Part shown: piece after piece, positions 1-64,000 of the stretch
Position numbering within the stretch: position 1 is the stretch's first letter
Layout of the letters: each line of letters opens with the position of its first letter
Assembly (NCBI RefSeq): GCF_017104565.1
Contig: NZ_JAAGPD010000045.1
Location: 27,304 to 91,303 of the forward strand
DNA: 64,000 nt
Reading direction: 5' to 3'
Origin: Paraburkholderia sp. Tr-20389
GTDB taxonomy: Bacteria; Pseudomonadota; Gammaproteobacteria; Burkholderiales; Burkholderiaceae
Program-made: the position numbers and the translations under genes
Notes under the pieces: model-generated
The model's database searches: none
What the model was told of the DNA's origin: nothing
The model's input: only the letters and a program-made list of their open reading frames with translations

Positions 1-110
1 TGTTAGCGGCTTTCTTTTGCCTACTTTTCTTTGCCGCTGCAAAGAAAAGTAGGTGCTGCCCCGCACAGGGGCGACGCCTGAACACCGACATGCAATCGCG
101 GATGCCAGCG
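1..110. repeat. right arm of a long palindromic repeat element, cut by the window edge
   Basis: This stretch matches, in the same orientation, the right arm of the elements at 14748-15403 and 40457-41107. It has a 15-bp perfect hairpin stem (20-34 with 39-53, loop CGCT), then the GCCCCGCACAGGGGC stem-loop at about 57-72, and ends with the shared terminal motif CGCGGATGCCAGCG at 97-110. The rest of the element lies outside the window. It sits 47 bases from the 3' end of glgB; bases 111-156 are a CCACACCCA-rich stretch with nothing else recognisable. Confidence 0.85.
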
Positions 111-156
111 ACAACAACAGCCAACCACACCCACCCACACCCACCCACACCCAACC

Positions 157-2374
157 TCAATCAGCCCTGAGCACAACAGTCCCTAAAGGCGGCAAAACCA
201 AAGCGGCCGACTGCGGACGCCCATGCACCGCCACCTCATCTGTATAGATGACACCACCGTTACCAACATTAGATCCACCATAAACCCCGGCATCGGTATT
301 AACAACTTCGACCCACCGCCCCGGCCGGGGCATCCCAACCCGATAGCCATGCCGTGGCACCGGCGTAAAGTTGCACACGGTGATCAACTCGCGCCCCGCG
401 CCATCCACGCGCCGCCAGGCAAAAACGGAATTCGCGCTGTCGTCGCCGATGATCCACTCGAACCCGCCCGGCTCCGTATCGAGCCGATGCAACGCCGGTT
501 CCTCGCGATACAGCCGGTTCAAATCGCGCACCAGACGTTGCACCCCATGGTGCAACTCATCGTCGAGCAGATGCCAATGCGGCGATCCGTCGTGATCGAA
601 CTCGGCCATCTGCCCGAACTCGCCGCCCATGAACATCAGCTTCTTGCCAGGATGCGTCCACATGAACGCAAAGTACGCACGCAGATTCGCAAACTTCTGC
701 CAGCGATCGCCCGGCATCTTGCCCAGCAGCGATCCCTTTCCATGCACGACTTCATCGTGCGACAAAGGCAGCACGAACTTCTCCGAATACGCATACACCA
801 TCGCAAACGTCATGTTGTGGTGATGCCATTGCCGATTGATCGGGTCTTCATGCATGTAGTGCAGCGTGTCGTGCATCCAGCCCATGTTCCACTTGAACTG
901 GAAGCCCAGTCCGCCATCCTCCGTGCGCGCCGTCACGCCCGGCCATGCGGTCGATTCCTCCGCGATCGTGATCGCGCCGTGCACGTCCGGCATGTGCTGC
1001 ACTTCGTGATTCAGGCGCTTGAGGAACGCGATCGACTCGAGATTCTCGCGCCCGCCATACACGTTCGGCACCCACTCGCCCGCCGCGCGTGAATAGTCGC
1101 GATAAAGCATCGATGCGACAGCATCCACACGCAAGCCGTCGACGTGATAGCGCTTCAACCAGGCCAGCGCCGAAGCGATCAGGAACGCACTCACCTCGTT
1201 GCGGCCGAGGTTGTAGATCATCGTGTTCCAGTCCTGGTGATAGCCCTCGCGCGGATCGGCATGCTCGTAAAGCGGCGTGCCGTCGAACTCCACCAGCCCG
1301 TGCGAATCGTTCGGGAAGTGCGCGGGCACCCAGTCGAGAATCACGCCGAGTCCCGCTTCGTGCGCGCGGTTCACGAAGCCCGCGAACTGCTCCGGCGTGC
1401 CGAAGCGCGCGGACGGCGCGAACTGCGACAGCGGTTGATAACCCCATGATCCGCCGAACGGATGCTCGGCCACCGGCATGAACTCGATATGCGTGAAGCC
1501 CATTTCTTTCGCATATGGAATCAGGCGATCCGCCAGTTCCGACCAGTTCAGGCCGCGATGCCCTTCCTCCGCGATGCGCAGCCACGATTCCGCGTGTACC
1601 TCGTAAATCGAAATCGCCGATTGCGCCGTCTGCTTGCCCGCGCGCGTCTGCATCCAGTCGCCGTCCGTCCACGGGAAATGTTCGACCTCTTCCACATGCG
1701 CGACGATGGACGCCGTCGCGGGCGGCTTCTCCGTCTGCATCGCGCAAGGGTCGGCCTTGAGCGGCAACGGATGCCCGTCGCGCGTCAGCATCTCGTACTT
1801 GTATCGCGTGCCCGCACCGATGCGCGGCACGAACAGTTCCCACACACCCGCCTGATGACGCAGACGCATCGGATGCCGGCGGCCGTCCCACGAGTTGAAG
1901 TCGCCCACCACCGACACGCGCCGCGCATTCGGCGCCCACACGGCGAAGCGCACGCCCGGTACGCCGTCGGCCGTGTAGGGCCGCGAACCGAGGCATTCGA
2001 GCACCGCATACGGATCGCCCCACGCGACGCGCTGCAACGGCTCATCGCCGAGCACCGGACCGAACGAATAGGTGTCTTCGATCTCCTGAACGGAGCCATG
2101 CCAGTCGATCCGCAAGCGATAAGCCACGGCCTCGCTCACGGGCCCCGCGAACAGGCCGCCCGGATGCAGCTGTTCCAGTTCGCCGAGCAGCCGGCCATTG
2201 TCGCGCGCGATCACCGAGACGCGCGTCGCGTTCGGCAACATCACGCGAACGACGGGACCCGCGTCCGTCTGGTGCATGCCCAGTTGCGAAAACGGATCGT
2301 GATGGCGCGCATCGACGAGCGCATCCAGATCCACGCGATTCAGACCGGCAGCCTCAAGTTGAACGTTGTGATGC

Positions 2375-2382
<8 letters not shown>
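157..2382 (-). CDS. glgB: 1,4-alpha-glucan branching enzyme GlgB
   Basis: GlgB cuts alpha-1,4 glucan chains and rejoins them through alpha-1,6 bonds, making branched glucan in the cytoplasm. The product of about 741 residues has the usual GlgB length: N-terminal CBM48-type modules ([20 protein letters not shown]), a GH13 barrel with the nucleophile in [10 protein letters not shown], the acid/base in [12 protein letters not shown] and the third acid in [12 protein letters not shown], then a C-terminal beta domain. I chose ATG at 2382 because AGAGGGTG lies just upstream; a GTG two codons earlier (2388) is also open. The start overlaps the treS stop by 8 bases, so translation is probably coupled. 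With TreS-maltokinase and GlgE it completes the GlgE route, in which maltosyl units added by GlgE are branched here. Confidence 0.97.
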
Positions 2383-5830
<3,448 letters not shown>

Positions 5831-5839
5831 ATCGCACCT

Positions 5840-8800
5840 TCATTCATTGAATGTCGTGTCATGGGCGGCCCGATGAGCGTCGGCTTCGTCGGGAACGGCC
5901 TCGCGCGGCAGCCCGCCCGCGGGCGCAATGCGCCAGATCGCGAACGGCCGCGTGCCGGGATCGAGCCGCACGTGTTGCCATCGGCTCTGCCATTGAAACC
6001 GCTCGCCCGTCATCTGGTCGATCACGTCGATGGTGCTGTGATCGTGCAGCCCCCAGCGGTTGAACGTCGACCACGACAACTCGATATCCGCGCCCTGCTC
6101 GTTGTGCGGATCGAGATTGATCGCGACGATGATTACGTTGTCGCGCGCTTCCGTGGCCTTTTCGAAGAACAGGATGTGATCGTTGTGCGCCGGCAGGAAC
6201 GTGAGGTTCAGATGCGTGTGCAGCGCCGGATTCGTGCGGCGGATGCGGTTCAGCTCCGTGATCTCGCGCACGATGTTGCCGGGCCGGTTCCAGTCCCACG
6301 CTCGGATCTGATACTTCTCCGAATCCAGATACTCTTCGCTGTTCGGCAACGCGGCGGCTTCGCACAGTTCGAAACCGCTATACACGCCCCACAGTCCCGA
6401 CAGCATCGTCGCGAGCGCCGCGCGAATCAGGAAACCCGGACGTCCTTGCCTTTGCAGATGACGCGGGTTGATGTCCGGCGTGTTCACGAAGAAGTTAGGC
6501 CGGAAGAAGTCGCGCAGATTGGTCTGCGTGAGTTCCGTCAGATACTCGGTGAAGTCGCGCTTCGATTCGCGCCACGTGAAGTACGTGTACGACTGCGAGA
6601 AACCGAGCTTCGCGAGCCGCGCCATCACGCGCGGACGCGTGAACGCTTCCGACAGGAAGATCACGTCGGGGTGCCGCGCGCGCACGTCGTTGATCATCCA
6701 TTCCCAGAACGGGAAGGGTTTCGTATGCGGATTGTCGACGCGGAAAATGCGCACGCCCGCGTCGATCCAGAACAGGATCACGTCGCGCAGCGAGATCCAC
6801 AACTCGGGCTTCGCGTCGCGCGCATAGAAGTCCGGATTCACGATGTCCTGATACTTCTTCGGCGGATTCTCCGCGTAGCGCAGCGTGCCGTCGGGGCGCC
6901 ATGCGAACCATGTCGGGTGCTGCTTCAGCCATGGGTGATCGGGCGAACATTGAATCGCGAAGTCGAGTGCGATTTCCAGGCCATGATCGTGCGCGGCGGC
7001 GAGCATGCGTTTGAAGTCGTCGAGCGTGCCGAGCTGCGGATGCACTGCATCGTGGCCGCCTGCTGCGCCGCCGATCGCATACGGACTGCCCACGTCATCC
7101 GGTCCCGGCGTGAGCGTGTTGTTGCGGCCCTTGCGGTTGGCAATGCCGATGGGATGAATGGGCGGGAAGTACAGCACGTCGAAACCCATGTCGCGGATGC
7201 GCGGCAGTTTGGCCGTAACGTCGTCGAAGTTGCCGTGCCGATGCTCGTCGTCGCTCATCGAGCGCGGGAAGATCTCGTACCAGCTGCCGAAGCGCGCGCC
7301 CGCGCGTTCGGCGTCGATGCGATAGACGATCGGATCGCGCGACAGCCCCGGACGATGGCGCGCGGCGGCGAACGCTTCAGCCGTGGTCGGCGCGAGAACG
7401 ATCGCGAGACGCTCGCCGATGTCGGCTTTCATGAACTCCTTGACGATCGCTTCGAGCTGCTGCGGCTCCGAACCTTCGGCGGTTTCCGCTTCGGCCAGTG
7501 CGAGCGCGAACAGATGCTTCGCCTCCTCGACTTCGAGATCGACCGATTGATCCGCCTTCAGCTTCTTCTGCATGTGATCGACCAGCGACGCGAAATCGTC
7601 GCGCCACGCGATCACAGTGAACTCGTGACGCCCGAGGCGTTCGAGCGCAATGCGTGCCTCCCAGATGTCGTTGCCGGCCGGCTGCGCGGGCGTCATCGGC
7701 GTTTCGTGCCACGCGGTTTCGTCGGCGGCGCGCCAGATCACCGCAGCCGCGATCTTGTCGTGGCCTTCCGCGAACACGGAGGCCGTCACGTGCACCCGTT
7801 CGCCGACGATGCGCTTGGCGGGAAAGCGCCCGTGATCGACGGAAGGCGACACGCTTTCGATCGCCACGCGCGAAGTCGCGATCGCATCGAGCACGCTCTT
7901 GTGGCCGGAGGTCTTCGTGTTCTGCTTGTCGATGGGCGGTGCGAGCACGACCGGCTTTTCGGCGACCGCGCGGAACAGGCGGCATGCGCCCGGCGGCAGC
8001 GTGAACGGCGTGAGCGGTTGCGGCGCGCTGTGCGTTTCCGTGCCGAGCGCGACGAAGCGCGTGAAGCCGCCCGGCACGCCGTCGAGAAAGCGCGCGGGAT
8101 CGATACGCACGGGCGTGCCCAGTTCGGGATTGATCGCGATCAGCACGGCTTCGTCCGCATCGCGCAGATCGCGCTGGTCGCCGCGCAGCAGCAGCGCGGC
8201 ATGCGTGTCGGGACCGGACAGCGAACGCAGCTCGCCATTCGTTTGCAACGACCACGTGTCGCGCGCAATCGCATTTGCATGACGAACGCGCTCGGTGAGA
8301 TCGAAGCGCGCCGCGCCACGCAGGCTCGCGTAATGGCCGGCGTCGCCGAGCGTATGCGAGATCGGCTCGGCGATACCGTATTCGAAGCCCATCGGCATCA
8401 GCCAACCTGTGCCCGTCGACACGGCCGTCAGCAACGCACGGCGATACGCGCGCTCGACGATGGCGGAGTCGTGCACCTGTTCGAGGTCCGCCGCGAGGCG
8501 CGTGCCGTACGGCGCTTCGGGAAAGGCGATGGGCGAGCCGGCGCACGTCAGCGCGGTACGCTCGTCGAGCATCCACGGCGCGCGGAAGTCCCACCAGCGC
8601 GACGACGAGAACACGGCATCGAAGCCCACGCCTTCGAGCGCAACGATGTCCGAACGCACCAGACCGGGGGTGGCGGCGAGAAAGCGCGTCGACGGATGGC
8701 GCGACGCGCGCACGGTATCCAGCAGCCGCCGCCACGCGAACACGGGTACGCGATGCGGCGAGTCGAACCGGAAGCCGCCGATGCCCGCGTCGGCGAGCGC

Positions 8801-9322
8801 ATCGAGCGTGTGCGCCCACCAGTCGATCAACGGCGCAGCCACATGCTCGGTGCTGAAATTCGCATACGCGACGTTGTCTTCATGACGCGCATGACGCGGA
8901 TCGAGCCGCGCTTCTTCCGGCTCGAACGGATGAAACCAGTCGCGATGCTCGCGATAGAGCTGACCGTCGGCGGCGGCGCGGTCGATCACGAGATCGACGA
9001 GCAAGGTGAGGCCATGCTGACTCGCTGTTTCGGCGAGACGTTGCAGCACGTCGTGCGCGGGTTGGTCGGTGGCGAGCGCGGGATGCAGCCGCGCATGATC
9101 GCTGACGATCTGCGCATGGCCTGCCTGCCCCGGCTGGAACAGCCCGCCGATCAACACATGATCGAAACCGAGCGCGGCCGCATGCGCGAATTGCGCGGGC
9201 CACGCATCCAACCGTCCGACGAGGGGAGAATGAACGAAGTAAATCCGCGGCGCATAGGCGTGAGGAGCTTCCATCGGTCGTTTCCAGATTCGTCCTGCTT
9301 TGCGGCGTGGATGCATATTCAT
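5840..9322 (-). CDS. glgE: alpha-1,4-glucan:maltose-1-phosphate maltosyltransferase GlgE with an extra N-terminal GH13-like domain
   Basis: GlgE transfers maltosyl units from maltose 1-phosphate to the non-reducing ends of alpha-glucan. The canonical enzyme is the last 675 or so residues (about 486-1160): a beta domain, then FGSWYEIFPRS, the nucleophile Asp863 in RVDNPHTKP and the acid/base Glu892 in FLSEAFTRPRV. Ordinary GlgE is about 660-700 residues, so the first 480 are additional. They look like a second, degenerate GH13 barrel: the Asp motif GFRFDSPHRVP is kept (Asp187), but the expected Glu is Ala217 in RFLAATPG. The start is uncertain: ATG at 9274 (residue 17) has a GGA-containing leader, while 9322 has no clear ribosome binding site. 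First gene of the glgE-treS-glgB operon. Confidence 0.93.
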   Translation of the reverse strand: MNMHPRRKAGRIWKRPMEAPHAYAPRIYFVHSPLVGRLDAWPAQFAHAAALGFDHVLIGGLFQPGQAGHAQIVSDHARLHPALATDQPAHDVLQRLAETASQHGLTLLVDLVIDRAAADGQLYREHRDWFHPFEPEEARLDPRHARHEDNVAYANFSTEHVAAPLIDWWAHTLDALADAGIGGFRFDSPHRVPVFAWRRLLDTVRASRHPSTRFLAATPGLVRSDIVALEGVGFDAVFSSSRWWDFRAPWMLDERTALTCAGSPIAFPEAPYGTRLAADLEQVHDSAIVERAYRRALLTAVSTGTGWLMPMGFEYGIAEPISHTLGDAGHYASLRGAARFDLTERVRHANAIARDTWSLQTNGELRSLSGPDTHAALLLRGDQRDLRDADEAVLIAINPELGTPVRIDPARFLDGVPGGFTRFVALGTETHSAPQPLTPFTLPPGACRLFRAVAEKPVVLAPPIDKQNTKTSGHKSVLDAIATSRVAIESVSPSVDHGRFPAKRIVGERVHVTASVFAEGHDKIAAAVIWRAADETAWHETPMTPAQPAGNDIWEARIALERLGRHEFTVIAWRDDFASLVDHMQKKLKADQSVDLEVEEAKHLFALALAEAETAEGSEPQQLEAIVKEFMKADIGERLAIVLAPTTAEAFAAARHRPGLSRDPIVYRIDAERAGARFGSWYEIFPRSMSDDEHRHGNFDDVTAKLPRIRDMGFDVLYFPPIHPIGIANRKGRNNTLTPGPDDVGSPYAIGGAAGGHDAVHPQLGTLDDFKRMLAAAHDHGLEIALDFAIQCSPDHPWLKQHPTWFAWRPDGTLRYAENPPKKYQDIVNPDFYARDAKPELWISLRDVILFWIDAGVRIFRVDNPHTKPFPFWEWMINDVRARHPDVIFLSEAFTRPRVMARLAKLGFSQSYTYFTWRESKRDFTEYLTELTQTNLRDFFRPNFFVNTPDINPRHLQRQGRPGFLIRAALATMLSGLWGVYSGFELCEAAALPNSEEYLDSEKYQIRAWDWNRPGNIVREITELNRIRRTNPALHTHLNLTFLPAHNDHILFFEKATEARDNVIIVAINLDPHNEQGADIELSWSTFNRWGLHDHSTIDVIDQMTGERFQWQSRWQHVRLDPGTRPFAIWRIAPAGGLPREAVPDEADAHRAAHDTTFNE

Positions 9323-9545
9323 GCGATCACGACCGCCTATTAGGCTTCAGAGCCGGATGCCGCGCGATGCGTCCTGCGACGGCGCGTACTGCTCAATGTA
9401 GTGCATTGATCGACATGCGGCGCGTCAGTTCAAAGTCAGTTCAAACTGTCTGCGAACTGTCCGATAAGGACGACGGTTCGGGCGGGTTCGCGCTGCATGT
9501 CATCGGTCAGAAACCAGGTCGACAGGCGGGTAAGGAGCAAGCGTT

Positions 9546-9665
9546 ATGCCAGAAGGTAAGACAGGACAGGCTCAACTGAAACGCAGACATGCGGACGGCG
9601 ACGGCTGGCTAGCCCGATACGGCACGATGCAGCGGATGCATACGCGGCGTCGTTCATACGAATGA
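9546..9665 (+). CDS. possible 39-residue basic small protein
   Basis: ATG at 9546 is preceded by TAAGGAG at about 7 bases, a good Shine-Dalgarno match, and opens a 39-codon frame (MPEGKTGQAQLKRRHADGDG at the start, then LARYGTMQRM and a RRRS-containing tail). It is basic, with no signal peptide or membrane segment and no family I recognise. Its stop lies inside the stem-loop at 9644-9671. The ribosome binding site is the only positive evidence, and a chance frame in GC-rich DNA is just as possible. Confidence 0.3.
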   Translation: MPEGKTGQAQLKRRHADGDGWLARYGTMQRMHTRRRSYE

Positions 9666-9671
9666 CGCCGC
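9644..9671. other. stem-loop
   Basis: GCGGCGTC at 9644-9651 pairs with GACGCCGC at 9664-9671, with TTC/GAA continuing the stem towards an ATAC loop apart from one mismatch. No T-run follows on either strand, so this is not a classic intrinsic terminator. It may shield the 3' end of a short transcript carrying the small frame at 9546. Confidence 0.5.
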
Positions 9672-9767
9672 GAAAAGAGAGGAAGACGTGTAATTCGGGC
9701 GTGTCGCCGGGCGGCTGTTACATGGCATGTTGCCATAGCCGCGCATCGGAGGCAGCAAAGCGTTGGG

Positions 9768-10418
9768 CTAGGACCCGAGCAGGCCCGCGGCCATGTTGAT
9801 GCACAGCCCGAGCACGGCCACGTTGAAGTAGAACGACAGCACCGACTGCGCGAGCGCCGCGCGGCGCACCTCGCGTGAGCGCAGCACGACGTCCGACGTC
9901 TGCGACGCGACGGCGATCGTGAACGAGAAATACAGAAAGTCCCAGTAGTTCGGATCGAGCTTGTGGTCGGGAAACTTGAGCGCCGTTTCCTGCTGGCCCG
10001 CGGCGAAGTGCAGGCGGGCGTAGTGCAGCGTGAAGATGGTCGGTATCAGGAACCACGCGCCGATCAACGTGACGCCCGTCACGACGTAGTGCGACAGGCC
10101 CGTACTGCCTTTCGACGACGCCAGTTCCAGCACGATTGCGACGATGCTCGCCACCGTCGCGAGACAGACGATGGCCAGTACGACGACGGCATTTTCGTCT
10201 TCACGCTGGGCGATGTCGCGCACGCGTTCGTGATCGGCGCGCGCCATCTCGATCCACATCAGCGCGAGATAGGTCCACACGGCGAAGTCCCACGAGACGA
10301 GCACGCGGATCATCGGACGCATGTGCACGCCGGCGAGCAGCACGCCCATCAGCACGCCGATGAAGAGTCCGGTGACCATGCGCGGGCGGTTGCGCAGTAC
10401 CTGCGGATAGACACTCAT
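9768..10418 (-). CDS. DUF1345 family integral membrane protein
   Basis: A 216-residue protein with about five hydrophobic helices (for example GLFIGVLMGVLLAGV near residues 17-31 and VVVLAIVCLATVASIVAIVL in the middle). The conserved stretch LDPNYWDFLYFSFTIAVASQ, followed by TSDV, is typical of DUF1345 proteins and recalls a potassium-channel-like pore segment. The start is preceded by CAGGAG. It is transcribed divergently from the sugar dehydrogenase operon and has no obvious functional link to it. Function unknown. Confidence 0.85.
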   Translation of the reverse strand: MSVYPQVLRNRPRMVTGLFIGVLMGVLLAGVHMRPMIRVLVSWDFAVWTYLALMWIEMARADHERVRDIAQREDENAVVVLAIVCLATVASIVAIVLELASSKGSTGLSHYVVTGVTLIGAWFLIPTIFTLHYARLHFAAGQQETALKFPDHKLDPNYWDFLYFSFTIAVASQTSDVVLRSREVRRAALAQSVLSFYFNVAVLGLCINMAAGLLGS

Positions 10419-10510
10419 TGGCGCGCGCTCCTGGCAGCATGTTGTGACAACGGTATGTCGCGATGCGACTCGGAAGGTTGCGGCGATTCTACGTCTGTAT
10501 GCTGCATGAT

Positions 10511-10539
10511 TTGTCGAAATGGGTGCCTGGACGTTATAG
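10511..10539 (+). promoter_or_regulatory. candidate promoter upstream of the sugar dehydrogenase operon
   Basis: TTGTCG (10511-10516) and TTATAG (10534-10539) are separated by 17 bases. The gap 10419-10828 (410 bases) also holds GTCGC-GAT-GCGAC, a perfect short palindrome at about 10457-10469 that could be a regulator site. I see no other gene in this gap. The distance from the promoter to the start at 10829 would give a leader of roughly 280 bases, long but possible. Confidence 0.35.
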
Positions 10540-10828
10540 TTTTCCCGCAGTTTTGCTCATTGGCCTTGCATGCGGCTTTCACGGTTGCTTCGTTCTCGCG
10601 CGTGGCACCCGGCGAGCATGCAAGAGCGGCAGGACTTTCGACAACCGGGCTTCGACGGTCGTGCGGCGCAACCGCTGGCGCCGCGCACGTGCCGCGCCCG
10701 CAGACTAGAGACCGCAAGACAGCGGCGCAAGACCAGTATTGGGGCGGACGCCCCGCGTGCTCGCATGGTCCTGCCAACAGCCGGACGCGAGACGCGCAGG
10801 GCGAATACAAACATCATCTGGAGCCCCC

Positions 10829-11539
10829 ATGACAGATGTTGATCGACACGCTGCGCGCACCGATGCCGCGCACGCCGGCAATGCCGCTCACGAGGCGGCA
10901 TACGCGGCGGGCATCGACGAAGCGCGAGCCGGCGTGCCGTCGGATGGCGCATGCCAGGATAGTCGGCCCGACATGCGATGCCGCGCGCGTCTGCCACGCC
11001 GCCGGGCATGGATGCTTGGCGCGTTTGCTTCGGCAGCCGGCCTCGCGTTTGCGTCGGCGGCACGCTACCGCGCGCTACCGGATCTCTTCGCCCGTGTCGC
11101 GGGTATTGCGCCCGCGTTCGCCGACACACCGCCGCCCACCGGCGGCGGATTCGACGCGTTTCTCGCGCTCTCGGGCAAGCTCACGGGACACACCAGCTTC
11201 GACACGGTGCAGGGCAAGCGCGCCTATGACGCGCTGTCACGGGCGGATAACCAGTTCGCGCAGAACGTCGCCGCGCTCAACAGCTGGATTCAGACGCACG
11301 GCGGCGTGCCGTCCGACATCGTCACGCAGGCCTTGCAGGCCGAGCAGCCGCATCTCGCGAAGACCGTCAGCGCGATCACGCGCGCGTGGTATCTCGGGGT
11401 CGTCGGCGAGATGCCGAACGTGCAGGTGATCGCGTACGAGCGCGCGCTGATGTTCGAGCCTGTGAAAGACATTCTCACGATCCCGTCGTATTGCCGCGAC
11501 GTGCCGTTTTACTGGACCCGAAAGCCTGCGAATGCATAG
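10829..11539 (+). CDS. FAD-dependent sugar/alcohol dehydrogenase small (gamma) subunit, Tat-exported
   Basis: A 236-residue protein of the family found as the small subunit of membrane-bound sorbitol, gluconate and glucose dehydrogenases (FAD-SLDH type). It has a Tat-like signal (PRRRAWMLGAFASAAGLAFA near residues 55-75), then the mature domain with LDAFLALSGKLTG-like start, AWYLGVVGE, YERALMFEPV and IPSYCRDVPFYW. In the Burkholderia cepacia glucose dehydrogenase this subunit acts as a hitch-hiker chaperone that carries the folded flavoprotein through the Tat pore. Here the pre-signal N-terminus is unusually long (about 50 residues), so a later start is possible. It is followed after 96 bases by the flavoprotein. 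Confidence 0.85.
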   Translation: MTDVDRHAARTDAAHAGNAAHEAAYAAGIDEARAGVPSDGACQDSRPDMRCRARLPRRRAWMLGAFASAAGLAFASAARYRALPDLFARVAGIAPAFADTPPPTGGGFDAFLALSGKLTGHTSFDTVQGKRAYDALSRADNQFAQNVAALNSWIQTHGGVPSDIVTQALQAEQPHLAKTVSAITRAWYLGVVGEMPNVQVIAYERALMFEPVKDILTIPSYCRDVPFYWTRKPANA

Positions 11540-11635
11540 CCGCTGCGCGCGCGGCGCGGCTGGTCGTCGATGCGCGATGCAGTGCATGAAGAGCACAAAA
11601 GAAGGCGCAAAGCCTGGGGCAAACAAGAGGCAAGA

Positions 11636-13237
11636 ATGGCAAACGCAAATTCCGCCGACGTCGTCGTAGTCGGCTCGGGCGTGGCGGGCAGCCTCGTCGC
11701 GCATCAGATGGCGCTCGCGGGCGCGTCGGTGATCCTGCTCGAAGCAGGGCCGCGCATGCAGCGCGGACAGATCGTCGAGAACTTCCGCAATTCGCCGGCG
11801 AAAGCGGACTTCGCGACGCCGTATCCGTCGACGCCTTACGCGCCGCATCCGCAGTACTCGCCCGCGAACAACTATCTGATTCAGAAGGGCGACTATCCGT
11901 ACAACTCGCAGTACGTGCGGCTGGTCGGAGGCACGACATGGCACTGGGCAGCGGCGACGTGGCGTCTGTTGCCGTCGGACTTCCAGTTGAAGAAGCTGTA
12001 CGGCGTGGGCCGCGACTGGCCTTATCCGTACGAGACGCTCGAGCCGTGGTACTACGCGGCGGAAGTGCAGCTGGGCGTGTCCGGGCCCGATGCGCCCGTC
12101 GATCTGGGCTCGCCGCGCTCGAAGCCGTATCCGATGAAAGGGCTGCCGCTGTCGTACATGGATCAACGCTTCTCCGATGTGCTGAACGCGAACGGCTTCA
12201 AGGTCGTGCCCGAGCCCGTCGCGCGCAACAGCCGTTCCTACGATGCGCGACCCACCTGCTGCGGCAACAACAACTGCATGCCGATCTGCCCGATCGGCGC
12301 GATGTACAACGGCATCGTGCATGTCGACAAGGCCGAGCGCGCGGGCGCGAAGCTGATTGCGCAGGCCGTCGTCTACCGGATCGAAGCGGACAACAAAGGG
12401 CTCGTCACGGCCGTTCACTACAAGGATCCGAACGGCAACAGCACGCGCGTGACGGCCAAGCTGTTCGTGCTCGCGGCGAACGGCATCGAGACGCCAAAGC
12501 TGATGCTGATGTCGACCTCCGACGTGTTTCCACACGGCATCGGCAACCGCTCCGATCAGGTGGGGCGCAATCTGATGGATCATCCCGGCACGGGCATCGC
12601 GTTTCTCGCGAACGAATCGTTGTGGCCGGGACGCGGGCCGATGGAGATGACGTCGGTGGTGAACTTCCGCGATGGCGCGTTCCGCTCGGAGTACGCGGCG
12701 AAGAAGCTGCATGTGTCGAACGGCGTGCAGACGATGGCGATCGCGTCCGCGCTGCTCAGGAGCGGGATGACGGGCGCCGAACTCGACCGGCAGATTCGCG
12801 ACCGCGCCGCGCGCATGGTGGTGATCAACAGCTTCCACGAGCATTTGCCCGAGCCGCAGAACCGCATCGTGCCTTCCGCCGATCACAAGGACGCGCTGGG
12901 CATTCCACAACCCGAGATCTACTACTCGATCAACGACTACGTGAAGAAAAGCGCCGCGCACACGCACGAACTCTACGCGCAGATCGCCGGTCTGTTCGAA
13001 GGCACGGAGGTGTCGTTCGACGACAACTTCGCACCGAACAACCACATCATGGGCACGACGATCATGGGCACCGACGCCGCCGATTCCGTCGTCGATGCCG
13101 ACTGCCGCACGCACGATCATCAGAACCTGTTCATCGCGGGCAGCAGCGTGATGCCGGGCGCGGCGTCGGTGAACTGCACGCTGACCATCGCGGCGCTGTC
13201 GCTGAAGCTTGCCGACAAGCTCAAGAGCGAGATCTGA
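11636..13237 (+). CDS. GMC-family flavoprotein dehydrogenase, large (alpha) subunit
   Basis: A 533-residue GMC oxidoreductase. The FAD-binding fold starts at residue 9 (VVVVGSGVAGSLVAHQMALA). A Cys cluster CCGNNNCMPIC (Cys208, 209, 214, 218) matches the 3Fe-4S cluster site of the B. cepacia FAD glucose dehydrogenase, and the Asn-His catalytic pair is in FAPNNHIMG (about 469-470). It has no export signal of its own, so it is expected to travel with the Tat-exported small subunit. It oxidises an aldose, aldonate or polyol in the periplasm; the exact substrate cannot be read from sequence. ATG at 11636 follows AAGAGGCAAGA. Middle gene of the three-gene operon. Confidence 0.9.
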   Translation: MANANSADVVVVGSGVAGSLVAHQMALAGASVILLEAGPRMQRGQIVENFRNSPAKADFATPYPSTPYAPHPQYSPANNYLIQKGDYPYNSQYVRLVGGTTWHWAAATWRLLPSDFQLKKLYGVGRDWPYPYETLEPWYYAAEVQLGVSGPDAPVDLGSPRSKPYPMKGLPLSYMDQRFSDVLNANGFKVVPEPVARNSRSYDARPTCCGNNNCMPICPIGAMYNGIVHVDKAERAGAKLIAQAVVYRIEADNKGLVTAVHYKDPNGNSTRVTAKLFVLAANGIETPKLMLMSTSDVFPHGIGNRSDQVGRNLMDHPGTGIAFLANESLWPGRGPMEMTSVVNFRDGAFRSEYAAKKLHVSNGVQTMAIASALLRSGMTGAELDRQIRDRAARMVVINSFHEHLPEPQNRIVPSADHKDALGIPQPEIYYSINDYVKKSAAHTHELYAQIAGLFEGTEVSFDDNFAPNNHIMGTTIMGTDAADSVVDADCRTHDHQNLFIAGSSVMPGAASVNCTLTIAALSLKLADKLKSEI

Positions 13238-13239
13238 CG

Positions 13240-14697
13240 ATGAACGAGCACATGTCCCGCGCGAAACGGTCGGACGGACACGGCGGCAATCTCGATGCGA
13301 CGGTGTTCGCGACGAGCCGGCGTCTGGCGCTCAAGAGCCGCCGGCGCGTCTGGAAGATGGCGGCGCTTGCGGCGGTGTTTTCGATGTTCGCGCTGTATCT
13401 CGCGTGGCTCGAAGCGTACGACGCCGAGCCGCATCACAACGACGAATCGCCGCTGGGCGAAGCCATTGCGCAGGCCACGTCGGTTGCCGGCGGCGTCCCG
13501 GGACCGGGTCCCGATCTCGTCAAGCGAGGCGAGTACCTGGCGCGAGCGGGCGACTGCATTGCCTGCCACACGTCGGACAAGGGGCGTCCGTTCGCGGGCG
13601 GCCTCGCGATCGACACGCCGTTCGGCACGATCTATACGCCGAACATCACGCCCGATCCGGACACGGGCATCGGCCGCTGGACGGACGCCGACTTCATGCG
13701 CGCGATGCACGAAGGCATTGGCAAGGAAGGCGAGCGGCTTTATCCGGCGTTTCCGTATGTCGAGTACACGAAGGTCACCGATCAGGACGTGCAGGCGATC
13801 CGCGCCTACCTGAACACGGTGGTGCCCGTGCATTACACGCCGCCGTCGAACAAGCTGCGCTTCCCGTTCAACCAGCGCTGGCTGATGGTCTTCTGGAACA
13901 TGTTCAACTTCGACGAAGGGCGCTTCGTACCCGATCCGAAGCAGAGCGCCGAATGGAATCGCGGTGCGTATCTGGTCGAAGGGCTCGCGCATTGCGAGGA
14001 GTGCCATACGCCGCGCAATTTCACACAGGGCCTCAAAACCAGCGAACGATTCTCAGGTGCAATTCAGTCTGGGTGGCATGCGTATAACATCACGCCGCAC
14101 AAGACGAGCGGCATCGGCAATTGGTCCGATCAGGATGTGATCGGCTATCTGTCGACGGGCGTTGTGCATGGGCGCGCGAATGCGGCTGGACCGATGGCCG
14201 ACGTGGTATCCGACAGCACGCAGTATCTGAACCGTGAAGACTTGCGGTCGATCGCGACGTATCTGCGTTCCTTGAAGGCGATCGACCGGGGCGAGTCGCG
14301 GATGCGGGCCGATTGGGGCTCGCCTGCCAGCGATGTCGTTGCGATGCGGGGCATGCGGGTGAGTGGCGTCAATGGTGCGCAGCTGTTTCTCGCGAACTGT
14401 GCGAGTTGTCATCACTGGACGGGTGAGGGTGTCGGTGCCAGCGCGCCCGGGGCTTATCCGTCGTTGATACATAACAGTGTCGTGGGTGCCAGCGATGCGA
14501 ATAATCTCGCGATGGTGATTTTGCATGGCGTGCGCCGCACGACTCAGGATGTCGATGTGCTGATGCCCGCGTTCGAGGGGGATTTGAGCGATGAACAGAT
14601 CGCTGCTGTTGCCAACTACGTGACGACCCAGTTTGGGAACCCGCGTGCGCGGGTGAGTGTTGAAGAGGTGAGTCGGTTACGGGGTGTGCCGCAGTGA
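13240..14697 (+). CDS. tri-haem cytochrome c subunit of the sugar dehydrogenase
   Basis: A 485-residue protein with one N-terminal hydrophobic anchor (about residues 39-57, MAALAAVFSMFALYLAW) and three CxxCH haem c sites: CIACH (106-110), CEECH (mid-protein) and CASCH (near residue 395). This matches the beta subunit of gluconate, sorbitol and glucose dehydrogenases, which takes electrons from the flavoprotein to ubiquinone or a terminal oxidase. The ATG at 13240 is two bases after the large-subunit stop, so the two are translationally linked. Downstream is a palindromic repeat element. Confidence 0.92.
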   Translation: MNEHMSRAKRSDGHGGNLDATVFATSRRLALKSRRRVWKMAALAAVFSMFALYLAWLEAYDAEPHHNDESPLGEAIAQATSVAGGVPGPGPDLVKRGEYLARAGDCIACHTSDKGRPFAGGLAIDTPFGTIYTPNITPDPDTGIGRWTDADFMRAMHEGIGKEGERLYPAFPYVEYTKVTDQDVQAIRAYLNTVVPVHYTPPSNKLRFPFNQRWLMVFWNMFNFDEGRFVPDPKQSAEWNRGAYLVEGLAHCEECHTPRNFTQGLKTSERFSGAIQSGWHAYNITPHKTSGIGNWSDQDVIGYLSTGVVHGRANAAGPMADVVSDSTQYLNREDLRSIATYLRSLKAIDRGESRMRADWGSPASDVVAMRGMRVSGVNGAQLFLANCASCHHWTGEGVGASAPGAYPSLIHNSVVGASDANNLAMVILHGVRRTTQDVDVLMPAFEGDLSDEQIAAVANYVTTQFGNPRARVSVEEVSRLRGVPQ

Positions 14698-14747
14698 GCG
14701 GTGTTGGCTGTTGCTGTTGCTGCTTTGCTGCTTTGCTGCTGTTGTTT

Positions 14748-15403
14748 ATCGCTGGCATCCGCGTTTTGGTGTTGGTCGTTCATGCGTTGCCCCTGTGCGG
14801 GGCGGCACCTACTTTTCTTTGCAGCGGCAAAGAAAAGTAGGCAAAAGAAAGCCGCTCACACCGCTAGCTTTTGTATTTGCCTGCGGGCCCCCAACGGGTC
14901 CCGCACTCCACACGGCAACACATTGTTTTGCGCCCGTTGCCAGCGCCTCGAACAGGCGCATCACCCACTCCAGTCACCCGCAGCCCAGCCAGCGGCAGCG
15001 ATCCGTCTGCGCCGCCCAGGTGGCAAACGGTGTGTAGGTTGTCGCACCCTATGCGTTCGCGCCCCTACGACACCGATCCGCTTTTCAGTCCGGAGTGGTG
15101 CACTTCCGTCGCGATGGCCTACACACCGTTTGCCACCTGGGCGGCGGTGGACTTTCGGTAACGCGATCCGTGACGTGGGAGTGTGAAGCGGGTGATGCGT
15201 GAGTTAGCACGCTGGCAACGGGCGCAAAACAATGTGTTGCCGTGTGGAGTGCGGGACCCGTTGGGGGCCCGCAGGCAACGACTAGCACTGGCGGTGTGAG
15301 CCCGCTTTCTTTGCTTACTTTCTTTGCGGCGGCAAAGAAAGTAAGTGCCGCCCCGCACAGGGGCAACGCATGAAGTACGAAGGCAAAACGCGGATGCCGA
15401 CGA
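14748..15403. repeat. long palindromic repeat element, copy 1
   Basis: An imperfect inverted repeat of about 656 bases. The outer ends are CGCTGGCATCCGCG (14750-14763) and its near complement ending at 15403. Moving in, both arms carry the GCCCCTGTGCGGGGC stem-loop, then a 14-15 bp hairpin (14808-14822 with 14827-14841; 15314-15327 with 15332-15345), a shared block with GGGCCCCCAACGGGTCCCGC, and a perfect 29-bp inner inverted repeat (15010-15038 with 15118-15146) around a 79-base centre. Short open frames cross it on both strands, but the indels between copies shift their frame, so I do not call genes. The preceding 14698-14747 is a GCTGCTTT low-complexity stretch. Confidence 0.9.
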
Positions 15404-15535
15404 CAAGCAAAGCAGACCGAAGAAGCACGACGCGAACGTAAGTGCCGCCCCGCACAGGGGCAACGCCTACGAACCGATTACAAACCGCGGATGCCAGCAG
15501 CGCAGCAAAGCAGACCGAAGAAGCACAACGCAAAC
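15342..15535. repeat. 97-bp tandem duplication at the right end of palindromic element copy 1
   Basis: Two consecutive units begin with TAAGTGCCGCCCCGCACAGG (at 15342 and 15439), share the CGCGGATGCC motif and end with AGCAAAGCAGACCGAAGAAG. The units differ mainly in the middle. The first unit overlaps the right end of the element, so an arm end was duplicated. The remainder to the next gene (15536-15643) is an A-rich CCAAAACCAA stretch with no gene seen. Confidence 0.85.
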
Positions 15536-15643
15536 CGCAAAACACCAAAACCAACACCAAAACAAAAAAACCGCCAACCATTTGGCGCCCAAACGCGAGA
15601 TGCCCCGCATACAGCGCTTGCGGACCCGCACTATCATGCAGTT

Positions 15644-16381
15644 ATGGATTCCACACTTTTCACCCTCGTCCAACATCATCCCGCGAATCGCGCGGGACGC
15701 GACTTCGTCGTCGGCGATCTGCACGGCTGCCTCGATGCGTTGCGCTTCCTGTTGCGCGAGATCGAATTCGATCCTTCACGCGATCGGCTGTTCTCGGTCG
15801 GCGATCTCGTCGATCGCGGCTCGCAGTCGGAAGAAGCCCTGGCCTTGCTCGACAAGCCCTGGTTCCACGCGGTGCTCGGCAATCACGAGGACACGCTCTG
15901 CGCCGTTGCTGAAGGCAAGCTTAAGAAGCAATGGTGGTACGGCATAGGTGGATTGTGGAGCGCGCATCTGCCGGCCGAAAAGCTGCGCGAATACGCGCAG
16001 CGTCTGCGCACACTGCCGCTCGTGCGCGTCATCGGCTCGGGCAGCGAGCGCTTCAACGTGCTGCACGCAGAGTTTCTCGGCACAGACGTCGAACTCGACG
16101 CCGACGATTTCTCCGCCGACATGCGCCAGCAACTGCTGTGGGGCCGCAGCCTCGCAATGGGCACAGGCGACCCGATGTCCCAACTCGGTCTCTCGCTGAC
16201 GTATTGCGGACACACGCCGATGCGCGAAGTGCAGCAGATCGGCGCGCAAGTGTTCATCGATACGGGCGCGTTCGGCCCCGGCGGCAAGCTGACGATCGTC
16301 GAGGCGCGCACGACGAACCGCTGGTCGGTGACCGTCGACGTCGCGCGCGCGGTCGGCGCCTCAGCAATGGCCCTTCCGTAG
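15644..16381 (+). CDS. calcineurin-like metallophosphatase (PrpA/PphA-like serine/threonine phosphatase or related)
   Basis: A 245-residue metallophosphoesterase of the PPP superfamily. The metal-binding signature is complete: GDLHG (in FVVGDLHGCLDAL), GDLVDRGS, LGNHED, and the C-terminal CGHTPM with a final IDTGA. This arrangement is shared by bacterial PrpA/PphA protein phosphatases, lambda phosphatase and Ap4A hydrolases. The length and GDLVDRG/GNHE spacing fit the PrpA type best. It acts in the cytoplasm. The start at 15644 begins MDSTLFTLVQHH; there is no strong ribosome binding site. It is convergent with the toxin-antitoxin pair. Confidence 0.85.
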   Translation: MDSTLFTLVQHHPANRAGRDFVVGDLHGCLDALRFLLREIEFDPSRDRLFSVGDLVDRGSQSEEALALLDKPWFHAVLGNHEDTLCAVAEGKLKKQWWYGIGGLWSAHLPAEKLREYAQRLRTLPLVRVIGSGSERFNVLHAEFLGTDVELDADDFSADMRQQLLWGRSLAMGTGDPMSQLGLSLTYCGHTPMREVQQIGAQVFIDTGAFGPGGKLTIVEARTTNRWSVTVDVARAVGASAMALP

Positions 16382-16393
16382 ACGCCGCAACCA

Positions 16394-17095
16394 TCAGCCC
16401 ACCTGATTCAACTCGAAGACCATATCGACGGCGCTGCCGTTCCAGTTGTATTCCAGATACGCCGCGTGATGACAGTCGCGCAATAGCGTCGTCTTGAACG
16501 CGGCGAGGCATTCGCCAGCCGTGTCCCGCACCGACGGATACACGATGCCCGGCGCACCCGCCTCGCGCGCCGCACGGCCGAGCGCCTGGCCGGGCGCGTA
16601 GTCGTTCGGCGACAGCACCGAGGCATCGACCGAATCCGCGCCGCGCAGATCCACCACGTCACCATGCGCCATCACCGTGTAGAGACGCATCTGCTGACGC
16701 ATCGGCGGCTCTTGCGTTGCGGCGAGGAACAGACCCGAGTGATAACGCGTCTCGGCGATCGCAGTTTCGCGTGAACGCGCGCAGTAGAACACGCCATACG
16801 TGCCGTCCGAGAAGCGGCTGCCCTGCGGATTCAGATGCGTGAGCGCGGCCATGATCGGCCCGTAGCCCGAACCGAAACGCCTTTCTTCGCGCGGCACGAG
16901 ATCGAGATCGCCGACTTCGGTGCGCACCCGGTCATTGGTCATCGCCTCGAGCGCGTACAGCGCCTCGAAGTCTTCGGGCGACGCCACGCGGTCGAACAGA
17001 TTGACGGCGGGAAAGCGAGTGGGAATCACACGATACGCCGGCGTCCAGGCCAGCGACGTCACGCGCCAATTGTCTTGCCATTGCGGTTCCGTCAC
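16394..17095 (-). CDS. RES-domain toxin of a RES-Xre toxin-antitoxin module
   Basis: A 233-residue RES-domain protein. Members of this family (MbcT, ParT, Res) attack NAD+ or transfer ADP-ribose and stop growth when their antitoxin is lost. Visible conserved elements are AYRVIPTRFPAVNLFD near the N-terminus, GVFYCARSRETAIAETRYH in the middle and GIVYPSVRD near the C-terminus, providing the Arg, Tyr, Glu and Ser positions expected of the fold. The start is GTG at 17095, sharing GTGA with the antitoxin stop, so the toxin is translated by coupling. Nothing suggests truncation. Confidence 0.9.
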   Translation of the reverse strand: MTEPQWQDNWRVTSLAWTPAYRVIPTRFPAVNLFDRVASPEDFEALYALEAMTNDRVRTEVGDLDLVPREERRFGSGYGPIMAALTHLNPQGSRFSDGTYGVFYCARSRETAIAETRYHSGLFLAATQEPPMRQQMRLYTVMAHGDVVDLRGADSVDASVLSPNDYAPGQALGRAAREAGAPGIVYPSVRDTAGECLAAFKTTLLRDCHHAAYLEYNWNGSAVDMVFELNQVG

Positions 17096-17529
17096 GCCCA
17101 GCCGCCTCGCATTGCATCGAGATACTGGCGCACGGCCACGAGGTCGCTGATGTTGCCCGCCAGCATGCGGTCGAGCGCGCGACGGCCGCCGAACGGCGGA
17201 GCGCTGTTGGGGCGCTTCACCCACGCGTCCGCGGCGGCGGATTGCGGCAGCAGGATTTGCAGCGCCTTGTAGATGCCGAGCAAAAGCGAGAGCCGCTCCA
17301 GCGTATCGCGGCCGAGGCGCGCGGTTTGCGGCTCCTGCTTCCATTTGAAGAAGGTGGATCGGCCGGGCGAGCCGAGCAGGGTGATCTGCTCGTCAGTGCT
17401 CAACTCCCAGTCGCGCGCGATGTTGAAGAACGCGCGCAGACCGGCGGCGGACATGTCCGCCACGGAAGGTTCGGCGGGAGGGCGTCGCAGCGGTCGTTCA
17501 GCGCTCGAATAGTGGGCAGCGGAAGACAT
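17092..17529 (-). CDS. Xre/MbcA/ParS-family antitoxin
   Basis: A 145-residue protein with an N-terminal Xre-like helix-turn-helix region (DEQITLLGSPGRSTFFKWKQ) and the C-terminal ParS/MbcA toxin-binding domain (about 75-145, WVKRPNSAPPFGGRRALDRM, then VRQYLDAMRGGW). It neutralises the RES toxin encoded immediately downstream with a 4-base overlap. A palindrome on the promoter (17545-17558) is the likely autorepression site. The first 30 residues are low in structure. Start ATG at 17529, with AAGGA about 12 bases upstream. Confidence 0.9.
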   Translation of the reverse strand: MSSAAHYSSAERPLRRPPAEPSVADMSAAGLRAFFNIARDWELSTDEQITLLGSPGRSTFFKWKQEPQTARLGRDTLERLSLLLGIYKALQILLPQSAAADAWVKRPNSAPPFGGRRALDRMLAGNISDLVAVRQYLDAMRGGWA

Positions 17530-17544
17530 GATGTGAGTCCTTAG

Positions 17545-17558
17545 TTGAACTTTTTCAA
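17545..17558. promoter_or_regulatory. candidate operator of the RES-Xre module
   Basis: TTGAACTTTTTCAA is an inverted repeat (TTGAA, 4 bases, TTCAA). It lies between the -10 box (17560-17565) and the antitoxin ATG (17529), covering the expected transcription start. Antitoxins of this family usually repress their own operon, and this position would allow it. Confidence 0.55.
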
Positions 17559-17559
17559 A

Positions 17560-17587
17560 ATATTAGTCTATCTATGGATTAATGCAA
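17560..17587 (-). promoter_or_regulatory. promoter of the RES-Xre operon
   Basis: Read on the minus strand, TTGCAT (17587-17582) and TAATAT (17565-17560) are spaced by 16 bases, a good sigma-70 match in an AT-rich patch of otherwise GC-rich DNA. The antitoxin ATG is 30 bases downstream of the -10 box. Confidence 0.6.
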
Positions 17588-17633
17588 GTGCAGTTGTATA
17601 ATCCGCGCCTCGAGTTTTTGCACGGAGACTGCG

Positions 17634-18038
17634 GTGTCGCTGCGTTCCAAGGTGTGGGTGACGGTGGGCTTGTTGTGCGCGTCGATGGCGGCGCAGGCAG
17701 AGTACAAGGAAGTGTGGAATCCGCCCGAGGCGGCGCGCGGCGCTCAGCACGCCCATCACGCGCAGCATGCGAAAGCGGCAGCGCCGCACGCAAAGGTTGC
17801 TGCGGCGAAGCCCGTTGCTCCTGTGAAGGCGAAAGCGAAGGTAAAGGCGAGCGCGCCGCACGGCGTTGCCACCCAAACGGCACACGCGACGGGCGCCAAA
17901 ACGGCGCACGCCAAACCGGCTGAAGCGGCAGCGAAACCTGGTCCGGCGGCAGCGAAACCGGCGCAGGCCCAGGCAAGTCCGGCCGTTCAAGCTGGTAACG
18001 GCTCGACCCCGCGCGAACTCCCGCCCATCCTCCACTAA
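17634..18038 (+). CDS. exported Ala/Lys/His-rich low-complexity protein
   Basis: A 134-residue protein with a clear signal peptide (MSLRSKVWVTVGLLCASMAA, cleavage probably after AAQA) and a short ordered head EYKEVWNPPEAARG. The rest is made of Ala, Lys, His and Pro in repeats such as AKPVAPVKAKAKVKA, resembling histone H1 tails or cell-envelope linker proteins. It ends in PRELPPILH. I do not recognise the family beyond similar hypothetical proteins of Burkholderiaceae. The start is GTG with GGAGA upstream. The composition follows the GC-rich local codon use, so there is no sign of transfer. Confidence 0.75.
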   Translation: MSLRSKVWVTVGLLCASMAAQAEYKEVWNPPEAARGAQHAHHAQHAKAAAPHAKVAAAKPVAPVKAKAKVKASAPHGVATQTAHATGAKTAHAKPAEAAAKPGPAAAKPAQAQASPAVQAGNGSTPRELPPILH

Positions 18039-18054
18039 ACCTGCAGCGGTGCGC

Positions 18055-18906
18055 TCACTGGGCGCACAGTCCGTTCGTCACGAGCCGCAGCGACTCGATC
18101 GAGCGCGCGTCGCGCACCCGTGAATGCAGCGTTACACGCGATTCCGGCAACGCCGGCAATCCGAACCGCGCGCCTGAATCCACGAGGCCGCGCGGGGCAA
18201 CGCGCCTTGCCAGCGGCGCCACGGCCAGTCCAGCCGCCGCCGCTGCCCCCACTGCCTGCACGCCACCGCCGACGAATGCCTCGCGCCAGGCGATGCCCGC
18301 GCCGTCTAGCGTGCGCAGCGCAATCGAGCGCACGTTGCAGGGCGCAGCGAGCAGCGCGAGCGGCAAAGGTTCGCCCGGGCGTGGCTGCCATTCGGGCGTG
18401 GCGAGCCATGACAGCGGTTCGGTAAAGAGGAGCGCGCCGTCGTCGCGCGGCACGTCGTCCGGTTCGTAGCGCACGACCACGGCGTCGAGCCGCCGTTCGT
18501 CGAACTGTTGCAGCAGCGCCGCCGACAGCCCCATGTGCAACTCCAGCACCAGCGCGGGATCGTGCGCATTCACGCGCGCAAGCAGCGCCGCGAGATCGGT
18601 TCCTGCTACATGCTCGCTCAAACCCAGCGCGAGCCGCCGCTTTTCCGCCGATAACGCGCCGAGCGCCCGGTCGTGCGCGCTCAGCAAGTCGCGCGCGCCG
18701 TCGAGAAACGCGTCGCCATCCGCCGACAGCCGCACGACGCGCGGCGTGCGCTCCAGCAACTGCTTGCCGATATGCGCTTCCAGCCGCTTCAGCTTGAGGC
18801 TGACGGCGGATTGCGTGGTATCGAGCGCATCGGCGGCGCGCGTGAAACTGCGCAGGTCGGCGACGAGCACGAACGCGCGCACGGCATCGAGATCTAGCAC
18901 TTTCAT
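18055..18906 (-). CDS. LysR-family regulator (LrhA-like)
   Basis: A 283-residue LysR-type regulator. The N-terminal helix-turn-helix (RAFVLVADLRSFTRAADALD, then TTQSAVSLKLKRLE) resembles the LrhA/HexA/PecT subgroup; an effector-binding domain follows. ATG at 18906 is preferred; a TTG 14 codons earlier is open but adds an atypical leader. It is transcribed away from the tautomerase gene at 19005, its most likely target, with 98 bases between them. The C-terminal part is poorly conserved, so the ligand cannot be guessed. Confidence 0.88.
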   Translation of the reverse strand: MKVLDLDAVRAFVLVADLRSFTRAADALDTTQSAVSLKLKRLEAHIGKQLLERTPRVVRLSADGDAFLDGARDLLSAHDRALGALSAEKRRLALGLSEHVAGTDLAALLARVNAHDPALVLELHMGLSAALLQQFDERRLDAVVVRYEPDDVPRDDGALLFTEPLSWLATPEWQPRPGEPLPLALLAAPCNVRSIALRTLDGAGIAWREAFVGGGVQAVGAAAAAGLAVAPLARRVAPRGLVDSGARFGLPALPESRVTLHSRVRDARSIESLRLVTNGLCAQ

Positions 18907-18917
18907 TTCAGATGAAA
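18901..18917. promoter_or_regulatory. candidate operator in the LysR/tautomerase divergent region
   Basis: TTTCATTTCAGATGAAA is an inverted repeat (TTTCAT, 5 bases, ATGAAA) covering the LysR start codon. The half-site AGATGAAA occurs again as a direct copy ending near 18928. This is the pattern expected for a LysR autoregulatory site. Confidence 0.4.
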
Positions 18918-19004
18918 ATAGATGAAATATCCAGCCATATCTGTTCAATATGATAGTCGCGAACTAATCTGAATGCACTGCCTCTTCATTCACAGGAGTT
19001 CGAC

Positions 19005-19388
19005 ATGCCGTTCACACGCATCGCACTTCGCGCCGGCAAGCCGGCCGCTTATCGTCAGGCGCTCACGGAAGGCATCCAGCGCGCGCTGGTCGCCGAGTTC
19101 AACGTGCCCGAGGACGACATCTTCATGGTCATCACCGAGCACGACGAGAGCAACTTCGTCTACAACCGCAACTATCTCGGCATCGAGCGCAGCGACGATT
19201 TCGTGCTGATCCAGCTCACCGTGACCAACTCGCGCACGCAGGAGCAGAAGAAGGCGCTCTACAAGCACATCGTGGACAACCTCGCCGAACATCCGGGCGT
19301 GCGGCGAGAGGACGTGTTCATCAATCTCGTCGAGGTGCTGAAGGAGAACTGGTCGTTCGGCAACGGGATCGCGCAGTACGCGTCATGA
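19005..19388 (+). CDS. tautomerase-family protein
   Basis: A 127-residue protein of the 4-oxalocrotonate tautomerase superfamily, long-subunit type (Tautomerase_2 like). The Met is followed by Pro (MPFTRIALRAGK), so the catalytic N-terminal proline is present after Met removal. Other family traits are NVPEDDIFMVI, LIQLTVTNSRT and VFINLVEVLKENWSFGNG. It probably catalyses keto-enol conversion of a small metabolite or detoxifies an unsaturated acid; the substrate is unknown. A ribosome binding site (AGGAG) lies close to the start. A divergent LysR gene probably controls it. Confidence 0.88.
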   Translation: MPFTRIALRAGKPAAYRQALTEGIQRALVAEFNVPEDDIFMVITEHDESNFVYNRNYLGIERSDDFVLIQLTVTNSRTQEQKKALYKHIVDNLAEHPGVRREDVFINLVEVLKENWSFGNGIAQYAS

Positions 19389-19481
19389 GCGTTTGCGCGA
19401 GGGGGGTGAAGGTAGCGGAAAGTGGCGTCGCTATAATGGCCCACACCTTCATCCGTTCGTCAGTCGACGCGCACGCGAGCC

Positions 19482-20312
19482 ATGACATCCGATAACAACG
19501 ACACATCCCACGACCCTTTGCAGTTTGGCGGCTCCGTCTGGTTCCGCTCCGGCGAGCAGGCGCTCGGCGGCGCGCAGCGCATCGCGCTGCTGGCGGCGAT
19601 CGGCGAGACGGGCTCGATCACGGCAGGCGCAAAAGCTGTCGGCATGAGCTACAAGGCCGCGTGGGATGCCGTCGATGCGATGAACAACCTCGCGGGCGAA
19701 ACGCTCGTCGTCCGTTCGACGGGCGGCAAGGGTGGCGGCGGCACGACGCTGACGCCGCGCGCGTTGACGCTGATCGACACGTTTCGCGCGGTCGACCGCG
19801 AGCATCGGCTGTTTCTGGAGCGCGCGGGCGCGGCGATCGCCGGTTTTTCCGCCGACTGGCAACTGATCGGCCGCATCGGCATGAAGACGAGTGCGCGCAA
19901 CCAGCTGTACGGCAAGGTCAGCGCGATCCAGCGCGGCACCGTCAACGACGAGATCGCGCTGGCGCTGCCGGGCGGACAGAGCGTTGTGGCCATCGTCACG
20001 CATGAAAGCACGGAGACGCTCGGGCTGGCGGTCGGCGCGGAGGCCGTGGCGCTCGTGAAGGCATCGTCGGTGCTGCTGGTTGCCGACGACGGCACATCGG
20101 ACCGGCTATCGACGCGTAACCGCCTGCGCGGAACCGTGTCGGCCGTGCAGCGTGGCGCGGTGAATGCGGAGGTGTCGTTGACACTGGAAGGCGGCGCCGT
20201 CGTGACAGCCGTGGTCACGAACGAAAGCGTCGCTGAACTGGGCATTGCCGAGGGACAGGCGCTCGTGGCCGCGTTCAAGGCATCAAGCGTGATTCTGGGC
20301 GTCACCGCCTGA
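19482..20312 (+). CDS. modE: molybdate-dependent regulator ModE
   Basis: A 276-residue ModE: an N-terminal winged helix (GSITAGAKAVGMSYKAAWDA, the LysR-like ModE fold) and two C-terminal Mop/TOBE domains (SARNQLYGKVSAIQRGTVND and STRNRLRGTVSAVQRGAVNA) that bind molybdate. It represses the molybdate transporter genes when molybdate is plentiful. It is encoded convergently with modC, stops 22 bases apart. A TATAAT at 19432-19437 probably serves as its own -10 box, with no good -35 visible. Confidence 0.95.
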   Translation: MTSDNNDTSHDPLQFGGSVWFRSGEQALGGAQRIALLAAIGETGSITAGAKAVGMSYKAAWDAVDAMNNLAGETLVVRSTGGKGGGGTTLTPRALTLIDTFRAVDREHRLFLERAGAAIAGFSADWQLIGRIGMKTSARNQLYGKVSAIQRGTVNDEIALALPGGQSVVAIVTHESTETLGLAVGAEAVALVKASSVLLVADDGTSDRLSTRNRLRGTVSAVQRGAVNAEVSLTLEGGAVVTAVVTNESVAELGIAEGQALVAAFKASSVILGVTA

Positions 20313-20334
20313 GAGCCTGATGGCCTGAGAACCG

Positions 20335-21036
20335 CTACGAAACCGTGCGCGGATAGCCTTTGAACGGCACGTTCTGACGCACGCTGCCGTCATACACCTG
20401 CACGACCTGATCGCCGAACGCGGCGACATCGTCGGGATCGTGCGTGATCAACAGCATCGGAATATCGAGCCGCGTCTGCAGGTCCGACAGTTCGCGCCGC
20501 ATGCGCGCGCGCAGCGCGTGATCGAGCGCGGAAAACGGCTCGTCGAGCAGCAGCAGGCGCGGCTGCGCGACCAGCGCCCGCGCGAGCGCGACGCGCTGCT
20601 TCTGTCCGCCCGAAAGCTGCGCCGGATGATGACCCGCAACGGTCTTCAGATCGAGCGCATCGAGCCAGTAGTCGATCTGCGGATGCGAAAAGCGCCGCCC
20701 CGGATTCAGCCAGCCCGTGTGCATCCCGAAACCGATGTTCTGCCGCACGTTCAGATGCGGAAACAGCGCGTAGTCCTGAAACAGATACGCGAGACGGCGC
20801 GCCTGCGGCTTCTGGTCGATGCCGCGCGCGCTGTCGAACAGCGCGTCGCCGTGCAGCAGAATCTGGCCTTCGTCGGGACGCAGCAGCCCGGCGATTGCCT
20901 GCAGCGTCAGGCTCTTGCCCGCGCCCGACGGGCCGAACAGCACCATGCGCTGCGAGTTTGCCGTGAACGACACGTCGAGCCGGAACTCGCGTTCGGCGGT
21001 GCGCAGCGTTTTGCGGATATCGACGGTGAGCGGCAT
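20335..21036 (-). CDS. modC: molybdate ABC transporter ATPase ModC
   Basis: A 233-residue ABC ATPase with Walker A GPSGAGKS, Q-loop YLFQDYALFPHLN, signature LSGGQKQRVALARAL, Walker B LLLLDEPFSALD and the switch His in LLITHD. It lacks the C-terminal Mop/TOBE domain found in E. coli ModC, so it is about 120 residues short of that form, as in some beta-proteobacteria. ATG at 21036 is one base after the modB stop. It powers molybdate import through ModB. Confidence 0.93.
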   Translation of the reverse strand: MPLTVDIRKTLRTAEREFRLDVSFTANSQRMVLFGPSGAGKSLTLQAIAGLLRPDEGQILLHGDALFDSARGIDQKPQARRLAYLFQDYALFPHLNVRQNIGFGMHTGWLNPGRRFSHPQIDYWLDALDLKTVAGHHPAQLSGGQKQRVALARALVAQPRLLLLDEPFSALDHALRARMRRELSDLQTRLDIPMLLITHDPDDVAAFGDQVVQVYDGSVRQNVPFKGYPRTVS

Positions 21037-21037
21037 G

Positions 21038-21712
21038 TCAGCGGGACGTCATCAGCGAATGTTGCGGCACGAGCCGGCCGGCGAGCACCAGGATCACGAC
21101 GCAGGTGACCGAGGTCACGAGCACGAGGAAATTGGCCGTGCTGTCGTCGCCCGCCTGCACGGCGGCGTAGACCGCCACGGAAAGCGTCTGCGTGCGGCCG
21201 GGCAGATTGCCCGCGATCATCAGCGTCGCGCCGAATTCGCCGAGCGCACGCGCAAACGCGAGCAGAGCGCCCGCGAGAATGCCGCGCGACGCGAGCGGCA
21301 GCGTCACGCGAAAGAAGATTGCCATTTCGCTGACGCCGAGCGTGCGAGCGGCGCGCTCCAGTTGAGGATCGACGGATTCGAACGCGGCCCGTGCGGACTT
21401 CAGCACGAGCGGAAACGCGACGACCATCGACGCGATCACCGCGCCTTGCCAGGTGAACACCAGCTGGATATCGAAACGGTCGAGCCACGCGCCGAACACG
21501 CCGCGCCGGCCGAGCAGCACCAGCAGGTAATAGCCGAGCACCGTCGGCGGCATCACGAGCGGCAGCGTCAGCAGCGAGTCGATCAGATCGCGCGCGCCCG
21601 AGCGCCAGCGCGACAGGCCGAAGCCCGCCGCGACGCCGAACACGATGTTCAGCGCGGTCGCCCAGCCCGCGACTTTCAGCGACAGCATCAACGGGATCCA
21701 GGCCTGTTCCAT
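21038..21712 (-). CDS. modB: molybdate ABC transporter permease ModB
   Basis: A 224-residue inner-membrane permease with five to six helices. The EAA-type loop is FARALGEFGATLMIAGNLPG, the ModB-characteristic segment that contacts ModC; LPLVMPPTVLGYYLLVLLG is another hallmark. It forms the channel between ModA and ModC. Spacing to modA is 33 bases and to modC one base, so it sits in the modABC operon. Confidence 0.95.
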   Translation of the reverse strand: MEQAWIPLMLSLKVAGWATALNIVFGVAAGFGLSRWRSGARDLIDSLLTLPLVMPPTVLGYYLLVLLGRRGVFGAWLDRFDIQLVFTWQGAVIASMVVAFPLVLKSARAAFESVDPQLERAARTLGVSEMAIFFRVTLPLASRGILAGALLAFARALGEFGATLMIAGNLPGRTQTLSVAVYAAVQAGDDSTANFLVLVTSVTCVVILVLAGRLVPQHSLMTSR

Positions 21713-21745
21713 GTTGGCGATCGTGCGCGTAGGTCGGCGAACGGC

Positions 21746-22525
21746 TTAGTGCGCCGGCTTGAAGCCGTACTTCGCCAGCACGGCCTGGCCAGCCGGCGAC
21801 AGCACGAAGCTGATGAACGATTGCGCGTCGGCGGCGTGCTTGCTGCCTTCGACCTGCGCGATCGGGTAGCTGATCGGCGTCGTCGTCGGCACGGTCAGCG
21901 CGACCTTGACCTTGTCGGGCATCACGGCGGCATCGGTGCCGAACACGAAGCCGGCGTCGACTTCGCCGCGCGACACATAATCGAGGCTCTGGCGCACGTT
22001 CGACGCGAGCACGCCCTTGGTGCTGACGGCATCCCACACGCCCGCTGCCTTCAGCGCGCCTTCGGTGTAGCGGCCGACGGGCACGGATGCCGGGTCGCCG
22101 TACGCAATACGCTTGACGCTCGCCGAAGTCAGCTCGCTCAGGTTCGACGGCGCGAGCTTGCTGTCCGCCGGCACGATCAGCACGAGCGAGTTCGCGGCGA
22201 AGTCCTTGCGCGTCGACGGCACGATCACTTTCTGCTCGGCGGCCTTGTCCATCGCTTTCTGGTCGGCGGACGCGAAGACGTCAGCGGGCGCGCCCTTCAC
22301 GATCTGCTGCATCAGCACGTCGGACGCGCCGAAGTTGAACAGCAGCCTGGTACCCGGATGTTCCTTCTCATACGCATCGCCGACGGCCTTGAACGCGTTG
22401 GTCAGGCTGGCGGCCGCCGACACGACGAGCTCGCCGGCGCGTGCCTGCGCGCCGAAGGCAAACGAAATCGCGCTCGCGACGAGCAGGGCAGGTTTCAGAA
22501 AGCGAAGCATCGACGGAAGAGACAT
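21746..22525 (-). CDS. modA: molybdate-binding periplasmic protein ModA
   Basis: A 259-residue periplasmic binding protein. The signal peptide is LKPALLVASAISFAFGAQAR, and the mature protein begins GELVVSAAASLTNAFK, the typical oxyanion-binding start. Other traits are NFGASDVLMQQI and GAPADVFASADQ. I prefer ATG at 22525; ATG 22570 (MAFSTSF) is also open but puts extra residues ahead of the signal peptide. It delivers molybdate or tungstate to ModBC. First gene of the modABC operon. Confidence 0.93.
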   Translation of the reverse strand: MSLPSMLRFLKPALLVASAISFAFGAQARAGELVVSAAASLTNAFKAVGDAYEKEHPGTRLLFNFGASDVLMQQIVKGAPADVFASADQKAMDKAAEQKVIVPSTRKDFAANSLVLIVPADSKLAPSNLSELTSASVKRIAYGDPASVPVGRYTEGALKAAGVWDAVSTKGVLASNVRQSLDYVSRGEVDAGFVFGTDAAVMPDKVKVALTVPTTTPISYPIAQVEGSKHAADAQSFISFVLSPAGQAVLAKYGFKPAH

Positions 22526-22570
22526 GGGAAGGTGGCGCCGGATCGACCGGAAGGAAGTTGAAAACGCCAT

Positions 22571-22590
22571 CGTAATATATGTAGGGTTAC
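22571..22590. promoter_or_regulatory. candidate ModE box upstream of modA
   Basis: CGTAATATATGTAGGGTTAC has GTAA and TTAC as inverted half-sites around an AT-rich core, and the left half (ATCGTAATATAT) recalls the ATCGnTATATA half of the ModE consensus. It lies about 50 bases upstream of the preferred modA start. The right half matches only weakly, so this is tentative. Confidence 0.4.
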
Positions 22591-22642
22591 AGCGGTCGAC
22601 ATGTTGAACATGTGGCACGCAAGATTGCCTGTTTCGTGTGAT

Positions 22643-23365
22643 TTATGCGTCGGAATCGGGCAACGGCACCGCGACGTTGCGTGTTTTCTGCAACGGCGCG
22701 ACGGGTGAAGCAGGTGAAGCCGGAGTCTTGTTGTCGTGCAGCACCTTCCAGCGTGCGCGGACATACGGCCGGTCGTGGCCGGACACTTTCAGCGCGATGT
22801 GCGTGACCCAGCGCTGGGTCGGCAGGTGCAGCTTGTGGAGGCCGAGCATAAGAATCATCAGGCTCAGCACGACGGGCGCGACGGGCAGGCGCCCCGGCGG
22901 CGTGGCGTTCCACGCGATGCGAACGAAGACGAGCGCCGCCAGCGCACCGACGATGCAGCCGGTAATCGCTTCCGAAGGCGAATGCGCCTCGATGATGACG
23001 CGCGAAAGACCGACTGCCGCGCCGCCCAGCAGCGCGAGCACCACGCCGGCGATGCGCACGGCAGGCGGTGCGGACAGCAGCACGAGAAATGCTGCCACCG
23101 GGAAGACGGCCGTTGCGAACATCGCGTGTCCGCTCAGGCCTGTGAAATCCCAGACGCGCACGCCGATGCCCCAGCCGAGGAAGGCGATCTTCGTCGCCGT
23201 GACCAGAGCGACCGCTACGCCGAGCAAAAACAGCCAGCCAGCCGCGAGCCGCCACGAATAGCCGACGGCCAGCCACAGGGCGATTGCAAAGGCGAGCGGC
23301 AGCGTCAGTCCGGCACCGCCGAAGTTCGTAATCAGATACCAGAGGTGAGAGGGCAGGTGAGACAT
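22643..23365 (-). CDS. PAP2-superfamily membrane phosphatase
   Basis: A 240-residue membrane protein with five or six helices and the PAP2 motifs SGHAMFATAVFP (second motif) and SRVIIEAHSPSEAITG (third motif, with catalytic His). The first motif (KxxxxxxRP) is only partly recognisable at KIAFLGWGIGVRV, and the usual final Asp is replaced by Glu in HSPSE. It may dephosphorylate a lipid or a carrier phosphate at the membrane. The start at 23365 (MSHLPSHLWY) was chosen because upstream residues do not look like protein. The C-terminal 50 residues are polar and rich in Pro. Confidence 0.82.
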   Translation of the reverse strand: MSHLPSHLWYLITNFGGAGLTLPLAFAIALWLAVGYSWRLAAGWLFLLGVAVALVTATKIAFLGWGIGVRVWDFTGLSGHAMFATAVFPVAAFLVLLSAPPAVRIAGVVLALLGGAAVGLSRVIIEAHSPSEAITGCIVGALAALVFVRIAWNATPPGRLPVAPVVLSLMILMLGLHKLHLPTQRWVTHIALKVSGHDRPYVRARWKVLHDNKTPASPASPVAPLQKTRNVAVPLPDSDA

Positions 23366-23585
23366 GGGCAATTCGATTGACGACGTGTGCTGGATGCGAT
23401 CGTGTTCGACTCGCGCGTATTCTATAAGTATAGGGGTAGCGGTTCCGTCGCAGACGCCAACCAAAAGCGCGAAAACTGACAGATGCTAGGACAATTCGGA
23501 AATCGTCAGATGGAACGCCCGTTGCGGCGGGCTTTCTCTGAAATCGGGCTCTGTTGATGTCAGCATCGCATGGAGATTGATGTTA

Positions 23586-23600
23586 TTGTGCATTGCACAA
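23586..23600. promoter_or_regulatory. perfect 15-bp palindrome upstream of the esterase
   Basis: TTGTGCATTGCACAA is symmetric about its central T. It lies 50 bases before the start of the PHB-depolymerase-like esterase. TGC-rich palindromes of this sort are the known targets of PhaR-type regulators of polyhydroxybutyrate genes; applying that here is inference. Confidence 0.5.
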
Positions 23601-23649
23601 GTCTGCCGAAAGGGCAGAGAGCATCGATCCCTATTTGCGAGAAAATCCT

Positions 23650-24840
23650 ATGCCAAAAAGTCTCACGAAGATCTGGCTAGGCGGCCTGAAACGCCTGTTT
23701 GCGATTCAATCGGAACACGTCCAGGCGACGCTGAAGCGCAAGCCCAAGCGATCTTCGACCCGCAACGCGACGCGCCCGGCGCAGACGGTCGCGAAGCCGT
23801 CTGCGAAGGTCCGTCCAACGGTCACCCGCGACGTGCCGCAGCGCGGCGCGCGCGAATCGCGCGTGCGGCCGCGCGCCGCCGCCTGGGCGAGCGGTTCGTG
23901 GACGCGTTCGTTCCACTCCGCGCCCGCAGCGCCGGGCAGCCTCGTCAATCACCTGCAATACGGGCTGTATCTGCCCGCCGGCAAGCCCGTGAAACATGCG
24001 CCGCTGATCGTGATGCTGCACGGCTGTACGCAATCCATCGACGAATTCGCCGAAGGCACGCGCATGAACCTGCTGGCCGACCGCTATGGTTTTGCCGTCG
24101 TATATCCGGAGCAGTCGAAGCACGCGCACGCGCATCGCTGCTGGCATTGGTACGACGATACCGACCGCGCGGGCCGTGCGGAAGCGCGCGCCGTGGTGTC
24201 GCTCGTCGATGCGCTCGTCGAAACGTATGGATTCGACCGCGAGCGCATTTATGTAGCGGGCATTTCGGCTGGCGCGGGGCTCACGTCGCTACTGGCGCTG
24301 CACTTCCCGGAGCACTTCGCGGCTGTCGCGCTGCATTCGGGGCCGGCATTCGGCGAAGCGCACTCCGGCATCACCGCCATGGACGTAATGCGGCGCGGCA
24401 CGCGACAGGACCCTGTTTCGCTCGTCGATACCGTGGCGGACGTCACCGCCTATCCCGGTATGCCGGCCATCATTCTGCAAGGCGAGGCGGATCGCGTGGT
24501 GGCGCCCGTCAACGCCGAGCAGTTGACCGAACAGTTCCTGCGGCTGAACGGTATCGTCGATGCGCAAGGCGTGCGCAAAGTCGGCGACGTCAAGGAAGAC
24601 CGCAAGGCAACCGTCACGACCCGCGATTACACGCGCGGCGGACGGCGCGTCGTGCGCCTTTGCCGCGTACAGGGGCTCGGCCACGCATGGAGCGGCGGCG
24701 ATGACGCAGTACCGTTCCACTCGTCGAAGGGGCCGGATGCGTCGAGTTTGTTGTGGGACTTTTTCCGGCATCAGCGCCGGACCGAGTCGGCGCGGCCCGC
24801 TTCACGCACGACAGAAAGCGCCCGGCAACGCGCCAGTTGA
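23650..24840 (+). CDS. PHB depolymerase-family esterase (LpqC-like)
   Basis: A 396-residue alpha/beta hydrolase of the esterase-PHB family. The first 80 residues are basic and poorly structured (LKRKPKRSSTRNATRP). The core has the oxyanion-hole motif MLHGCTQS, the nucleophile in the lipase box AGISAGAG, the acid in LQGEADRVVAP and the catalytic His in GLGHAWSGGD. There is no signal peptide, so it may be intracellular. The substrate could be polyhydroxybutyrate granules, oligomers or other esters. A TGCA palindrome upstream suggests control by a PHB regulator. Confidence 0.85.
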   Translation: MPKSLTKIWLGGLKRLFAIQSEHVQATLKRKPKRSSTRNATRPAQTVAKPSAKVRPTVTRDVPQRGARESRVRPRAAAWASGSWTRSFHSAPAAPGSLVNHLQYGLYLPAGKPVKHAPLIVMLHGCTQSIDEFAEGTRMNLLADRYGFAVVYPEQSKHAHAHRCWHWYDDTDRAGRAEARAVVSLVDALVETYGFDRERIYVAGISAGAGLTSLLALHFPEHFAAVALHSGPAFGEAHSGITAMDVMRRGTRQDPVSLVDTVADVTAYPGMPAIILQGEADRVVAPVNAEQLTEQFLRLNGIVDAQGVRKVGDVKEDRKATVTTRDYTRGGRRVVRLCRVQGLGHAWSGGDDAVPFHSSKGPDASSLLWDFFRHQRRTESARPASRTTESARQRAS

Positions 24841-24876
24841 CAAATTGCCACACTTCGAATTTAGCGCTGGTGCTAG

Positions 24877-24912
24877 CCTAGGGTTTTCCCTATAATAGGG
24901 GTTATCCCTAGG
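24877..24912. promoter_or_regulatory. inverted repeat enclosing a TATAAT box
   Basis: CCTAGGG (24877-24883) and CCCTAGG (24906-24912) are exact complements and flank TATAAT (24891-24896); two further GGG...CCC blocks lie inside. The -35 region is poor, so this looks like a regulated promoter with a symmetric site across it, driving the DUF3563 gene at 24947. The regulator is unknown. Confidence 0.5.
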
Positions 24913-24946
24913 TGTCAGTCGCCTAACGCCAAATCCGAGGTTCACC

Positions 24947-25123
24947 ATGTATCTGATCAGCCGCTTTTTCCTGTTTCTGACGAAGTCCTACGACGAGCGC
25001 GTCAAAGCACACAATGACGCCTACCTGGCCGAAGCGACGGACCTGTACGACTTGGAATTCCGCATGCGCAAGATCGACCGCGAAGCGCAACTGCGTCAGC
25101 CGTCGTGGATGAGCCAGCACTAA
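24947..25123 (+). CDS. DUF3563 family small protein
   Basis: A 58-residue protein starting MYLISRFFLFLTKSYDERVK, then a helical part containing AEATDLYDLEFRMRKIDREA. DUF3563 proteins are short, widespread in Burkholderiaceae, and of unknown function; the YLAEATDLYDLEFRMR segment is their conserved core. The N-terminus is weakly hydrophobic. GAGG lies 7 bases before the start. It has its own promoter region with an inverted repeat around the -10 box. Confidence 0.85.
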   Translation: MYLISRFFLFLTKSYDERVKAHNDAYLAEATDLYDLEFRMRKIDREAQLRQPSWMSQH

Positions 25124-25165
25124 TCGGCAGTAAGGGCCGGCGTTCCAGCCGGCCATGAAAGTCGC

Positions 25166-26680
25166 TCAACGCGAGCGCAACACGCCGTAGCGCGCCAGTG
25201 CCTGCTGGCGCGCTACGGCGTGATCGACGACAGGCTGCGGGTAATCCTGTCCCAGCACGACGCCCCAATCCTTCAGGTCGTCGGGATCCGCCTGCCACGG
25301 CGCGTGAATCCACTTCGCGGGCACCGTCTCCAGCTCTGGCAAGAAGCGCTTGATAAAGAGCCCTTGCGGATCGAACTTCTCCGATTGCGTTACCGGGTTG
25401 AAAATCCGGAACCACGGTTGCGCGTCGCAGCCCGTCGATGCCGCCCATTGCCAGCCGCCGTTATTCGCCGAAAAGTCGAAGTCGTTGAGCTTTTCCTCGA
25501 AGTAGCGCTCGCCGCGCCGCCAGTCGATGCCCAGATCCTTCGCCAGAAAGCTGGCCGTCACCATCCGCAGACGGTTGTGCATGAAGCCGGTCCGGTTCAG
25601 TTGCAGCATTGCGGCGTCGACGAGCGGATAGCCCGTGCGTCCTTCGCACCACGCTGCGAACAGCGCGTCGGCGTCTTTGCCTGTTTCCCAGCGCAACCTG
25701 TCGAACTCGCGCCTGAACGACTCGCCCTTCGCGATATGCGGATGATGCGCGAGGATCATGAAGTAGAAGTCCCGCCAGATCAGTTCCGACAGCCACGTCG
25801 CCGCGCCCTGTCCGTCGGGTTGCAGCGACGTTTCATGCGCGAGCCGTGCGAGCGTGCGGATCGAAACCGTGCCGAAGCGCAAATGCACCGAAAGGTGACT
25901 CGTGCCGCGCGCGGCGGGAAAGTCGCGCCGCTCGGCGTAGCTGTCGATGCGAGTCAGAAAATCTTCGAGTCGCGCCTGCGCGCCGCTCATGCCTGCCTGT
26001 AGTTCCGTCTCGGCCAGCTTGCCGGGCGCGAAGCCCATTTTTGCGAGTGTCGGCCATGCGTGATCGAGCGTGCGCGGCGGTCGCGCGAGACTTTCCGAAT
26101 AGCGTTCGACGGGATAGGGCTTGAGATCGAACGGCGTCAGCTGCTTGAGCCACGCGTTCTTGTACGGCGTAAACACGGCGAAAGGCTTGCGCTGGCCGTT
26201 GAGCAGTTCGTCGCGCTCGAAAATCACCTGATCCTTGAACGTAAGCAAACGGCGTCCATCGTCGCGCAGATGATCGGCGACCGTCTCATCGCGCTCGATG
26301 GCGACCGGCTCGTAGTCGTGATTGGTGAAAATCGCGTCGACTTCGAGTTGCGCGGCAAGCTTCGGGATCGCGTCGACGGGATCGTCGTGCAGCACGATCA
26401 GTCCGCCGCCGCCTTCCTTCAGCGACCGGTCGAGTTCCTCGAGCGACGCGAGAATGAACTCGATCCGCGCGTCCTGCACCTTGCCCACGTGCGGATCGCG
26501 CTGGTGTGCCCAATCGATCAGCGGCTGAAGAATGGTCGTGTCGAACACGAACACGCACCAGACCCGCTCGCAATGCCGAAGCGCGTAATACAGCGCCGCG
26601 TTGTCGCCTGTGCGCAGATCGCGGCGAAACCAGACGAGTCCGTTCTTGAAGTGTGCGTCGAGTGGGTAGGCGCGGGTCAT
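25166..26680 (-). CDS. phrB: deoxyribodipyrimidine photolyase (class I CPD type)
   Basis: A 504-residue photolyase/cryptochrome. N-terminal antenna domain begins LVWFRRDLRTGDNAALYYAL; the FAD-binding domain has LSVHLRFGTVSIRTLARL, WREFY-type LIWRDFYFMILAHHP, GRTGYPLVDAAMLQLNRTGF, MHNRLRMVTASFL and the C-terminal NGGWQWAASTGCDAQPWFRI. These are the hallmarks of class I cyclobutane dimer photolyases, which repair UV damage with blue light. Full length, with ATG at 26680. Monocistronic, convergent with the DUF3563 gene. Confidence 0.95.
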   Translation of the reverse strand: MTRAYPLDAHFKNGLVWFRRDLRTGDNAALYYALRHCERVWCVFVFDTTILQPLIDWAHQRDPHVGKVQDARIEFILASLEELDRSLKEGGGGLIVLHDDPVDAIPKLAAQLEVDAIFTNHDYEPVAIERDETVADHLRDDGRRLLTFKDQVIFERDELLNGQRKPFAVFTPYKNAWLKQLTPFDLKPYPVERYSESLARPPRTLDHAWPTLAKMGFAPGKLAETELQAGMSGAQARLEDFLTRIDSYAERRDFPAARGTSHLSVHLRFGTVSIRTLARLAHETSLQPDGQGAATWLSELIWRDFYFMILAHHPHIAKGESFRREFDRLRWETGKDADALFAAWCEGRTGYPLVDAAMLQLNRTGFMHNRLRMVTASFLAKDLGIDWRRGERYFEEKLNDFDFSANNGGWQWAASTGCDAQPWFRIFNPVTQSEKFDPQGLFIKRFLPELETVPAKWIHAPWQADPDDLKDWGVVLGQDYPQPVVDHAVARQQALARYGVLRSR

Positions 26681-26771
26681 GTGATGGCGGCGAGGACGAA
26701 GGACCGTCGATGATAGTGTCCGTGGGCCGCAAACCCAATGCCCGGCGCGTCGTGAATCGACGCAAAAATGA

Positions 26772-26809
26772 AGCAGCGACCGCCTTTCGCGCGAAAGGCG
26801 GTCGCTGCT
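26772..26809 (-). terminator. perfect 38-bp palindrome, terminator of ohr
   Basis: Two 19-base arms (26772-26790 and 26791-26809) are exact complements with no spacer. On the minus strand the stem is followed by TTCATTTTTGCG, so it works as an intrinsic terminator for ohr, which ends at 26842. The stem is longer than most terminators. Confidence 0.75.
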
Positions 26810-26841
26810 CCAGAACTAACAGAAAGTCGAGGCCGGGAATA

Positions 26842-27261
26842 TCAGACGATCTTCACGCGCACGTCGACATTACCGCGCGTCGCGTTCGAGTACGGGCAGA
26901 CCTGATGCGCGGCGCTGACGAGATCCTGTGCGGCTGCCGCATCGAGGCCCGGCAGTGAGACGCGCAGTTCGACGTCCAGCGCGAAGCCGCCCTTGTCGTT
27001 CGGACCGACGCCGACGTCGGCCGTCACGGTCGTTTCGGCGGGCACGGGCTGCTTGCGCTGGCCCGCGACGAACTTCATCGCGCTCAGAAAACACGCCGAG
27101 TAGCCAGCCGCGAACAGCTGTTCCGGGTTTGTGCCTTGCGCGCCGTTGCCGCCGAGTTCGCGCGGCGCGGCCAGCTTCACGTCGAGCGCGTTATCCGACG
27201 ACACCGCGCGACCATCGCGACCGCCGTTGCTCGTTGCCGTTGCCTTGTACAGTACGTTCAT
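26842..27261 (-). CDS. ohr: organic hydroperoxide resistance protein Ohr
   Basis: A 139-residue Ohr of the OsmC superfamily, a thiol peroxidase reducing organic and fatty acid hydroperoxides. It starts MNVLYKATATSNGGRDGRAV and carries the two redox cysteines in FAAGYSACFLSAMKF and HQVCPYSNATRGN. It is full length. AAGGAG lies upstream of the start. The regulator gene ohrR is just upstream on the same strand, with operator-like palindromes between. Confidence 0.95.
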   Translation of the reverse strand: MNVLYKATATSNGGRDGRAVSSDNALDVKLAAPRELGGNGAQGTNPEQLFAAGYSACFLSAMKFVAGQRKQPVPAETTVTADVGVGPNDKGGFALDVELRVSLPGLDAAAAQDLVSAAHQVCPYSNATRGNVDVRVKIV

Positions 27262-27295
27262 CTTGACGCTCCTTGATCGGATCCAGTGATTGGTT

Positions 27296-27333
27296 CAGTG
27301 CTTGCCAGTGCTTGCCAGTGCTTGCCAGTGCTT
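27296..27333. repeat. short tandem repeat, 10-bp unit
   Basis: The unit CAGTGCTTGC occurs three times plus a partial fourth copy, in the leader between ohr and its operator. Such a slippage-prone repeat could vary the distance from the promoter to the ribosome binding site. Confidence 0.8.
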
Positions 27334-27374
27334 CGCGCAATCGCTGTCGAACTGGCATGGACGTAAATGTATCG

Positions 27375-27405
27375 CACTAATTATTAGTGTGCAAACTAAA
27401 TTGCA
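27375..27405. promoter_or_regulatory. candidate OhrR operators upstream of ohr
   Basis: CACTAATTATTAGTG (27375-27389) is a perfect 15-bp palindrome and is followed directly by TGCAAACTAAATTGCA (27390-27405), with TGCAA/TTGCA half-sites. OhrR proteins bind AT-rich palindromes in the promoter of ohr. A related sequence occurs upstream of ohrR itself (27931). Confidence 0.6.
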
Positions 27406-27436
27406 AGTCGATGCGCCAGGCGCGAACGCACGCGAT

Positions 27437-27892
27437 TCAGTCTCGTTCGAGGTAGTCGTTCAGCGTGCCGCGCAATTGCTGGAGATCGTCGCGCAGCCGC
27501 ACGAGAAATTCATGCGGTTGCTGGGTTGCACAGAAGATTTCTTTCGGCACGTCGCGGGCGGTGCGCTTGAGCGTGACGCCCGATTTCGTCAGCCGGATGA
27601 ACACGAGCCGCTCGTCTTCGGTGCCGCGCACGCGCTCGATATAACCCTGCGCTTCGAGCCGCTTCAGCAGCGGCGTCACCGTGGCCGAATCGAGGTTCAG
27701 GCGCGCGGCGATGTCCTTCACCGTGACGTCGTCGCTTTCCCACAGGATGAGCATCGTCAGATACTGCGGGTAGGTGAGGCCGAGCCGGTCCAGAATCGGC
27801 TTGTAGGCTTTCGTCATCGCAAGGGACGTCGAATAGAGCGCGAAGCAGAGTTGCTGGTCGAGCGTGACGGGAAAGGCGGTGCGCTGGGTCAT
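27437..27892 (-). CDS. ohrR: MarR-family peroxide sensor OhrR
   Basis: A 151-residue MarR repressor of ohr. The reactive Cys16 is in [11 protein letters not shown], and Cys121 in EIFCATQQ makes it a two-cysteine OhrR like that of Xanthomonas, in which oxidation forms an intersubunit disulfide and releases DNA. The winged helix covers about residues 45-105 ([20 protein letters not shown]). AAGGGGAC precedes ATG 27892. Organic peroxides should induce ohr, 175 bases downstream. Confidence 0.94.
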
Positions 27893-27930
27893 GGGCGTCC
27901 CCTTGAAGCGATGCGTGCGAATGGATTGCG

Positions 27931-27945
27931 TGCAAACTATTGTGC
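27931..27945. promoter_or_regulatory. candidate OhrR operator upstream of ohrR
   Basis: TGCAAACTATTGTGC shares its first nine bases (TGCAAACTA) with the site upstream of ohr at 27390 and has GCA/TGC symmetric ends. It lies about 40 bases before the ohrR start, consistent with autorepression. Confidence 0.5.
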
Positions 27946-28045
27946 CGAAAAACTCGGCGCGTGGCATCTATGCTTCACCTCGTCGTGCGCGAAGCGCGCG
28001 CCGCCTGCACGGCGCGGACCCAACTGACGTAGCCGGCGCAGCCGC

Positions 28046-28861
28046 TCAGGGCGAGGGTGACGAGGATGAGTCGGAAGTGAGCGGCTGACCAGGCGATTGC
28101 ACGCCGAAGCAGCCGCGGTATGTGGCGTAGAACGAGCAATAGAGCATCGTGGTGACGATGATCGACGCGGGCATGAGAATCACGAGCGCGAGATCGCCCG
28201 CGCCCAGTGCCTGAAGCAGCGCGGACAGTCCGATCGAAACCGTGGTTGCGACGGCGAACCACAATGCGCCGTAGACGAGGAACGCGCCGCGATTGCGCCA
28301 GCAACTGACGATGCTGAAGAACATCGCCTTGATGGTCGGCACGTCGTGCCACGCGGTGAGAACGGGCGCGAACCAGAACAGCATCGCGACGGGCACGTAG
28401 AACGCCAGCGCTGTCAGCACGGCAAGCGGAATGTCGCTATTGGCGACGGCTTCCGGCTGCATCGACTCGCCGCTGATCATCAGATGCAGCAGCATGCCGC
28501 CGTCCGCGAGCGCGGAGCCTGTCAATACGACGGCCATCGCGATGATGTACAGCACGCCGAGCAGCAGCAGGCGCTTCGCGACCTGGCTGCCGTAAGAGCG
28601 GAAGCCGTCGACGAGAATGGTGGGCAGCACCGGCTTGCCCGCGATCGTGTCGCGGCACGCCGCCATGAAGCCGACGGCGACGCCCGGAATCAGCATGAGC
28701 GGCAGCACGCCGCCGATGATGGGAATCAGCGAGATTGCCGTCATCGCGAGCAGGTACGCGAAGAACAGCGTCAGAAACGCGAGCGGATTCCTGCGAAAAA
28801 GCCAGATGCCTTGCCGGAACCACACGTAGCCGGTTTTCGCCGGAACTTCGATCAGTTGCAT
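28046..28861 (-). CDS. BPSS1780-family membrane protein
   Basis: A 271-residue inner-membrane protein with about six hydrophobic helices. The N-terminus MQLIEVPAKTGYVWFRQGIW is typical of the BPSS1780 family, named after a Burkholderia pseudomallei protein; FRRNPLAFLTLFFAYLL starts the first helix. The C-terminus is Ser/Pro-rich. Function unknown. It follows the homoserine kinase gene by 13 bases, and the same neighbourhood (polA, thrB, this gene) is common in the genus. Confidence 0.85.
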   Translation of the reverse strand: MQLIEVPAKTGYVWFRQGIWLFRRNPLAFLTLFFAYLLAMTAISLIPIIGGVLPLMLIPGVAVGFMAACRDTIAGKPVLPTILVDGFRSYGSQVAKRLLLLGVLYIIAMAVVLTGSALADGGMLLHLMISGESMQPEAVANSDIPLAVLTALAFYVPVAMLFWFAPVLTAWHDVPTIKAMFFSIVSCWRNRGAFLVYGALWFAVATTVSIGLSALLQALGAGDLALVILMPASIIVTTMLYCSFYATYRGCFGVQSPGQPLTSDSSSSPSP

Positions 28862-28874
28862 GAGCTGTGAGTGC

Positions 28875-29846
28875 TTAGAGTGCGGCGCTCGCGAGACGCT
28901 CGCGGAGAATGCGCTCGAAATGACCGGGGTCGTGTGGCTTGAGCAGTTCGGCGGCGCGCGGCATATGGAAATCATACAGGCGCGAGACCCAGAAACGATA
29001 CGCGCCCGCGCGCAACATGTCGCCCCAGTGCCGGGTTTCGGCGGGCGTGAACGGACGAACCGTCTGATAGGCGCGCAACATGCCTTCGACGCGCGCTTCG
29101 TCGAGCTTGCCCGTGGCCAGGTCGACGCACCAGTCGTTCACGGTGACGGCGACGTCGAACAGCCACTTGTCGCAGCCCGCGAAGTAGAAATCGAAGAAGC
29201 CGCCCAGTTCGACTTCATGATGCGTGCCGGGCGCCGCGTGCGCGAACAGCACGTTGTCGCGGAACAGGTCGCAATGGCACGGGCCTTCGGGCAGCGACGC
29301 GTAATCGGCCGACGCGAAGAACGCTTGCTGATGCGCGAGTTCTTCTGTGAGCAGCGCGCGCTGCGCGTTCGACAGAAACGGCACGATGCTCGGCACCGTG
29401 TCCTGCCACCACGGCAGGCTGCGCAGATTCGGCTGATGATGCGCGAAGTCGCGTCCAGCAAGGTGCAGGCGCGCGAGCATCTGCCCCACTTCGACGCAGT
29501 GCGCGACGCCTGGCGCCAGCTCAGGCGCGCCGTCGAGCTTCGTGACGATGGTCGCGGGCTTGCCGTTGAGCATGCCGAACAGCGCGCCGTCGTCGCGCGG
29601 CATCGGGTCCGGCACGGGCACGCGGTGCGAGGCCAGATGGCGCATCAGATCGAGATAGAAAGGCAACTGCTGCGCAGTCAGCTTTTCGAAGATCGTGAGG
29701 ACGTACTCGCCGCGCGTGGTCGTCAGAAAGAAATTGCTGTTCTCGATACCGGATGTAATGCCGCGAAATTCGACGACTTCGCCGAGATCGTAGTGGCGCA
29801 TCCAATCTGCGAGTTGGGCTTCGGTGACAGCGGTGAAAACGGCCAT
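28875..29846 (-). CDS. thrB: homoserine kinase, APH-fold type
   Basis: A 323-residue kinase of the aminoglycoside phosphotransferase fold used as homoserine kinase in beta- and many gamma-proteobacteria instead of the GHMP type. It starts [20 protein letters not shown]; nucleotide-binding [20 protein letters not shown]; catalytic loop [14 protein letters not shown]; metal-binding [19 protein letters not shown]. It phosphorylates homoserine in threonine synthesis. The upstream ATG region (to 29906) is open but does not look like the family start. Confidence 0.92.
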
Positions 29847-29946
29847 GCGTGGGGACGTCGAATCAGGTTGATCGGCTGGCGTAATGCCAGTGGCAAGTGG
29901 AACCAAGCGGGTTGAAAGCGTCGTGAGGGCGCTTCGGCTTGACGCA

Positions 29947-29978
29947 AAACCGGCGCGCGTCTTGCGACGGCGCGCCGG
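29947..29978 (-). terminator. terminator after the DUF2782 gene
   Basis: On the minus strand a GC-rich stem (CCGGCGCG pairing with CGCGCCGG, extended by CGTC/GACG around a GCAA loop) is followed by TTTTGCG. It lies 10 bases after the stop of the DUF2782 gene and separates it from thrB. Confidence 0.7.
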
Positions 29979-29988
29979 CTCGGGTGGA

Positions 29989-30393
29989 TCAGTAATGCAG
30001 GTTCACGGACGGCAGTCGCGCGGGCGGCTTGCCGGATTCGTAGACGCGCGGCGACGTGTCGGCGGGCGCGCTCATCTGGTAGCGCGTGCCGAAGTTCGAG
30101 CGCACGTCGATTTCGACGGGCTTGCCCTTGTCGCGGTATTCGGTGATTTCGGTGCCGTTGCCGCTGCGTTCGTAGTAGCTCGGCGTGCGCGGCTGGTTGA
30201 TCTCGACTTTCGAGCTGACTTCGGCCGCGGGACGGTTGATCGCTCTCAGATCCGGCAGGCCGGCCCGTTCGTTGGCTTCGGCTTGAGCGTCTGCGGCTGC
30301 CTTGTCTTGTGCGGACGGGGCAGGCTGGGCAGCCATCGCGACGCCGCTGACGGCCAGCATCAGCGCAACTGCGACGGGGAAGAGCGGCTTCAT
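29989..30393 (-). CDS. DUF2782-domain exported protein
   Basis: A 134-residue protein with a signal peptide ([20 protein letters not shown], cleaved near AMAA). The conserved C-terminal core is [20 protein letters not shown], then [10 protein letters not shown], matching DUF2782, a family of small periplasmic proteins usually encoded next to thrB/polA in beta-proteobacteria. Function unknown. GGAGA precedes ATG 30393; the terminator 29947-29978 follows. Confidence 0.85.
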
Positions 30394-30614
30394 GGTGTTT
30401 CTCCGATTAGGTGGCCCAATTCTAGCAAATCCACTGCTGCCCACGGGCATGAGTCACGGGCGATCGCCTTATTTTGCGCGCTTCCCGCGCGGCCTGCAGA
30501 AAGCGCGCTGCTGCGTGGGAGCCACCGCGCAAAAACTGTCGATACGTGGGCACCACGTCATCGGCAGGCAGGGGTTCCGTGGTAATGTCGTTGCATCAAT
30601 CGAGGCGAACGAAG

Positions 30615-32141
30615 ATGAACTACGAGACCAATCAACGCGCGGTGCACGTGCCCGCCAATGCGTTCCCGACCGAGGCCTTCGACGACGCAGCTGACGCCGT
30701 CACGCGCCTGTCCGCCATCTATGAAGCGAACACGTCGTTCCTGCGCGACGCGTTCGCGCGCTACCGCCGCAACGAGCCGTTCGACCGGCGCGTGCGCGCG
30801 TGCTATCCGTTCGTGCGGGTGCGCACGGAGACCAACACGCATGTCGACTCGCGCCGCTCGTATGGCTTCGTCGCGGGTCCGGGCGTGTTCGAGACGACGG
30901 TCACGCGGCCCGATCTGTTCGGCAATTACTATCGCGAGCAACTGCGCCTGCTGGTGAAGAACCATCATGTGTCGGTGGAAGTGGGTGTGTCCGACCAGCC
31001 CATTCCCATTCACTTCGCATTCGCGGAAGGCATTCACCTCGAAGGCGATCTGGACCGCGAGCGCCTGCTCGCGATGCGCGACGTGTTCGATGCGCCCGAT
31101 CTCGCGCTGCTCGACGACCGCATCGTCAACGGCACGTACGAGCCGCTGCCGGGCGAGCCGCATCCGCTCGCGCTGTTCACGGCGGCGCGCGTCGACTTCT
31201 CGCTGCACCGGCTCAAGCACTACACGGCGACGTCGCCGACGCATTGCCAGAACTACGTGCTGTACACGAACTATCAGTTCTATATCGACGAATTCGTGAA
31301 GCTCGGTCGCACGATGATGACGAAGACCGACGACGCCGATCTGCGCGCGTACCGCAGCGAGTACACGTCGTTCGTCGAACCGGGCGACGTGATCACGTAC
31401 AACGCGAATCTCGGCGAGCAGGAAGACGAGGGCCACGCGCCGCCGCGCCTGCCGCAGATGCCCGCGTATCACCTGAAGCGCGCGGACGGCAGCGGCATCA
31501 CGATGGTCAACATCGGCGTCGGTCCGTCGAATGCGAAGACGATCACCGATCACATCGCGGTGCTGCGTCCGCATGCGTGGATCATGCTCGGCCACTGCGC
31601 GGGGCTGCGCAATACGCAACGTCTCGGCGACTACGTGCTGGCGCACGGCTATGTGCGCGAGGATCACGTGCTCGACGACGATTTGCCGTTGTGGGTGCCG
31701 ATTCCGGCGCTCGCCGAAGTGCAGGTCGCGCTCGAGCGGGCCGTGGCGCAGGTCACGCAGCTCGACGGCGCCGAACTCAAGCGCGTGATGCGCACGGGCA
31801 CGGTCGCGAGCGTCGATAACCGCAACTGGGAGCTGCGCGATCATCGCGAGCCGGTGCTGCGTCTGTCGCAAAGCCGCGCCATCGCGCTCGACATGGAAAG
31901 CGCGACCATCGCGGCGAACGGCTTCCGGTTTCGCGTGCCGTACGGCACGCTGCTATGCGTGTCGGACAAGCCCTTGCACGGCGAGTTGAAGTTGCCGGGC
32001 ATGGCGGACCAGTTCTATCGCGCGCAAGTCGATCAGCATCTGCAGATCGGCGTGAAAGCGATGGAGATTCTGCGCACCAACGGCTTGCATAAGCTGCATA
32101 GCCGGAAGCTGCGCAGCTTTGCAGAGGTAGCGTTCCAGTAA
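30615..32141 (+). CDS. amn: AMP nucleosidase
   Basis: A 508-residue AMP nucleosidase, which hydrolyses AMP to adenine and ribose 5-phosphate and so adjusts the adenylate pool. The N-terminal regulatory domain (to about 270) precedes the nucleoside phosphorylase-like catalytic domain with GITMVNIGVGPSNAKTITDH, AWIMLGHCAGLRNTQRLGDY and ALDMESATIAANGFRFRVPY, the last carrying the purine-binding Glu. Length fits E. coli Amn (484) with a slightly longer N-terminus. ATG 30615 follows GAACGAAG. Divergent from the DUF2782 gene, monocistronic. Confidence 0.95.
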   Translation: MNYETNQRAVHVPANAFPTEAFDDAADAVTRLSAIYEANTSFLRDAFARYRRNEPFDRRVRACYPFVRVRTETNTHVDSRRSYGFVAGPGVFETTVTRPDLFGNYYREQLRLLVKNHHVSVEVGVSDQPIPIHFAFAEGIHLEGDLDRERLLAMRDVFDAPDLALLDDRIVNGTYEPLPGEPHPLALFTAARVDFSLHRLKHYTATSPTHCQNYVLYTNYQFYIDEFVKLGRTMMTKTDDADLRAYRSEYTSFVEPGDVITYNANLGEQEDEGHAPPRLPQMPAYHLKRADGSGITMVNIGVGPSNAKTITDHIAVLRPHAWIMLGHCAGLRNTQRLGDYVLAHGYVREDHVLDDDLPLWVPIPALAEVQVALERAVAQVTQLDGAELKRVMRTGTVASVDNRNWELRDHREPVLRLSQSRAIALDMESATIAANGFRFRVPYGTLLCVSDKPLHGELKLPGMADQFYRAQVDQHLQIGVKAMEILRTNGLHKLHSRKLRSFAEVAFQ

Positions 32142-32154
32142 GCGTTCGGGCACG

Positions 32155-32685
32155 TTAAACGTACGGGAGTGCGACAAGCCCCGCCAACGCTCCGCCTCCC
32201 AGCAGCCACAACGGGTGAATGCGCGTCTTGAATCCAAGCGCCGCGCACGCACCCGTGATCGCCCACGCGAGCCACGACGCATCCGACGACAGAGCGATCA
32301 GCAATGCGCTCGATGCGACGAGCCCGGCCGTCACGGGCACGAGCCCTTTCTGCGCGACGCGCCGCCACGGGCGATCCTTGAAGCGGTTCCACGCATGCAT
32401 CGCGAGTATCGTGACGACGGACGACGGTCCGAATTTCGCCAGCGACGTCACCAGCATCCCCGCCCAGCCGGCCACGTGCCAGCCGACCAGTGTGACGACC
32501 ATCATGTTCGGTCCGGGCGCGGCCTGCGCCAGCGCGAAGAGCGCGCTGAACTCGCTGGCGGGCATCCAGTGATGCACTTCGACGACCTGCCGCTGCATCT
32601 CCGGCAGGATCGTATTGCCGCCGCCGAAGGCGAGCAGCGAGAGCTGGCTGAAAATGACGGCGAGCGCGATCAGCGTTTCGATCAT
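32155..32685 (-). CDS. chromate transporter, second half-protein
   Basis: A 176-residue short-chain CHR protein with about five helices. Family traits: LLAFGGGNTILPEMQRQVVE near the N-terminus and ALAQAAPGPNMMVV, the pattern FGGG...AxAxPGP that defines CHR transporters. It works with the half-protein encoded just upstream, overlapping by 4 bases (ATGA), to form a chromate or sulfate-like anion exporter in the inner membrane. The actual substrate may not be chromate. Confidence 0.9.
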   Translation of the reverse strand: MIETLIALAVIFSQLSLLAFGGGNTILPEMQRQVVEVHHWMPASEFSALFALAQAAPGPNMMVVTLVGWHVAGWAGMLVTSLAKFGPSSVVTILAMHAWNRFKDRPWRRVAQKGLVPVTAGLVASSALLIALSSDASWLAWAITGACAALGFKTRIHPLWLLGGGALAGLVALPYV

Positions 32686-33290
32686 TTCGACACCTCGTTT
32701 TGACGCGCATTCGCGCTTGCCGCCTTCGTCCGTTCCACACGCGATGCAACGAAGATGCTGAGCGGCGTCAGCACGAGCATCGTCGGCAATAGCGGGAAGC
32801 GCAGCAGCGCAATCGCGACGAAACCGAGCGCGGCGATCGTCGCGGCGCGCGGGTCGTGGCGCAGCGGCATCAGAATCTTGATGGCCATCGCGACCAGCAG
32901 CCCCGCCGCCGCGGCGGCCAGGCCGGCGAACAGATGCTTGATGTGCGGATCGTTCTGCGTGTGTTCGTACAGCACGCCGAGTGCGATCACGACCAGCGAA
33001 GGCCCGGCGATCAGGCCGAGTATGCCCGCCAGCGCGCCGCGCAAACCGCGAAACTTCATGCCGAGCGCCACGGACAGATTGATCACGTTGCCGCCCGGCA
33101 GGAATTGGCACAGGCCGAGCAGATCGGTGAATTCGGCGGCGCTCAGCCAGCGCCGCTGGTCGACGATGGTTCGCCGCGCCAGCGGCAGCGCGCCGCCGAA
33201 CGACGTGAGCCCCAGGCCCAGAAAGCCCATGAAGATTTCGCGCGTGGTCGGAGCGGGCGTGTGCTCCGGCGCGTCGGGGTGCTGATCCAT
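32682..33290 (-). CDS. chromate transporter, first half-protein
   Basis: A 202-residue short-chain CHR protein with about six helices. Shared motif GLTSFGGALPLARRTIVDQR then LGLCQFLPGGNVINL, corresponding to the FGG and PG motifs of the CHR family. The two halves are unequal and of opposite topology in known pairs and probably form a heterodimer. A LysR regulator gene is divergent, 98 bases away, with a palindrome next to its start. Confidence 0.9.
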   Translation of the reverse strand: MDQHPDAPEHTPAPTTREIFMGFLGLGLTSFGGALPLARRTIVDQRRWLSAAEFTDLLGLCQFLPGGNVINLSVALGMKFRGLRGALAGILGLIAGPSLVVIALGVLYEHTQNDPHIKHLFAGLAAAAAGLLVAMAIKILMPLRHDPRAATIAALGFVAIALLRFPLLPTMLVLTPLSIFVASRVERTKAASANARQNEVSK

Positions 33291-33367
33291 GACGTTCACT
33301 ATCCGGTACAAGGCGTGAAGATTAGCGCTGTTCGACCCGCGTTCAAAACGATTTCTTGGGCAAGTCT

Positions 33368-33386
33368 TTGTGATCTAGAATCACAA
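33368..33386. promoter_or_regulatory. perfect palindrome just before the LysR start
   Basis: TTGTGATCTAGAATCACAA has 7-base exact arms around CTAGA, ending two bases before the LysR ATG at 33389. Binding here would block translation initiation or transcription of the LysR gene; it lies in the shared region with the chromate transporter pair. Confidence 0.6.
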
Positions 33387-33388
33387 GG

Positions 33389-34312
33389 ATGAACCGCAAG
33401 CTTCCTCCCTTTCCGGCGCTGCGCGCCTTCGAAGCCGCGGCGCGGCACGACAGCTTCACGGCCGCCGCCGACGAACTCCATGTGACGCACGGTGCAATCA
33501 GCCGGCAGGTTGCCGCGTTCGAGGCGTGGGTCGGCGTGCAGGTGTTTCATCGCAACGGCAAGCGCGTGCGGCTCACGGAAGACGGCCGGCGTTATCTGTC
33601 GAAGATTCAGGCCGCGTTCGACAGCATCGCGGCCGCGACCGATCAGCTGCGCGACACGGGCGTCGTGCATGTGCTGCGCGTCAATGCGCTGCCTACGTTC
33701 GCGATGAAGTGGCTGCTGCCGAGGCTGTCGCAGTTTCAGCGGATGGCGCCGAACGTCGAGTTGCGGCTCGCGACCTCGAATGCGCCCGTCGAGACATTGG
33801 AGAGCTTCGACGTCGCCGTGCGACGCGGGCCCGCGCACTGGCCCAATTGCGTGAGCGGACAGTTTCTGGAAGAAATCGAAATTCCGGTGTGCAGTCCGGC
33901 GCTGCTGCAACGCATGCCGATTCATAACGCTGACGATCTCGCGCGGCACGTATTGCTGCATTCGGATACGCGCCCCGATGCATGGCATCACTGGCTGCAG
34001 GCCGCGGGCGTCAAGGCGAAGTGCCGCAAGAAACAGTCGTTCGACCATTTCTATCTGGCGTTGCAGGCAGCCGTGGACGGATTGGGCGTCGCGCTCGGTC
34101 CGTTGCCGCTCGTCGACGAGGAGTTGAAATCCGGGCGGCTCGTCACGCCGCTCGATGGGCCGCGCATCGACGTGCGTGGCTATTGGTGGGTCGCGCGGCG
34201 CGAAGTAGCGAATGCGCCGCTCGTCGAGCAGTTCTGCCGCTGGCTCGAAGCGCAGGCGGCGAACGATGCGCGTGCACCGTTCGCCGCCCGCCCATCAGAT
34301 AGTCACAGATAG
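33389..34312 (+). CDS. LysR-family regulator (GcvA-like)
   Basis: A 307-residue LysR-type regulator of the GcvA subgroup: PPFPALRAFEAAARHDSFTA, then ADELHVTHGAISRQV, typical of this group. Effector domain from about residue 92 (VLRVNALPTFAMKWLLPRL). It is divergent from the chromate transporter genes and probably regulates them. Its 3' end overlaps the convergent LOG-family gene by 10 bases. Confidence 0.9.
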   Translation: MNRKLPPFPALRAFEAAARHDSFTAAADELHVTHGAISRQVAAFEAWVGVQVFHRNGKRVRLTEDGRRYLSKIQAAFDSIAAATDQLRDTGVVHVLRVNALPTFAMKWLLPRLSQFQRMAPNVELRLATSNAPVETLESFDVAVRRGPAHWPNCVSGQFLEEIEIPVCSPALLQRMPIHNADDLARHVLLHSDTRPDAWHHWLQAAGVKAKCRKKQSFDHFYLALQAAVDGLGVALGPLPLVDEELKSGRLVTPLDGPRIDVRGYWWVARREVANAPLVEQFCRWLEAQAANDARAPFAARPSDSHR

Positions 34313-35046
34313 AACATCCGGTCTTCGTCCGACTTCGACGGATGCGCTTCCGGCTCTTCGCGCTCTTCGTAGAACGCGAGCACCGCTTCGAGCACCTGGT
34401 CGGGATCGTCGATCACCTGCATCAGGTTCATGTCGTCGGGATTGATGAGGCCCATCGGCACCAGTTGCGATTCGAACCACGCGAGCAGGCCCTTCCAGAA
34501 CTCCGCGCCGACGAGAATGATGGGCACATGGCGCGACTTCTTCGTCTGAATGAGCGTGAGCACTTCGGCCAGTTCGTCGAGCGTGCCGAAGCCGCCCGGC
34601 ATCACGATCACGGCATCCGAGTTCTTCACGAACGTGACTTTGCGCGTGAAGAAGTGACGGAAGCGCAACGAGATATCTTGCCACTGGTTGCCCGATTGCT
34701 CGTGCGGCAGCTCGATGTTCAGACCGACGGACGGCGCCTTGCCGGCATGCGCGCCTTTATTGGCCGCTTCCATGATGCCGGGGCCGCCGCCGGAGATCAC
34801 GGCGAAGCCCGCGTCGGAGAGCTTGCGCGCGATCGTCGTGGCCAGTTTGTAGTACGGCGAGTTCGGTTTCAGACGCGCCGAACCATAGATGCTCACGGCC
34901 GGGCGGATCTCCGACAGGTACTCGGTCGCCTCGATAAACTCTGCCATAATCGTGAACATCTGCCACGATGCGCGGGCCTTCTTGGCTGTTGCGCGCTCTT
35001 GATCTGCGAGCGATCGCAGACTCGGAATCACTTTTCTCTTAGTCAT
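34303..35046 (-). CDS. TIGR00730-family Rossmann protein (LOG/PpnN-like)
   Basis: A 247-residue LOG-family protein. The nucleotide-binding region SIYGSARL and GFAVISGGGPGIMEAANKGA is followed by the family signature MPGGFGTLDELAEVLTL. Members are cytokinin-activating phosphoribohydrolases or pyrimidine/purine nucleotide 5'-monophosphate nucleosidases; here nucleotide cleavage is more likely than hormone synthesis. The first 30 or so residues (RSLADQERATAKKARASW) form a helical extension. Its start codon lies one base from polA on the other strand. Confidence 0.9.
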   Translation of the reverse strand: MTKRKVIPSLRSLADQERATAKKARASWQMFTIMAEFIEATEYLSEIRPAVSIYGSARLKPNSPYYKLATTIARKLSDAGFAVISGGGPGIMEAANKGAHAGKAPSVGLNIELPHEQSGNQWQDISLRFRHFFTRKVTFVKNSDAVIVMPGGFGTLDELAEVLTLIQTKKSRHVPIILVGAEFWKGLLAWFESQLVPMGLINPDDMNLMQVIDDPDQVLEAVLAFYEEREEPEAHPSKSDEDRMFYL

Positions 35047-35047
35047 A

Positions 35048-37795
35048 ATGCCTGAAGAACAGAACCTGGAAGGTAAGACCCTGCTATTGGTTGACGGTTC
35101 GAGTTATCTGTACCGGGCCTACCATGCGATGCCTGATTTGCGCGGTCCCGATGGCGGGCCAACCGGGGCGCTCTACGGGATCATCAACATGCTGCGCCGT
35201 ATGCGCAAGGAGGTTACGGCAGAGTATAGCGCGTGCGTGTTCGATGCCAAAGGCAAGACGTTTCGCGACGACTGGTATCCGCAGTACAAGGCGAACCGTC
35301 CGTCGATGCCCGAAGATCTCGCGAAGCAGATCGAGCCGATTCACGTCGCCGTGCGCTCGCTCGGCTGGCCGCTCCTGATGATCGACGGCGTCGAGGCCGA
35401 CGACGTGATCGGCACGCTTGCCAAGCGCGCCGAGGCGCGTGGCATGAACGTGATCGTATCCACAGGGGACAAGGATCTGGCTCAGCTCGTGACGGATCAT
35501 GTCACCCTCATCAATACGATGACGAACGAGAAGCTCGACCGCGAAGGCGTCGTGGCGAAGTTCGGCGTGCCGCCCGAGCGCATCGTCGATTATCTGTCGC
35601 TGATCGGCGATACCGTCGACAACGTGCCCGGCGTCGAGAAATGCGGCCCGAAAACGGCGATCAAATGGCTCACGCAATTTGACACCCTCGATGGCATCGT
35701 CGCACACGCAGACGAGATCAAAGGTGCGGTAGGAGACAATCTGCGACGTGCGCTCGACTTTCTGCCGATGGCGCGAAAGCTCGTCACGGTCGAAACGGAT
35801 TGCGACCTGACGGAGCACGTGATCTCGTTCGAGGACACGCTTCCCACCCGGCCCGAAGCGCGCGAAGAACTGCGCGACGTGTTCACGCGTCATGGCTTCA
35901 AGACGTGGCTGCGCGAAGTCGAAATCGCAGATGCGGTCGAAGGGCCCGAAACCGACGTGCCGCCCGCGCCCACTGTCGAAGGCGACGGCGCGCGCGAGTA
36001 CGACACCGTGCAGACGTGGGAGCAGTTCGACGCATGGCTCGCGAAGATCGACGCGGCCGGGATCACGTCGTTCGATACGGAAACGACGTCACTCGATCCG
36101 ATGGTCGCGCAGATCGTCGGCATTTCGATTGCGGTCGAAGCGGGCAAGGCGGCCTATATTCCCGTCGCGCATCGCGGGCCGGACGCACCCGTTCAGTTGC
36201 CGCGCGACGAAGTGCTCGCAAAGCTCAAACCGTGGCTCGAAAGCCGCGACAAAAAGAAAGTCGGCCAGCATCTGAAGTACGACGAGCAGGTGCTCGCGAA
36301 CTACGGCATTACGATGGACGGCATCGAGCACGACACGCTGTTGCAGTCGTACGTGCTCGAATCGCATCGTCCGCACGACATGGACAACCTCGCGCTGCGT
36401 CATCTCGGCCTGAAGACGATCAAGTACGAGGACGTGGCGGGCAAGGGCGCATCGCAGATCGGTTTCGATGAAGTGGCGCTGGACAAGGCCTCCGAATACG
36501 CAGCCGAAGATGCCGACATCACGTTGCGCCTGCATCAGGCGCTGTATCCGCAGATCGCTGCCGAAGTGCCGCTCGATCACGTGTACCGCAACATCGAAGT
36601 GCCGACGTCGCGTGTCCTGCGCAAGATGGAGCGCAACGGCGTGCTGATCGACGTCGAAAAGCTGCGCGTGCAAAGCAACGAGATCGCGACGCGTCTCGTC
36701 GAACTGGAACGCGAGGCGTATGAACTCGCGGGCGGCGAATTCAATCTCGGCTCGCCCAAACAGATCGGCCAGATTTTCTTCGAGAAGCTCGAACTGCCCG
36801 TCGTCAAGAAGACGCCGAGCGGCGCGCCATCCACTGATGAAGAGGTGTTGCAGAAGCTCGCCGAAGACTATCCGCTGCCGAAGACGATTCTCGAGCATCG
36901 CGGTCTGTCGAAGCTGAAGTCGACCTACACCGACAAGTTGCCGCGCATGGTCAACGCGAGCACAGGCCGCGTGCATACGAACTATGCGCAGGCCGTCGCG
37001 GTGACGGGGCGTCTCGCATCGAACGATCCGAATCTGCAGAACATTCCCGTGCGCACGGGCGAAGGCCGGCGCATTCGCGAGGCGTTCATCGCGCCGCCGG
37101 GACATAAGCTCGTGTCGGCGGATTACTCGCAGATCGAGTTGCGCATCATGGCGCATATTTCCGGCGACGAAGCGCTCCTGCGCGCGTTCAAGCAGGGCGA
37201 GGACATTCACCGCGCCACGGCTTCGGAAGTGTTCAGCGTGACGCCGCTCGAAGTGTCGAACGATCAGCGGCGCATTGCGAAGGTGATCAACTTCGGGCTG
37301 ATCTATGGCATGAGTTCGTTCGGCCTCGCGTCGAACCTGGGCATCACGCGCGATGCCGCGAAGCTGTACATCGACCGCTATTTCGCGCGTTATCCGGGCG
37401 TTGCCGCGTATATGGAGAACACCCGCACCAGCGCGAAGATGAAGGGCTACGTCGAAACCGTGTTCGGCCGCCGCCTGTGGCTGCCCGAGATCAACGGCGG
37501 CAACGGTCCGCGCCGCCAGGCCGCGGAGCGTGCAGCGATCAACGCGCCGATGCAGGGCACGGCCGCCGACCTGATCAAGCTGTCGATGATCGCGGTGCAG
37601 AAGTGGATCGAAGAGTCGCGCATCGGCACGCGCATGATCATGCAGGTGCACGACGAACTGATCCTCGAAGTGCCGGACGACGAACTCTCCGATGTACGCA
37701 AACGCTTGCCGGAACTGATGTGCGGCGTTGCGCAGTTGAAGGTGCCGCTCGTCGCCGAAGTGGGCGCGGGTGCGAACTGGGAGGAAGCGCATTAA
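35048..37795 (+). CDS. polA: DNA polymerase I
   Basis: A 915-residue PolA: 5'-3' nuclease domain (1 to about 295, LLLVDGSSYLYRAYHAMPDL), 3'-5' exonuclease with an intact DxE (Asp343/Glu345 in SFDTETTSLD) and a family A polymerase with motif A SADYSQIELRIMAHIS, the O-helix RRIAKVINFGLIYGMSSFG and motif C MQVHDELILEV. It fills gaps and removes RNA primers. The start aligns with E. coli PolA. There is no clear ribosome binding site; the upstream region is the coding sequence of the divergent LOG gene, so its promoter must lie within that gene. Confidence 0.97.
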   Translation: MPEEQNLEGKTLLLVDGSSYLYRAYHAMPDLRGPDGGPTGALYGIINMLRRMRKEVTAEYSACVFDAKGKTFRDDWYPQYKANRPSMPEDLAKQIEPIHVAVRSLGWPLLMIDGVEADDVIGTLAKRAEARGMNVIVSTGDKDLAQLVTDHVTLINTMTNEKLDREGVVAKFGVPPERIVDYLSLIGDTVDNVPGVEKCGPKTAIKWLTQFDTLDGIVAHADEIKGAVGDNLRRALDFLPMARKLVTVETDCDLTEHVISFEDTLPTRPEAREELRDVFTRHGFKTWLREVEIADAVEGPETDVPPAPTVEGDGAREYDTVQTWEQFDAWLAKIDAAGITSFDTETTSLDPMVAQIVGISIAVEAGKAAYIPVAHRGPDAPVQLPRDEVLAKLKPWLESRDKKKVGQHLKYDEQVLANYGITMDGIEHDTLLQSYVLESHRPHDMDNLALRHLGLKTIKYEDVAGKGASQIGFDEVALDKASEYAAEDADITLRLHQALYPQIAAEVPLDHVYRNIEVPTSRVLRKMERNGVLIDVEKLRVQSNEIATRLVELEREAYELAGGEFNLGSPKQIGQIFFEKLELPVVKKTPSGAPSTDEEVLQKLAEDYPLPKTILEHRGLSKLKSTYTDKLPRMVNASTGRVHTNYAQAVAVTGRLASNDPNLQNIPVRTGEGRRIREAFIAPPGHKLVSADYSQIELRIMAHISGDEALLRAFKQGEDIHRATASEVFSVTPLEVSNDQRRIAKVINFGLIYGMSSFGLASNLGITRDAAKLYIDRYFARYPGVAAYMENTRTSAKMKGYVETVFGRRLWLPEINGGNGPRRQAAERAAINAPMQGTAADLIKLSMIAVQKWIEESRIGTRMIMQVHDELILEVPDDELSDVRKRLPELMCGVAQLKVPLVAEVGAGANWEEAH

Positions 37796-38066
37796 GAAAG
37801 CGCGCTGAGCTGGCGACAGGCGTCAGCGAGGCGCTCGCTGGCATGTCAGTTGGGTATGTCATGCCACACTGACACAGCATTGTTGCTTCTTCAGGTCAAT
37901 GGGATAACGTCGCTCGCATGTCACAGTTTGGTTTTGACAGGCTTGTGACTTGTCCCCTTGCTCGCCGACAATCGACAGAACGCGAATAAAAACAAAAAAG
38001 CGGCCGCACTCGCGCGACGCGTGCCGCATCGACGCACAACTTTATCGGTCAATACGGAGAGTTCTG

Positions 38067-39413
38067 ATGCATCGTTTTGTCGTCGTAGGTGGAGGCGCGG
38101 GAGGCCTGGAACTGGCCACGCGGCTCGGCGATCGTTACGCACGCAGGAAGAGCGACGGCGCGCCGCTCGCGCAGGTGACGCTGGTCGATCGTTATCCGAC
38201 CCATATCTGGAAGCCGTTGTTGCACGAAGTCGCGGCGGGCAGCATGGACCCCTTTACGCAAGAACTCGAATACGCGGCGCAAGCGCGCTGGCATGGCTTC
38301 GAATTCCAGCAGGGCGAACTGACCGGCATCGACCGTACGGCGAAGACCATCACGCTCGGCCGCGTGCTCGACGACGACGGCGCCGAACTGCTGCCCGAAC
38401 GTGTTCTGGAATACGACACGCTCGTCGTCGCGATCGGCAGTACGACGCATTTCTTCGGCGTCAAAGGCGCGCCGGAATATTCGCTTGCGCTCGATACCGT
38501 GCAACAGGCCGAGCGCTTTCGCAAACGTCTGATCGCTGCCTGCATGCGTGCCGAGCATCAGGCACACGAGCCCGTCGAATCGAATCCTGGCGTGGCGTCG
38601 ACTGAGCCGCGCATTCAGGTCGCGATTGTCGGCGGCGGCGCGACGGGCGTCGAACTATCGGCCGAACTGCGCAATACCGCGCAGGTGTTGTCCGCATATG
38701 GGCTGCACAAGCTCGATCCGCGCCATGACGTGGGCATCGTGCTGATCGAAGCGGGGCCGCGCATTCTGCCGGCGCTTCAGGAGCGTGTGTCGACCGCGAC
38801 GGCGGAGCTGCTGCAGAAGCTCGGCGTCAAGCTGATGGTCGGCGAGACGGTTGCGGAGGTCGCGCCGGGCGTGGTTCGCACGGCGAGCGGCAAGGCCGTG
38901 CGTGCCGACCTGACCGTGTGGGCGGCGGGCATCAAGGCGCCGCCCGTGCTTGGTCAGCTCGACGGCTTGCCTGTGAACCGGCTTGGCCAGCTCGAAGTGC
39001 GGCGCACGCTGCAAACCACCCTCGACGACAACGTCTTCGCGCTCGGCGATTGCGCTGCTTGCCCGTGGCCCGGCAACGAACGCAACGTGCCGCCGCGCGC
39101 GCAGGCCGCGCACCAGCAGGCGAGCTTCCTGTTGCGGGCGCTGAGCAACCGACTCGAAGGCCGGCCGCTGCCGGAGTTCACCTATCGCGACTTCGGTTCG
39201 CTCGTGTCGCTCGGGCACTTCAGCGCCGTCGGCAATTTGATGGGCGGCGTGATCGGCGGCAACATGCTGATCGAAGGGCTGTTTGCGCGCTTCATGTACA
39301 TGTCGCTGTACCGGCTGCATATTGCGGCGCTGCACGGCTATGCGCGGATGGTGCTCGATACCTTCGCGCACTGGCTGCGGCGCACGACGCTGCCGCGTGT
39401 CAAATTGCACTGA
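38067..39413 (+). CDS. type II NADH dehydrogenase / FAD-dependent pyridine nucleotide oxidoreductase
   Basis: A 448-residue two-dinucleotide-binding flavoprotein: FAD fold FVVVGGGAGGLELATRLGD, NADH fold VAIVGGGATGVELSAELRN and the FAD-closing motif NVFALGDCAACP. The C-terminal part (GNLMGGVIGGNMLIEGLFAR onward) supplies the amphipathic membrane-association region of NDH-2. It should pass electrons from NADH to ubiquinone without pumping protons. ATG 38067 is preceded by CGGAGAG. The 271-base gap after polA shows TGTCAGT...ACTGACA repeats near 37843 and 37870 but no gene. Confidence 0.9.
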   Translation: MHRFVVVGGGAGGLELATRLGDRYARRKSDGAPLAQVTLVDRYPTHIWKPLLHEVAAGSMDPFTQELEYAAQARWHGFEFQQGELTGIDRTAKTITLGRVLDDDGAELLPERVLEYDTLVVAIGSTTHFFGVKGAPEYSLALDTVQQAERFRKRLIAACMRAEHQAHEPVESNPGVASTEPRIQVAIVGGGATGVELSAELRNTAQVLSAYGLHKLDPRHDVGIVLIEAGPRILPALQERVSTATAELLQKLGVKLMVGETVAEVAPGVVRTASGKAVRADLTVWAAGIKAPPVLGQLDGLPVNRLGQLEVRRTLQTTLDDNVFALGDCAACPWPGNERNVPPRAQAAHQQASFLLRALSNRLEGRPLPEFTYRDFGSLVSLGHFSAVGNLMGGVIGGNMLIEGLFARFMYMSLYRLHIAALHGYARMVLDTFAHWLRRTTLPRVKLH

Positions 39414-39506
39414 TCGATTTCGATGCTTCTGCAACAGGATGCGCTTTGCGCGTATCCTGTGGCCTTCCTTGCCGTTCACCCTTGTCATTTCTCCAAGGAG
39501 CAGCGC

Positions 39507-40379
39507 ATGTTGAAGCCTGAAGTCGACAGTCTCGTTCCCCATGTTCCTTTCGACCGGCGCACGTTCATCAAGGCGACGCTCGGCAGCGGCTTCGCGGCGT
39601 GCGTGCTGCCTGTGTCCGCGCAGACCATCCACACGGACAGCGATGGACTCGAGGCTGGCGAGGTCAGCATCAAGTCGGGCGATACGCAGGTGCCGGCTTA
39701 CCGTGCGCAGCCGAAGGGCAAGAAGCATCTTCCTGTGATCCTTGTGGTTCACGAGATTTTCGGTGTGCACGAGCATATCGCCGACGTGTGCCGGCGCTTC
39801 GCGAAGCAGGGCTATCTGGCGATCGCGCCGAATCTTTACGTGCGGCAGGGCGATCCGACCAAATATCAGTCGATGCAGCAGCTCAACGAGGAGCTCGTAA
39901 GCAAGGTGCCCGATTCACAGGTGCTCGCCGATCTCGACGCGACGTTCAAGTGGGCGGGCGAGCATGGTGGCGACGTGAACAAGGTGGGGATCAACGGTTT
40001 CTGCTGGGGCGGGCGGATCACGTGGCTGTATGCGGAGCACAATCCGCGGCTGAAGGCGGCTGTCGCGTGGTACGGGCGCGTGGTTGGCAATCAGACGCCG
40101 ATGACGCCGGCCAATCCGATCGATCGTGTGTCCGATCTTCAAGTGCCTGTGTTGGGGTTGTATGGTCGGCAGGACCAGAGCATTCCGCAGGATTCGCTCG
40201 AACAGATGAAGCAGGCGATTGCGCAGGGTCCGCAGGCGGGGCGCGGGGCGCAGTTCGTCGTGTATGACGATGCGGGGCATGCGTTTTTTGCCGATTATCG
40301 GCCGAGTTATCGGCAGGCCGATGCCGAAGATGGATGGAGGCGGGCGCTCGCGTGGTTTCGCGAGCATGGGGTGAGGTAG
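39507..40379 (+). CDS. dienelactone hydrolase-family protein with Tat signal
   Basis: A 290-residue alpha/beta hydrolase of the dienelactone hydrolase family. The N-terminus has a Tat motif and hydrophobic stretch (DRRTFIKATLGSGFAACVLP), so it is probably exported folded. The nucleophile Cys is in NGFCWGGRI, the acid in LYGRQDQSIP and His in DDAGHAFFAD. Hydrolyses a lactone or ester; the substrate is unknown. AAGGAG sits upstream of the start. Palindromic element copy 2 lies 77 bases downstream. Confidence 0.88.
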   Translation: MLKPEVDSLVPHVPFDRRTFIKATLGSGFAACVLPVSAQTIHTDSDGLEAGEVSIKSGDTQVPAYRAQPKGKKHLPVILVVHEIFGVHEHIADVCRRFAKQGYLAIAPNLYVRQGDPTKYQSMQQLNEELVSKVPDSQVLADLDATFKWAGEHGGDVNKVGINGFCWGGRITWLYAEHNPRLKAAVAWYGRVVGNQTPMTPANPIDRVSDLQVPVLGLYGRQDQSIPQDSLEQMKQAIAQGPQAGRGAQFVVYDDAGHAFFADYRPSYRQADAEDGWRRALAWFREHGVR

Positions 40380-40456
40380 TTTTTTTGTCTGCGACGTAGT
40401 CGTCATTCTTGCCTTCTCGGCGCGGGCTTCGCCTTTTGGTTTTCGCTCTGCGTTTT

Positions 40457-41107
40457 CGCTGGCATCCGCGCTTTCGTAGTGGTTGTTCAGGCGTTGCCCC
40501 TGTGCGGGGCGGCACTTACTTTCTTTGCCGCCGCAAAGAAAGTAAGCAAAGAAAGCGGGCTCACACCGCCAGCCCGTGTTCTTGCCTGCGGGCCCCCAAC
40601 GGGTCCCGCACTCCACACGGCATCACGCTGATTTGCGCCCGTTGCCAGCGCCTTGAACAGACGCATCACCCACTCCAATCACCCGCAGGCAGCCCGCGGC
40701 AGCGACTCGTCTGCGCCGCCCAGGTGGCAAACGGTGTGTAGCTTGTCGCACCCTATGCGTTGACGATCCTACGACACCGATCCCGCTTTTAGTCCGGAGT
40801 GGTGCATTTCCGTCCAGACGGCCTACACACAGTTTGCCACCTGGGCGGCAGTCGAATTCTGGCAACGCGATCGATGACGCGGGAGTGTGAAGTGGGTGAT
40901 GCGTGCCTTAGCGCGTTGGCAACGCGCGAAAACGAGTGCGTTGCCGCGTGAAGCGTAAGAACTGTTGGGGGCCCGCAGGCAAGAACAAGGATTGGCGGTG
41001 TGAGCCCGCTTTCTTTGCTTACTTTCTTTGCGGCGGCAAAGAAAGTAAGTGCCGCCCCGCACAGGGGCAACGCATGAGCAACCACTACGAAAGCGCGGAT
41101 GCCAGCG
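40457..41107. repeat. long palindromic repeat element, copy 2
   Basis: A 651-base imperfect inverted repeat like copy 1. Ends: CGCTGGCATCCGCG (40457-40470) and its exact complement (41094-41107), extended inward by a further 20 or so matching bases. Arm hairpins: 40515-40528 with 40533-40546, and 41018-41031 with 41036-41049. Inner inverted repeat about 40714-40741 with 40823-40849, one mismatch. Short open frames across it differ from copy 1 by frame, so I do not call genes. It lies between the hydrolase stop (40379) and the GntR start; bases 41108-41273 hold the GntR promoter region (TATGAT at about 41226) and nothing else seen. Confidence 0.9.
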
Positions 41108-41273
41108 ACCACAAGGCGCTCGCCAGTAAAAAAAACCAGGATGGCGACTGCGTCGCAGACAAAAAAACCCGCACCCGCAGAACAAATAGGGTTTCCCCTC
41201 ATAACCAAAGCCGAAGGCAAATTTGTATGATGACCCTATCACATGGCAACTCGCGAAGCGAAAAAGCACACCC

Positions 41274-41978
41274 ATGTTTGAAAAAATCCCAAACAAAGCG
41301 CTCAGCGACACCGTCGCGCAACAGCTGCTGGCGCAGATCGACAAAGGCACCTTCGCCCGAGGCGGCAAGCTGCCGACAGAAGCCGTGCTGGCGCAAGAAT
41401 TCGGCGTCAGCAGAACCGTCATCCGCGAGGCGATCTCGCGTCTGAAGAACGAAGGCGTCGTCGAGCCGCGTCAGGGCAGTGGCGTCTACGTCGCTGCTCA
41501 CGGCGCGATCCGCCCGCTGCGTATCGACTACGCCGAAGCGATGGAAGGCGGCTCCGTGCTGCAAATCCTCGCGGTGCGCCGCGCAATCGAAGCCGAAGTC
41601 GCCGCGGAAGCCGCCATGCGCCGCACCGACGCCGACATGATGTCGATCGACGCCGCGCTCAGGAAGATCGACGAAGCCGTCGCCGAAGGCCGCGACGGCG
41701 TCGCCGAGGACGTCGCGTTTCATCGCGCGATTGCCGCCGTGACGGGCAATCCGTACTTCCTGAAGACGCTGTCGTTCCTCAACCAGTATCTCGAAGCGGG
41801 CACCGTCGTCACGCGCCGCAACGAGGCGCTGCGCGAAGACTTCTCGCGCCAGGTGCGCGACGAGCACGCCGCCATCGCCGCGGCGATTCGCGCGGGCGAT
41901 CCGATGGCCGCGCGCAACGCCGCGCAGACCCACATGTACAACGCGGCGCGTCGGCTGGGCGAAGCGGGAATCTGCTGA
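41274..41978 (+). CDS. FadR-type GntR regulator of the tetronate operon
   Basis: A 234-residue GntR/FCD protein: winged helix (KLPTEAVLAQEFGVSRTVIR, then EAISRLKNEGVVEPRQG) and a C-terminal helical FCD ligand-binding domain (VRRAIEAEVAAEAAMRR, EDVAFHRAIAAVTGNPYF with metal-binding His). It lies 49 bases upstream of ltnD on the same strand and is the likely repressor of the threonate/erythronate operon, relieved by a sugar acid. ATG 41274 is chosen; the open region before it does not resemble the family. Confidence 0.9.
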   Translation: MFEKIPNKALSDTVAQQLLAQIDKGTFARGGKLPTEAVLAQEFGVSRTVIREAISRLKNEGVVEPRQGSGVYVAAHGAIRPLRIDYAEAMEGGSVLQILAVRRAIEAEVAAEAAMRRTDADMMSIDAALRKIDEAVAEGRDGVAEDVAFHRAIAAVTGNPYFLKTLSFLNQYLEAGTVVTRRNEALREDFSRQVRDEHAAIAAAIRAGDPMAARNAAQTHMYNAARRLGEAGIC

Positions 41979-42027
41979 TCCCCGTCGCGCAAGTCACCGC
42001 CTGAAGCACTGTTCGTAGAGGAAAGGT

Positions 42028-42918
42028 ATGTCCAGAAATGTCGGAGTGATCGGTCTTGGCGCGATGGGAATGGGCGTCGCGCGCTCGCTGCTACGCGGTG
42101 GCTTCAACGTGCATGCGTGCGACGTGCGGCGCGACGTGCTCGACCAGTTCGTCGCCGATGGCGGCAAGGCCTGCGCAAATCCCGCCGAACTCGGCGCGCA
42201 GTGCGATGTGGTCGTCACGCTCGTCGTCAACGCGGCGCAGACGGAAACCGTACTGTTCGGTGAACAGGGCGCCGTCAAGTCGATGAAGCCGGGCGGCGTC
42301 GTGATCGCCTGTGCGACCGTTGCGCCCGATTTCGCCATCGACCTCGGCCGCCGCATCGAATCAGCCGGCCTGCAAATGCTCGATGCGCCCGTATCGGGTG
42401 GCGCAGCGCGCGCGGCATCGGGTGAGATGACGATGATGACGTCCGGTCCCGCTGCCACCTATGCCGCATGCGAAGACGTGCTCGCGGCGATGGCGGGCAA
42501 GGTGTATCGCCTCGGTGACGCGCACGGCGCGGGCTCGAAGGTGAAGATCATCAACCAGCTGCTCGCGGGCGTGCACATCGCGGCCGCCGCGGAAGCGATG
42601 GCGCTCGGGCTGCGCGAAGGCGTCGACGCCGATGCGCTCTACGACGTGATCACGCACAGCGCAGGCAACTCGTGGATGTTCGAGAACCGTGTGCCGCACA
42701 TTCTCAATGGCGATTACACGCCGCTGTCCGCCGTCGATATCTTCGTCAAGGATCTGGGGCTCGTGCTCGATACCGCGCGACGTTCGAAGTTTCCACTGCC
42801 GTTGTCGGCGGCTGCGCATCAGATGTTCATGATGGCGTCGACGGCCGGACACGGCGGTGAAGACGATTCCGCCGTCATCAAGATTTTCCCCGGCATCGAC
42901 GTGCCGGCGAAGCGCTAA
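42028..42918 (+). CDS. ltnD: L-threonate dehydrogenase
   Basis: A 296-residue 3-hydroxyisobutyrate dehydrogenase-like protein: NAD-binding VGVIGLGAMGMGVARSLLRG, substrate motif DAPVSGGAARAASGEMTMM, catalytic Lys in GSKVKIINQLLAG. In known clusters with otnK/otnC/otnI this subgroup is LtnD, oxidising L-threonate to 2-oxo-tetronate. The gene order here (ltnD-otnK-otnC-MFS-otnI-denD) matches that role better than other beta-hydroxyacid dehydrogenases. AGAGGAAAGG precedes the start. Confidence 0.9.
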   Translation: MSRNVGVIGLGAMGMGVARSLLRGGFNVHACDVRRDVLDQFVADGGKACANPAELGAQCDVVVTLVVNAAQTETVLFGEQGAVKSMKPGGVVIACATVAPDFAIDLGRRIESAGLQMLDAPVSGGAARAASGEMTMMTSGPAATYAACEDVLAAMAGKVYRLGDAHGAGSKVKIINQLLAGVHIAAAAEAMALGLREGVDADALYDVITHSAGNSWMFENRVPHILNGDYTPLSAVDIFVKDLGLVLDTARRSKFPLPLSAAAHQMFMMASTAGHGGEDDSAVIKIFPGIDVPAKR

Positions 42919-42937
42919 AACAGAGGAGCACGACCAC

Positions 42938-44266
42938 ATGACGACCTCTGCGAGCAAACCGCTGCTCGGCTGCATTGCGGACGACTTCACGGGCGCGACC
43001 GATCTCGCGAACATGCTGGTGCGCGGCGGCATGCGCACCGTCCAGACCATCGGCGTGCCCGCTGCCGATACGCGCATCGAAGCCGACGCGTTGGTGGTTG
43101 CGCTGAAGTCGCGCACCATCGATGCCGCCGATGCCGTCGCACAATCGCTCGCCGCGCTCGAATGGCTGCGCGCGCAAGGCTGTCGCCAGTTCTTCTTCAA
43201 GTACTGTTCGACCTTCGATTCGACCGACAAGGGCAACATCGGCCCCGTCGCCGATGCGCTGCTCAATGCGCTGTCGCCGATCGGCGGCGGCACGCCGTTC
43301 ACGATCGCGTGTCCGGCGTTTCCGGAGAATGGCCGCACGATCTATCGCGGGCATCTATTCGTCGGTGACGTGCTGTTGAACGAGTCAGGCATGGAGCATC
43401 ATCCGCTCACACCGATGACGGACGCGAACCTCGTGCGCGTGCTGCAACGGCAGACGCGCTCGACGGTCGGTCTCGTGCGCTACGACGCGGTTGCGCGCGG
43501 CGCCGAAGCCGTGCGCGCGTCGATCGATGCATTGCGCCATGACGGCGTGCGCATGGCGATCGCCGATGCCGTATCGGATGCCGATCTCTATACGCTCGGC
43601 GAAGCGTGCGCCGATCTGCCGCTGATCACGGGCGGCTCGGGTGTCGCGCTCGGCTTGCCGGCCAATTTCCGCCGCGCCGGTCTGCTCGCGGATTCGGCCG
43701 ATGCAGGCGAGTTGCCCCGAATCGAAGGCGCGTCGGTGGTGCTGGCGGGCAGTGCATCGAAGGCGACCAATGCACAGGTTGCCGCGTGGCGCGAAACGCG
43801 GCCCGCGTTTCGTATCGATCCATTAGCGGCGGCGCGCGGCGAGCCCGTCGTCGAACAGGCGCTCGCGTTTGCTCGCGAGCATATGAACGCGAGCGTGCAT
43901 TTGAAAACGGCGCAACCCGTGCTGATCTACGCAACGGCATCGCCGGACGAAGTGAAGGCGACGCAACGCGAACTCGGCGTCGCACAAGCCGGCGAACTCG
44001 TCGAACGCACGCTGGCTGCGATCGCGCGAGGGCTGCGTGAGATGGGCGTGCGCAAGTTCGTCGTCGCGGGCGGCGAGACGTCGGGTGCCGTCGTGCAGGC
44101 ACTCGATGTCCGCATGCTGCGCATCGGCAAACAGATCGATCCCGGCGTGCCCGCGACCGCGACAATCGGTGCCGAGCCGCTCGCGCTTGCCCTCAAGTCC
44201 GGCAACTTCGGCACCGTCGATTTCTTCGAGAAAGCGCTGCGTCATCTCGAAGGAGACGCGCAATGA
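42938..44266 (+). CDS. otnK: 3-oxo-tetronate kinase
   Basis: A 442-residue DUF1537-family four-carbon acid sugar kinase. The N-terminus LLGCIADDFTGATDLANMLV is the family start with the acid-binding DDFTG; the C-terminal nucleotide-binding part has FVVAGGETSGAVVQAL. It phosphorylates 3-oxo-tetronate to the 4-phosphate. AGAGGAG precedes ATG 42938. Its stop overlaps otnC by 4 bases. Confidence 0.92.
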   Translation: MTTSASKPLLGCIADDFTGATDLANMLVRGGMRTVQTIGVPAADTRIEADALVVALKSRTIDAADAVAQSLAALEWLRAQGCRQFFFKYCSTFDSTDKGNIGPVADALLNALSPIGGGTPFTIACPAFPENGRTIYRGHLFVGDVLLNESGMEHHPLTPMTDANLVRVLQRQTRSTVGLVRYDAVARGAEAVRASIDALRHDGVRMAIADAVSDADLYTLGEACADLPLITGGSGVALGLPANFRRAGLLADSADAGELPRIEGASVVLAGSASKATNAQVAAWRETRPAFRIDPLAAARGEPVVEQALAFAREHMNASVHLKTAQPVLIYATASPDEVKATQRELGVAQAGELVERTLAAIARGLREMGVRKFVVAGGETSGAVVQALDVRMLRIGKQIDPGVPATATIGAEPLALALKSGNFGTVDFFEKALRHLEGDAQ

Positions 44267-44919
44267 CGCTCGCCATCCACACAAGCAGCGAAGCGAAAAT
44301 CCGTGAAGAAATCTGCGTGACGGGCGCGAGTCTGTACGAGCGCGGTTACACCGTCGGCAGCGCGGGCAACATCAGCGCGCGGCTCGACGACGGCTGGCTG
44401 ATCACGCCAACTGACGCATGTCTCGGCCGGCTCGATCCCGCGCAGATCGCGAAGGTCGATCTCGACGGCAACGCTGTATCAGGCGGCAAACCGTCGAAGA
44501 CGCTCGCACTGCATCGCGGTGTCTACGAACGCAACCGCGACGCGCGCGGCATCGTGCATACGCATTCGACGCATCTCGTCGCGCTGACGCTCGCGGGCGT
44601 CTGGCACGACGCCGACGTGCTGCCGCCCATCACGCCGTACTACGTGATGAAGGTCGGCCATATTCCGCTGATTCGCTACAAGCGTCCCGGCGATCCGCAA
44701 GTCGCACAACAGATCGCATCGCTCGCCGACAGCGTGCGCGGCGTGCTGCTCGAGCGTCTTGGCCCCGTCGTGTGGGAGCGTTCCGTGTCGCAGGCTTCGT
44801 ACGTGATCGAAGAACTGGAAGAGACGGCGCGCTTGTGGCTGATGACAAACCCGCGTCCCGCACCGCTCGATGCGGCCGCGCTCGACGAGTTGCGCACCGT
44901 GTTCGGCGCGCGCTGGTAA
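44263..44919 (+). CDS. otnC: 3-oxo-tetronate 4-phosphate decarboxylase
   Basis: A 218-residue class II aldolase/adducin-family protein. Zinc-binding His in GIVHTHSTHLVAL, GSAGNISARLDDGWLITPT near the N-terminus, and SQASYVIEELEETARL near the C-terminus. In the tetronate pathway it decarboxylates the kinase product to dihydroxyacetone phosphate. ATGA overlap with otnK indicates coupled translation. A stem-loop follows before the transporter gene. Confidence 0.92.
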   Translation: MTLAIHTSSEAKIREEICVTGASLYERGYTVGSAGNISARLDDGWLITPTDACLGRLDPAQIAKVDLDGNAVSGGKPSKTLALHRGVYERNRDARGIVHTHSTHLVALTLAGVWHDADVLPPITPYYVMKVGHIPLIRYKRPGDPQVAQQIASLADSVRGVLLERLGPVVWERSVSQASYVIEELEETARLWLMTNPRPAPLDAAALDELRTVFGARW

Positions 44920-44956
44920 GTCGCCCGCCATCCGTATCACCAACCCAGGCCAAAAA

Positions 44957-44999
44957 GCCGGAGGACCGTCCGATATGAAACGGACGGTCTACAACCGGC
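44957..44999. other. stem-loop between otnC and the transporter gene
   Basis: GACCGTCCG (44964-44972) pairs with CGGACGGTC (44981-44989) around an 8-base loop, with GCCGG and CCGGC outside. No T-run follows, so it is more likely an mRNA stabiliser or partial terminator within the operon. Confidence 0.6.
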
Positions 45000-45020
45000 G
45001 CCATTCGAAGGAGACAATGC

Positions 45021-46358
45021 ATGAGTAGCTATCAGGCGACATCCGCTCGCCCTGCATCCACCGCTGACGCCGCCGGGCAACCCGGCGCGGCCGAAATCGA
45101 ACGCACCTACGGCAAGGTGTTCTGGCGCATCGTGCCGTTCCTGATGCTGTGCTACGTGGTCGCTTATCTGGATCGCGTGAACGTCGGCTTTGCCAAGTTG
45201 CAGATGTCGCAAGACCTCGCGTTCAGCGAGACCGTGTTCGGCCTCGGCGCGGGCGTGTTCTTCGTCGGTTACTTCCTGTTCGAATTGCCGAGCAACATCC
45301 TGATGCACAAACTCGGCGCGCGCATCTGGATCGCGCGGATCATGATCACGTGGGGCGTGATGTCCGCGCTGTTCGTGTTCGTGCAGACGCCCATGCAGTT
45401 CTATGCGCTGCGCTTTCTGCTCGGTCTCGCCGAAGCGGGCTTCTATCCGGGCGTGATTCTGTACCTGACCTACTGGTTTCCGTCGCATCGCCGCGCGAAG
45501 ATCATCGCGGTGTTCATGTCGGCGATTCCCGTGTCGGGCATCTTCGGCAATCCGCTGTCGGGCTGGATCATGCAGACCTTCGATGCGCATCACGGCTTCG
45601 CCGGCTGGCAATGGATGTTCGTGATCGAAGCGGTGCCCGCGATCGCCGTCGGCATTGCGACGATCCTGTATCTCGACAACGGCATCGCCGGCGCGAAGTG
45701 GCTGACGCCGCGCGAAAAGAAACTGCTCGCCGACGAAATCGCTGCACAGCCGCAAGAAAAGACGCAGTCGCATTCGCTGGGCGCCGTGTTCCGCGATCCG
45801 CGCACGTGGTGGATGTCGCTGATCTACTTCGCGTTTGTCACGGGCCAGTACGGCCTCACGTTCTGGATGCCGACCCTCGTCAAGTCGACGGGCGTGACGG
45901 GTGCATTCCAGATCGGTCTGCTGAGCGCGATTCCGTTCCTCGTAGCGATCGTCGTGATGAACGTGATGGGCCACAGCGCGGACAAGCGCCGCGAGCGCCG
46001 CTGGCATCTGATCGGGCCGGCGCTGGCGGGCGCCGTCGGCTTCAGCGTCGCGGCTTCGTACGCGAACAACACGGCCGTATCGATCGCGTTTCTGTCGATC
46101 GCCGCAGCGGGCGTGCTGACCTGCGCGCCGCTCTTCTGGTCGCTGCCGACAGCCTTCATGTCGGGCGCGACGGCGGCCGCGGGCATCGCGATCATCAATT
46201 CGATCGGCAATCTGGCGGGCTTCGCGAGCCCGTACATGATCGGCTATCTTAAGGATCTCACGCACAGCACGCAGTCCGGCATGTACGTGCTCGCCGCGAT
46301 GCTCGTGATCGGCGCGCTTGCCGTCTGGCTGACGCCCGCGCGGCTCGTGAACCGCTAA
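45021..46358 (+). CDS. MFS transporter of the ACS family, probably tetronate importer
   Basis: A 445-residue, 12-helix major facilitator of the anion:cation symporter family (phthalate/galactonate type). Helix 1 VPFLMLCYVVAYLDRVNVGF, followed by AKLQMSQDLAFSE; GLAEAGFYPGVILYLTYWFP is the ACS motif of helix 4. Its place inside the operon points to L-threonate or D-erythronate import. AAGGAGACA is shared by two ATGs; the second (45021) opens the real frame. Confidence 0.92.
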   Translation: MSSYQATSARPASTADAAGQPGAAEIERTYGKVFWRIVPFLMLCYVVAYLDRVNVGFAKLQMSQDLAFSETVFGLGAGVFFVGYFLFELPSNILMHKLGARIWIARIMITWGVMSALFVFVQTPMQFYALRFLLGLAEAGFYPGVILYLTYWFPSHRRAKIIAVFMSAIPVSGIFGNPLSGWIMQTFDAHHGFAGWQWMFVIEAVPAIAVGIATILYLDNGIAGAKWLTPREKKLLADEIAAQPQEKTQSHSLGAVFRDPRTWWMSLIYFAFVTGQYGLTFWMPTLVKSTGVTGAFQIGLLSAIPFLVAIVVMNVMGHSADKRRERRWHLIGPALAGAVGFSVAASYANNTAVSIAFLSIAAAGVLTCAPLFWSLPTAFMSGATAAAGIAIINSIGNLAGFASPYMIGYLKDLTHSTQSGMYVLAAMLVIGALAVWLTPARLVNR

Positions 46359-46382
46359 ACGCGTTATTAAGGAGTTGCTTCG

Positions 46383-47171
46383 ATGCCTCGCTTCGCCGCC
46401 AATCTGACGATGATGTACAACGAACACACGTTCCTCGACCGTTTCGCGGCCGCTGCGCGCGACGGCTTCCAGGCCGTGGAGTTTCTGTTCCCTTATGACT
46501 TTCCTGCCGCTGACCTGAAGTCGCGTCTGACGGAACACGGCCTCACGCAGGCGCTCTTCAATGCGCCGCCGGGCGACTGGGCGGCGGGCGAGCGCGGCAT
46601 CGCGTCGTTGCCGGGTCGCGAAGAAGAGTTTCGCCGCAGCGTCGACACCGCACTCGAGTACGCGCGCGTGCTCGGCAACGACAAGTTGCATGTGATGGCC
46701 GGTCTGATCAAGCCCGAGCAGTCGCGTGCCGCGCATCGCGAGGTGTATCTGAAGAACCTGGCGTATGCCGCGCAGACTGCGCAGGCTGAAGGCATCACCG
46801 TCGTCATCGAGCCGATCAATACACGCGACATCCCCGCCTTCTTTCTGAACCGGCAAGACGACGCACAGGCGATCTGCGCGGAAGTGGGCGCACCGAATCT
46901 GAAAGTGCAGTTCGATCTTTACCACTGCCAGATCGTCGAAGGCGATCTCGCCGTGAAGCTCAAGCGCGACATGAAGGGCATCGGCCATATCCAGATCGCC
47001 GGCGTGCCGGAGCGGCACGAGCCCGATATCGGCGAAGTGAACTATCCGTATCTGTTCGCGCTGATCGACGAGCTTGGCTATGACGGCTGGATCGGTTGCG
47101 AATACCGGCCGCGCGCGGGCACGTCGGACGGGCTGGGATGGATCAGGCCGTATGTGAAGGCGCGTGCTTGA
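46383..47171 (+). CDS. otnI: 2-oxo-tetronate isomerase
   Basis: A 262-residue hydroxypyruvate isomerase-family TIM barrel. [20 protein letters not shown] at the start; metal-site residues in [30 protein letters not shown] and [11 protein letters not shown]. In this cluster it converts 2-oxo-tetronate (from LtnD or DenD) to 3-oxo-tetronate for OtnK. Ordinary hydroxypyruvate isomerase is the alternative. TAAGGAG precedes the start. Confidence 0.92.
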
Positions 47172-47206
47172 GCGTATTCGACAGACACACTGAGGAACAC
47201 GGAAAC

Positions 47207-48196
47207 ATGAAAGTACTGATCACGGGCGGCGCGGGATTTCTCGGCCAGCGTCTCGCGCGCGAACTGCTCGCGCGCGGTGAATTGAAGGGCGCGGACGGAC
47301 AGCGTCAGCCGATCACCGAACTGGTGCTGCTCGACGTCGTCGCGGCGCCCGGTCCGCAAGACGATCGCGTGCGCGTCGAAGTCGGCGACATTGCCGAGCG
47401 TAGCGTGCTCGAACGTTTGATCGACGAGAAGACGGCGGCGATCTTCCATCTCGCGGCGATCGTCAGCGGCCAGGCAGAGGCGGACTTCGAGCTGGGCATG
47501 CGCATCAATCTCGATGCGTCGCGCCTGCTGCTCGATGTGTGCCGTGCGCGCGGGCATCGTCCGCGCGTCGTGTTCACGAGTTCCGTCGCCGTGTATGGCG
47601 GCGACTTGCCCGATACCGTGCTCGATGAAACGGCGCTGAATCCGCAATCGTCGTATGGTGCGCAGAAGGCGATCGCCGAATTGCTGCTCAACGATTATGC
47701 GCGGCGCGGTTTCGTCGACGGCCGCGTGCTGCGCTTGCCGACCATCAGCGTGCGGCCGGGCAAGCCGAATGCAGCGGCGTCGTCGTTCGCGAGCGGCATC
47801 ATTCGCGAGCCGCTCAATGGCGAGCCGTCCGTGTGTCCCGTGAATGGCTCGATGCGTCTGTGGCTGCTGTCGCCGCGCAAGGCAATCGAGTGTCTCGTTG
47901 CGGGATGCGAGATCGACAGCGCCGCGCTCGGCAACAAGCGGACGATCAATCTGCCGGGCGTGTCGGTGACGGTCGACGAGATGATCGCCGCGCTCCGCGA
48001 AGTGGCGGGCGATGCCGTTGCGGCGCGGATCGAATGGAAGGCGGACGAGCGGGTCGAGAAAATCGTCGGCAGTTGGCCTGCGCAGTGGGACGTCGCGCGC
48101 GCGAAGCAGCTCGGGTTGCAGGGCGACGCGACGTTCGCGGACATCGTGCGTGCGTTTATCGACGATGAATTGGGTGGGAAAATTCCGCAGCGCTGA
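47207..48196 (+). CDS. denD: D-erythronate dehydrogenase
   Basis: A 329-residue extended short-chain dehydrogenase: NAD-binding VLITGGAGFLGQRLARELLA, active site TSSVAVYGG and SSYGAQKAIAELLLN (Tyr-x3-Lys as YGAQK). DenD oxidises D-erythronate to 2-oxo-tetronate, so the operon covers both L-threonate and D-erythronate. Last gene of the operon, followed by a terminator at 48210. Confidence 0.9.
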   Translation: MKVLITGGAGFLGQRLARELLARGELKGADGQRQPITELVLLDVVAAPGPQDDRVRVEVGDIAERSVLERLIDEKTAAIFHLAAIVSGQAEADFELGMRINLDASRLLLDVCRARGHRPRVVFTSSVAVYGGDLPDTVLDETALNPQSSYGAQKAIAELLLNDYARRGFVDGRVLRLPTISVRPGKPNAAASSFASGIIREPLNGEPSVCPVNGSMRLWLLSPRKAIECLVAGCEIDSAALGNKRTINLPGVSVTVDEMIAALREVAGDAVAARIEWKADERVEKIVGSWPAQWDVARAKQLGLQGDATFADIVRAFIDDELGGKIPQR

Positions 48197-48209
48197 TCCG
48201 CTGTATTGA

Positions 48210-48236
48210 ACGGGAGCGTGCGTTCGCTCCCGTTTT
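48210..48236 (+). terminator. intrinsic terminator after denD
   Basis: ACGGGAGCG and CGCTCCCGT form a perfect 9-bp stem with a 6-base loop, followed by TTTT. It closes the tetronate operon. Confidence 0.85.
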
Positions 48237-48290
48237 GCGCGTGCGCCGGCTTCTATAATCGGACGATCCATCCGTCATCGAGGGGACGTC

Positions 48291-48545
48291 ATGCGGCGCA
48301 GCGCGATTCTCCTGATCGTTTGTCTTGCCGGTTGCGGCGCGACCGTGAAGCCGACGCCCATGACGAACGGTCGCGATGGCGCCGTGATTTCCTGCGACGG
48401 GCTGCTCTACAACTGGAAGATCTGCGACAGGGCGGCCCGAAAGACATGCCCTAACGGCTACGACGTGGTGGATCGCCAGGAAAAGAAGAACTACACCGAC
48501 TACGGCAGCTACACCACGCGCAAGCTCGTGGTGAGTTGCAGGTAG
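48291..48545 (+). CDS. small predicted lipoprotein
   Basis: An 84-residue protein with a lipoprotein signal (RSAILLIVCLAGCG, lipobox LAGC, Cys15). The mature part has four more cysteines (SCDGLLYNWKICDRAA, KTCPNG and the final VVSC), which could form two disulfides. I do not recognise its family beyond similar hypothetical lipoproteins. A TATAAT at 48254-48259 just upstream is a likely -10 box, so it is transcribed independently of the tetronate operon. Confidence 0.75.
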   Translation: MRRSAILLIVCLAGCGATVKPTPMTNGRDGAVISCDGLLYNWKICDRAARKTCPNGYDVVDRQEKKNYTDYGSYTTRKLVVSCR

Positions 48546-48586
48546 TGTCGTGTCGCGTTATGCGTCGTTCGATTGCTGCTGGTTCG

Positions 48587-49879
48587 TCAGAGCGCCCGCA
48601 CGCACCGGAAGCCCGCATACACGTGCTGATACCTGGGCTGAAACCAGTTGCGGAACGTCGGCCGCAGCATGCATTGCGCGGTGCGCGCCGAGCCGCCCTT
48701 TAGCACGTAATGCTGACCGTCAAAGAAGTTGGCCGAGTAGCCGAGATAGAACGGGAACGCATCGAAGCCAGGCAGCGCTTCGAATAGCGACGACGTCCAT
48801 TCCCAGCCATTGCCGTAAAGTCCTTCGACGCCGAACGCGCTGACATTGTCGGGTGCGGCATCGACGGCCTGCGGATCCCAACTGCGGAAATCGTAGTTGC
48901 CCGATGGCCCGTGCGGTACGCCTTGCGCGGCGTGCTGCCATTGCGCTTCCGTCGGTAACGTCTTGCCGGTCCAGCGCGCGTACGCGGATGCTTCGGCGTG
49001 GCTCACATAGACGGGCCAGTCGGGCGGCAGCGGGATGTCGTCGAACATGGTGCGCAACATCCACTTGCCATCGGCATCGTGCGACCACGTGACAGGATGC
49101 GCGACGTTCTCCGCTTCCTTCCACGCCCAGTCCTTGTCGTTCCAGTACGCGCGATTCCCGTAGCCTCCGGCGTCGATGAACGCCTGGAACTGCGCGTTCG
49201 TCACCATATAGCGGTCGATCTCGAACGCATCGACCTGCACGCGTTGCTCGCCGAATTCGTTGTCCCAACCGAAGCGCCCGTCTTCCTTCTTCATGCCGAG
49301 CACTGCCTCGCCTGCGGGCACGGGCATCATCGGCGAGGTTTCGACATTGCGTGCCGATCCCGCTTTCGATATCGCGTCCTGAGGCGCGGCCTTCATCTCG
49401 AGCGGCAACTGATGCAGCATGTACGCGAGCGTTTCCGCATGCATCAGCCGGTGTTCGATGGCCACGTGCATCAGCTGCTCGGGCGAGCCCGTCGACATGC
49501 CGCCGCTGCCGAATTCGAATTCGGCGAGACGCTCGTCGATCTGCTCGCGCGCCTTCTTTGCGTAGTCGTGCACGGCGTCGAGCGAGGGCCAGTCGGAAGG
49601 TTGATCCGTCGGAAAGCCGCCGTCGACGGGGTCGATGCCGAACGCGAAGAGTTGGTCGAGTTCCGGCGCGAACGCGGGCAGCGGACAGAGCCGCTCGTCG
49701 AAAAGATTGCGGTCGAAGGCTTCGAGATGGCCGATGTAGAACACGATCCGGTGACGTTCGCGGATCGGACGCTCATACAGGTATTCGGGTTTGACGACCG
49801 AGAACAGGGCGTCGGTGACGCGGCGCGCGTCGATGAGCCGTTGAACCAGCGGGTGGTGCGGAGCAGGGTCGCGATTCAT
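48587..49879 (-). CDS. EgtB-like non-haem iron sulfoxide synthase (ergothioneine or selenoneine type)
   Basis: A 430-residue protein with an N-terminal DinB-like four-helix domain and a C-terminal formylglycine-generating-enzyme-like domain (YVSHAEASAYARWTGKTLPT, LYGNGWEWTSSLFE, GFRCVRAL). The iron ligands of EgtB appear as His51 (GHLEAFDRN) and His143/His147 (EHRLMHAE). It would form a C-S or C-Se bond on hercynine. No EgtD (histidine methyltransferase) or SenB/SelD partner lies nearby, so ergothioneine versus selenoneine (SenA) cannot be decided. GAGGAGAC precedes ATG 49879. A strong palindrome lies upstream. Confidence 0.85.
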   Translation of the reverse strand: MNRDPAPHHPLVQRLIDARRVTDALFSVVKPEYLYERPIRERHRIVFYIGHLEAFDRNLFDERLCPLPAFAPELDQLFAFGIDPVDGGFPTDQPSDWPSLDAVHDYAKKAREQIDERLAEFEFGSGGMSTGSPEQLMHVAIEHRLMHAETLAYMLHQLPLEMKAAPQDAISKAGSARNVETSPMMPVPAGEAVLGMKKEDGRFGWDNEFGEQRVQVDAFEIDRYMVTNAQFQAFIDAGGYGNRAYWNDKDWAWKEAENVAHPVTWSHDADGKWMLRTMFDDIPLPPDWPVYVSHAEASAYARWTGKTLPTEAQWQHAAQGVPHGPSGNYDFRSWDPQAVDAAPDNVSAFGVEGLYGNGWEWTSSLFEALPGFDAFPFYLGYSANFFDGQHYVLKGGSARTAQCMLRPTFRNWFQPRYQHVYAGFRCVRAL

Positions 49880-49922
49880 TCGCCGGGTCTCCTCGTGAGG
49901 CTGCAAGCTTCTTGCATGGAAC

Positions 49923-49942
49923 GGGACAGTCTTAAACTGTAC
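49923..49942. promoter_or_regulatory. palindrome upstream of the EgtB-like gene
   Basis: ACAGT-CTTAA-ACTGT (49926-49940) is an exact inverted repeat, extended outward by near-complementary GG and CC. It lies 44-63 bases before the start of the EgtB-like gene. It resembles binding sites of GntR/MocR-type regulators, but no such gene is adjacent. Confidence 0.5.
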
Positions 49943-50028
49943 CGCAGCCGCAGGAGACGTGCCAGGCGGATGCGCATCGGCGTCGCACGATGCGACGCCG
50001 CGCTTCAGACCTCGAGAGATAGACAGAA

Positions 50029-50808
50029 TCAGGCGTTCGTAGCCGCGCCGACCTGGCGCAAGGCGTCGGCATCGACGATGTGAATGAAGCGGCCTTGTGC
50101 GTCGATCAGTCCGCGCTTTTGAAATCTTGACAGGGTGCGGCTCACGGTTTCGAGCGTCATGCCGAGATAGCTGCCCATGTCTTCGCGCGTCATCCGCAGA
50201 TTGAATTCCGCCGATGAATAGCCGCGCTGCGCGTTGCGTTCGGAGATGTCGAGCAGGAATGCCGCGACGCGCTCGTCGGCGCTCAGCGAGCCGAGCACCA
50301 TCATCTGGCCGGCTTCGCGGACGATCTGCTCGCCCATCAGCTTGTGCAGCCGATCCTGCATCGAGCTGATTTCGCGGCACAGATGCTTGAGCGCCGGGTA
50401 GGGAATGATGCACACCGAGCTGTCTTCGAGCGCCACCGCGCTGCACGCGTGCTGGTCGCTGCTGATACCGTCGAGTCCCAGCGCTTCGCCCGCGAGCCGC
50501 AGCCCCGTGACCTGTTCGCGACCATCGCGATGGGCCATTACCGTCTTCAGCGATCCCGACCGTACGGCGTACAGATTGTCGAAGGAATCGCCCGCGCGGT
50601 AGAGCGACTCGCCGCGACGCACCGCGCGCGCCGAGCAGATGAGCGCTTCGAGCTGCGGCATTTCATTGGCGGCGACGCCTTGCGGCATGCACAGATGGCG
50701 CATGGCGCAGGACGAACAGCGCGCGGTGCTGCGCGCGCCGCGCTGCGTGGAAGAGACCGGCGTGCGGCGGGTGCCGCGAACGGGAGCAACAGCGGTGGGA
50801 TTGAGCAT
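50029..50808 (-). CDS. fnr: FNR-type oxygen-sensing regulator
   Basis: A 259-residue Crp/Fnr-family regulator. The cysteine pattern equals that of E. coli FNR: Cys31, Cys34, Cys40 (CSSCAMRHLC) and Cys122 (QHACSAV), the four ligands of an oxygen-labile 4Fe-4S cluster. The cAMP-fold follows (GESLYRAGDSFDNLYAVRSG) and the C-terminal helix-turn-helix is MTREDMGSYLGMTLETVSRT, then LSRFQKRG. It activates genes for low-oxygen growth. ATG 50808 chosen; the region up to 50865 is open but not FNR-like. Confidence 0.93.
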   Translation of the reverse strand: MLNPTAVAPVRGTRRTPVSSTQRGARSTARCSSCAMRHLCMPQGVAANEMPQLEALICSARAVRRGESLYRAGDSFDNLYAVRSGSLKTVMAHRDGREQVTGLRLAGEALGLDGISSDQHACSAVALEDSSVCIIPYPALKHLCREISSMQDRLHKLMGEQIVREAGQMMVLGSLSADERVAAFLLDISERNAQRGYSSAEFNLRMTREDMGSYLGMTLETVSRTLSRFQKRGLIDAQGRFIHIVDADALRQVGAATNA

Positions 50809-50954
50809 GGTACCAACCGGCGTAAAAGAGGTGACAACCGATTGTCCCACTCGATGCGCGCGCAACCTGGCGACAAAATGACGCGTCGACCCGAAAGTTG
50901 CCGTTGAGCGACGTCATCTTTCGCTCACCCGCGCCGTTCGGGCGCATGGACGGC

Positions 50955-51434
50955 TCAGGCCTTCGCCTCGCCTGCCTCATCACCGCCGCCTGCCGCGGAC
51001 GGAATCAGCAACACAGGCAGCGTCGACTGGCGCACGCAGCGCTCGGCCACGCTGCCGAGAATCAGCCGCTGCATGCCGCGTCGGCCATGCGTGCCCATCA
51101 CGATCAGGTCTGCGTTGAAATCGGCGGCGGCGCGCAGCACGAGCGTCGGCACGTCGTCGAGCGAGGACGCTTCGCCCACCGCGATATCGCCCGACACGCC
51201 GCGCTCGCGCATCGCCGCCGACAGCTCCGCCGTCAGTTCCTTGCCCTGCTCGACCAGCCGGTTGCGCAGGACGGATGGATCGTAGCCCGGCGCGTCGAAG
51301 TACATCGGCGTGTTTTCGACCGCGTAGAACGCGCGCAGTGTCGCGCCGAGCTTGCTGGCCATATTCAGGGCGCCGTCGAACGCGCGGCGCGAGGTGTTGC
51401 TGCCGTCGACTGCAACGAGGATGCGTGTGTACAT
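50955..51434 (-). CDS. universal stress protein UspA family
   Basis: A 159-residue UspA-fold protein. YTRILVAVDGSNTSRRAFDG at the N-terminus and the nucleotide-binding motif LIVMGTHGRRGMQRLILGSV, then AERCVRQSTLPVLLIP, complete for ATP binding (GxHGRxG-type). Such genes are often under FNR control near fnr; I see no clear TTGAT-N4-ATCAA site here. Confidence 0.92.
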   Translation of the reverse strand: MYTRILVAVDGSNTSRRAFDGALNMASKLGATLRAFYAVENTPMYFDAPGYDPSVLRNRLVEQGKELTAELSAAMRERGVSGDIAVGEASSLDDVPTLVLRAAADFNADLIVMGTHGRRGMQRLILGSVAERCVRQSTLPVLLIPSAAGGGDEAGEAKA

Positions 51435-51747
51435 GAAGCCTCCGTGCCGTGGAGCGCGGTGCGCCGCCGTATTCCGCCTGCGCGGGCCGCGGGTGATGAG
51501 CGGTAAATTCGTCCGGATTGCGCTTGCAGCTTAAATGATCGTCGAAAAATGCGGGTTTTCGTCGGCAAACGCACAGATGTCAATCAATGATTTGTCAAAT
51601 TTTGCTGTTGGGCGCGCGGTCGTTCATACTGGCGGCACGCTCGACAAATCGGCGTTTCGGACCAGAAAATGGTCGCGATTTCGTCCGGTTGAGCGCATTA
51701 TTTGCCTTACAATTCAAATCTATTCTGACAAGCCGCTTTTCTCGACG
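51435..51747. other. intergenic region between the Usp and GntR genes
   Basis: A divergent gap of 313 bases. The half near the GntR gene (51535-51740) is clearly more AT-rich than the surroundings, with TTTGTCAAATTTTG and ATTCAAATCTATTCTGACA, and probably holds its promoter. I see no gene, strong palindrome or terminator. Confidence 0.5.
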
Positions 51748-52437
51748 ATGAACGAGCGCAAACCGACCGGTCTGCCGGACAAGATCTACGGCGACATCCT
51801 CAACCGCATTCTCGAAGGCGAGTACAAGGAAGGCGAGCGTTTGCCGACCGAGCATGCGCTAGCCGAACGTTTCGAGACGTCGCGGCCCACGGTGCGCGAG
51901 GCGCTCGCGCGGCTGCGCGCGGACGGCATCATCGTCACGCGGCATGGCTCGGGCACGACCGTCGCGCGCCGTCCCGACCCGGACGTGCGCCGCTTCGCGC
52001 CGCTGGAAACGCTGTCCGACATTCGCCGCTGCTACGACTTCCGGATTGTGACGGAATCGGGCGCAGCGGAACTGGCCGCGCAGATGGCCGAGGCCGACGA
52101 CATCGCTGCGATCCAGCACGCGTGGGACGAACTGGAACGCATCATCGAAACCCAGGGCATCGGCGCGAAGGATGACTTCGCGTTCCACCTTGCTGTCGCG
52201 CGCGCGTCGAAGAACCAGTTCTTCATCACGATGATGTCGTTCATCGAAGAGCAGATCGTGTTCAGCATGAATCTGTCGCGCAACCTGTCGCTGGTGAAGA
52301 CGCTCGAACGTCAGCGGCTCGTGCAGGCGGAGCATCTGGCCGTGCTCGAAGCGATTCGCCGCAAGGACGCGGCGGCCGCCGGGCAGGCCATGCGCCTGCA
52401 TCTTGAGCACGCGCGCGACCGGATGTTCGGGTCCTGA
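51748..52437 (+). CDS. FadR-type GntR regulator
   Basis: A 229-residue GntR/FCD protein: GLPDKIYGDILNRILEGEYK, then GERLPTEHALAERFETSRPT (winged helix) and an FCD domain with FHLAVARASKNQFFITMMSF. It is related to but distinct from the regulator at 41274. Targets unknown; the DHA2 exporter downstream is separated by a terminator, so the link is weak. Start ATG 51748 (MNERKPTG). Confidence 0.88.
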   Translation: MNERKPTGLPDKIYGDILNRILEGEYKEGERLPTEHALAERFETSRPTVREALARLRADGIIVTRHGSGTTVARRPDPDVRRFAPLETLSDIRRCYDFRIVTESGAAELAAQMAEADDIAAIQHAWDELERIIETQGIGAKDDFAFHLAVARASKNQFFITMMSFIEEQIVFSMNLSRNLSLVKTLERQRLVQAEHLAVLEAIRRKDAAAAGQAMRLHLEHARDRMFGS

Positions 52438-52456
52438 CGTTTTTTCCTGCCTTGCC

Positions 52457-52493
52457 GGGCCGCGTTGCTTCACTCGCGGCCCTGTTCGTTTTT
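52457..52493 (+). terminator. intrinsic terminator after the GntR gene
   Basis: GGGCCGCG (52457-52464) pairs exactly with CGCGGCCC (52475-52482) around a 10-base loop; a run of five T follows at 52489-52493. Confidence 0.75.
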
Positions 52494-52539
52494 CCCCTCA
52501 TCTGACAATGCGGCGCGCCACGCGCCGTCTCGCAAAGAA

Positions 52540-54093
52540 GTGAATCCTTCCCGTCCTCTGCCTTTTCGCGACGCACTCCTGGCCATGCTCGGCATCGGTC
52601 TCGTCAACATGCTGGTCGCGCTCGACCAGACGGTGGTCAGCACGGCGTTGCCGTCGATCGTCGTCGAACTGCATGGTTTCGAGTACTACGCGTGGATCGC
52701 GAGCGCGTATCTGCTCGCTTCCGTGGTCACGGTGCCCGTCTTCGGGCGGCTCGGCGATTACTTCGGCCGCAAGTATTTCGTGATCACCGCTGTGATTGTC
52801 TTCACTGTCGCGTCGGCGCTGTGCGGCCTCGCGAGCAGCATGCCGTTTCTGGTGTTCGCGCGCGGGCTGCAGGGTGTCGGCGGCGGCATGATGGTCGGCA
52901 CGGCGTTCGCGTCGATTCCCGATCTTTTTCCCGATCCGCGCACGCGCGTGCGCTGGCAGGTCGTGCTGGCGGCAGCGTACGGGATCGGCACGGCAGCGGG
53001 ACCGTCGCTGGGCGGCTGGCTGAGCCAGAACTTCGGCTGGCGCTCGACGTTTCTCGTGAATCTGCCCGTCGGCGCGCTCGCGCTGTACTTCATCTGGGCG
53101 CATCTGCCGTATTACCGGCGCGAGCGCACGGGCGACGTGCGCATCGACTGGGCGGGCGCAGCGCTCGTCGCGCTGGTGCTCGGCGGCTTGCAGACCTTCA
53201 TCGAAGCGGTGCCGAAGGACGGTCTGACGACGGCCAACCTGATACTCGCCGCGCTGGTGGTGGTCGGTGCGGCGGCGCTGCTGATATGCGAGCGGCGCGC
53301 GACGCATCCCATCGTGCCGCTCGATCTGTTCAAGGACCCGCAGCTCGTCACGCTTTTCACGTTGTCGGTGCTGTCGGGTTTCGTGATGTTTTCGCTGATT
53401 TTTTTCGCGCCGCTGCTCCTGCAGGGCGGTTTCGGGCTGTCGCCTCAGCAGGCCGGACTGCTCGCGACGCCGATCGCCGCCTGCATCGCGCTCGGCAGCC
53501 TGATCAACACGCGCATCGTGATCCACATGTCGCGGCCGACCGCGATTCTGACGATCGGCTTCAGCCTGCTCGTGGCCGCGTCGGCCGGTCTCGCGCTCGC
53601 GACGCCCGCGACGCCGCACCTCTATCTCGAACTGTCGATGGCGGCCGTCGGTATCGGCCTCGGCTTCATTCTCAACAACCTGAACGTGTTCGGGCAGGAG
53701 ATCGCCGGCCGCGAACGCTTCGGCATCACGACGGCGTTGCTCCAGTCGACGCGGATGGTGGGCGGCATGCTTGGCACCAGCATCGTCGCGACGATCGTGA
53801 ACCGCCGCTACGCGTCGGGCGTCGAGGAGTCGCTGCGCGTGCTCGGCGAATCCGTCTCATCGACGTGGCGTCCAAAGCTCGCCGATCCGCGCATTCTCGT
53901 CGACGAAAGTTTGCGCGACTCGCTGTTGATCGAAATGAAGCGCGCGGGCCTCGAAGGCCCGGCGCTGTTCGACGCCGCGCGTCACGTGCTCGTGCAATCG
54001 ATTCACATCGGCGTCGTGCTGACGGGCTGCGCCGCGCTGGCGGCCGCGCTTCTCGTGCGCCGGATTTCGCACATCACGTTCCGGCGCGGTTAA
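52540..54093 (+). CDS. MFS multidrug exporter, DHA2 (EmrB/QacA) family
   Basis: A protein of about 517 residues with 14 predicted helices. DHA2 traits: LVALDQTVVSTALPSIVVEL (motif D1), GRLGDYFGRKYFVI (motif A), RGLQGVGGGMMVGTAF and AAGPSLGGWLSQNFGWRSTF (motif C region). It exports drugs or toxic compounds with proton exchange. Start uncertain: GTG at 52540 is preferred because the longer TTG frame (52465) begins inside the terminator. Convergent with luxI. Confidence 0.85.
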   Translation: MNPSRPLPFRDALLAMLGIGLVNMLVALDQTVVSTALPSIVVELHGFEYYAWIASAYLLASVVTVPVFGRLGDYFGRKYFVITAVIVFTVASALCGLASSMPFLVFARGLQGVGGGMMVGTAFASIPDLFPDPRTRVRWQVVLAAAYGIGTAAGPSLGGWLSQNFGWRSTFLVNLPVGALALYFIWAHLPYYRRERTGDVRIDWAGAALVALVLGGLQTFIEAVPKDGLTTANLILAALVVVGAAALLICERRATHPIVPLDLFKDPQLVTLFTLSVLSGFVMFSLIFFAPLLLQGGFGLSPQQAGLLATPIAACIALGSLINTRIVIHMSRPTAILTIGFSLLVAASAGLALATPATPHLYLELSMAAVGIGLGFILNNLNVFGQEIAGRERFGITTALLQSTRMVGGMLGTSIVATIVNRRYASGVEESLRVLGESVSSTWRPKLADPRILVDESLRDSLLIEMKRAGLEGPALFDAARHVLVQSIHIGVVLTGCAALAAALLVRRISHITFRRG

Positions 54094-54126
54094 AGCGCTT
54101 CGCCTCGCCGTGCGCGGCGCGGACCG

Positions 54127-54714
54127 TCAGGCCGCCACGGGCATCGGCTTGCACACCGCCGCGCGGATCGCGTCGACGGTGATGTCGAGCGCAATGGTCC
54201 GCTCGACGCCGATCTTCACGGGCGGCCCCAGCCGCGTCACTTCGATGCCCGCGCGCCGCAGCATCCGCTCGATCGCCGTCGTCGTGACCGTCACGTAGCG
54301 GGTAATGCCCATCCGGTCCGCGAAAGTCACCAGTTCGTGAATCGCGTGCATCGTCAGATCTGCAAAGCCAAACGTTTGCGTGCCATCCGTTTCGATAGCG
54401 AAGCGGCTCAATTCCCAAATATGCCGTCCGAGTGGCGCCTCTTGCCCGTCGAGCAACTGCGGGAAGGTGTCCTTCAGCATGTTCGGGCCTTCCGTCGGCA
54501 TCAGCCGCCAGCAGCCGCGCACCTGCCGATCGCCGTCCTGAATGAGCATGTAGTACGGCCCGAGCGCGTCGTAGCCGTCGATCTCCATGCCCGCGATGGT
54601 CGGAACGTCCCAACCCATCCGGTCCCGAAAGACCCGGGCGCGCAGTCGATACATCTCGTTGATGTGCGTGTTGTCGAACTCTTGCCGTGTGCCAATCCGA
54701 ATCGCCGTATGCAT
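54127..54714 (-). CDS. acyl-homoserine lactone synthase (BraI-like)
   Basis: A 195-residue LuxI-family synthase. Conserved residues: MYRLRARVFRDRMGWDVP, EIDGYDALGPYYML, RGCWRLMPTEGPNMLKDTFP and ELSRFAIET. It makes an acyl-homoserine lactone from S-adenosylmethionine and acyl-ACP; BraI of Paraburkholderia makes 3-oxo-C14-HSL, but the chain length is not readable here. AAGGAG precedes ATG 54714. Divergent from rsaL with a lux box between them. Confidence 0.93.
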   Translation of the reverse strand: MHTAIRIGTRQEFDNTHINEMYRLRARVFRDRMGWDVPTIAGMEIDGYDALGPYYMLIQDGDRQVRGCWRLMPTEGPNMLKDTFPQLLDGQEAPLGRHIWELSRFAIETDGTQTFGFADLTMHAIHELVTFADRMGITRYVTVTTTAIERMLRRAGIEVTRLGPPVKIGVERTIALDITVDAIRAAVCKPMPVAA

Positions 54715-54774
54715 GGTGTGCTCCTTACGTGGTCGCGGTACGCAGGAAAACGTATGCATTGCGGATAAAAAAAA

Positions 54775-54796
54775 CACCTACTCACCTGGATAGGTG
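54775..54796. promoter_or_regulatory. lux box between luxI and rsaL
   Basis: ACCTACTCACCTGGATAGGT (54776-54795), extended by C and G to 22 bases, has CACCTA/TAGGTG arms and fits the 20-bp lux box form. It is about 60 bases from the luxI ATG on one side and 59 from the rsaL ATG on the other. TATCCGCAATGCATA (minus strand, 54753-54767) beside it overlaps the expected luxI -10 region and might be the RsaL site. Confidence 0.75.
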
Positions 54797-54855
54797 GCGT
54801 TTGCGTCTGAAGATTACAAAATTGAGATGAGGGCAGCCAATCACAGGAAAACATC

Positions 54856-55188
54856 ATGGAACTTCAAAATCATTGGCAAGCGGGCGTTCACGCAAACGTT
54901 CAACCTAACGCGCAGAGCCGCAATCCGGACATGTCGTCCGGGGTGGATCGCGTTCTGATCATCGCGTACCGCAAGAAAAAGAAGGAAAGCCAGCGTCAGT
55001 TCTGGGCGCGTTTCGGCGTGACGCAGTCGCGCGGCAGCCGCTTCGAATCGGGCGCGGAGATTCCGGCACCTGTTTCGATCCTGCTGGGCCTCTACTTCAC
55101 GAAGACGGTCACGGACGGCGATCTGGGCAGGGCAGAGAAGGTGCTGCACAACCCGGAAGCGCGTGAGCTCATCAACCTGGATCAATAA
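54856..55188 (+). CDS. rsaL: RsaL-like quorum-sensing repressor
   Basis: A 110-residue helix-turn-helix protein matching Pseudomonas RsaL in SQRQFWARFGVTQSRGSRFE, then SGAEIPAPVSILLGLY. RsaL represses luxI and gives homeostasis of the signal. The first 28 residues are a variable leader. AGGA precedes the start. Its last 17 bases overlap the 3' end of the convergent luxR gene. Confidence 0.9.
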   Translation: MELQNHWQAGVHANVQPNAQSRNPDMSSGVDRVLIIAYRKKKKESQRQFWARFGVTQSRGSRFESGAEIPAPVSILLGLYFTKTVTDGDLGRAEKVLHNPEARELINLDQ

Positions 55189-55900
55189 GGCCGAGCTGCG
55201 TTGCAATCACGGCGGCTGCGCGCCGTGAGTTCACGCCGAATTTCGTGCGAATGTTCTTGAGGTGGAAGTTCACCACGGCTTCGGAGCAATTGAGAATGTG
55301 CGAAATTTCCCACGTGGATTTACCGCGCGCGGTCCATTTCAGGCACTCCTGCTCTCGCGGCGTGAGCTTTGGCACCAAAGCCTGCGTGTGCGTATTCAGG
55401 TGAGGCTGGCTCGTGTCGATGACGAGGTCGCGCAACAGCACCAGGTTGGGCAGCACGACATCGAGATGACGCCAGAAGTCATCGCTCGGGTTGTGATCGT
55501 TGACGAAGCAGATCAGACCCGATTCCTGTCTCGGCCCGTGAATGGGCAGGCTCACACCTGCGCGCAAGCCATGCGCGCGGGCTTCCTCATACATGGTTTG
55601 CGCCGGATTGGTGTCGAACAGATCCGGCGACCAGATCAGCGGTGACGACTTCGTCATGCAGTGCGTGACGGTCGGATCGATGTGCGCGAACCCCTGCTCG
55701 TTGTAGAACTGCCGCCAGGTGGGCGAATACGTGCTGCGGATGAACGCGTCTTCGAGCCGCATCCCCGGCCGCGGCAGAATGCCGACCAGCACGCGATCAA
55801 AGCCCCAGCCGTCTGCCAGTCGGGCGACTTCGCGGAACCAGGTGACATCGTTCTCCGCTTCCAGCAACGGCGACATCTGCTCAATGAAATGTTGCGGCAA
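55172..55900 (-). CDS. LuxR-family signal receptor (BraR-like)
   Basis: A 242-residue LuxR protein: N-terminal autoinducer-binding domain with WGFDRVLVGILPRPG, HIDPTVTHCMTKSSPLIWSP, and C-terminal GerE helix-turn-helix PKLTPREQECLKWTARGKST, WEISHILNCSEAVVNFHLKN. With the LuxI and RsaL genes it forms the BraI-RsaL-BraR type circuit of plant-associated Paraburkholderia. Start ATG at 55900. Confidence 0.93.
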   Translation of the reverse strand: MPQHFIEQMSPLLEAENDVTWFREVARLADGWGFDRVLVGILPRPGMRLEDAFIRSTYSPTWRQFYNEQGFAHIDPTVTHCMTKSSPLIWSPDLFDTNPAQTMYEEARAHGLRAGVSLPIHGPRQESGLICFVNDHNPSDDFWRHLDVVLPNLVLLRDLVIDTSQPHLNTHTQALVPKLTPREQECLKWTARGKSTWEISHILNCSEAVVNFHLKNIRTKFGVNSRRAAAVIATQLGLIDPG

Positions 55901-56736
55901 GGTGCTATCTCTCGAGGTTCGCAGCGGAGCGGGCGATGGCCATGCCGATGCTGCGGTGACTCATTATCCTGTTTGCGCATCAATCTATCACTATTATTCG
56001 CCGGATAATACGAAATGGCGAGACAGAATTTTTGCCTGTTTCATTTTCTGGCTCAAAATCGAGGCGCGCCGGCCAGCTATTTAATTGCATTCGCGCAATT
56101 CTGCACCAAATGCCGCAAATCCGCTCCTGCTCTGCCAGGCAGCGCTTCAATTAAACCTGCGTTTCGAAAGGTTATTGTGCGATTTTGAATCGGTATTAAA
56201 TACGGCTGGGTCTTGAAAATCGGAATGGATTACGAAACGTTTGATTCAAACCGATCGCTTTTCGATTCGTTGTCATACGAGCTTTTTTAAAAGCGCGATT
56301 CGCAGCGCAGCACGCCGCGCCTTCATTCATATGAAGAAAATCGTTTTCATGCGTGCTGCATCGACTGACGCAGCACGTCAGGTTGTTTGACAACATTGGC
56401 GGCGCGGTGCTAACTTGCCTGAGTGGTCGTGACGAGGCTCACGACGTTCGAACGTGTCGCGAGAAGGGCACGCTGGTTGCTGCGAGGTACGCGGTCGCGC
56501 TGCGTCCTTGCGCGCGTTCCGTCATCGTCTCGTTCCGTGCGGCCAAAGCGAACGGCGGCGCAGCGAACGAAGGGCAGATCATGCGAAGATCAACGTAGCG
56601 ACGCCGGCTTTGCTCGAGTGCGAGCACCGTCTCGCGGAATCGTCCGCCCATTTGTGACGTCGCACATTACTCATTATTTGGATTCCAGGCCGCGCGACGC
56701 AACGGCGTTCCGCACGGCCATCGACAGGAGCTGGAC
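55901..56736. other. AT-rich structured intergenic region
   Basis: An 836-base gap between the luxR start and the aldehyde dehydrogenase gene, visibly AT-rich over 55960-56400. It should contain the luxR promoter and that of the dehydrogenase. A nested set of inverted repeats lies at 56281-56377 (listed separately). Short frames in it have no ribosome binding site or recognisable motif, so I call no gene. Confidence 0.5.
56307..56359. repeat. nested inverted repeats, possible structured RNA
   Basis: GCAGCACGC (56307-56315) pairs exactly with GCGTGCTGC (56351-56359). Inside lie CTTCAT-TCAT-ATGAAG and GAAAA-TCG-TTTTC, and GCAGCACG recurs at 56370-56377. Just before, GCTTTTTTAAAAGC (56281-56294) is another inverted repeat with a T-run. 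Could be a small RNA gene with terminator or a multi-site operator. Confidence 0.45.
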
Positions 56737-58317
56737 ATGCAGATTACCGGAGACATGTTGATCGGTGCGTCCGAGGTGCGTGGCACCAAAGGCACGCTGC
56801 GCGCGTTCGACCCGGCGCACAACATGGAAATCGAACCGGAGTTCGGCGCCGGCGGTGCGGTTGAAGTGGACCGCGCGTGCACGCTGGCCGCGCTTGCGTT
56901 CGACGCATATCGTCAAACGCCGCTCGAAATCCGCGCGCATTTTCTCGAAACCATCGCAGAGAACATTCTCGGCCTCGGCGATACGTTGATCGAGCGCGCC
57001 CAGGCTGAATCGGCGCTGCCGAAGGCACGCCTCGAAGGCGAACGCGCGCGCACGGTCGGGCAACTCAAGCTATTCGCTTCGCTGGTGCGCGAAGGCCGCT
57101 GGCTCGACGCGACACTCGATTCCGCTCAGCCGGATCGTAAGCCGCTGCCGCGTCCCGATCTGCGTTTGCAGAAGATTCCCGTTGGTCCCGTCGGTGTGTT
57201 CGGCGCGAGCAATTTTCCGCTGGCCTTTTCCGTGGCGGGCGGCGATACGGCGTCGGCGCTCGCAGCGGGTTGTCCTGTAGTCGTGAAGGCGCATCCGGCC
57301 CATCTGGGTACGTCCGAACTGGTAGGCCGCGCCATTCAGAAAGCGGTTGCCGATTGCGGTCTGCACGAAGGCGTGTTCTCGCTCGTGGTCGGCGCGGGCA
57401 ATGAGATCGGCGAAGCGCTGGTCCAGCATCCCGCCATCAAATCGGTCGGATTCACCGGTTCGCGCGCGGGCGGTCTCGCGCTCGTGAATCTCGCGCAGAA
57501 GCGACGCGAGCCGATTCCCGTGTTCGCCGAGATGAGCAGCGTCAATCCGTTCTTCGTGTTGCCCGGCGCGCTCGCGAAGCGAGCGGAGCAGATCGCGACG
57601 GGCTTCGTCGAATCGGTGACGCTCGGCGTCGGACAGTTCTGTACGAATCCCGGCATCGTGCTGATTCTCGACGGACCGAACAAGCAGACGTTCATCGACA
57701 CCGCCGCAAAGGCGCTCGCGCAAAAGAGCGCGCAGACGATGCTGACGCCTGGCATCGCCAACGCCTATCAGGACGGCATTTCCCGTCGCACCGAACAGCG
57801 CGGCGTGCAGAGCATTGCACGCGGCACGTCGTCGGATGCGACCTGCGCGGCGCTGCCCGCGTTGTTCCAGACTTCCGCGATACAGTTCCTGACTTCCGCC
57901 GAACTCGAAGACGAGATTTTCGGCCCGACGTCGCTGATCGTGACGTGTGCCGATATCGACGAAATGGTGAAGGTGGCCGAATACCTCGAAGGCCAGTTGA
58001 CGGCGACGCTGCAGATCGAACCCGAAGACTACGACATCGCGCGTCGCCTGCTGCCTACGCTCGAACGCAAGGCGGGCCGCATTCTGGCCAACGGGTTTCC
58101 GACGGGCGTCGAAGTGTCGTACGCGATGGTGCACGGCGGCCCGTTTCCGGCTACTTCGGATCCACGCGCGACGTCGGTCGGCGCGACGGCGATCGAGCGT
58201 TTCCTGCGCCCCGTCTGCTACCAGGACTTGCCCGCCGATCTGCTGCCGCAGTCGCTGCGCGACGAGAATCCGTTGAAGCTCTGGCGTCTGAGCGACGGCA
58301 AGCCTGCGCAGGCTTGA
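56737..58317 (+). CDS. alpha-ketoglutarate semialdehyde (2,5-dioxovalerate) dehydrogenase
   Basis: A 526-residue NADP-type aldehyde dehydrogenase of the KGSADH type III group. Catalytic Cys in GVGQFCTNPGIVL, Glu in IPVFAEMSSVNPFFV, cofactor motif GFTGSRAGG and GVFGASNFPLAFSVAGGDTA. It oxidises alpha-ketoglutarate semialdehyde to alpha-ketoglutarate, the last step of non-phosphorylating pentonate, glucarate and galactarate breakdown. The downstream lactonase, importer and IlvD/Edd dehydratase genes fit this route. Confidence 0.9.
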   Translation: MQITGDMLIGASEVRGTKGTLRAFDPAHNMEIEPEFGAGGAVEVDRACTLAALAFDAYRQTPLEIRAHFLETIAENILGLGDTLIERAQAESALPKARLEGERARTVGQLKLFASLVREGRWLDATLDSAQPDRKPLPRPDLRLQKIPVGPVGVFGASNFPLAFSVAGGDTASALAAGCPVVVKAHPAHLGTSELVGRAIQKAVADCGLHEGVFSLVVGAGNEIGEALVQHPAIKSVGFTGSRAGGLALVNLAQKRREPIPVFAEMSSVNPFFVLPGALAKRAEQIATGFVESVTLGVGQFCTNPGIVLILDGPNKQTFIDTAAKALAQKSAQTMLTPGIANAYQDGISRRTEQRGVQSIARGTSSDATCAALPALFQTSAIQFLTSAELEDEIFGPTSLIVTCADIDEMVKVAEYLEGQLTATLQIEPEDYDIARRLLPTLERKAGRILANGFPTGVEVSYAMVHGGPFPATSDPRATSVGATAIERFLRPVCYQDLPADLLPQSLRDENPLKLWRLSDGKPAQA

Positions 58318-58380
58318 CGCTCGTGTCACGAGCAGCGCCTATAACAGCGTAACCAACAATAACCAGTAACGACAGCAACA

Positions 58381-58414
58381 CGCCGGACGTCGATCGAATC
58401 GACGCCCGGCGTTT
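58381..58414 (+). terminator. hairpin between the dehydrogenase and lactonase genes
   Basis: CGCCGG-a-CGTCGAT pairs with ATCGACG-c-CCGGCG around a 3-base loop, followed by TTT. It ends 14 bases before the lactonase start, so the two genes may be separately expressed or read through at reduced level. Confidence 0.65.
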
Positions 58415-58428
58415 GCACTGACAGCGCC

Positions 58429-59379
58429 ATGACCGAACTCAGCCACCTGAACCCGAGACGCTACCCCGATCCCGCCATTCGCAGTTTCGATCCACGCTTC
58501 GATGCATTGCGCCTCGCCTCGGCTTCCGTCGAATGCCTGTATCAGGGCGCGCGCTGGTCAGAAGGGCCCATCTGGTTCGGCGACGGCCGCTATGTGCTGT
58601 GGAGCGACATCCCGAACAACCGCATCCTGCGCTGGGACGAGGAGACGGGCACGGTGACGCCGTTTCGCCGTCCATCGAACAACGCGAACGGCAATACGCG
58701 CGATCGCGAAGGCCGGCTCGTGACCTGCGAGCATTTGACGCGGCGTGTCACACGCACCGAATACGATGGTTCGATCACGGTGATCGCCGACCGTTACCAG
58801 GGCAAGCGCTTCAATTCGCCGAACGACATCGTCGTCAAATCGGATGGCTCGATCTGGTTCACCGATCCGTCGTTCGGCATCGACAGCTTCTACGAGGGCG
58901 AGAAGCAGGAGCCGGAACTGCCGCAAAACGTATATCGCGTGGACGGGCAGACGGGCGAAGTCACGATGGTGTGCGACGAGGTGATCGGACCGAACGGGCT
59001 GGCGTTCTCGCCGGATGAATCCGTGCTGTACATCGTCGAGTCGCGTTCGAAGCCGCGCACGATCCGCGCATTCGATGTCGCCGGCGACGGGCGGTCGTTG
59101 ACGAACAACCGCGTGCTGATCGATGCCCAGCAGGGCACGCCTGACGGCTTTCGGGTCGATATCCACGGCAACCTGTGGTGCGGCTGGGGCATGGGCACCG
59201 ACGAACTCGACGGCGTGCGCGTGTTTTCGCCGCAAGGCGAGGCGCTCGGCCATATCGCCTTGCCGGAGCGCTGCGCGAACGTATGCTTCGGCGGCAGGCA
59301 TCGCAATCGTCTTTTCATGGCAGCGAGCCACGGCCTGTATTCGCTCTATGTGAACACGCAAGGCGTGCGCGGCGGTTGA
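58429..59379 (+). CDS. SMP-30/gluconolactonase-family sugar lactonase
   Basis: A 316-residue six-bladed propeller of the SMP-30/gluconolactonase/LRE family. Metal ligands: Glu in ARWSEGPIWFGDG, Asn in RFNSPNDIVVKSDG and Asp/Asn in IGPNGLAFSPDESVLY. It opens an aldono-lactone to the sugar acid. With the KGSADH and IlvD/Edd genes it fits an oxidative pentose or uronate pathway. There is no strong ribosome binding site at 58429. Confidence 0.88.
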   Translation: MTELSHLNPRRYPDPAIRSFDPRFDALRLASASVECLYQGARWSEGPIWFGDGRYVLWSDIPNNRILRWDEETGTVTPFRRPSNNANGNTRDREGRLVTCEHLTRRVTRTEYDGSITVIADRYQGKRFNSPNDIVVKSDGSIWFTDPSFGIDSFYEGEKQEPELPQNVYRVDGQTGEVTMVCDEVIGPNGLAFSPDESVLYIVESRSKPRTIRAFDVAGDGRSLTNNRVLIDAQQGTPDGFRVDIHGNLWCGWGMGTDELDGVRVFSPQGEALGHIALPERCANVCFGGRHRNRLFMAASHGLYSLYVNTQGVRGG

Positions 59380-59534
59380 CACCGGATACGGGAAAGTTGC
59401 CTAACAAGTGGGCTCTCGGTGTTCTCCCCAGGGCGCGCGGGCGGAGCAGGAAAAATCGCTGAAATCCTTACCATAAAAGGACTTGAGGAATCTGAAAGGC
59501 CACATCACAATGTGCGCGCCGCACCAGAATTTGC

Positions 59535-59564
59535 TTGACATCATGTGCGCCCGTTCGTTATGTT
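59535..59564 (+). promoter_or_regulatory. promoter of the ABC importer operon
   Basis: A perfect -35 TTGACA (59535-59540), a spacer of 17-18 bases and TTATGT/TATGTT. The start of the binding-protein gene is 80 bases further on. The gap 59380-59642 shows nothing else but an AT-rich CCATAAAAGGACTTGAGG stretch. Confidence 0.65.
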
Positions 59565-59642
59565 TCAGTCACTAGCAGCCCGTAGTGCGTCACCGCCGCA
59601 TCCCGTCGGCGGACGTTCCATACCAAGAGGCGAGGAGACGAA

Positions 59643-60821
59643 ATGGCTTTTTCTGGCAAGTTGTCAGTAAGGGTAGCGGCAGTGTGCGTGGCAGTCGGTG
59701 CTGCCGTCGCAGGGTTCGCACAAACGGCACGAGCGGCCGATCCAGTCACGCTCAATATCGTCGACGTCGCCGGCGATCTTCAATTGACGCAAAAGGGCTT
59801 TGAAGCCTTCAAGGCCAAATACCCGACTCTCGTCTCCAATATCACTTTCACGAACGCGCCCGCGCCGCAACTGCCCGGCAAGATCAAGGCGATGCAGGCG
59901 GCCGGCCGTTCCGACATCGATCTCGTTCTGACGGGCACCGACGCGCTCGCGGCCGGTATCGAGCAGAACCTGTGGGTCAAGCTGCTGCCCGAGAACAACG
60001 CCGCGTTCCCCGGCGTGCTCGACAAGTACGCGCCCGGCCCGCGCAAGATGCAGGACCTCGCGCAGGGCTTCGGTCTCGAAGTCGCCTATATGCCGGCCGG
60101 CCCGCTGATCGAATACAACCCCGCCAAGGTCAGCGATCCGCCCAAGACGCCGGATCAACTGCTGCAATGGTGCAAGGCGCATCCGAACAAGCTGATCTAC
60201 GCGCGCCCCGCCAACTCCGGTCCGGGCCGCACGTTCCTGATGGGCCTGCCGTACGTGCTCGGCGACAAAGACCCGAAAGACCCCGTCAACGGCTGGGACA
60301 AGACCTGGGCATTCCTCAAGCAGCTGAACGACTGCATTCCTTACTATCCGGGCGGCACGTCGGCTGTCATGAAGGAGCTGGGTGAAGGCACGCGCGACAT
60401 GACCGTGACCGTGACGGGCTGGGATATCAACCCGCGCGCGCTCGGCATCGTGCCGGCCGAATTCAAGGTGCAGGCGTTCGACAACATGACGTGGGTGAAC
60501 GACGCGCACTATATGGTGATCCCGAAGGGCGTTCCGAAGGAAAAGCTCGACGTGCTCTACAAGCTGATGAACTTCATGCTCGAGCCGGCGCAGCAGGCCA
60601 TGACCTATGACGACGGCTACTTCTATCCGGGCCCGGCCATCAAGGGCGTGACGGAAGCGCAGGCGCCCGAGCACAGCCAGGATGTGCTGAAGAAATTCGG
60701 CCGCCCGGAATACGCGAAGCTGCTGGCCGATCGTCCGCATGTTCAGCCGCTGAGCGCAGCGGCCATGGTGGCGGCGTTCCAGAAGTGGGACCGCGAAGTC
60801 GGCGCGCAAAAGACCAAGTAA
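59643..60821 (+). CDS. ABC importer periplasmic binding protein (PotD-like)
   Basis: A 392-residue extracellular solute-binding protein. Signal peptide LSVRVAAVCVAVGAAVAGFA, cleaved near ARAADP. The mature part (LNIVDVAGDLQLTQKGFEAF) is of the spermidine/putrescine or iron-type binding protein group. The ligand cannot be told; neighbours suggest a sugar acid or lactone. GAGGAGACGAA precedes the start. A stem-loop follows before the ATPase gene. Confidence 0.88.
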   Translation: MAFSGKLSVRVAAVCVAVGAAVAGFAQTARAADPVTLNIVDVAGDLQLTQKGFEAFKAKYPTLVSNITFTNAPAPQLPGKIKAMQAAGRSDIDLVLTGTDALAAGIEQNLWVKLLPENNAAFPGVLDKYAPGPRKMQDLAQGFGLEVAYMPAGPLIEYNPAKVSDPPKTPDQLLQWCKAHPNKLIYARPANSGPGRTFLMGLPYVLGDKDPKDPVNGWDKTWAFLKQLNDCIPYYPGGTSAVMKELGEGTRDMTVTVTGWDINPRALGIVPAEFKVQAFDNMTWVNDAHYMVIPKGVPKEKLDVLYKLMNFMLEPAQQAMTYDDGYFYPGPAIKGVTEAQAPEHSQDVLKKFGRPEYAKLLADRPHVQPLSAAAMVAAFQKWDREVGAQKTK

Positions 60822-60861
60822 GCGCAAACCAACGCGTACCCGTCGCCGCGCGATGCGGAAA

Positions 60862-60889
60862 GCCGATGCCACCTCGTGTGGGCATCGGC
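60862..60889. other. stem-loop after the binding-protein gene
   Basis: GCCGATGCC (60862-60870) pairs with GGCATCGGC (60881-60889) around a 10-base loop, without T-run. Such hairpins after binding-protein genes stabilise the upstream mRNA so that the binding protein is made in excess. Confidence 0.6.
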
Positions 60890-60970
60890 GCTTCACGCCG
60901 CGCGCAAGACGGCGATTGTGACGGCGCGCCGCCTGTCGGCGCGGCCATGCAACATCGTAGGGAAGCGATC

Positions 60971-62050
60971 ATGAAGCATCAATTTGAACAGTTGCGCCTC
61001 GAATCGGTCTGCCGCAGTTTCGTGAACACGGAAGGGCAATCGGTCGCCGCGCTGCAGGGCCTCGACCTGAACATCCGTCGTGGCGAATTCATCGCGCTGC
61101 TCGGGCCTTCTGGTTGTGGCAAGTCGACGGCGCTCAACTGCATCGCCGGTTTGCAGCCGCTGTCGGGCGGCGGCATCTGGCTCGACGAAAAACGTATCGA
61201 CGTGCTGCCGCCCGAAAAGCGCGGCTTCGGCATGGTGTTCCAGAACTACGCGCTGTTTCCGCACATGTCGGTGCTCGACAACGTCGGCTTCGGCCTGAAG
61301 ATGCGCGGCGTCTCCAAGGCGGAAACGGTCAAACGCGCACGGGAAGCGCTGCAACTCGTGCAGCTGGTCGGTCATGAGAAGAAGCTGCCGGGCCAGCTGT
61401 CGGGCGGCCAGCAGCAGCGCGTCGCGATTGCGCGCGCAATCGTGATCGAGCCGCCGCTCATTCTGATGGACGAGCCGCTGTCGAATCTCGACACGAAGCT
61501 GCGCATCGAAATGCGCGCCGAGATTCGCCGCATTCATACGCAACTGGATCGCGCGACCATTTATGTGACGCACGACCAGGACGAAGCGCTGTCGATGGCC
61601 GACCGCATCGTCGTGATGAAAGAAGGTGTTGTGCAGCAGGTCGCGACGCCGAAGGAAGTCTACGGCCGGCCGAAGAATCTGCACGTCGCGCGCTTCATGG
61701 GGTATCGCAACGTGCTGCCGTTCACGCTCGAAGGCACGCAGGGCGAAGGCGTGGCCGTCGAGGCAAATGGCGTGCGCATGATCGGCATGGCGATGGACGG
61801 CTTCGACAGCAAGCGCGTGTCCGTTGCACTGCGCCCCGAGGACATGGAGCGCGCCGCGCCCGGCTCCGAGAATGCGTTCGACGCGCAGGTCACGGCGGTC
61901 GAATACGGCGGCCGCGATTCGCTGATTCGTGTGAAGAGCGCGTTCGGCGAACTGTGGGCGCGCGTCGCAGGCGAGTTTGCAGAAGGCGAGCGCGTCACGC
62001 TGCGCGTGCCGCCGTCGCGCACGCTGGTCTACGACGGAGAGCCGTCATGA
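60971..62050 (+). CDS. ABC importer ATPase (PotA-like)
   Basis: A 359-residue ATPase: Walker [10 protein letters not shown]-loop [13 protein letters not shown], signature [15 protein letters not shown], Walker [13 protein letters not shown], switch His in [12 protein letters not shown], and a C-terminal TOBE domain (from about residue 240). ATG 60971 follows GGAAGCGATC. Overlaps the first permease gene by 4 bases. Confidence 0.92.
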
Positions 62051-62937
62051 GCACGCTGACGCCCTCCGCAGCCGCGACGACGCCCGCCGCGCCGCGCGAC
62101 GGCAAGGCGTGGCTCGTGTCGCCCGCCTTGCTGTTCATCCTCGCGCTGTTCGTCTATCCGTTCGTCTATGGCCTCGGGCTGTCGTTCAGCCCGATGGAGG
62201 GCGGCGGCATGTGGGCGAACTACGCGAAGTTCTTCAGCGACACCTCGATGTGGCCGACCATCATCGTCACGCTGAAGCTCGCCGTGCCCGCTACGTTGAT
62301 CAACGTCGGCGTGTCGGTGCCCGTCGCGTTCGCACTGCGTCGTCCATCGCCGTACCAGAAGTTCGTGACGACGCTGCTCGTGATTCCCGTCACGCTCGGC
62401 ACCGTGCTGATCGCCGACGGCATGCTCACATACTTCGGTCCGAACGGCTGGTTTCCGCAAGCGCTGCAAGGTCTGCATCTCTATACCGACGAAGTGCGCC
62501 TCACGCACAACTTCTGGGGCGTGCTGATCTCACTGATCGTGTCGGGCTTTCCGTTCGCGTTCCTGCTCACGCTGTCGTACGTGACGGGCATCGATCCGAC
62601 GCTCGCCAGCGCGGCGGCCACGCTCGGCGCGAATCCGTGGCAGCAGTTCCGGCGCATCTATCTGCCGCTGCTGGTGCCGGGGCTGACGATGGCCGCGTGT
62701 CTGTCGTTCGTGCAGGCGTTTTCGGTGTTTCCTTCGGCGGTGCTGTTAGGGGCGCCGGCAGGACCGACGCGCGTGATGTCGATCGCCGCCGCCGAGGCCG
62801 CGTTCGAGAACTACGATTACTCGCTGGCTTCGGCGATCGCGATCGTGATGGGATTCGTGCAACTGGTGATCGTCGCCGCGATGCTCGGCGCGCGCCGCTT
62901 CTTCTACACTGGACCGGCGACGGGAGGTAAGGGCTGA
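62047..62937 (+). CDS. ABC importer permease 1 (PotB-like)
   Basis: A 296-residue permease with six helices (AWLVSPALLFILALFVYPFV as the first) and the EAA loop AAATLGANPWQQFRRIYLPL. Starts within the ATPase stop (ATGA) and ends sharing one base with the second permease (TGATG), so the set is translationally coupled. Confidence 0.92.
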   Translation: MSTLTPSAAATTPAAPRDGKAWLVSPALLFILALFVYPFVYGLGLSFSPMEGGGMWANYAKFFSDTSMWPTIIVTLKLAVPATLINVGVSVPVAFALRRPSPYQKFVTTLLVIPVTLGTVLIADGMLTYFGPNGWFPQALQGLHLYTDEVRLTHNFWGVLISLIVSGFPFAFLLTLSYVTGIDPTLASAAATLGANPWQQFRRIYLPLLVPGLTMAACLSFVQAFSVFPSAVLLGAPAGPTRVMSIAAAEAAFENYDYSLASAIAIVMGFVQLVIVAAMLGARRFFYTGPATGGKG

Positions 62938-63842
62938 TGGCTACCGATCATCAAGTCGCGCATCCCTGGCCCGCTGCGCCGCAAGGGCAAACGGTGAAAT
63001 CGATGAAACCGCACGTCAGTTTGCGCGATCGTGTGTATAAGGCGCTCGTCTGGGGCGCGATGATTTTCTTCCTGCTCAATATCGTGCTGCTGATCGCGAC
63101 GGTCGCGGTCAACTCGATTGCGACGCGCTGGTTCGGCACGCTGCTGCCGCAGGGTTTCACGCTGCACTGGTATGCGCAGGCATGGAGCGATTTCCAGCTT
63201 GCGGCCGTGTTGTGGGTGACGGTCGAAGTGGTCGGCGCCGTCGTGCTGCTGTCCATTCTGCTGGGCGTGCCCGCCGCGTATGCGCTTGCGCGCGTGCAGT
63301 TCCGCGGCAAGCGTTTCGCGATGCTCGTGTTCCTGCTGCCGCTGATGGTGCCGCCCGTCACGTACGGCATTCCAATGGCGACGGTGATGTACAAGATCGG
63401 GCTGGCAGGCACGTTGAGCGGCGTGATTCTCGCGAATCTCGTGCCCGCATTGCCGTTCGTGATCCTCGTGATGACGCCGTTCATCGAACAGATCGATCCG
63501 AACCTGGAATCGGCGGCGCGCATCTTCGGCGCGAACACGTTCCGCTATTTCCGCTACATCCTGCTGCCGTTGCTGGTACCGGGCATGCTTGCTGCGGGTC
63601 TGCTGGTGCTGGTGCGCACGATCGGCATGTTCGAACTGACGTTCTTCACGGCGGGACCGGCGACGCAGACGCTCGTCGTCGCGTTGTACTACGCTGTATT
63701 CTCTACGGGCGTGCGTGCGCCGCAGTCGATCGACGCGATGGCGATGATCTACATGGCGATCACGCTGATCTGGGTATTGATCGCGCTGCAATTCGTGAGC
63801 CCGACGCAAATCGTGTCGCGGGTGAAGGAGCAGCGCCGGTAG
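62937..63842 (+). CDS. ABC importer permease 2 (PotC-like)
   Basis: A 301-residue permease with six helices and the EAA loop AARIFGANTFRYFRYILLPL. First helix ALVWGAMIFFLLNIVLLIAT. Pairs with permease 1 to form the channel. The IlvD/Edd dehydratase gene begins 9 bases later, so transport and catabolism share an operon. Confidence 0.92.
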   Translation: MATDHQVAHPWPAAPQGQTVKSMKPHVSLRDRVYKALVWGAMIFFLLNIVLLIATVAVNSIATRWFGTLLPQGFTLHWYAQAWSDFQLAAVLWVTVEVVGAVVLLSILLGVPAAYALARVQFRGKRFAMLVFLLPLMVPPVTYGIPMATVMYKIGLAGTLSGVILANLVPALPFVILVMTPFIEQIDPNLESAARIFGANTFRYFRYILLPLLVPGMLAAGLLVLVRTIGMFELTFFTAGPATQTLVVALYYAVFSTGVRAPQSIDAMAMIYMAITLIWVLIALQFVSPTQIVSRVKEQRR

Positions 63843-63851
63843 GGAGAAGTT

Positions 63852-64000
63852 GTGTCGAACCATCAGACGAAGAAACGCAAGACGCCCGAAGAACTGCGCA
63901 GTCACCGCTGGTATGGCGTGAACGATCTGCGGTCGTTCGGCCATCGCTCGCGCACTGCGCAGATGGGCTACAGCCGTGAGGAATATGCGGGCAAGCCGGT
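63852..64000 (+). CDS. IlvD/Edd-family sugar acid dehydratase, N-terminal fragment
   Basis: A frame open to the window end, starting GTG 63852 after GGGAGAAGTT. The 49 residues seen include [31 protein letters not shown] and GKPV, the N-terminus of IlvD/Edd proteins such as L-arabinonate, D-xylonate or other aldonate dehydratases. With KGSADH and the lactonase this suggests a pentonate-type pathway ending at alpha-ketoglutarate. Substrate undecided. Confidence 0.8.

Follow-up and report, generated by a model that had tools for sequence, protein, structure and literature searches.

Long palindromes are an unstable kind of sequence. How can more than 100 of them, each 650 bp in length, be kept in one genome, and how does their conserved architecture survive complete replacement of the sequence? 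These puzzles are raised by an intergenic repeat in the window analysed here, a stretch of 64,000 nucleotides (C40:27304-91303; window base 1 is C40:27304) from a 9.0-Mb Paraburkholderia-type genome in 129 contigs, designated G000. A sequence-only reading of the window had described a large palindrome with no evident transposase, present at least three times and known to it by no name.

Palindromic elements in the window and in other genomes

Both copies proposed by that reading are real, and the arm it had noticed at positions 1-110 is the end of a further full copy. The features of the window are the following:

1..110, + strand: right arm of copy 3; the full element, C40:26762-27413, crosses the window edge
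14750..15402, + strand: copy 1, a class-A palindrome of about 650 bp whose right end motif is imperfect
14877..14945, + strand: copy 1, left half of perfect 69-bp inverted repeat
15010..15038, + strand: copy 1, left half of 29-bp central inverted repeat, read from sequence
15118..15146, - strand: copy 1, right half of 29-bp central inverted repeat, read from sequence
15210..15278, - strand: copy 1, right half of perfect 69-bp inverted repeat
15434..15498 (C40:42737-42801), - strand: solo end unit of about 65 bp that follows copy 1 in tandem
40457..41107, + strand: copy 2, class-A palindromic element, 651 bp
40457..40470, + strand: copy 2, left end motif CGCTGGCATCCGCG
40491..40571, + strand: copy 2, left hairpin arm, the left half of a perfect 81-bp inverted repeat
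40993..41073, - strand: copy 2, right hairpin arm, the right half of the perfect 81-bp inverted repeat
41094..41107, - strand: copy 2, right end motif, reverse complement
41108..41200, + strand: copy 2, outer flank, an A/C-rich, T-poor outward module with short stems GGCGCTCGCCAG and GGCGACTGCGTCGC

Copy 1 aligns over 14750-15398, and copy 2 is 86.7% identical to it. The ends said to be shared are exact in copy 2; the right end of copy 1 reads GCGGATGCCGACG and is not an exact end motif. The perfect 29-bp central repeat described in copy 1 exists, and longer perfect inverted repeats (69 bp) are present as well. Extensive pairing of the arms, also proposed, is confirmed. Folded as single-stranded DNA, copies 1 and 2 reach -309.9 and -309.6 kcal/mol, against shuffle means of -137.5 and -135.6 (z = -30 and -48; 20 shuffles per copy), and copy 2 forms a single long imperfect stem. 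Palindromic folding of both copies is not due to chance. Copy 1 combines two arm types, a left hairpin of the CCTACTTTTCTTTG variant and a right one of the CTTACTTTCTTTG variant; such chimeric arms are a first hint of exchange.

From the outside inwards, elements consist of the end motif CGCTGGCATCCGCG, a hypervariable stretch of 20 bp, a double hairpin and a long centre, followed by the mirror image. The conserved double hairpin is made up of GCCCCTGTGCGGGGC and a subsequent stem of CTTACTTTCTTTG type, with two variants known. Inverted ends are present in 74 full copies of G000, a sample chosen for full ends. The hypervariable stretches adjoin the end motifs on their inner side, at bp 15-34 and 618-637 of the element. 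Bp 15-34 are the part in which own arms most clearly match best (own arm against arm of another copy: 0.688 v 0.601 in G000, 0.677 v 0.622 in G001, 0.779 v 0.757 in G020). Apart from this stretch and, in G020, a slight excess at bp 121-170, no covariation between the arms was detected within copies, so the arms are not visibly converting each other. Mirrored positions do not covary within copies either, and the full-length stem is thus not maintained by compensatory change. Both intra-copy arm conversion and compensatory stem selection were set aside for want of signal beyond these two stretches.

A scan of reading frames in the 74 copies points to a non-coding repeat. Within the central 400 bp, each reading frame is interrupted in all but 5 or fewer of the 74; with no open frame common to the copies, a coding function was rejected. 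Flanks read outwards are A/C-rich, with 3-6% T over the first 40 bp, alike on both sides, and an outward module like that of copy 2 recurs beside other copies. Over the first 60 bp, the two flanks of a copy score 16.7 on average, against 13.4 for mismatched pairs; what they have in common are mainly general outward modules. Copy-specific inverted flanks were rejected, since no more than 3 of the 74 copies score above the 99th percentile obtained for mismatched pairs. A match to the Rfam family MIR918 (37.8 bits, cut-off 268) was taken as a chance match of a long hairpin.

Presence "at least three times" proved an understatement. An initial search of G000 scored 40 copies with 87-100% identity from 147 candidates. 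The end motif, allowing one mismatch, occurs 318 times in G000, against 7 for its reversed control. A core pattern found once per arm (at most 2 mismatches) gave 115 forward and 117 reverse matches, and none for the control, which corresponds to about 116 copies. The same count took in 20 genomes, 12 of which matched, and yielded about 116 copies in G020, 174 in G001, 180 in G077, 70 in G130, 12 in G108 and 4 in G115. Most genomes carrying class A thus bear a load of about 70-180 copies.

Relatives were searched for in 60 genomes including the own one; 32 matched, 30 of them in the same genus; among 24 genomes from other families, two (G039 and G056) gave weaker matches. Named relatives of the element come from 15 records, replicons of Paraburkholderia and Caballeronia. 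Among the 80 matches listed for the arm pattern, record titles are those of Paraburkholderia, Caballeronia or Burkholderia sp. only. The proposed lineage specificity holds for the centre; the hairpin arms recur across Paraburkholderia and Caballeronia.

The wider family was sampled by 41 elements, 34 with paired arms from 33 of the 80 listed loci and seven found earlier. They measure 437-738 bp from hairpin to hairpin. Median similarity of centres is 0.82 within species (71 pairs, of which 66 come from one strain, Ac-20365) and 0.55 between species (749 pairs), shuffled sequences giving about 0.60 with the lenient aligner used. Most centres are unrelated between species, with clusters among related ones. 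Centre palindromy is 0.65-0.78, against about 0.60 after shuffling, in 40 of 41 elements, the exception being BCC1885 (0.62). As centres are unrelated and yet palindromic, the architecture outlives the sequence. Two elements of BL9I2N2 have unrelated centres, so one genome can hold two types.

End-plus-hairpin units of about 65 bp also occur solo or in tandem beside full elements (G000:C128:140190-140469, G001:C2:1527983-1528147), the tandem units in C128 of G000 having a period of 72. The bare 14-bp end motif is repeated in tandem with a 30-bp period at G000:C41:59824-59927 and C18:132771-132844. At several listed loci an arm lies near the contig or locus edge, as if repeats break short-read assemblies. 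The phage collection contained no match to the element, and a phage link was dropped. No name for the element was found, in agreement with the sequence-only reading, and no description of such elements was recognised in titles and beginnings of abstracts. As far as the literature searched reaches, this family of large intergenic palindromes is undescribed.

Fixed sites and exchanged sequence

The comparison between three genomes was based on 158 full copies (G000, 74; G020, 48; G001, 36); incomplete copies were left out, among them 8 G000 entries that are partial or cut. G000 copies were found partly by similarity. To lessen similarity bias, 20 G020 copies were taken from stretches chosen by position (core-pattern list and a syntenic block). 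The nearest relative lies in the own genome for 157 of 158 copies, and within G020 for 19 of the 20 chosen by position.

Sites were regarded as shared when both flanks match, which was the case for 27 sites between G000 and G020, 11 between G000 and G001 and 8 between G001 and G020. Same-site identity of G000 and G020 copies is 0.8285, and that of shuffled partners 0.8277 +/- 0.0023 (p 0.33, n=27). The corresponding values for G001 and G020 are 0.7402 and 0.7433 (n=8); same-site copies of G000 and G001 are slightly closer than shuffled ones (0.7623 v 0.7571, p 0.016, n=11). At G000-G020 sites, 14 copies have the same orientation and 13 are inverted, and among the 19 shared sites involving G001, 4 are the same and 15 inverted (p 0.02). 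Paralogues are closer to each other than same-site orthologues, as is characteristic of concerted evolution. Comparison shows that copy sequences retain next to no memory of their site and that, between G000 and G020, either orientation is equally likely.

The copies are also mosaic. In G000, linkage disequilibrium (r2) is 0.52 at 1-5 bp, 0.14 at 30-60 bp and 0.03 at 60-120 bp; beyond 120 bp it amounts to 0.014-0.018, with 0.015 in permuted data. Nearly all pairs of sites more than 60 bp apart show four gametes. The decay is alike in G020 and G001, and it survives removal of sites near gaps. For 23 class-B copies of G115 (see below), r2 starts at 0.60 and is down to 0.067 at 60-120 bp; beyond 250 bp it stands at 0.047, with about 0.045 expected for a sample of this size. 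Linkage is near background by about 100 bp in all four genomes, which consequently carry recombinant copies, as a concerted repeat family does; this is not the outcome of a clonal transposition burst. G000 and G020 have 29 segregating sites in common, and at 28 of these both carry the same two alleles, so variants outlived the species split without staying at their own sites. In G020, nearby copies are more similar: identity is 0.892 for pairs closer than 15 kb (n=8) and 0.883 for those 15-50 kb apart (n=19), against 0.858-0.860 at greater distances.

Large replicons of P. caribensis strains 852011 and MWAP64 were compared over 250 kb; copies with no flank pair passing the rule were left out (one in S1, two in S2, three in S3). 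Elements of four same-site pairs diverge by 6.65% (individually 4.3, 4.9, 6.4 and 11.2%), against 0.87% in their flanks. Non-element chunks of 650 bp have a median divergence of 0.77% and a 99th percentile of 5.16%, with 4 chunks at 4.2% or more (n=270 of 384; the rest did not map colinearly). Against a null that takes the variability of each site into account, three of the four pairs differ in patches (p <=0.0005); the fourth, most diverged pair is no patchier than site variability would make it (p 0.20). Four tracts were compared with the replicon of the other strain: three match some other locus there better than the same site (95.9 v 81.9, 93.0 v 82.2 and 90.9 v 87.6%), and one matches its own site better (87.6 v 86.1% elsewhere). 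No exact donor of the tracts was found in the one replicon per strain that was searched. Orientation is unchanged in the four strain pairs and at two sites matched with MBA4.

Elsewhere in MBA4 (NZ_CP012748:1313734-1317500), as compared with 852011 (NZ_CP015960:540758-544026), inter-element DNA appears inverted and one element reversed. This is what recombination between copies would give; flank matches are partial there.

Different centres at the same sites and the neighbouring genes

An 80-kb syntenic block contains four copies in G000 and the same four in G020. All four sites are filled in G115 with another centre (class B, about 530-570 bp). In G108, three sites of the block are colinear on both flanks; the body is lost at all three and end remnants are left. 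In two of these remnants parts of both ends survive, which looks like a deletion of the body. At C40:42053 the left flank of G108 differs too, about 4.7 kb of G000 having no colinear match, and the comparison is not clean. Of the four sites, G001 shares one; two others are without the element in that genome, and for the last it has no matching downstream gene. As for the copies in the window, the site of copy 1 is also filled in G020 (inverted) and G115 (class B centre), and the site of copy 2 carries class A in G020, class B in G115 and an end-motif remnant only in G108. Sites filled in one and empty in the other exist between G001 and G000 as well; those read have no clean joints.

Block identities are 92.4% for G000-G108, 92.2% for G020-G115 and 87.3-90.8% for other pairs, with G001 outside. 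Based on these pairings, which are pairwise identities and not a tree, class A is taken as ancestral; G115 would have replaced it and G108 lost it. Matches to the class-B pattern number 109 in G115, against none in 19 other genomes. Of 28 class-B copies, 21 occupy sites that are class A in the sampled G000, G020 or G001 copies; the remaining 7 have no counterpart in this sample. Class B resembles class A over about 107 bp at each end only and is itself a full-length palindrome (76% arm identity). Comparison of genomes thus shows copies that exchange without movement, different centres at the same sites, and loss.

Gene context was determined by our own simple codon-usage gene caller, which placed 133 of 136 copies of the three genomes between genes; the other 3, not between called genes within 1200 bp, were left out, as were single copies of G005 and G021. 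Convergent, tandem and divergent arrangements number 63, 60 and 10 for elements and 39, 75 and 39 for a background of neighbouring genes in nine stretches, some elements included (p ~1e-5). The convergent share is 35/73 in G000, 20/30 in G020 and 8/30 in G001; the excess stems from the former two and is not seen in G001 alone. The median distance from gene 3' end to element is 69 bp (188 distances). One element-free site of G001 (G001:C2:2063830-2064080), at which G000 has an element, holds an ordinary terminator-like hairpin (GGGCGCTGCGAAGCGCCCGTTTT).

Stem-plus-T signals are directed toward the element in 66 of 158 copies and away from it in 2 of 158, a contrast that is in part an effect of the T-poor outward strand. 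At gene 3' ends, elements and their T-rich entry flanks might conceivably act as two-way transcription barriers, a role that would explain persisting sites and avoided promoters. It would fit the position at gene ends, the inward stem-T runs and the hairpin site in G001.

Explanations and comparison with known systems

In our judgement, the best explanation, with a probability of roughly 0.8, would be a positionally fixed family of palindromes under rampant ectopic gene conversion. Comparative evidence that conversion is ongoing is strong, conversion being read from patterns and not watched.

The sequence-only reading had considered a MITE-like element, and one MITE trait, terminal inverted repeats without coding capacity, is indeed present. 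Species-specific bursts of such a non-autonomous element into conserved docking sites (e.g. solo end units), in either orientation, would produce shared sites, even orientation and species-specific copies; in addition, the 318 end motifs exceed two per full copy, G108 retains end units at emptied sites, and there are sites at which just one of two species has an element (G001 v G000). However, bursts copy whole elements, and linkage should then span 650 bp rather than be near background by about 100 bp. Sharing of both alleles at 28 of 29 sites variable in G000 and G020, and strain pairs differing by patches in three of four cases, also speak against them. Target-site duplications, which that reading proposed to look for, are absent: an adjacent direct repeat of at least 3 bases was found at none of the 158 copies (for k=2, 4 v 2.0 shuffled), and counts with 3 bases of slack stay within the shuffled range at every length tried. 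No associated transposase was found among Y1_Tnp, the sole family searched. With no duplication, with sites shared between species and with mosaic copies, a MITE-like nature is not supported, and we regard such bursts as improbable. If, on the other hand, these were conserved functional sites, serving as two-way terminators or structured RNA, likeness within a genome would reflect selection for a species optimum and not exchange. Enriched convergent and depleted divergent pairs are consistent with this, as are the strongly conserved arm hairpins and the inward stem-plus-T signals, the latter partly a composition effect. But selection leaves site memory intact at neutral positions and neither makes mosaics nor installs an unrelated centre, and G001 alone has no convergent excess. 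Selection may be the reason why sites are kept; as the source of the likeness it is distinctly improbable.

High-copy intergenic palindromes together with a Y1_Tnp match in the genome recall REP/REPIN-type repeats mobilised by RAYT (Y1 transposase), and a REP-like element had been proposed too. The RAYT-like match, the only one in the genome (G000:C12:60223-60513, in a 237-codon frame), is flanked neither by an element nor by the end motif: the 3.3-kb locus contains no end motif at up to 2 mismatches and two at 3. Since this locus is without repeats and the elements are far longer than REPs, mobilisation by RAYT was rejected as very unlikely. Chimeric and inverted copies could also arise by assembly or polishing, if short reads were shuffled between repeats. 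G000 consists of 129 contigs, and draft contigs start inside an element in G005 (C38:1-548) and G021 (C51:1-621). Nevertheless, mosaicism and shared sites in G020, G001 and G115 come from assemblies of 4-5 contigs, and mean divergence of about 15% between copies should be enough for unique read mapping. An artefact, which the sequence-only reading had named as grounds for abandoning its claim, is extremely unlikely. By the tests run, the elements are real and are neither MITEs nor REPINs.

Under conversion at fixed sites, exchange would most probably be ectopic homologous gene conversion, with the shared arms as guides. Each arm being the inverted repeat of the other, a copy could invert in place or convert in either direction; pairing in either direction, or arm-arm recombination, would invert it. 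Less certainly, the palindrome itself may start the event: folded at the replication fork into a hairpin or cruciform, it might stall the fork or bring about a break, with repair from another copy. In PMC3315005, hairpin intermediates and large rearrangements are described for a 246-bp interrupted palindrome in E. coli without SbcCD and RecA. The SbcD model TIGR00619 exceeds its cut-off in 1 of 16 genomes, which is not G000, and has sub-cut-off matches in the other 15. This scarcity removes the simplest nuclease as trigger, so that SbcCD cleavage was weakened as a candidate, and it may be why long palindromes are tolerated. The sole SbcD over the curated cut-off (G139:C107:7516-8325, 210 bits) belongs to a genome that nonetheless has about 118 class-A copies.

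It is possible, if somewhat doubtful, that we deal with a non-coding selfish family spreading by conversion, in which fixed-site palindromes provoke their own replacement and a new centre sweeps the genome. Class B in G115 would then be a gene-conversion sweep through more than 100 sites, resembling homing without a nuclease gene. Conversion in palindromic bacterial repeats has been a question since 1988, when a review of REP-type repeats by Higgins et al. carried the words "evolution by gene conversion?" in its title (as given in the reference list of PMC3116915), and in our judgement it is hard to demonstrate for very short repeats. The present elements are long, polymorphic, numerous and fixed, and therefore patches, possible donors, flips and family replacement can be read from ordinary genomes, even between strains.

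Known systems resemble this family in part. MITEs (e.g. Correia, ERIC, RU) are likewise short non-coding repeats with inverted ends; the elements described here differ in having no target-site duplication, sites common to species and palindromy over the whole length. Their end-plus-hairpin unit is weakly similar to Bp1_684 (Rfam RF02421), a predicted Burkholderia sRNA, with scores of 23-26 bits (best 26.3), under the cut-off of 44. They share palindromy with the long palindromes studied in E. coli, but are natural and multicopy, and reside in genomes of which 15 of 16 have SbcD under cut-off. REPs, BIMEs and REPINs are high-copy intergenic palindromes as well. A REP unit is tens of bp in length, whereas these elements measure about 440-740 bp from hairpin to hairpin (about 650 bp in G000), are composite, have a replaceable centre and showed no RAYT link; conversion among them is backed by mosaicism, site comparison and strain comparison. 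Finally, dispersed copies of multicopy rRNA operons are homogenised in each genome at fixed positions by concerted evolution. The palindromes are similarly homogenised within a genome at fixed positions, but unlike rRNA operons they are non-coding, number more than 100 copies with about 85% identity within a genome, are free in orientation and can have their centre replaced.
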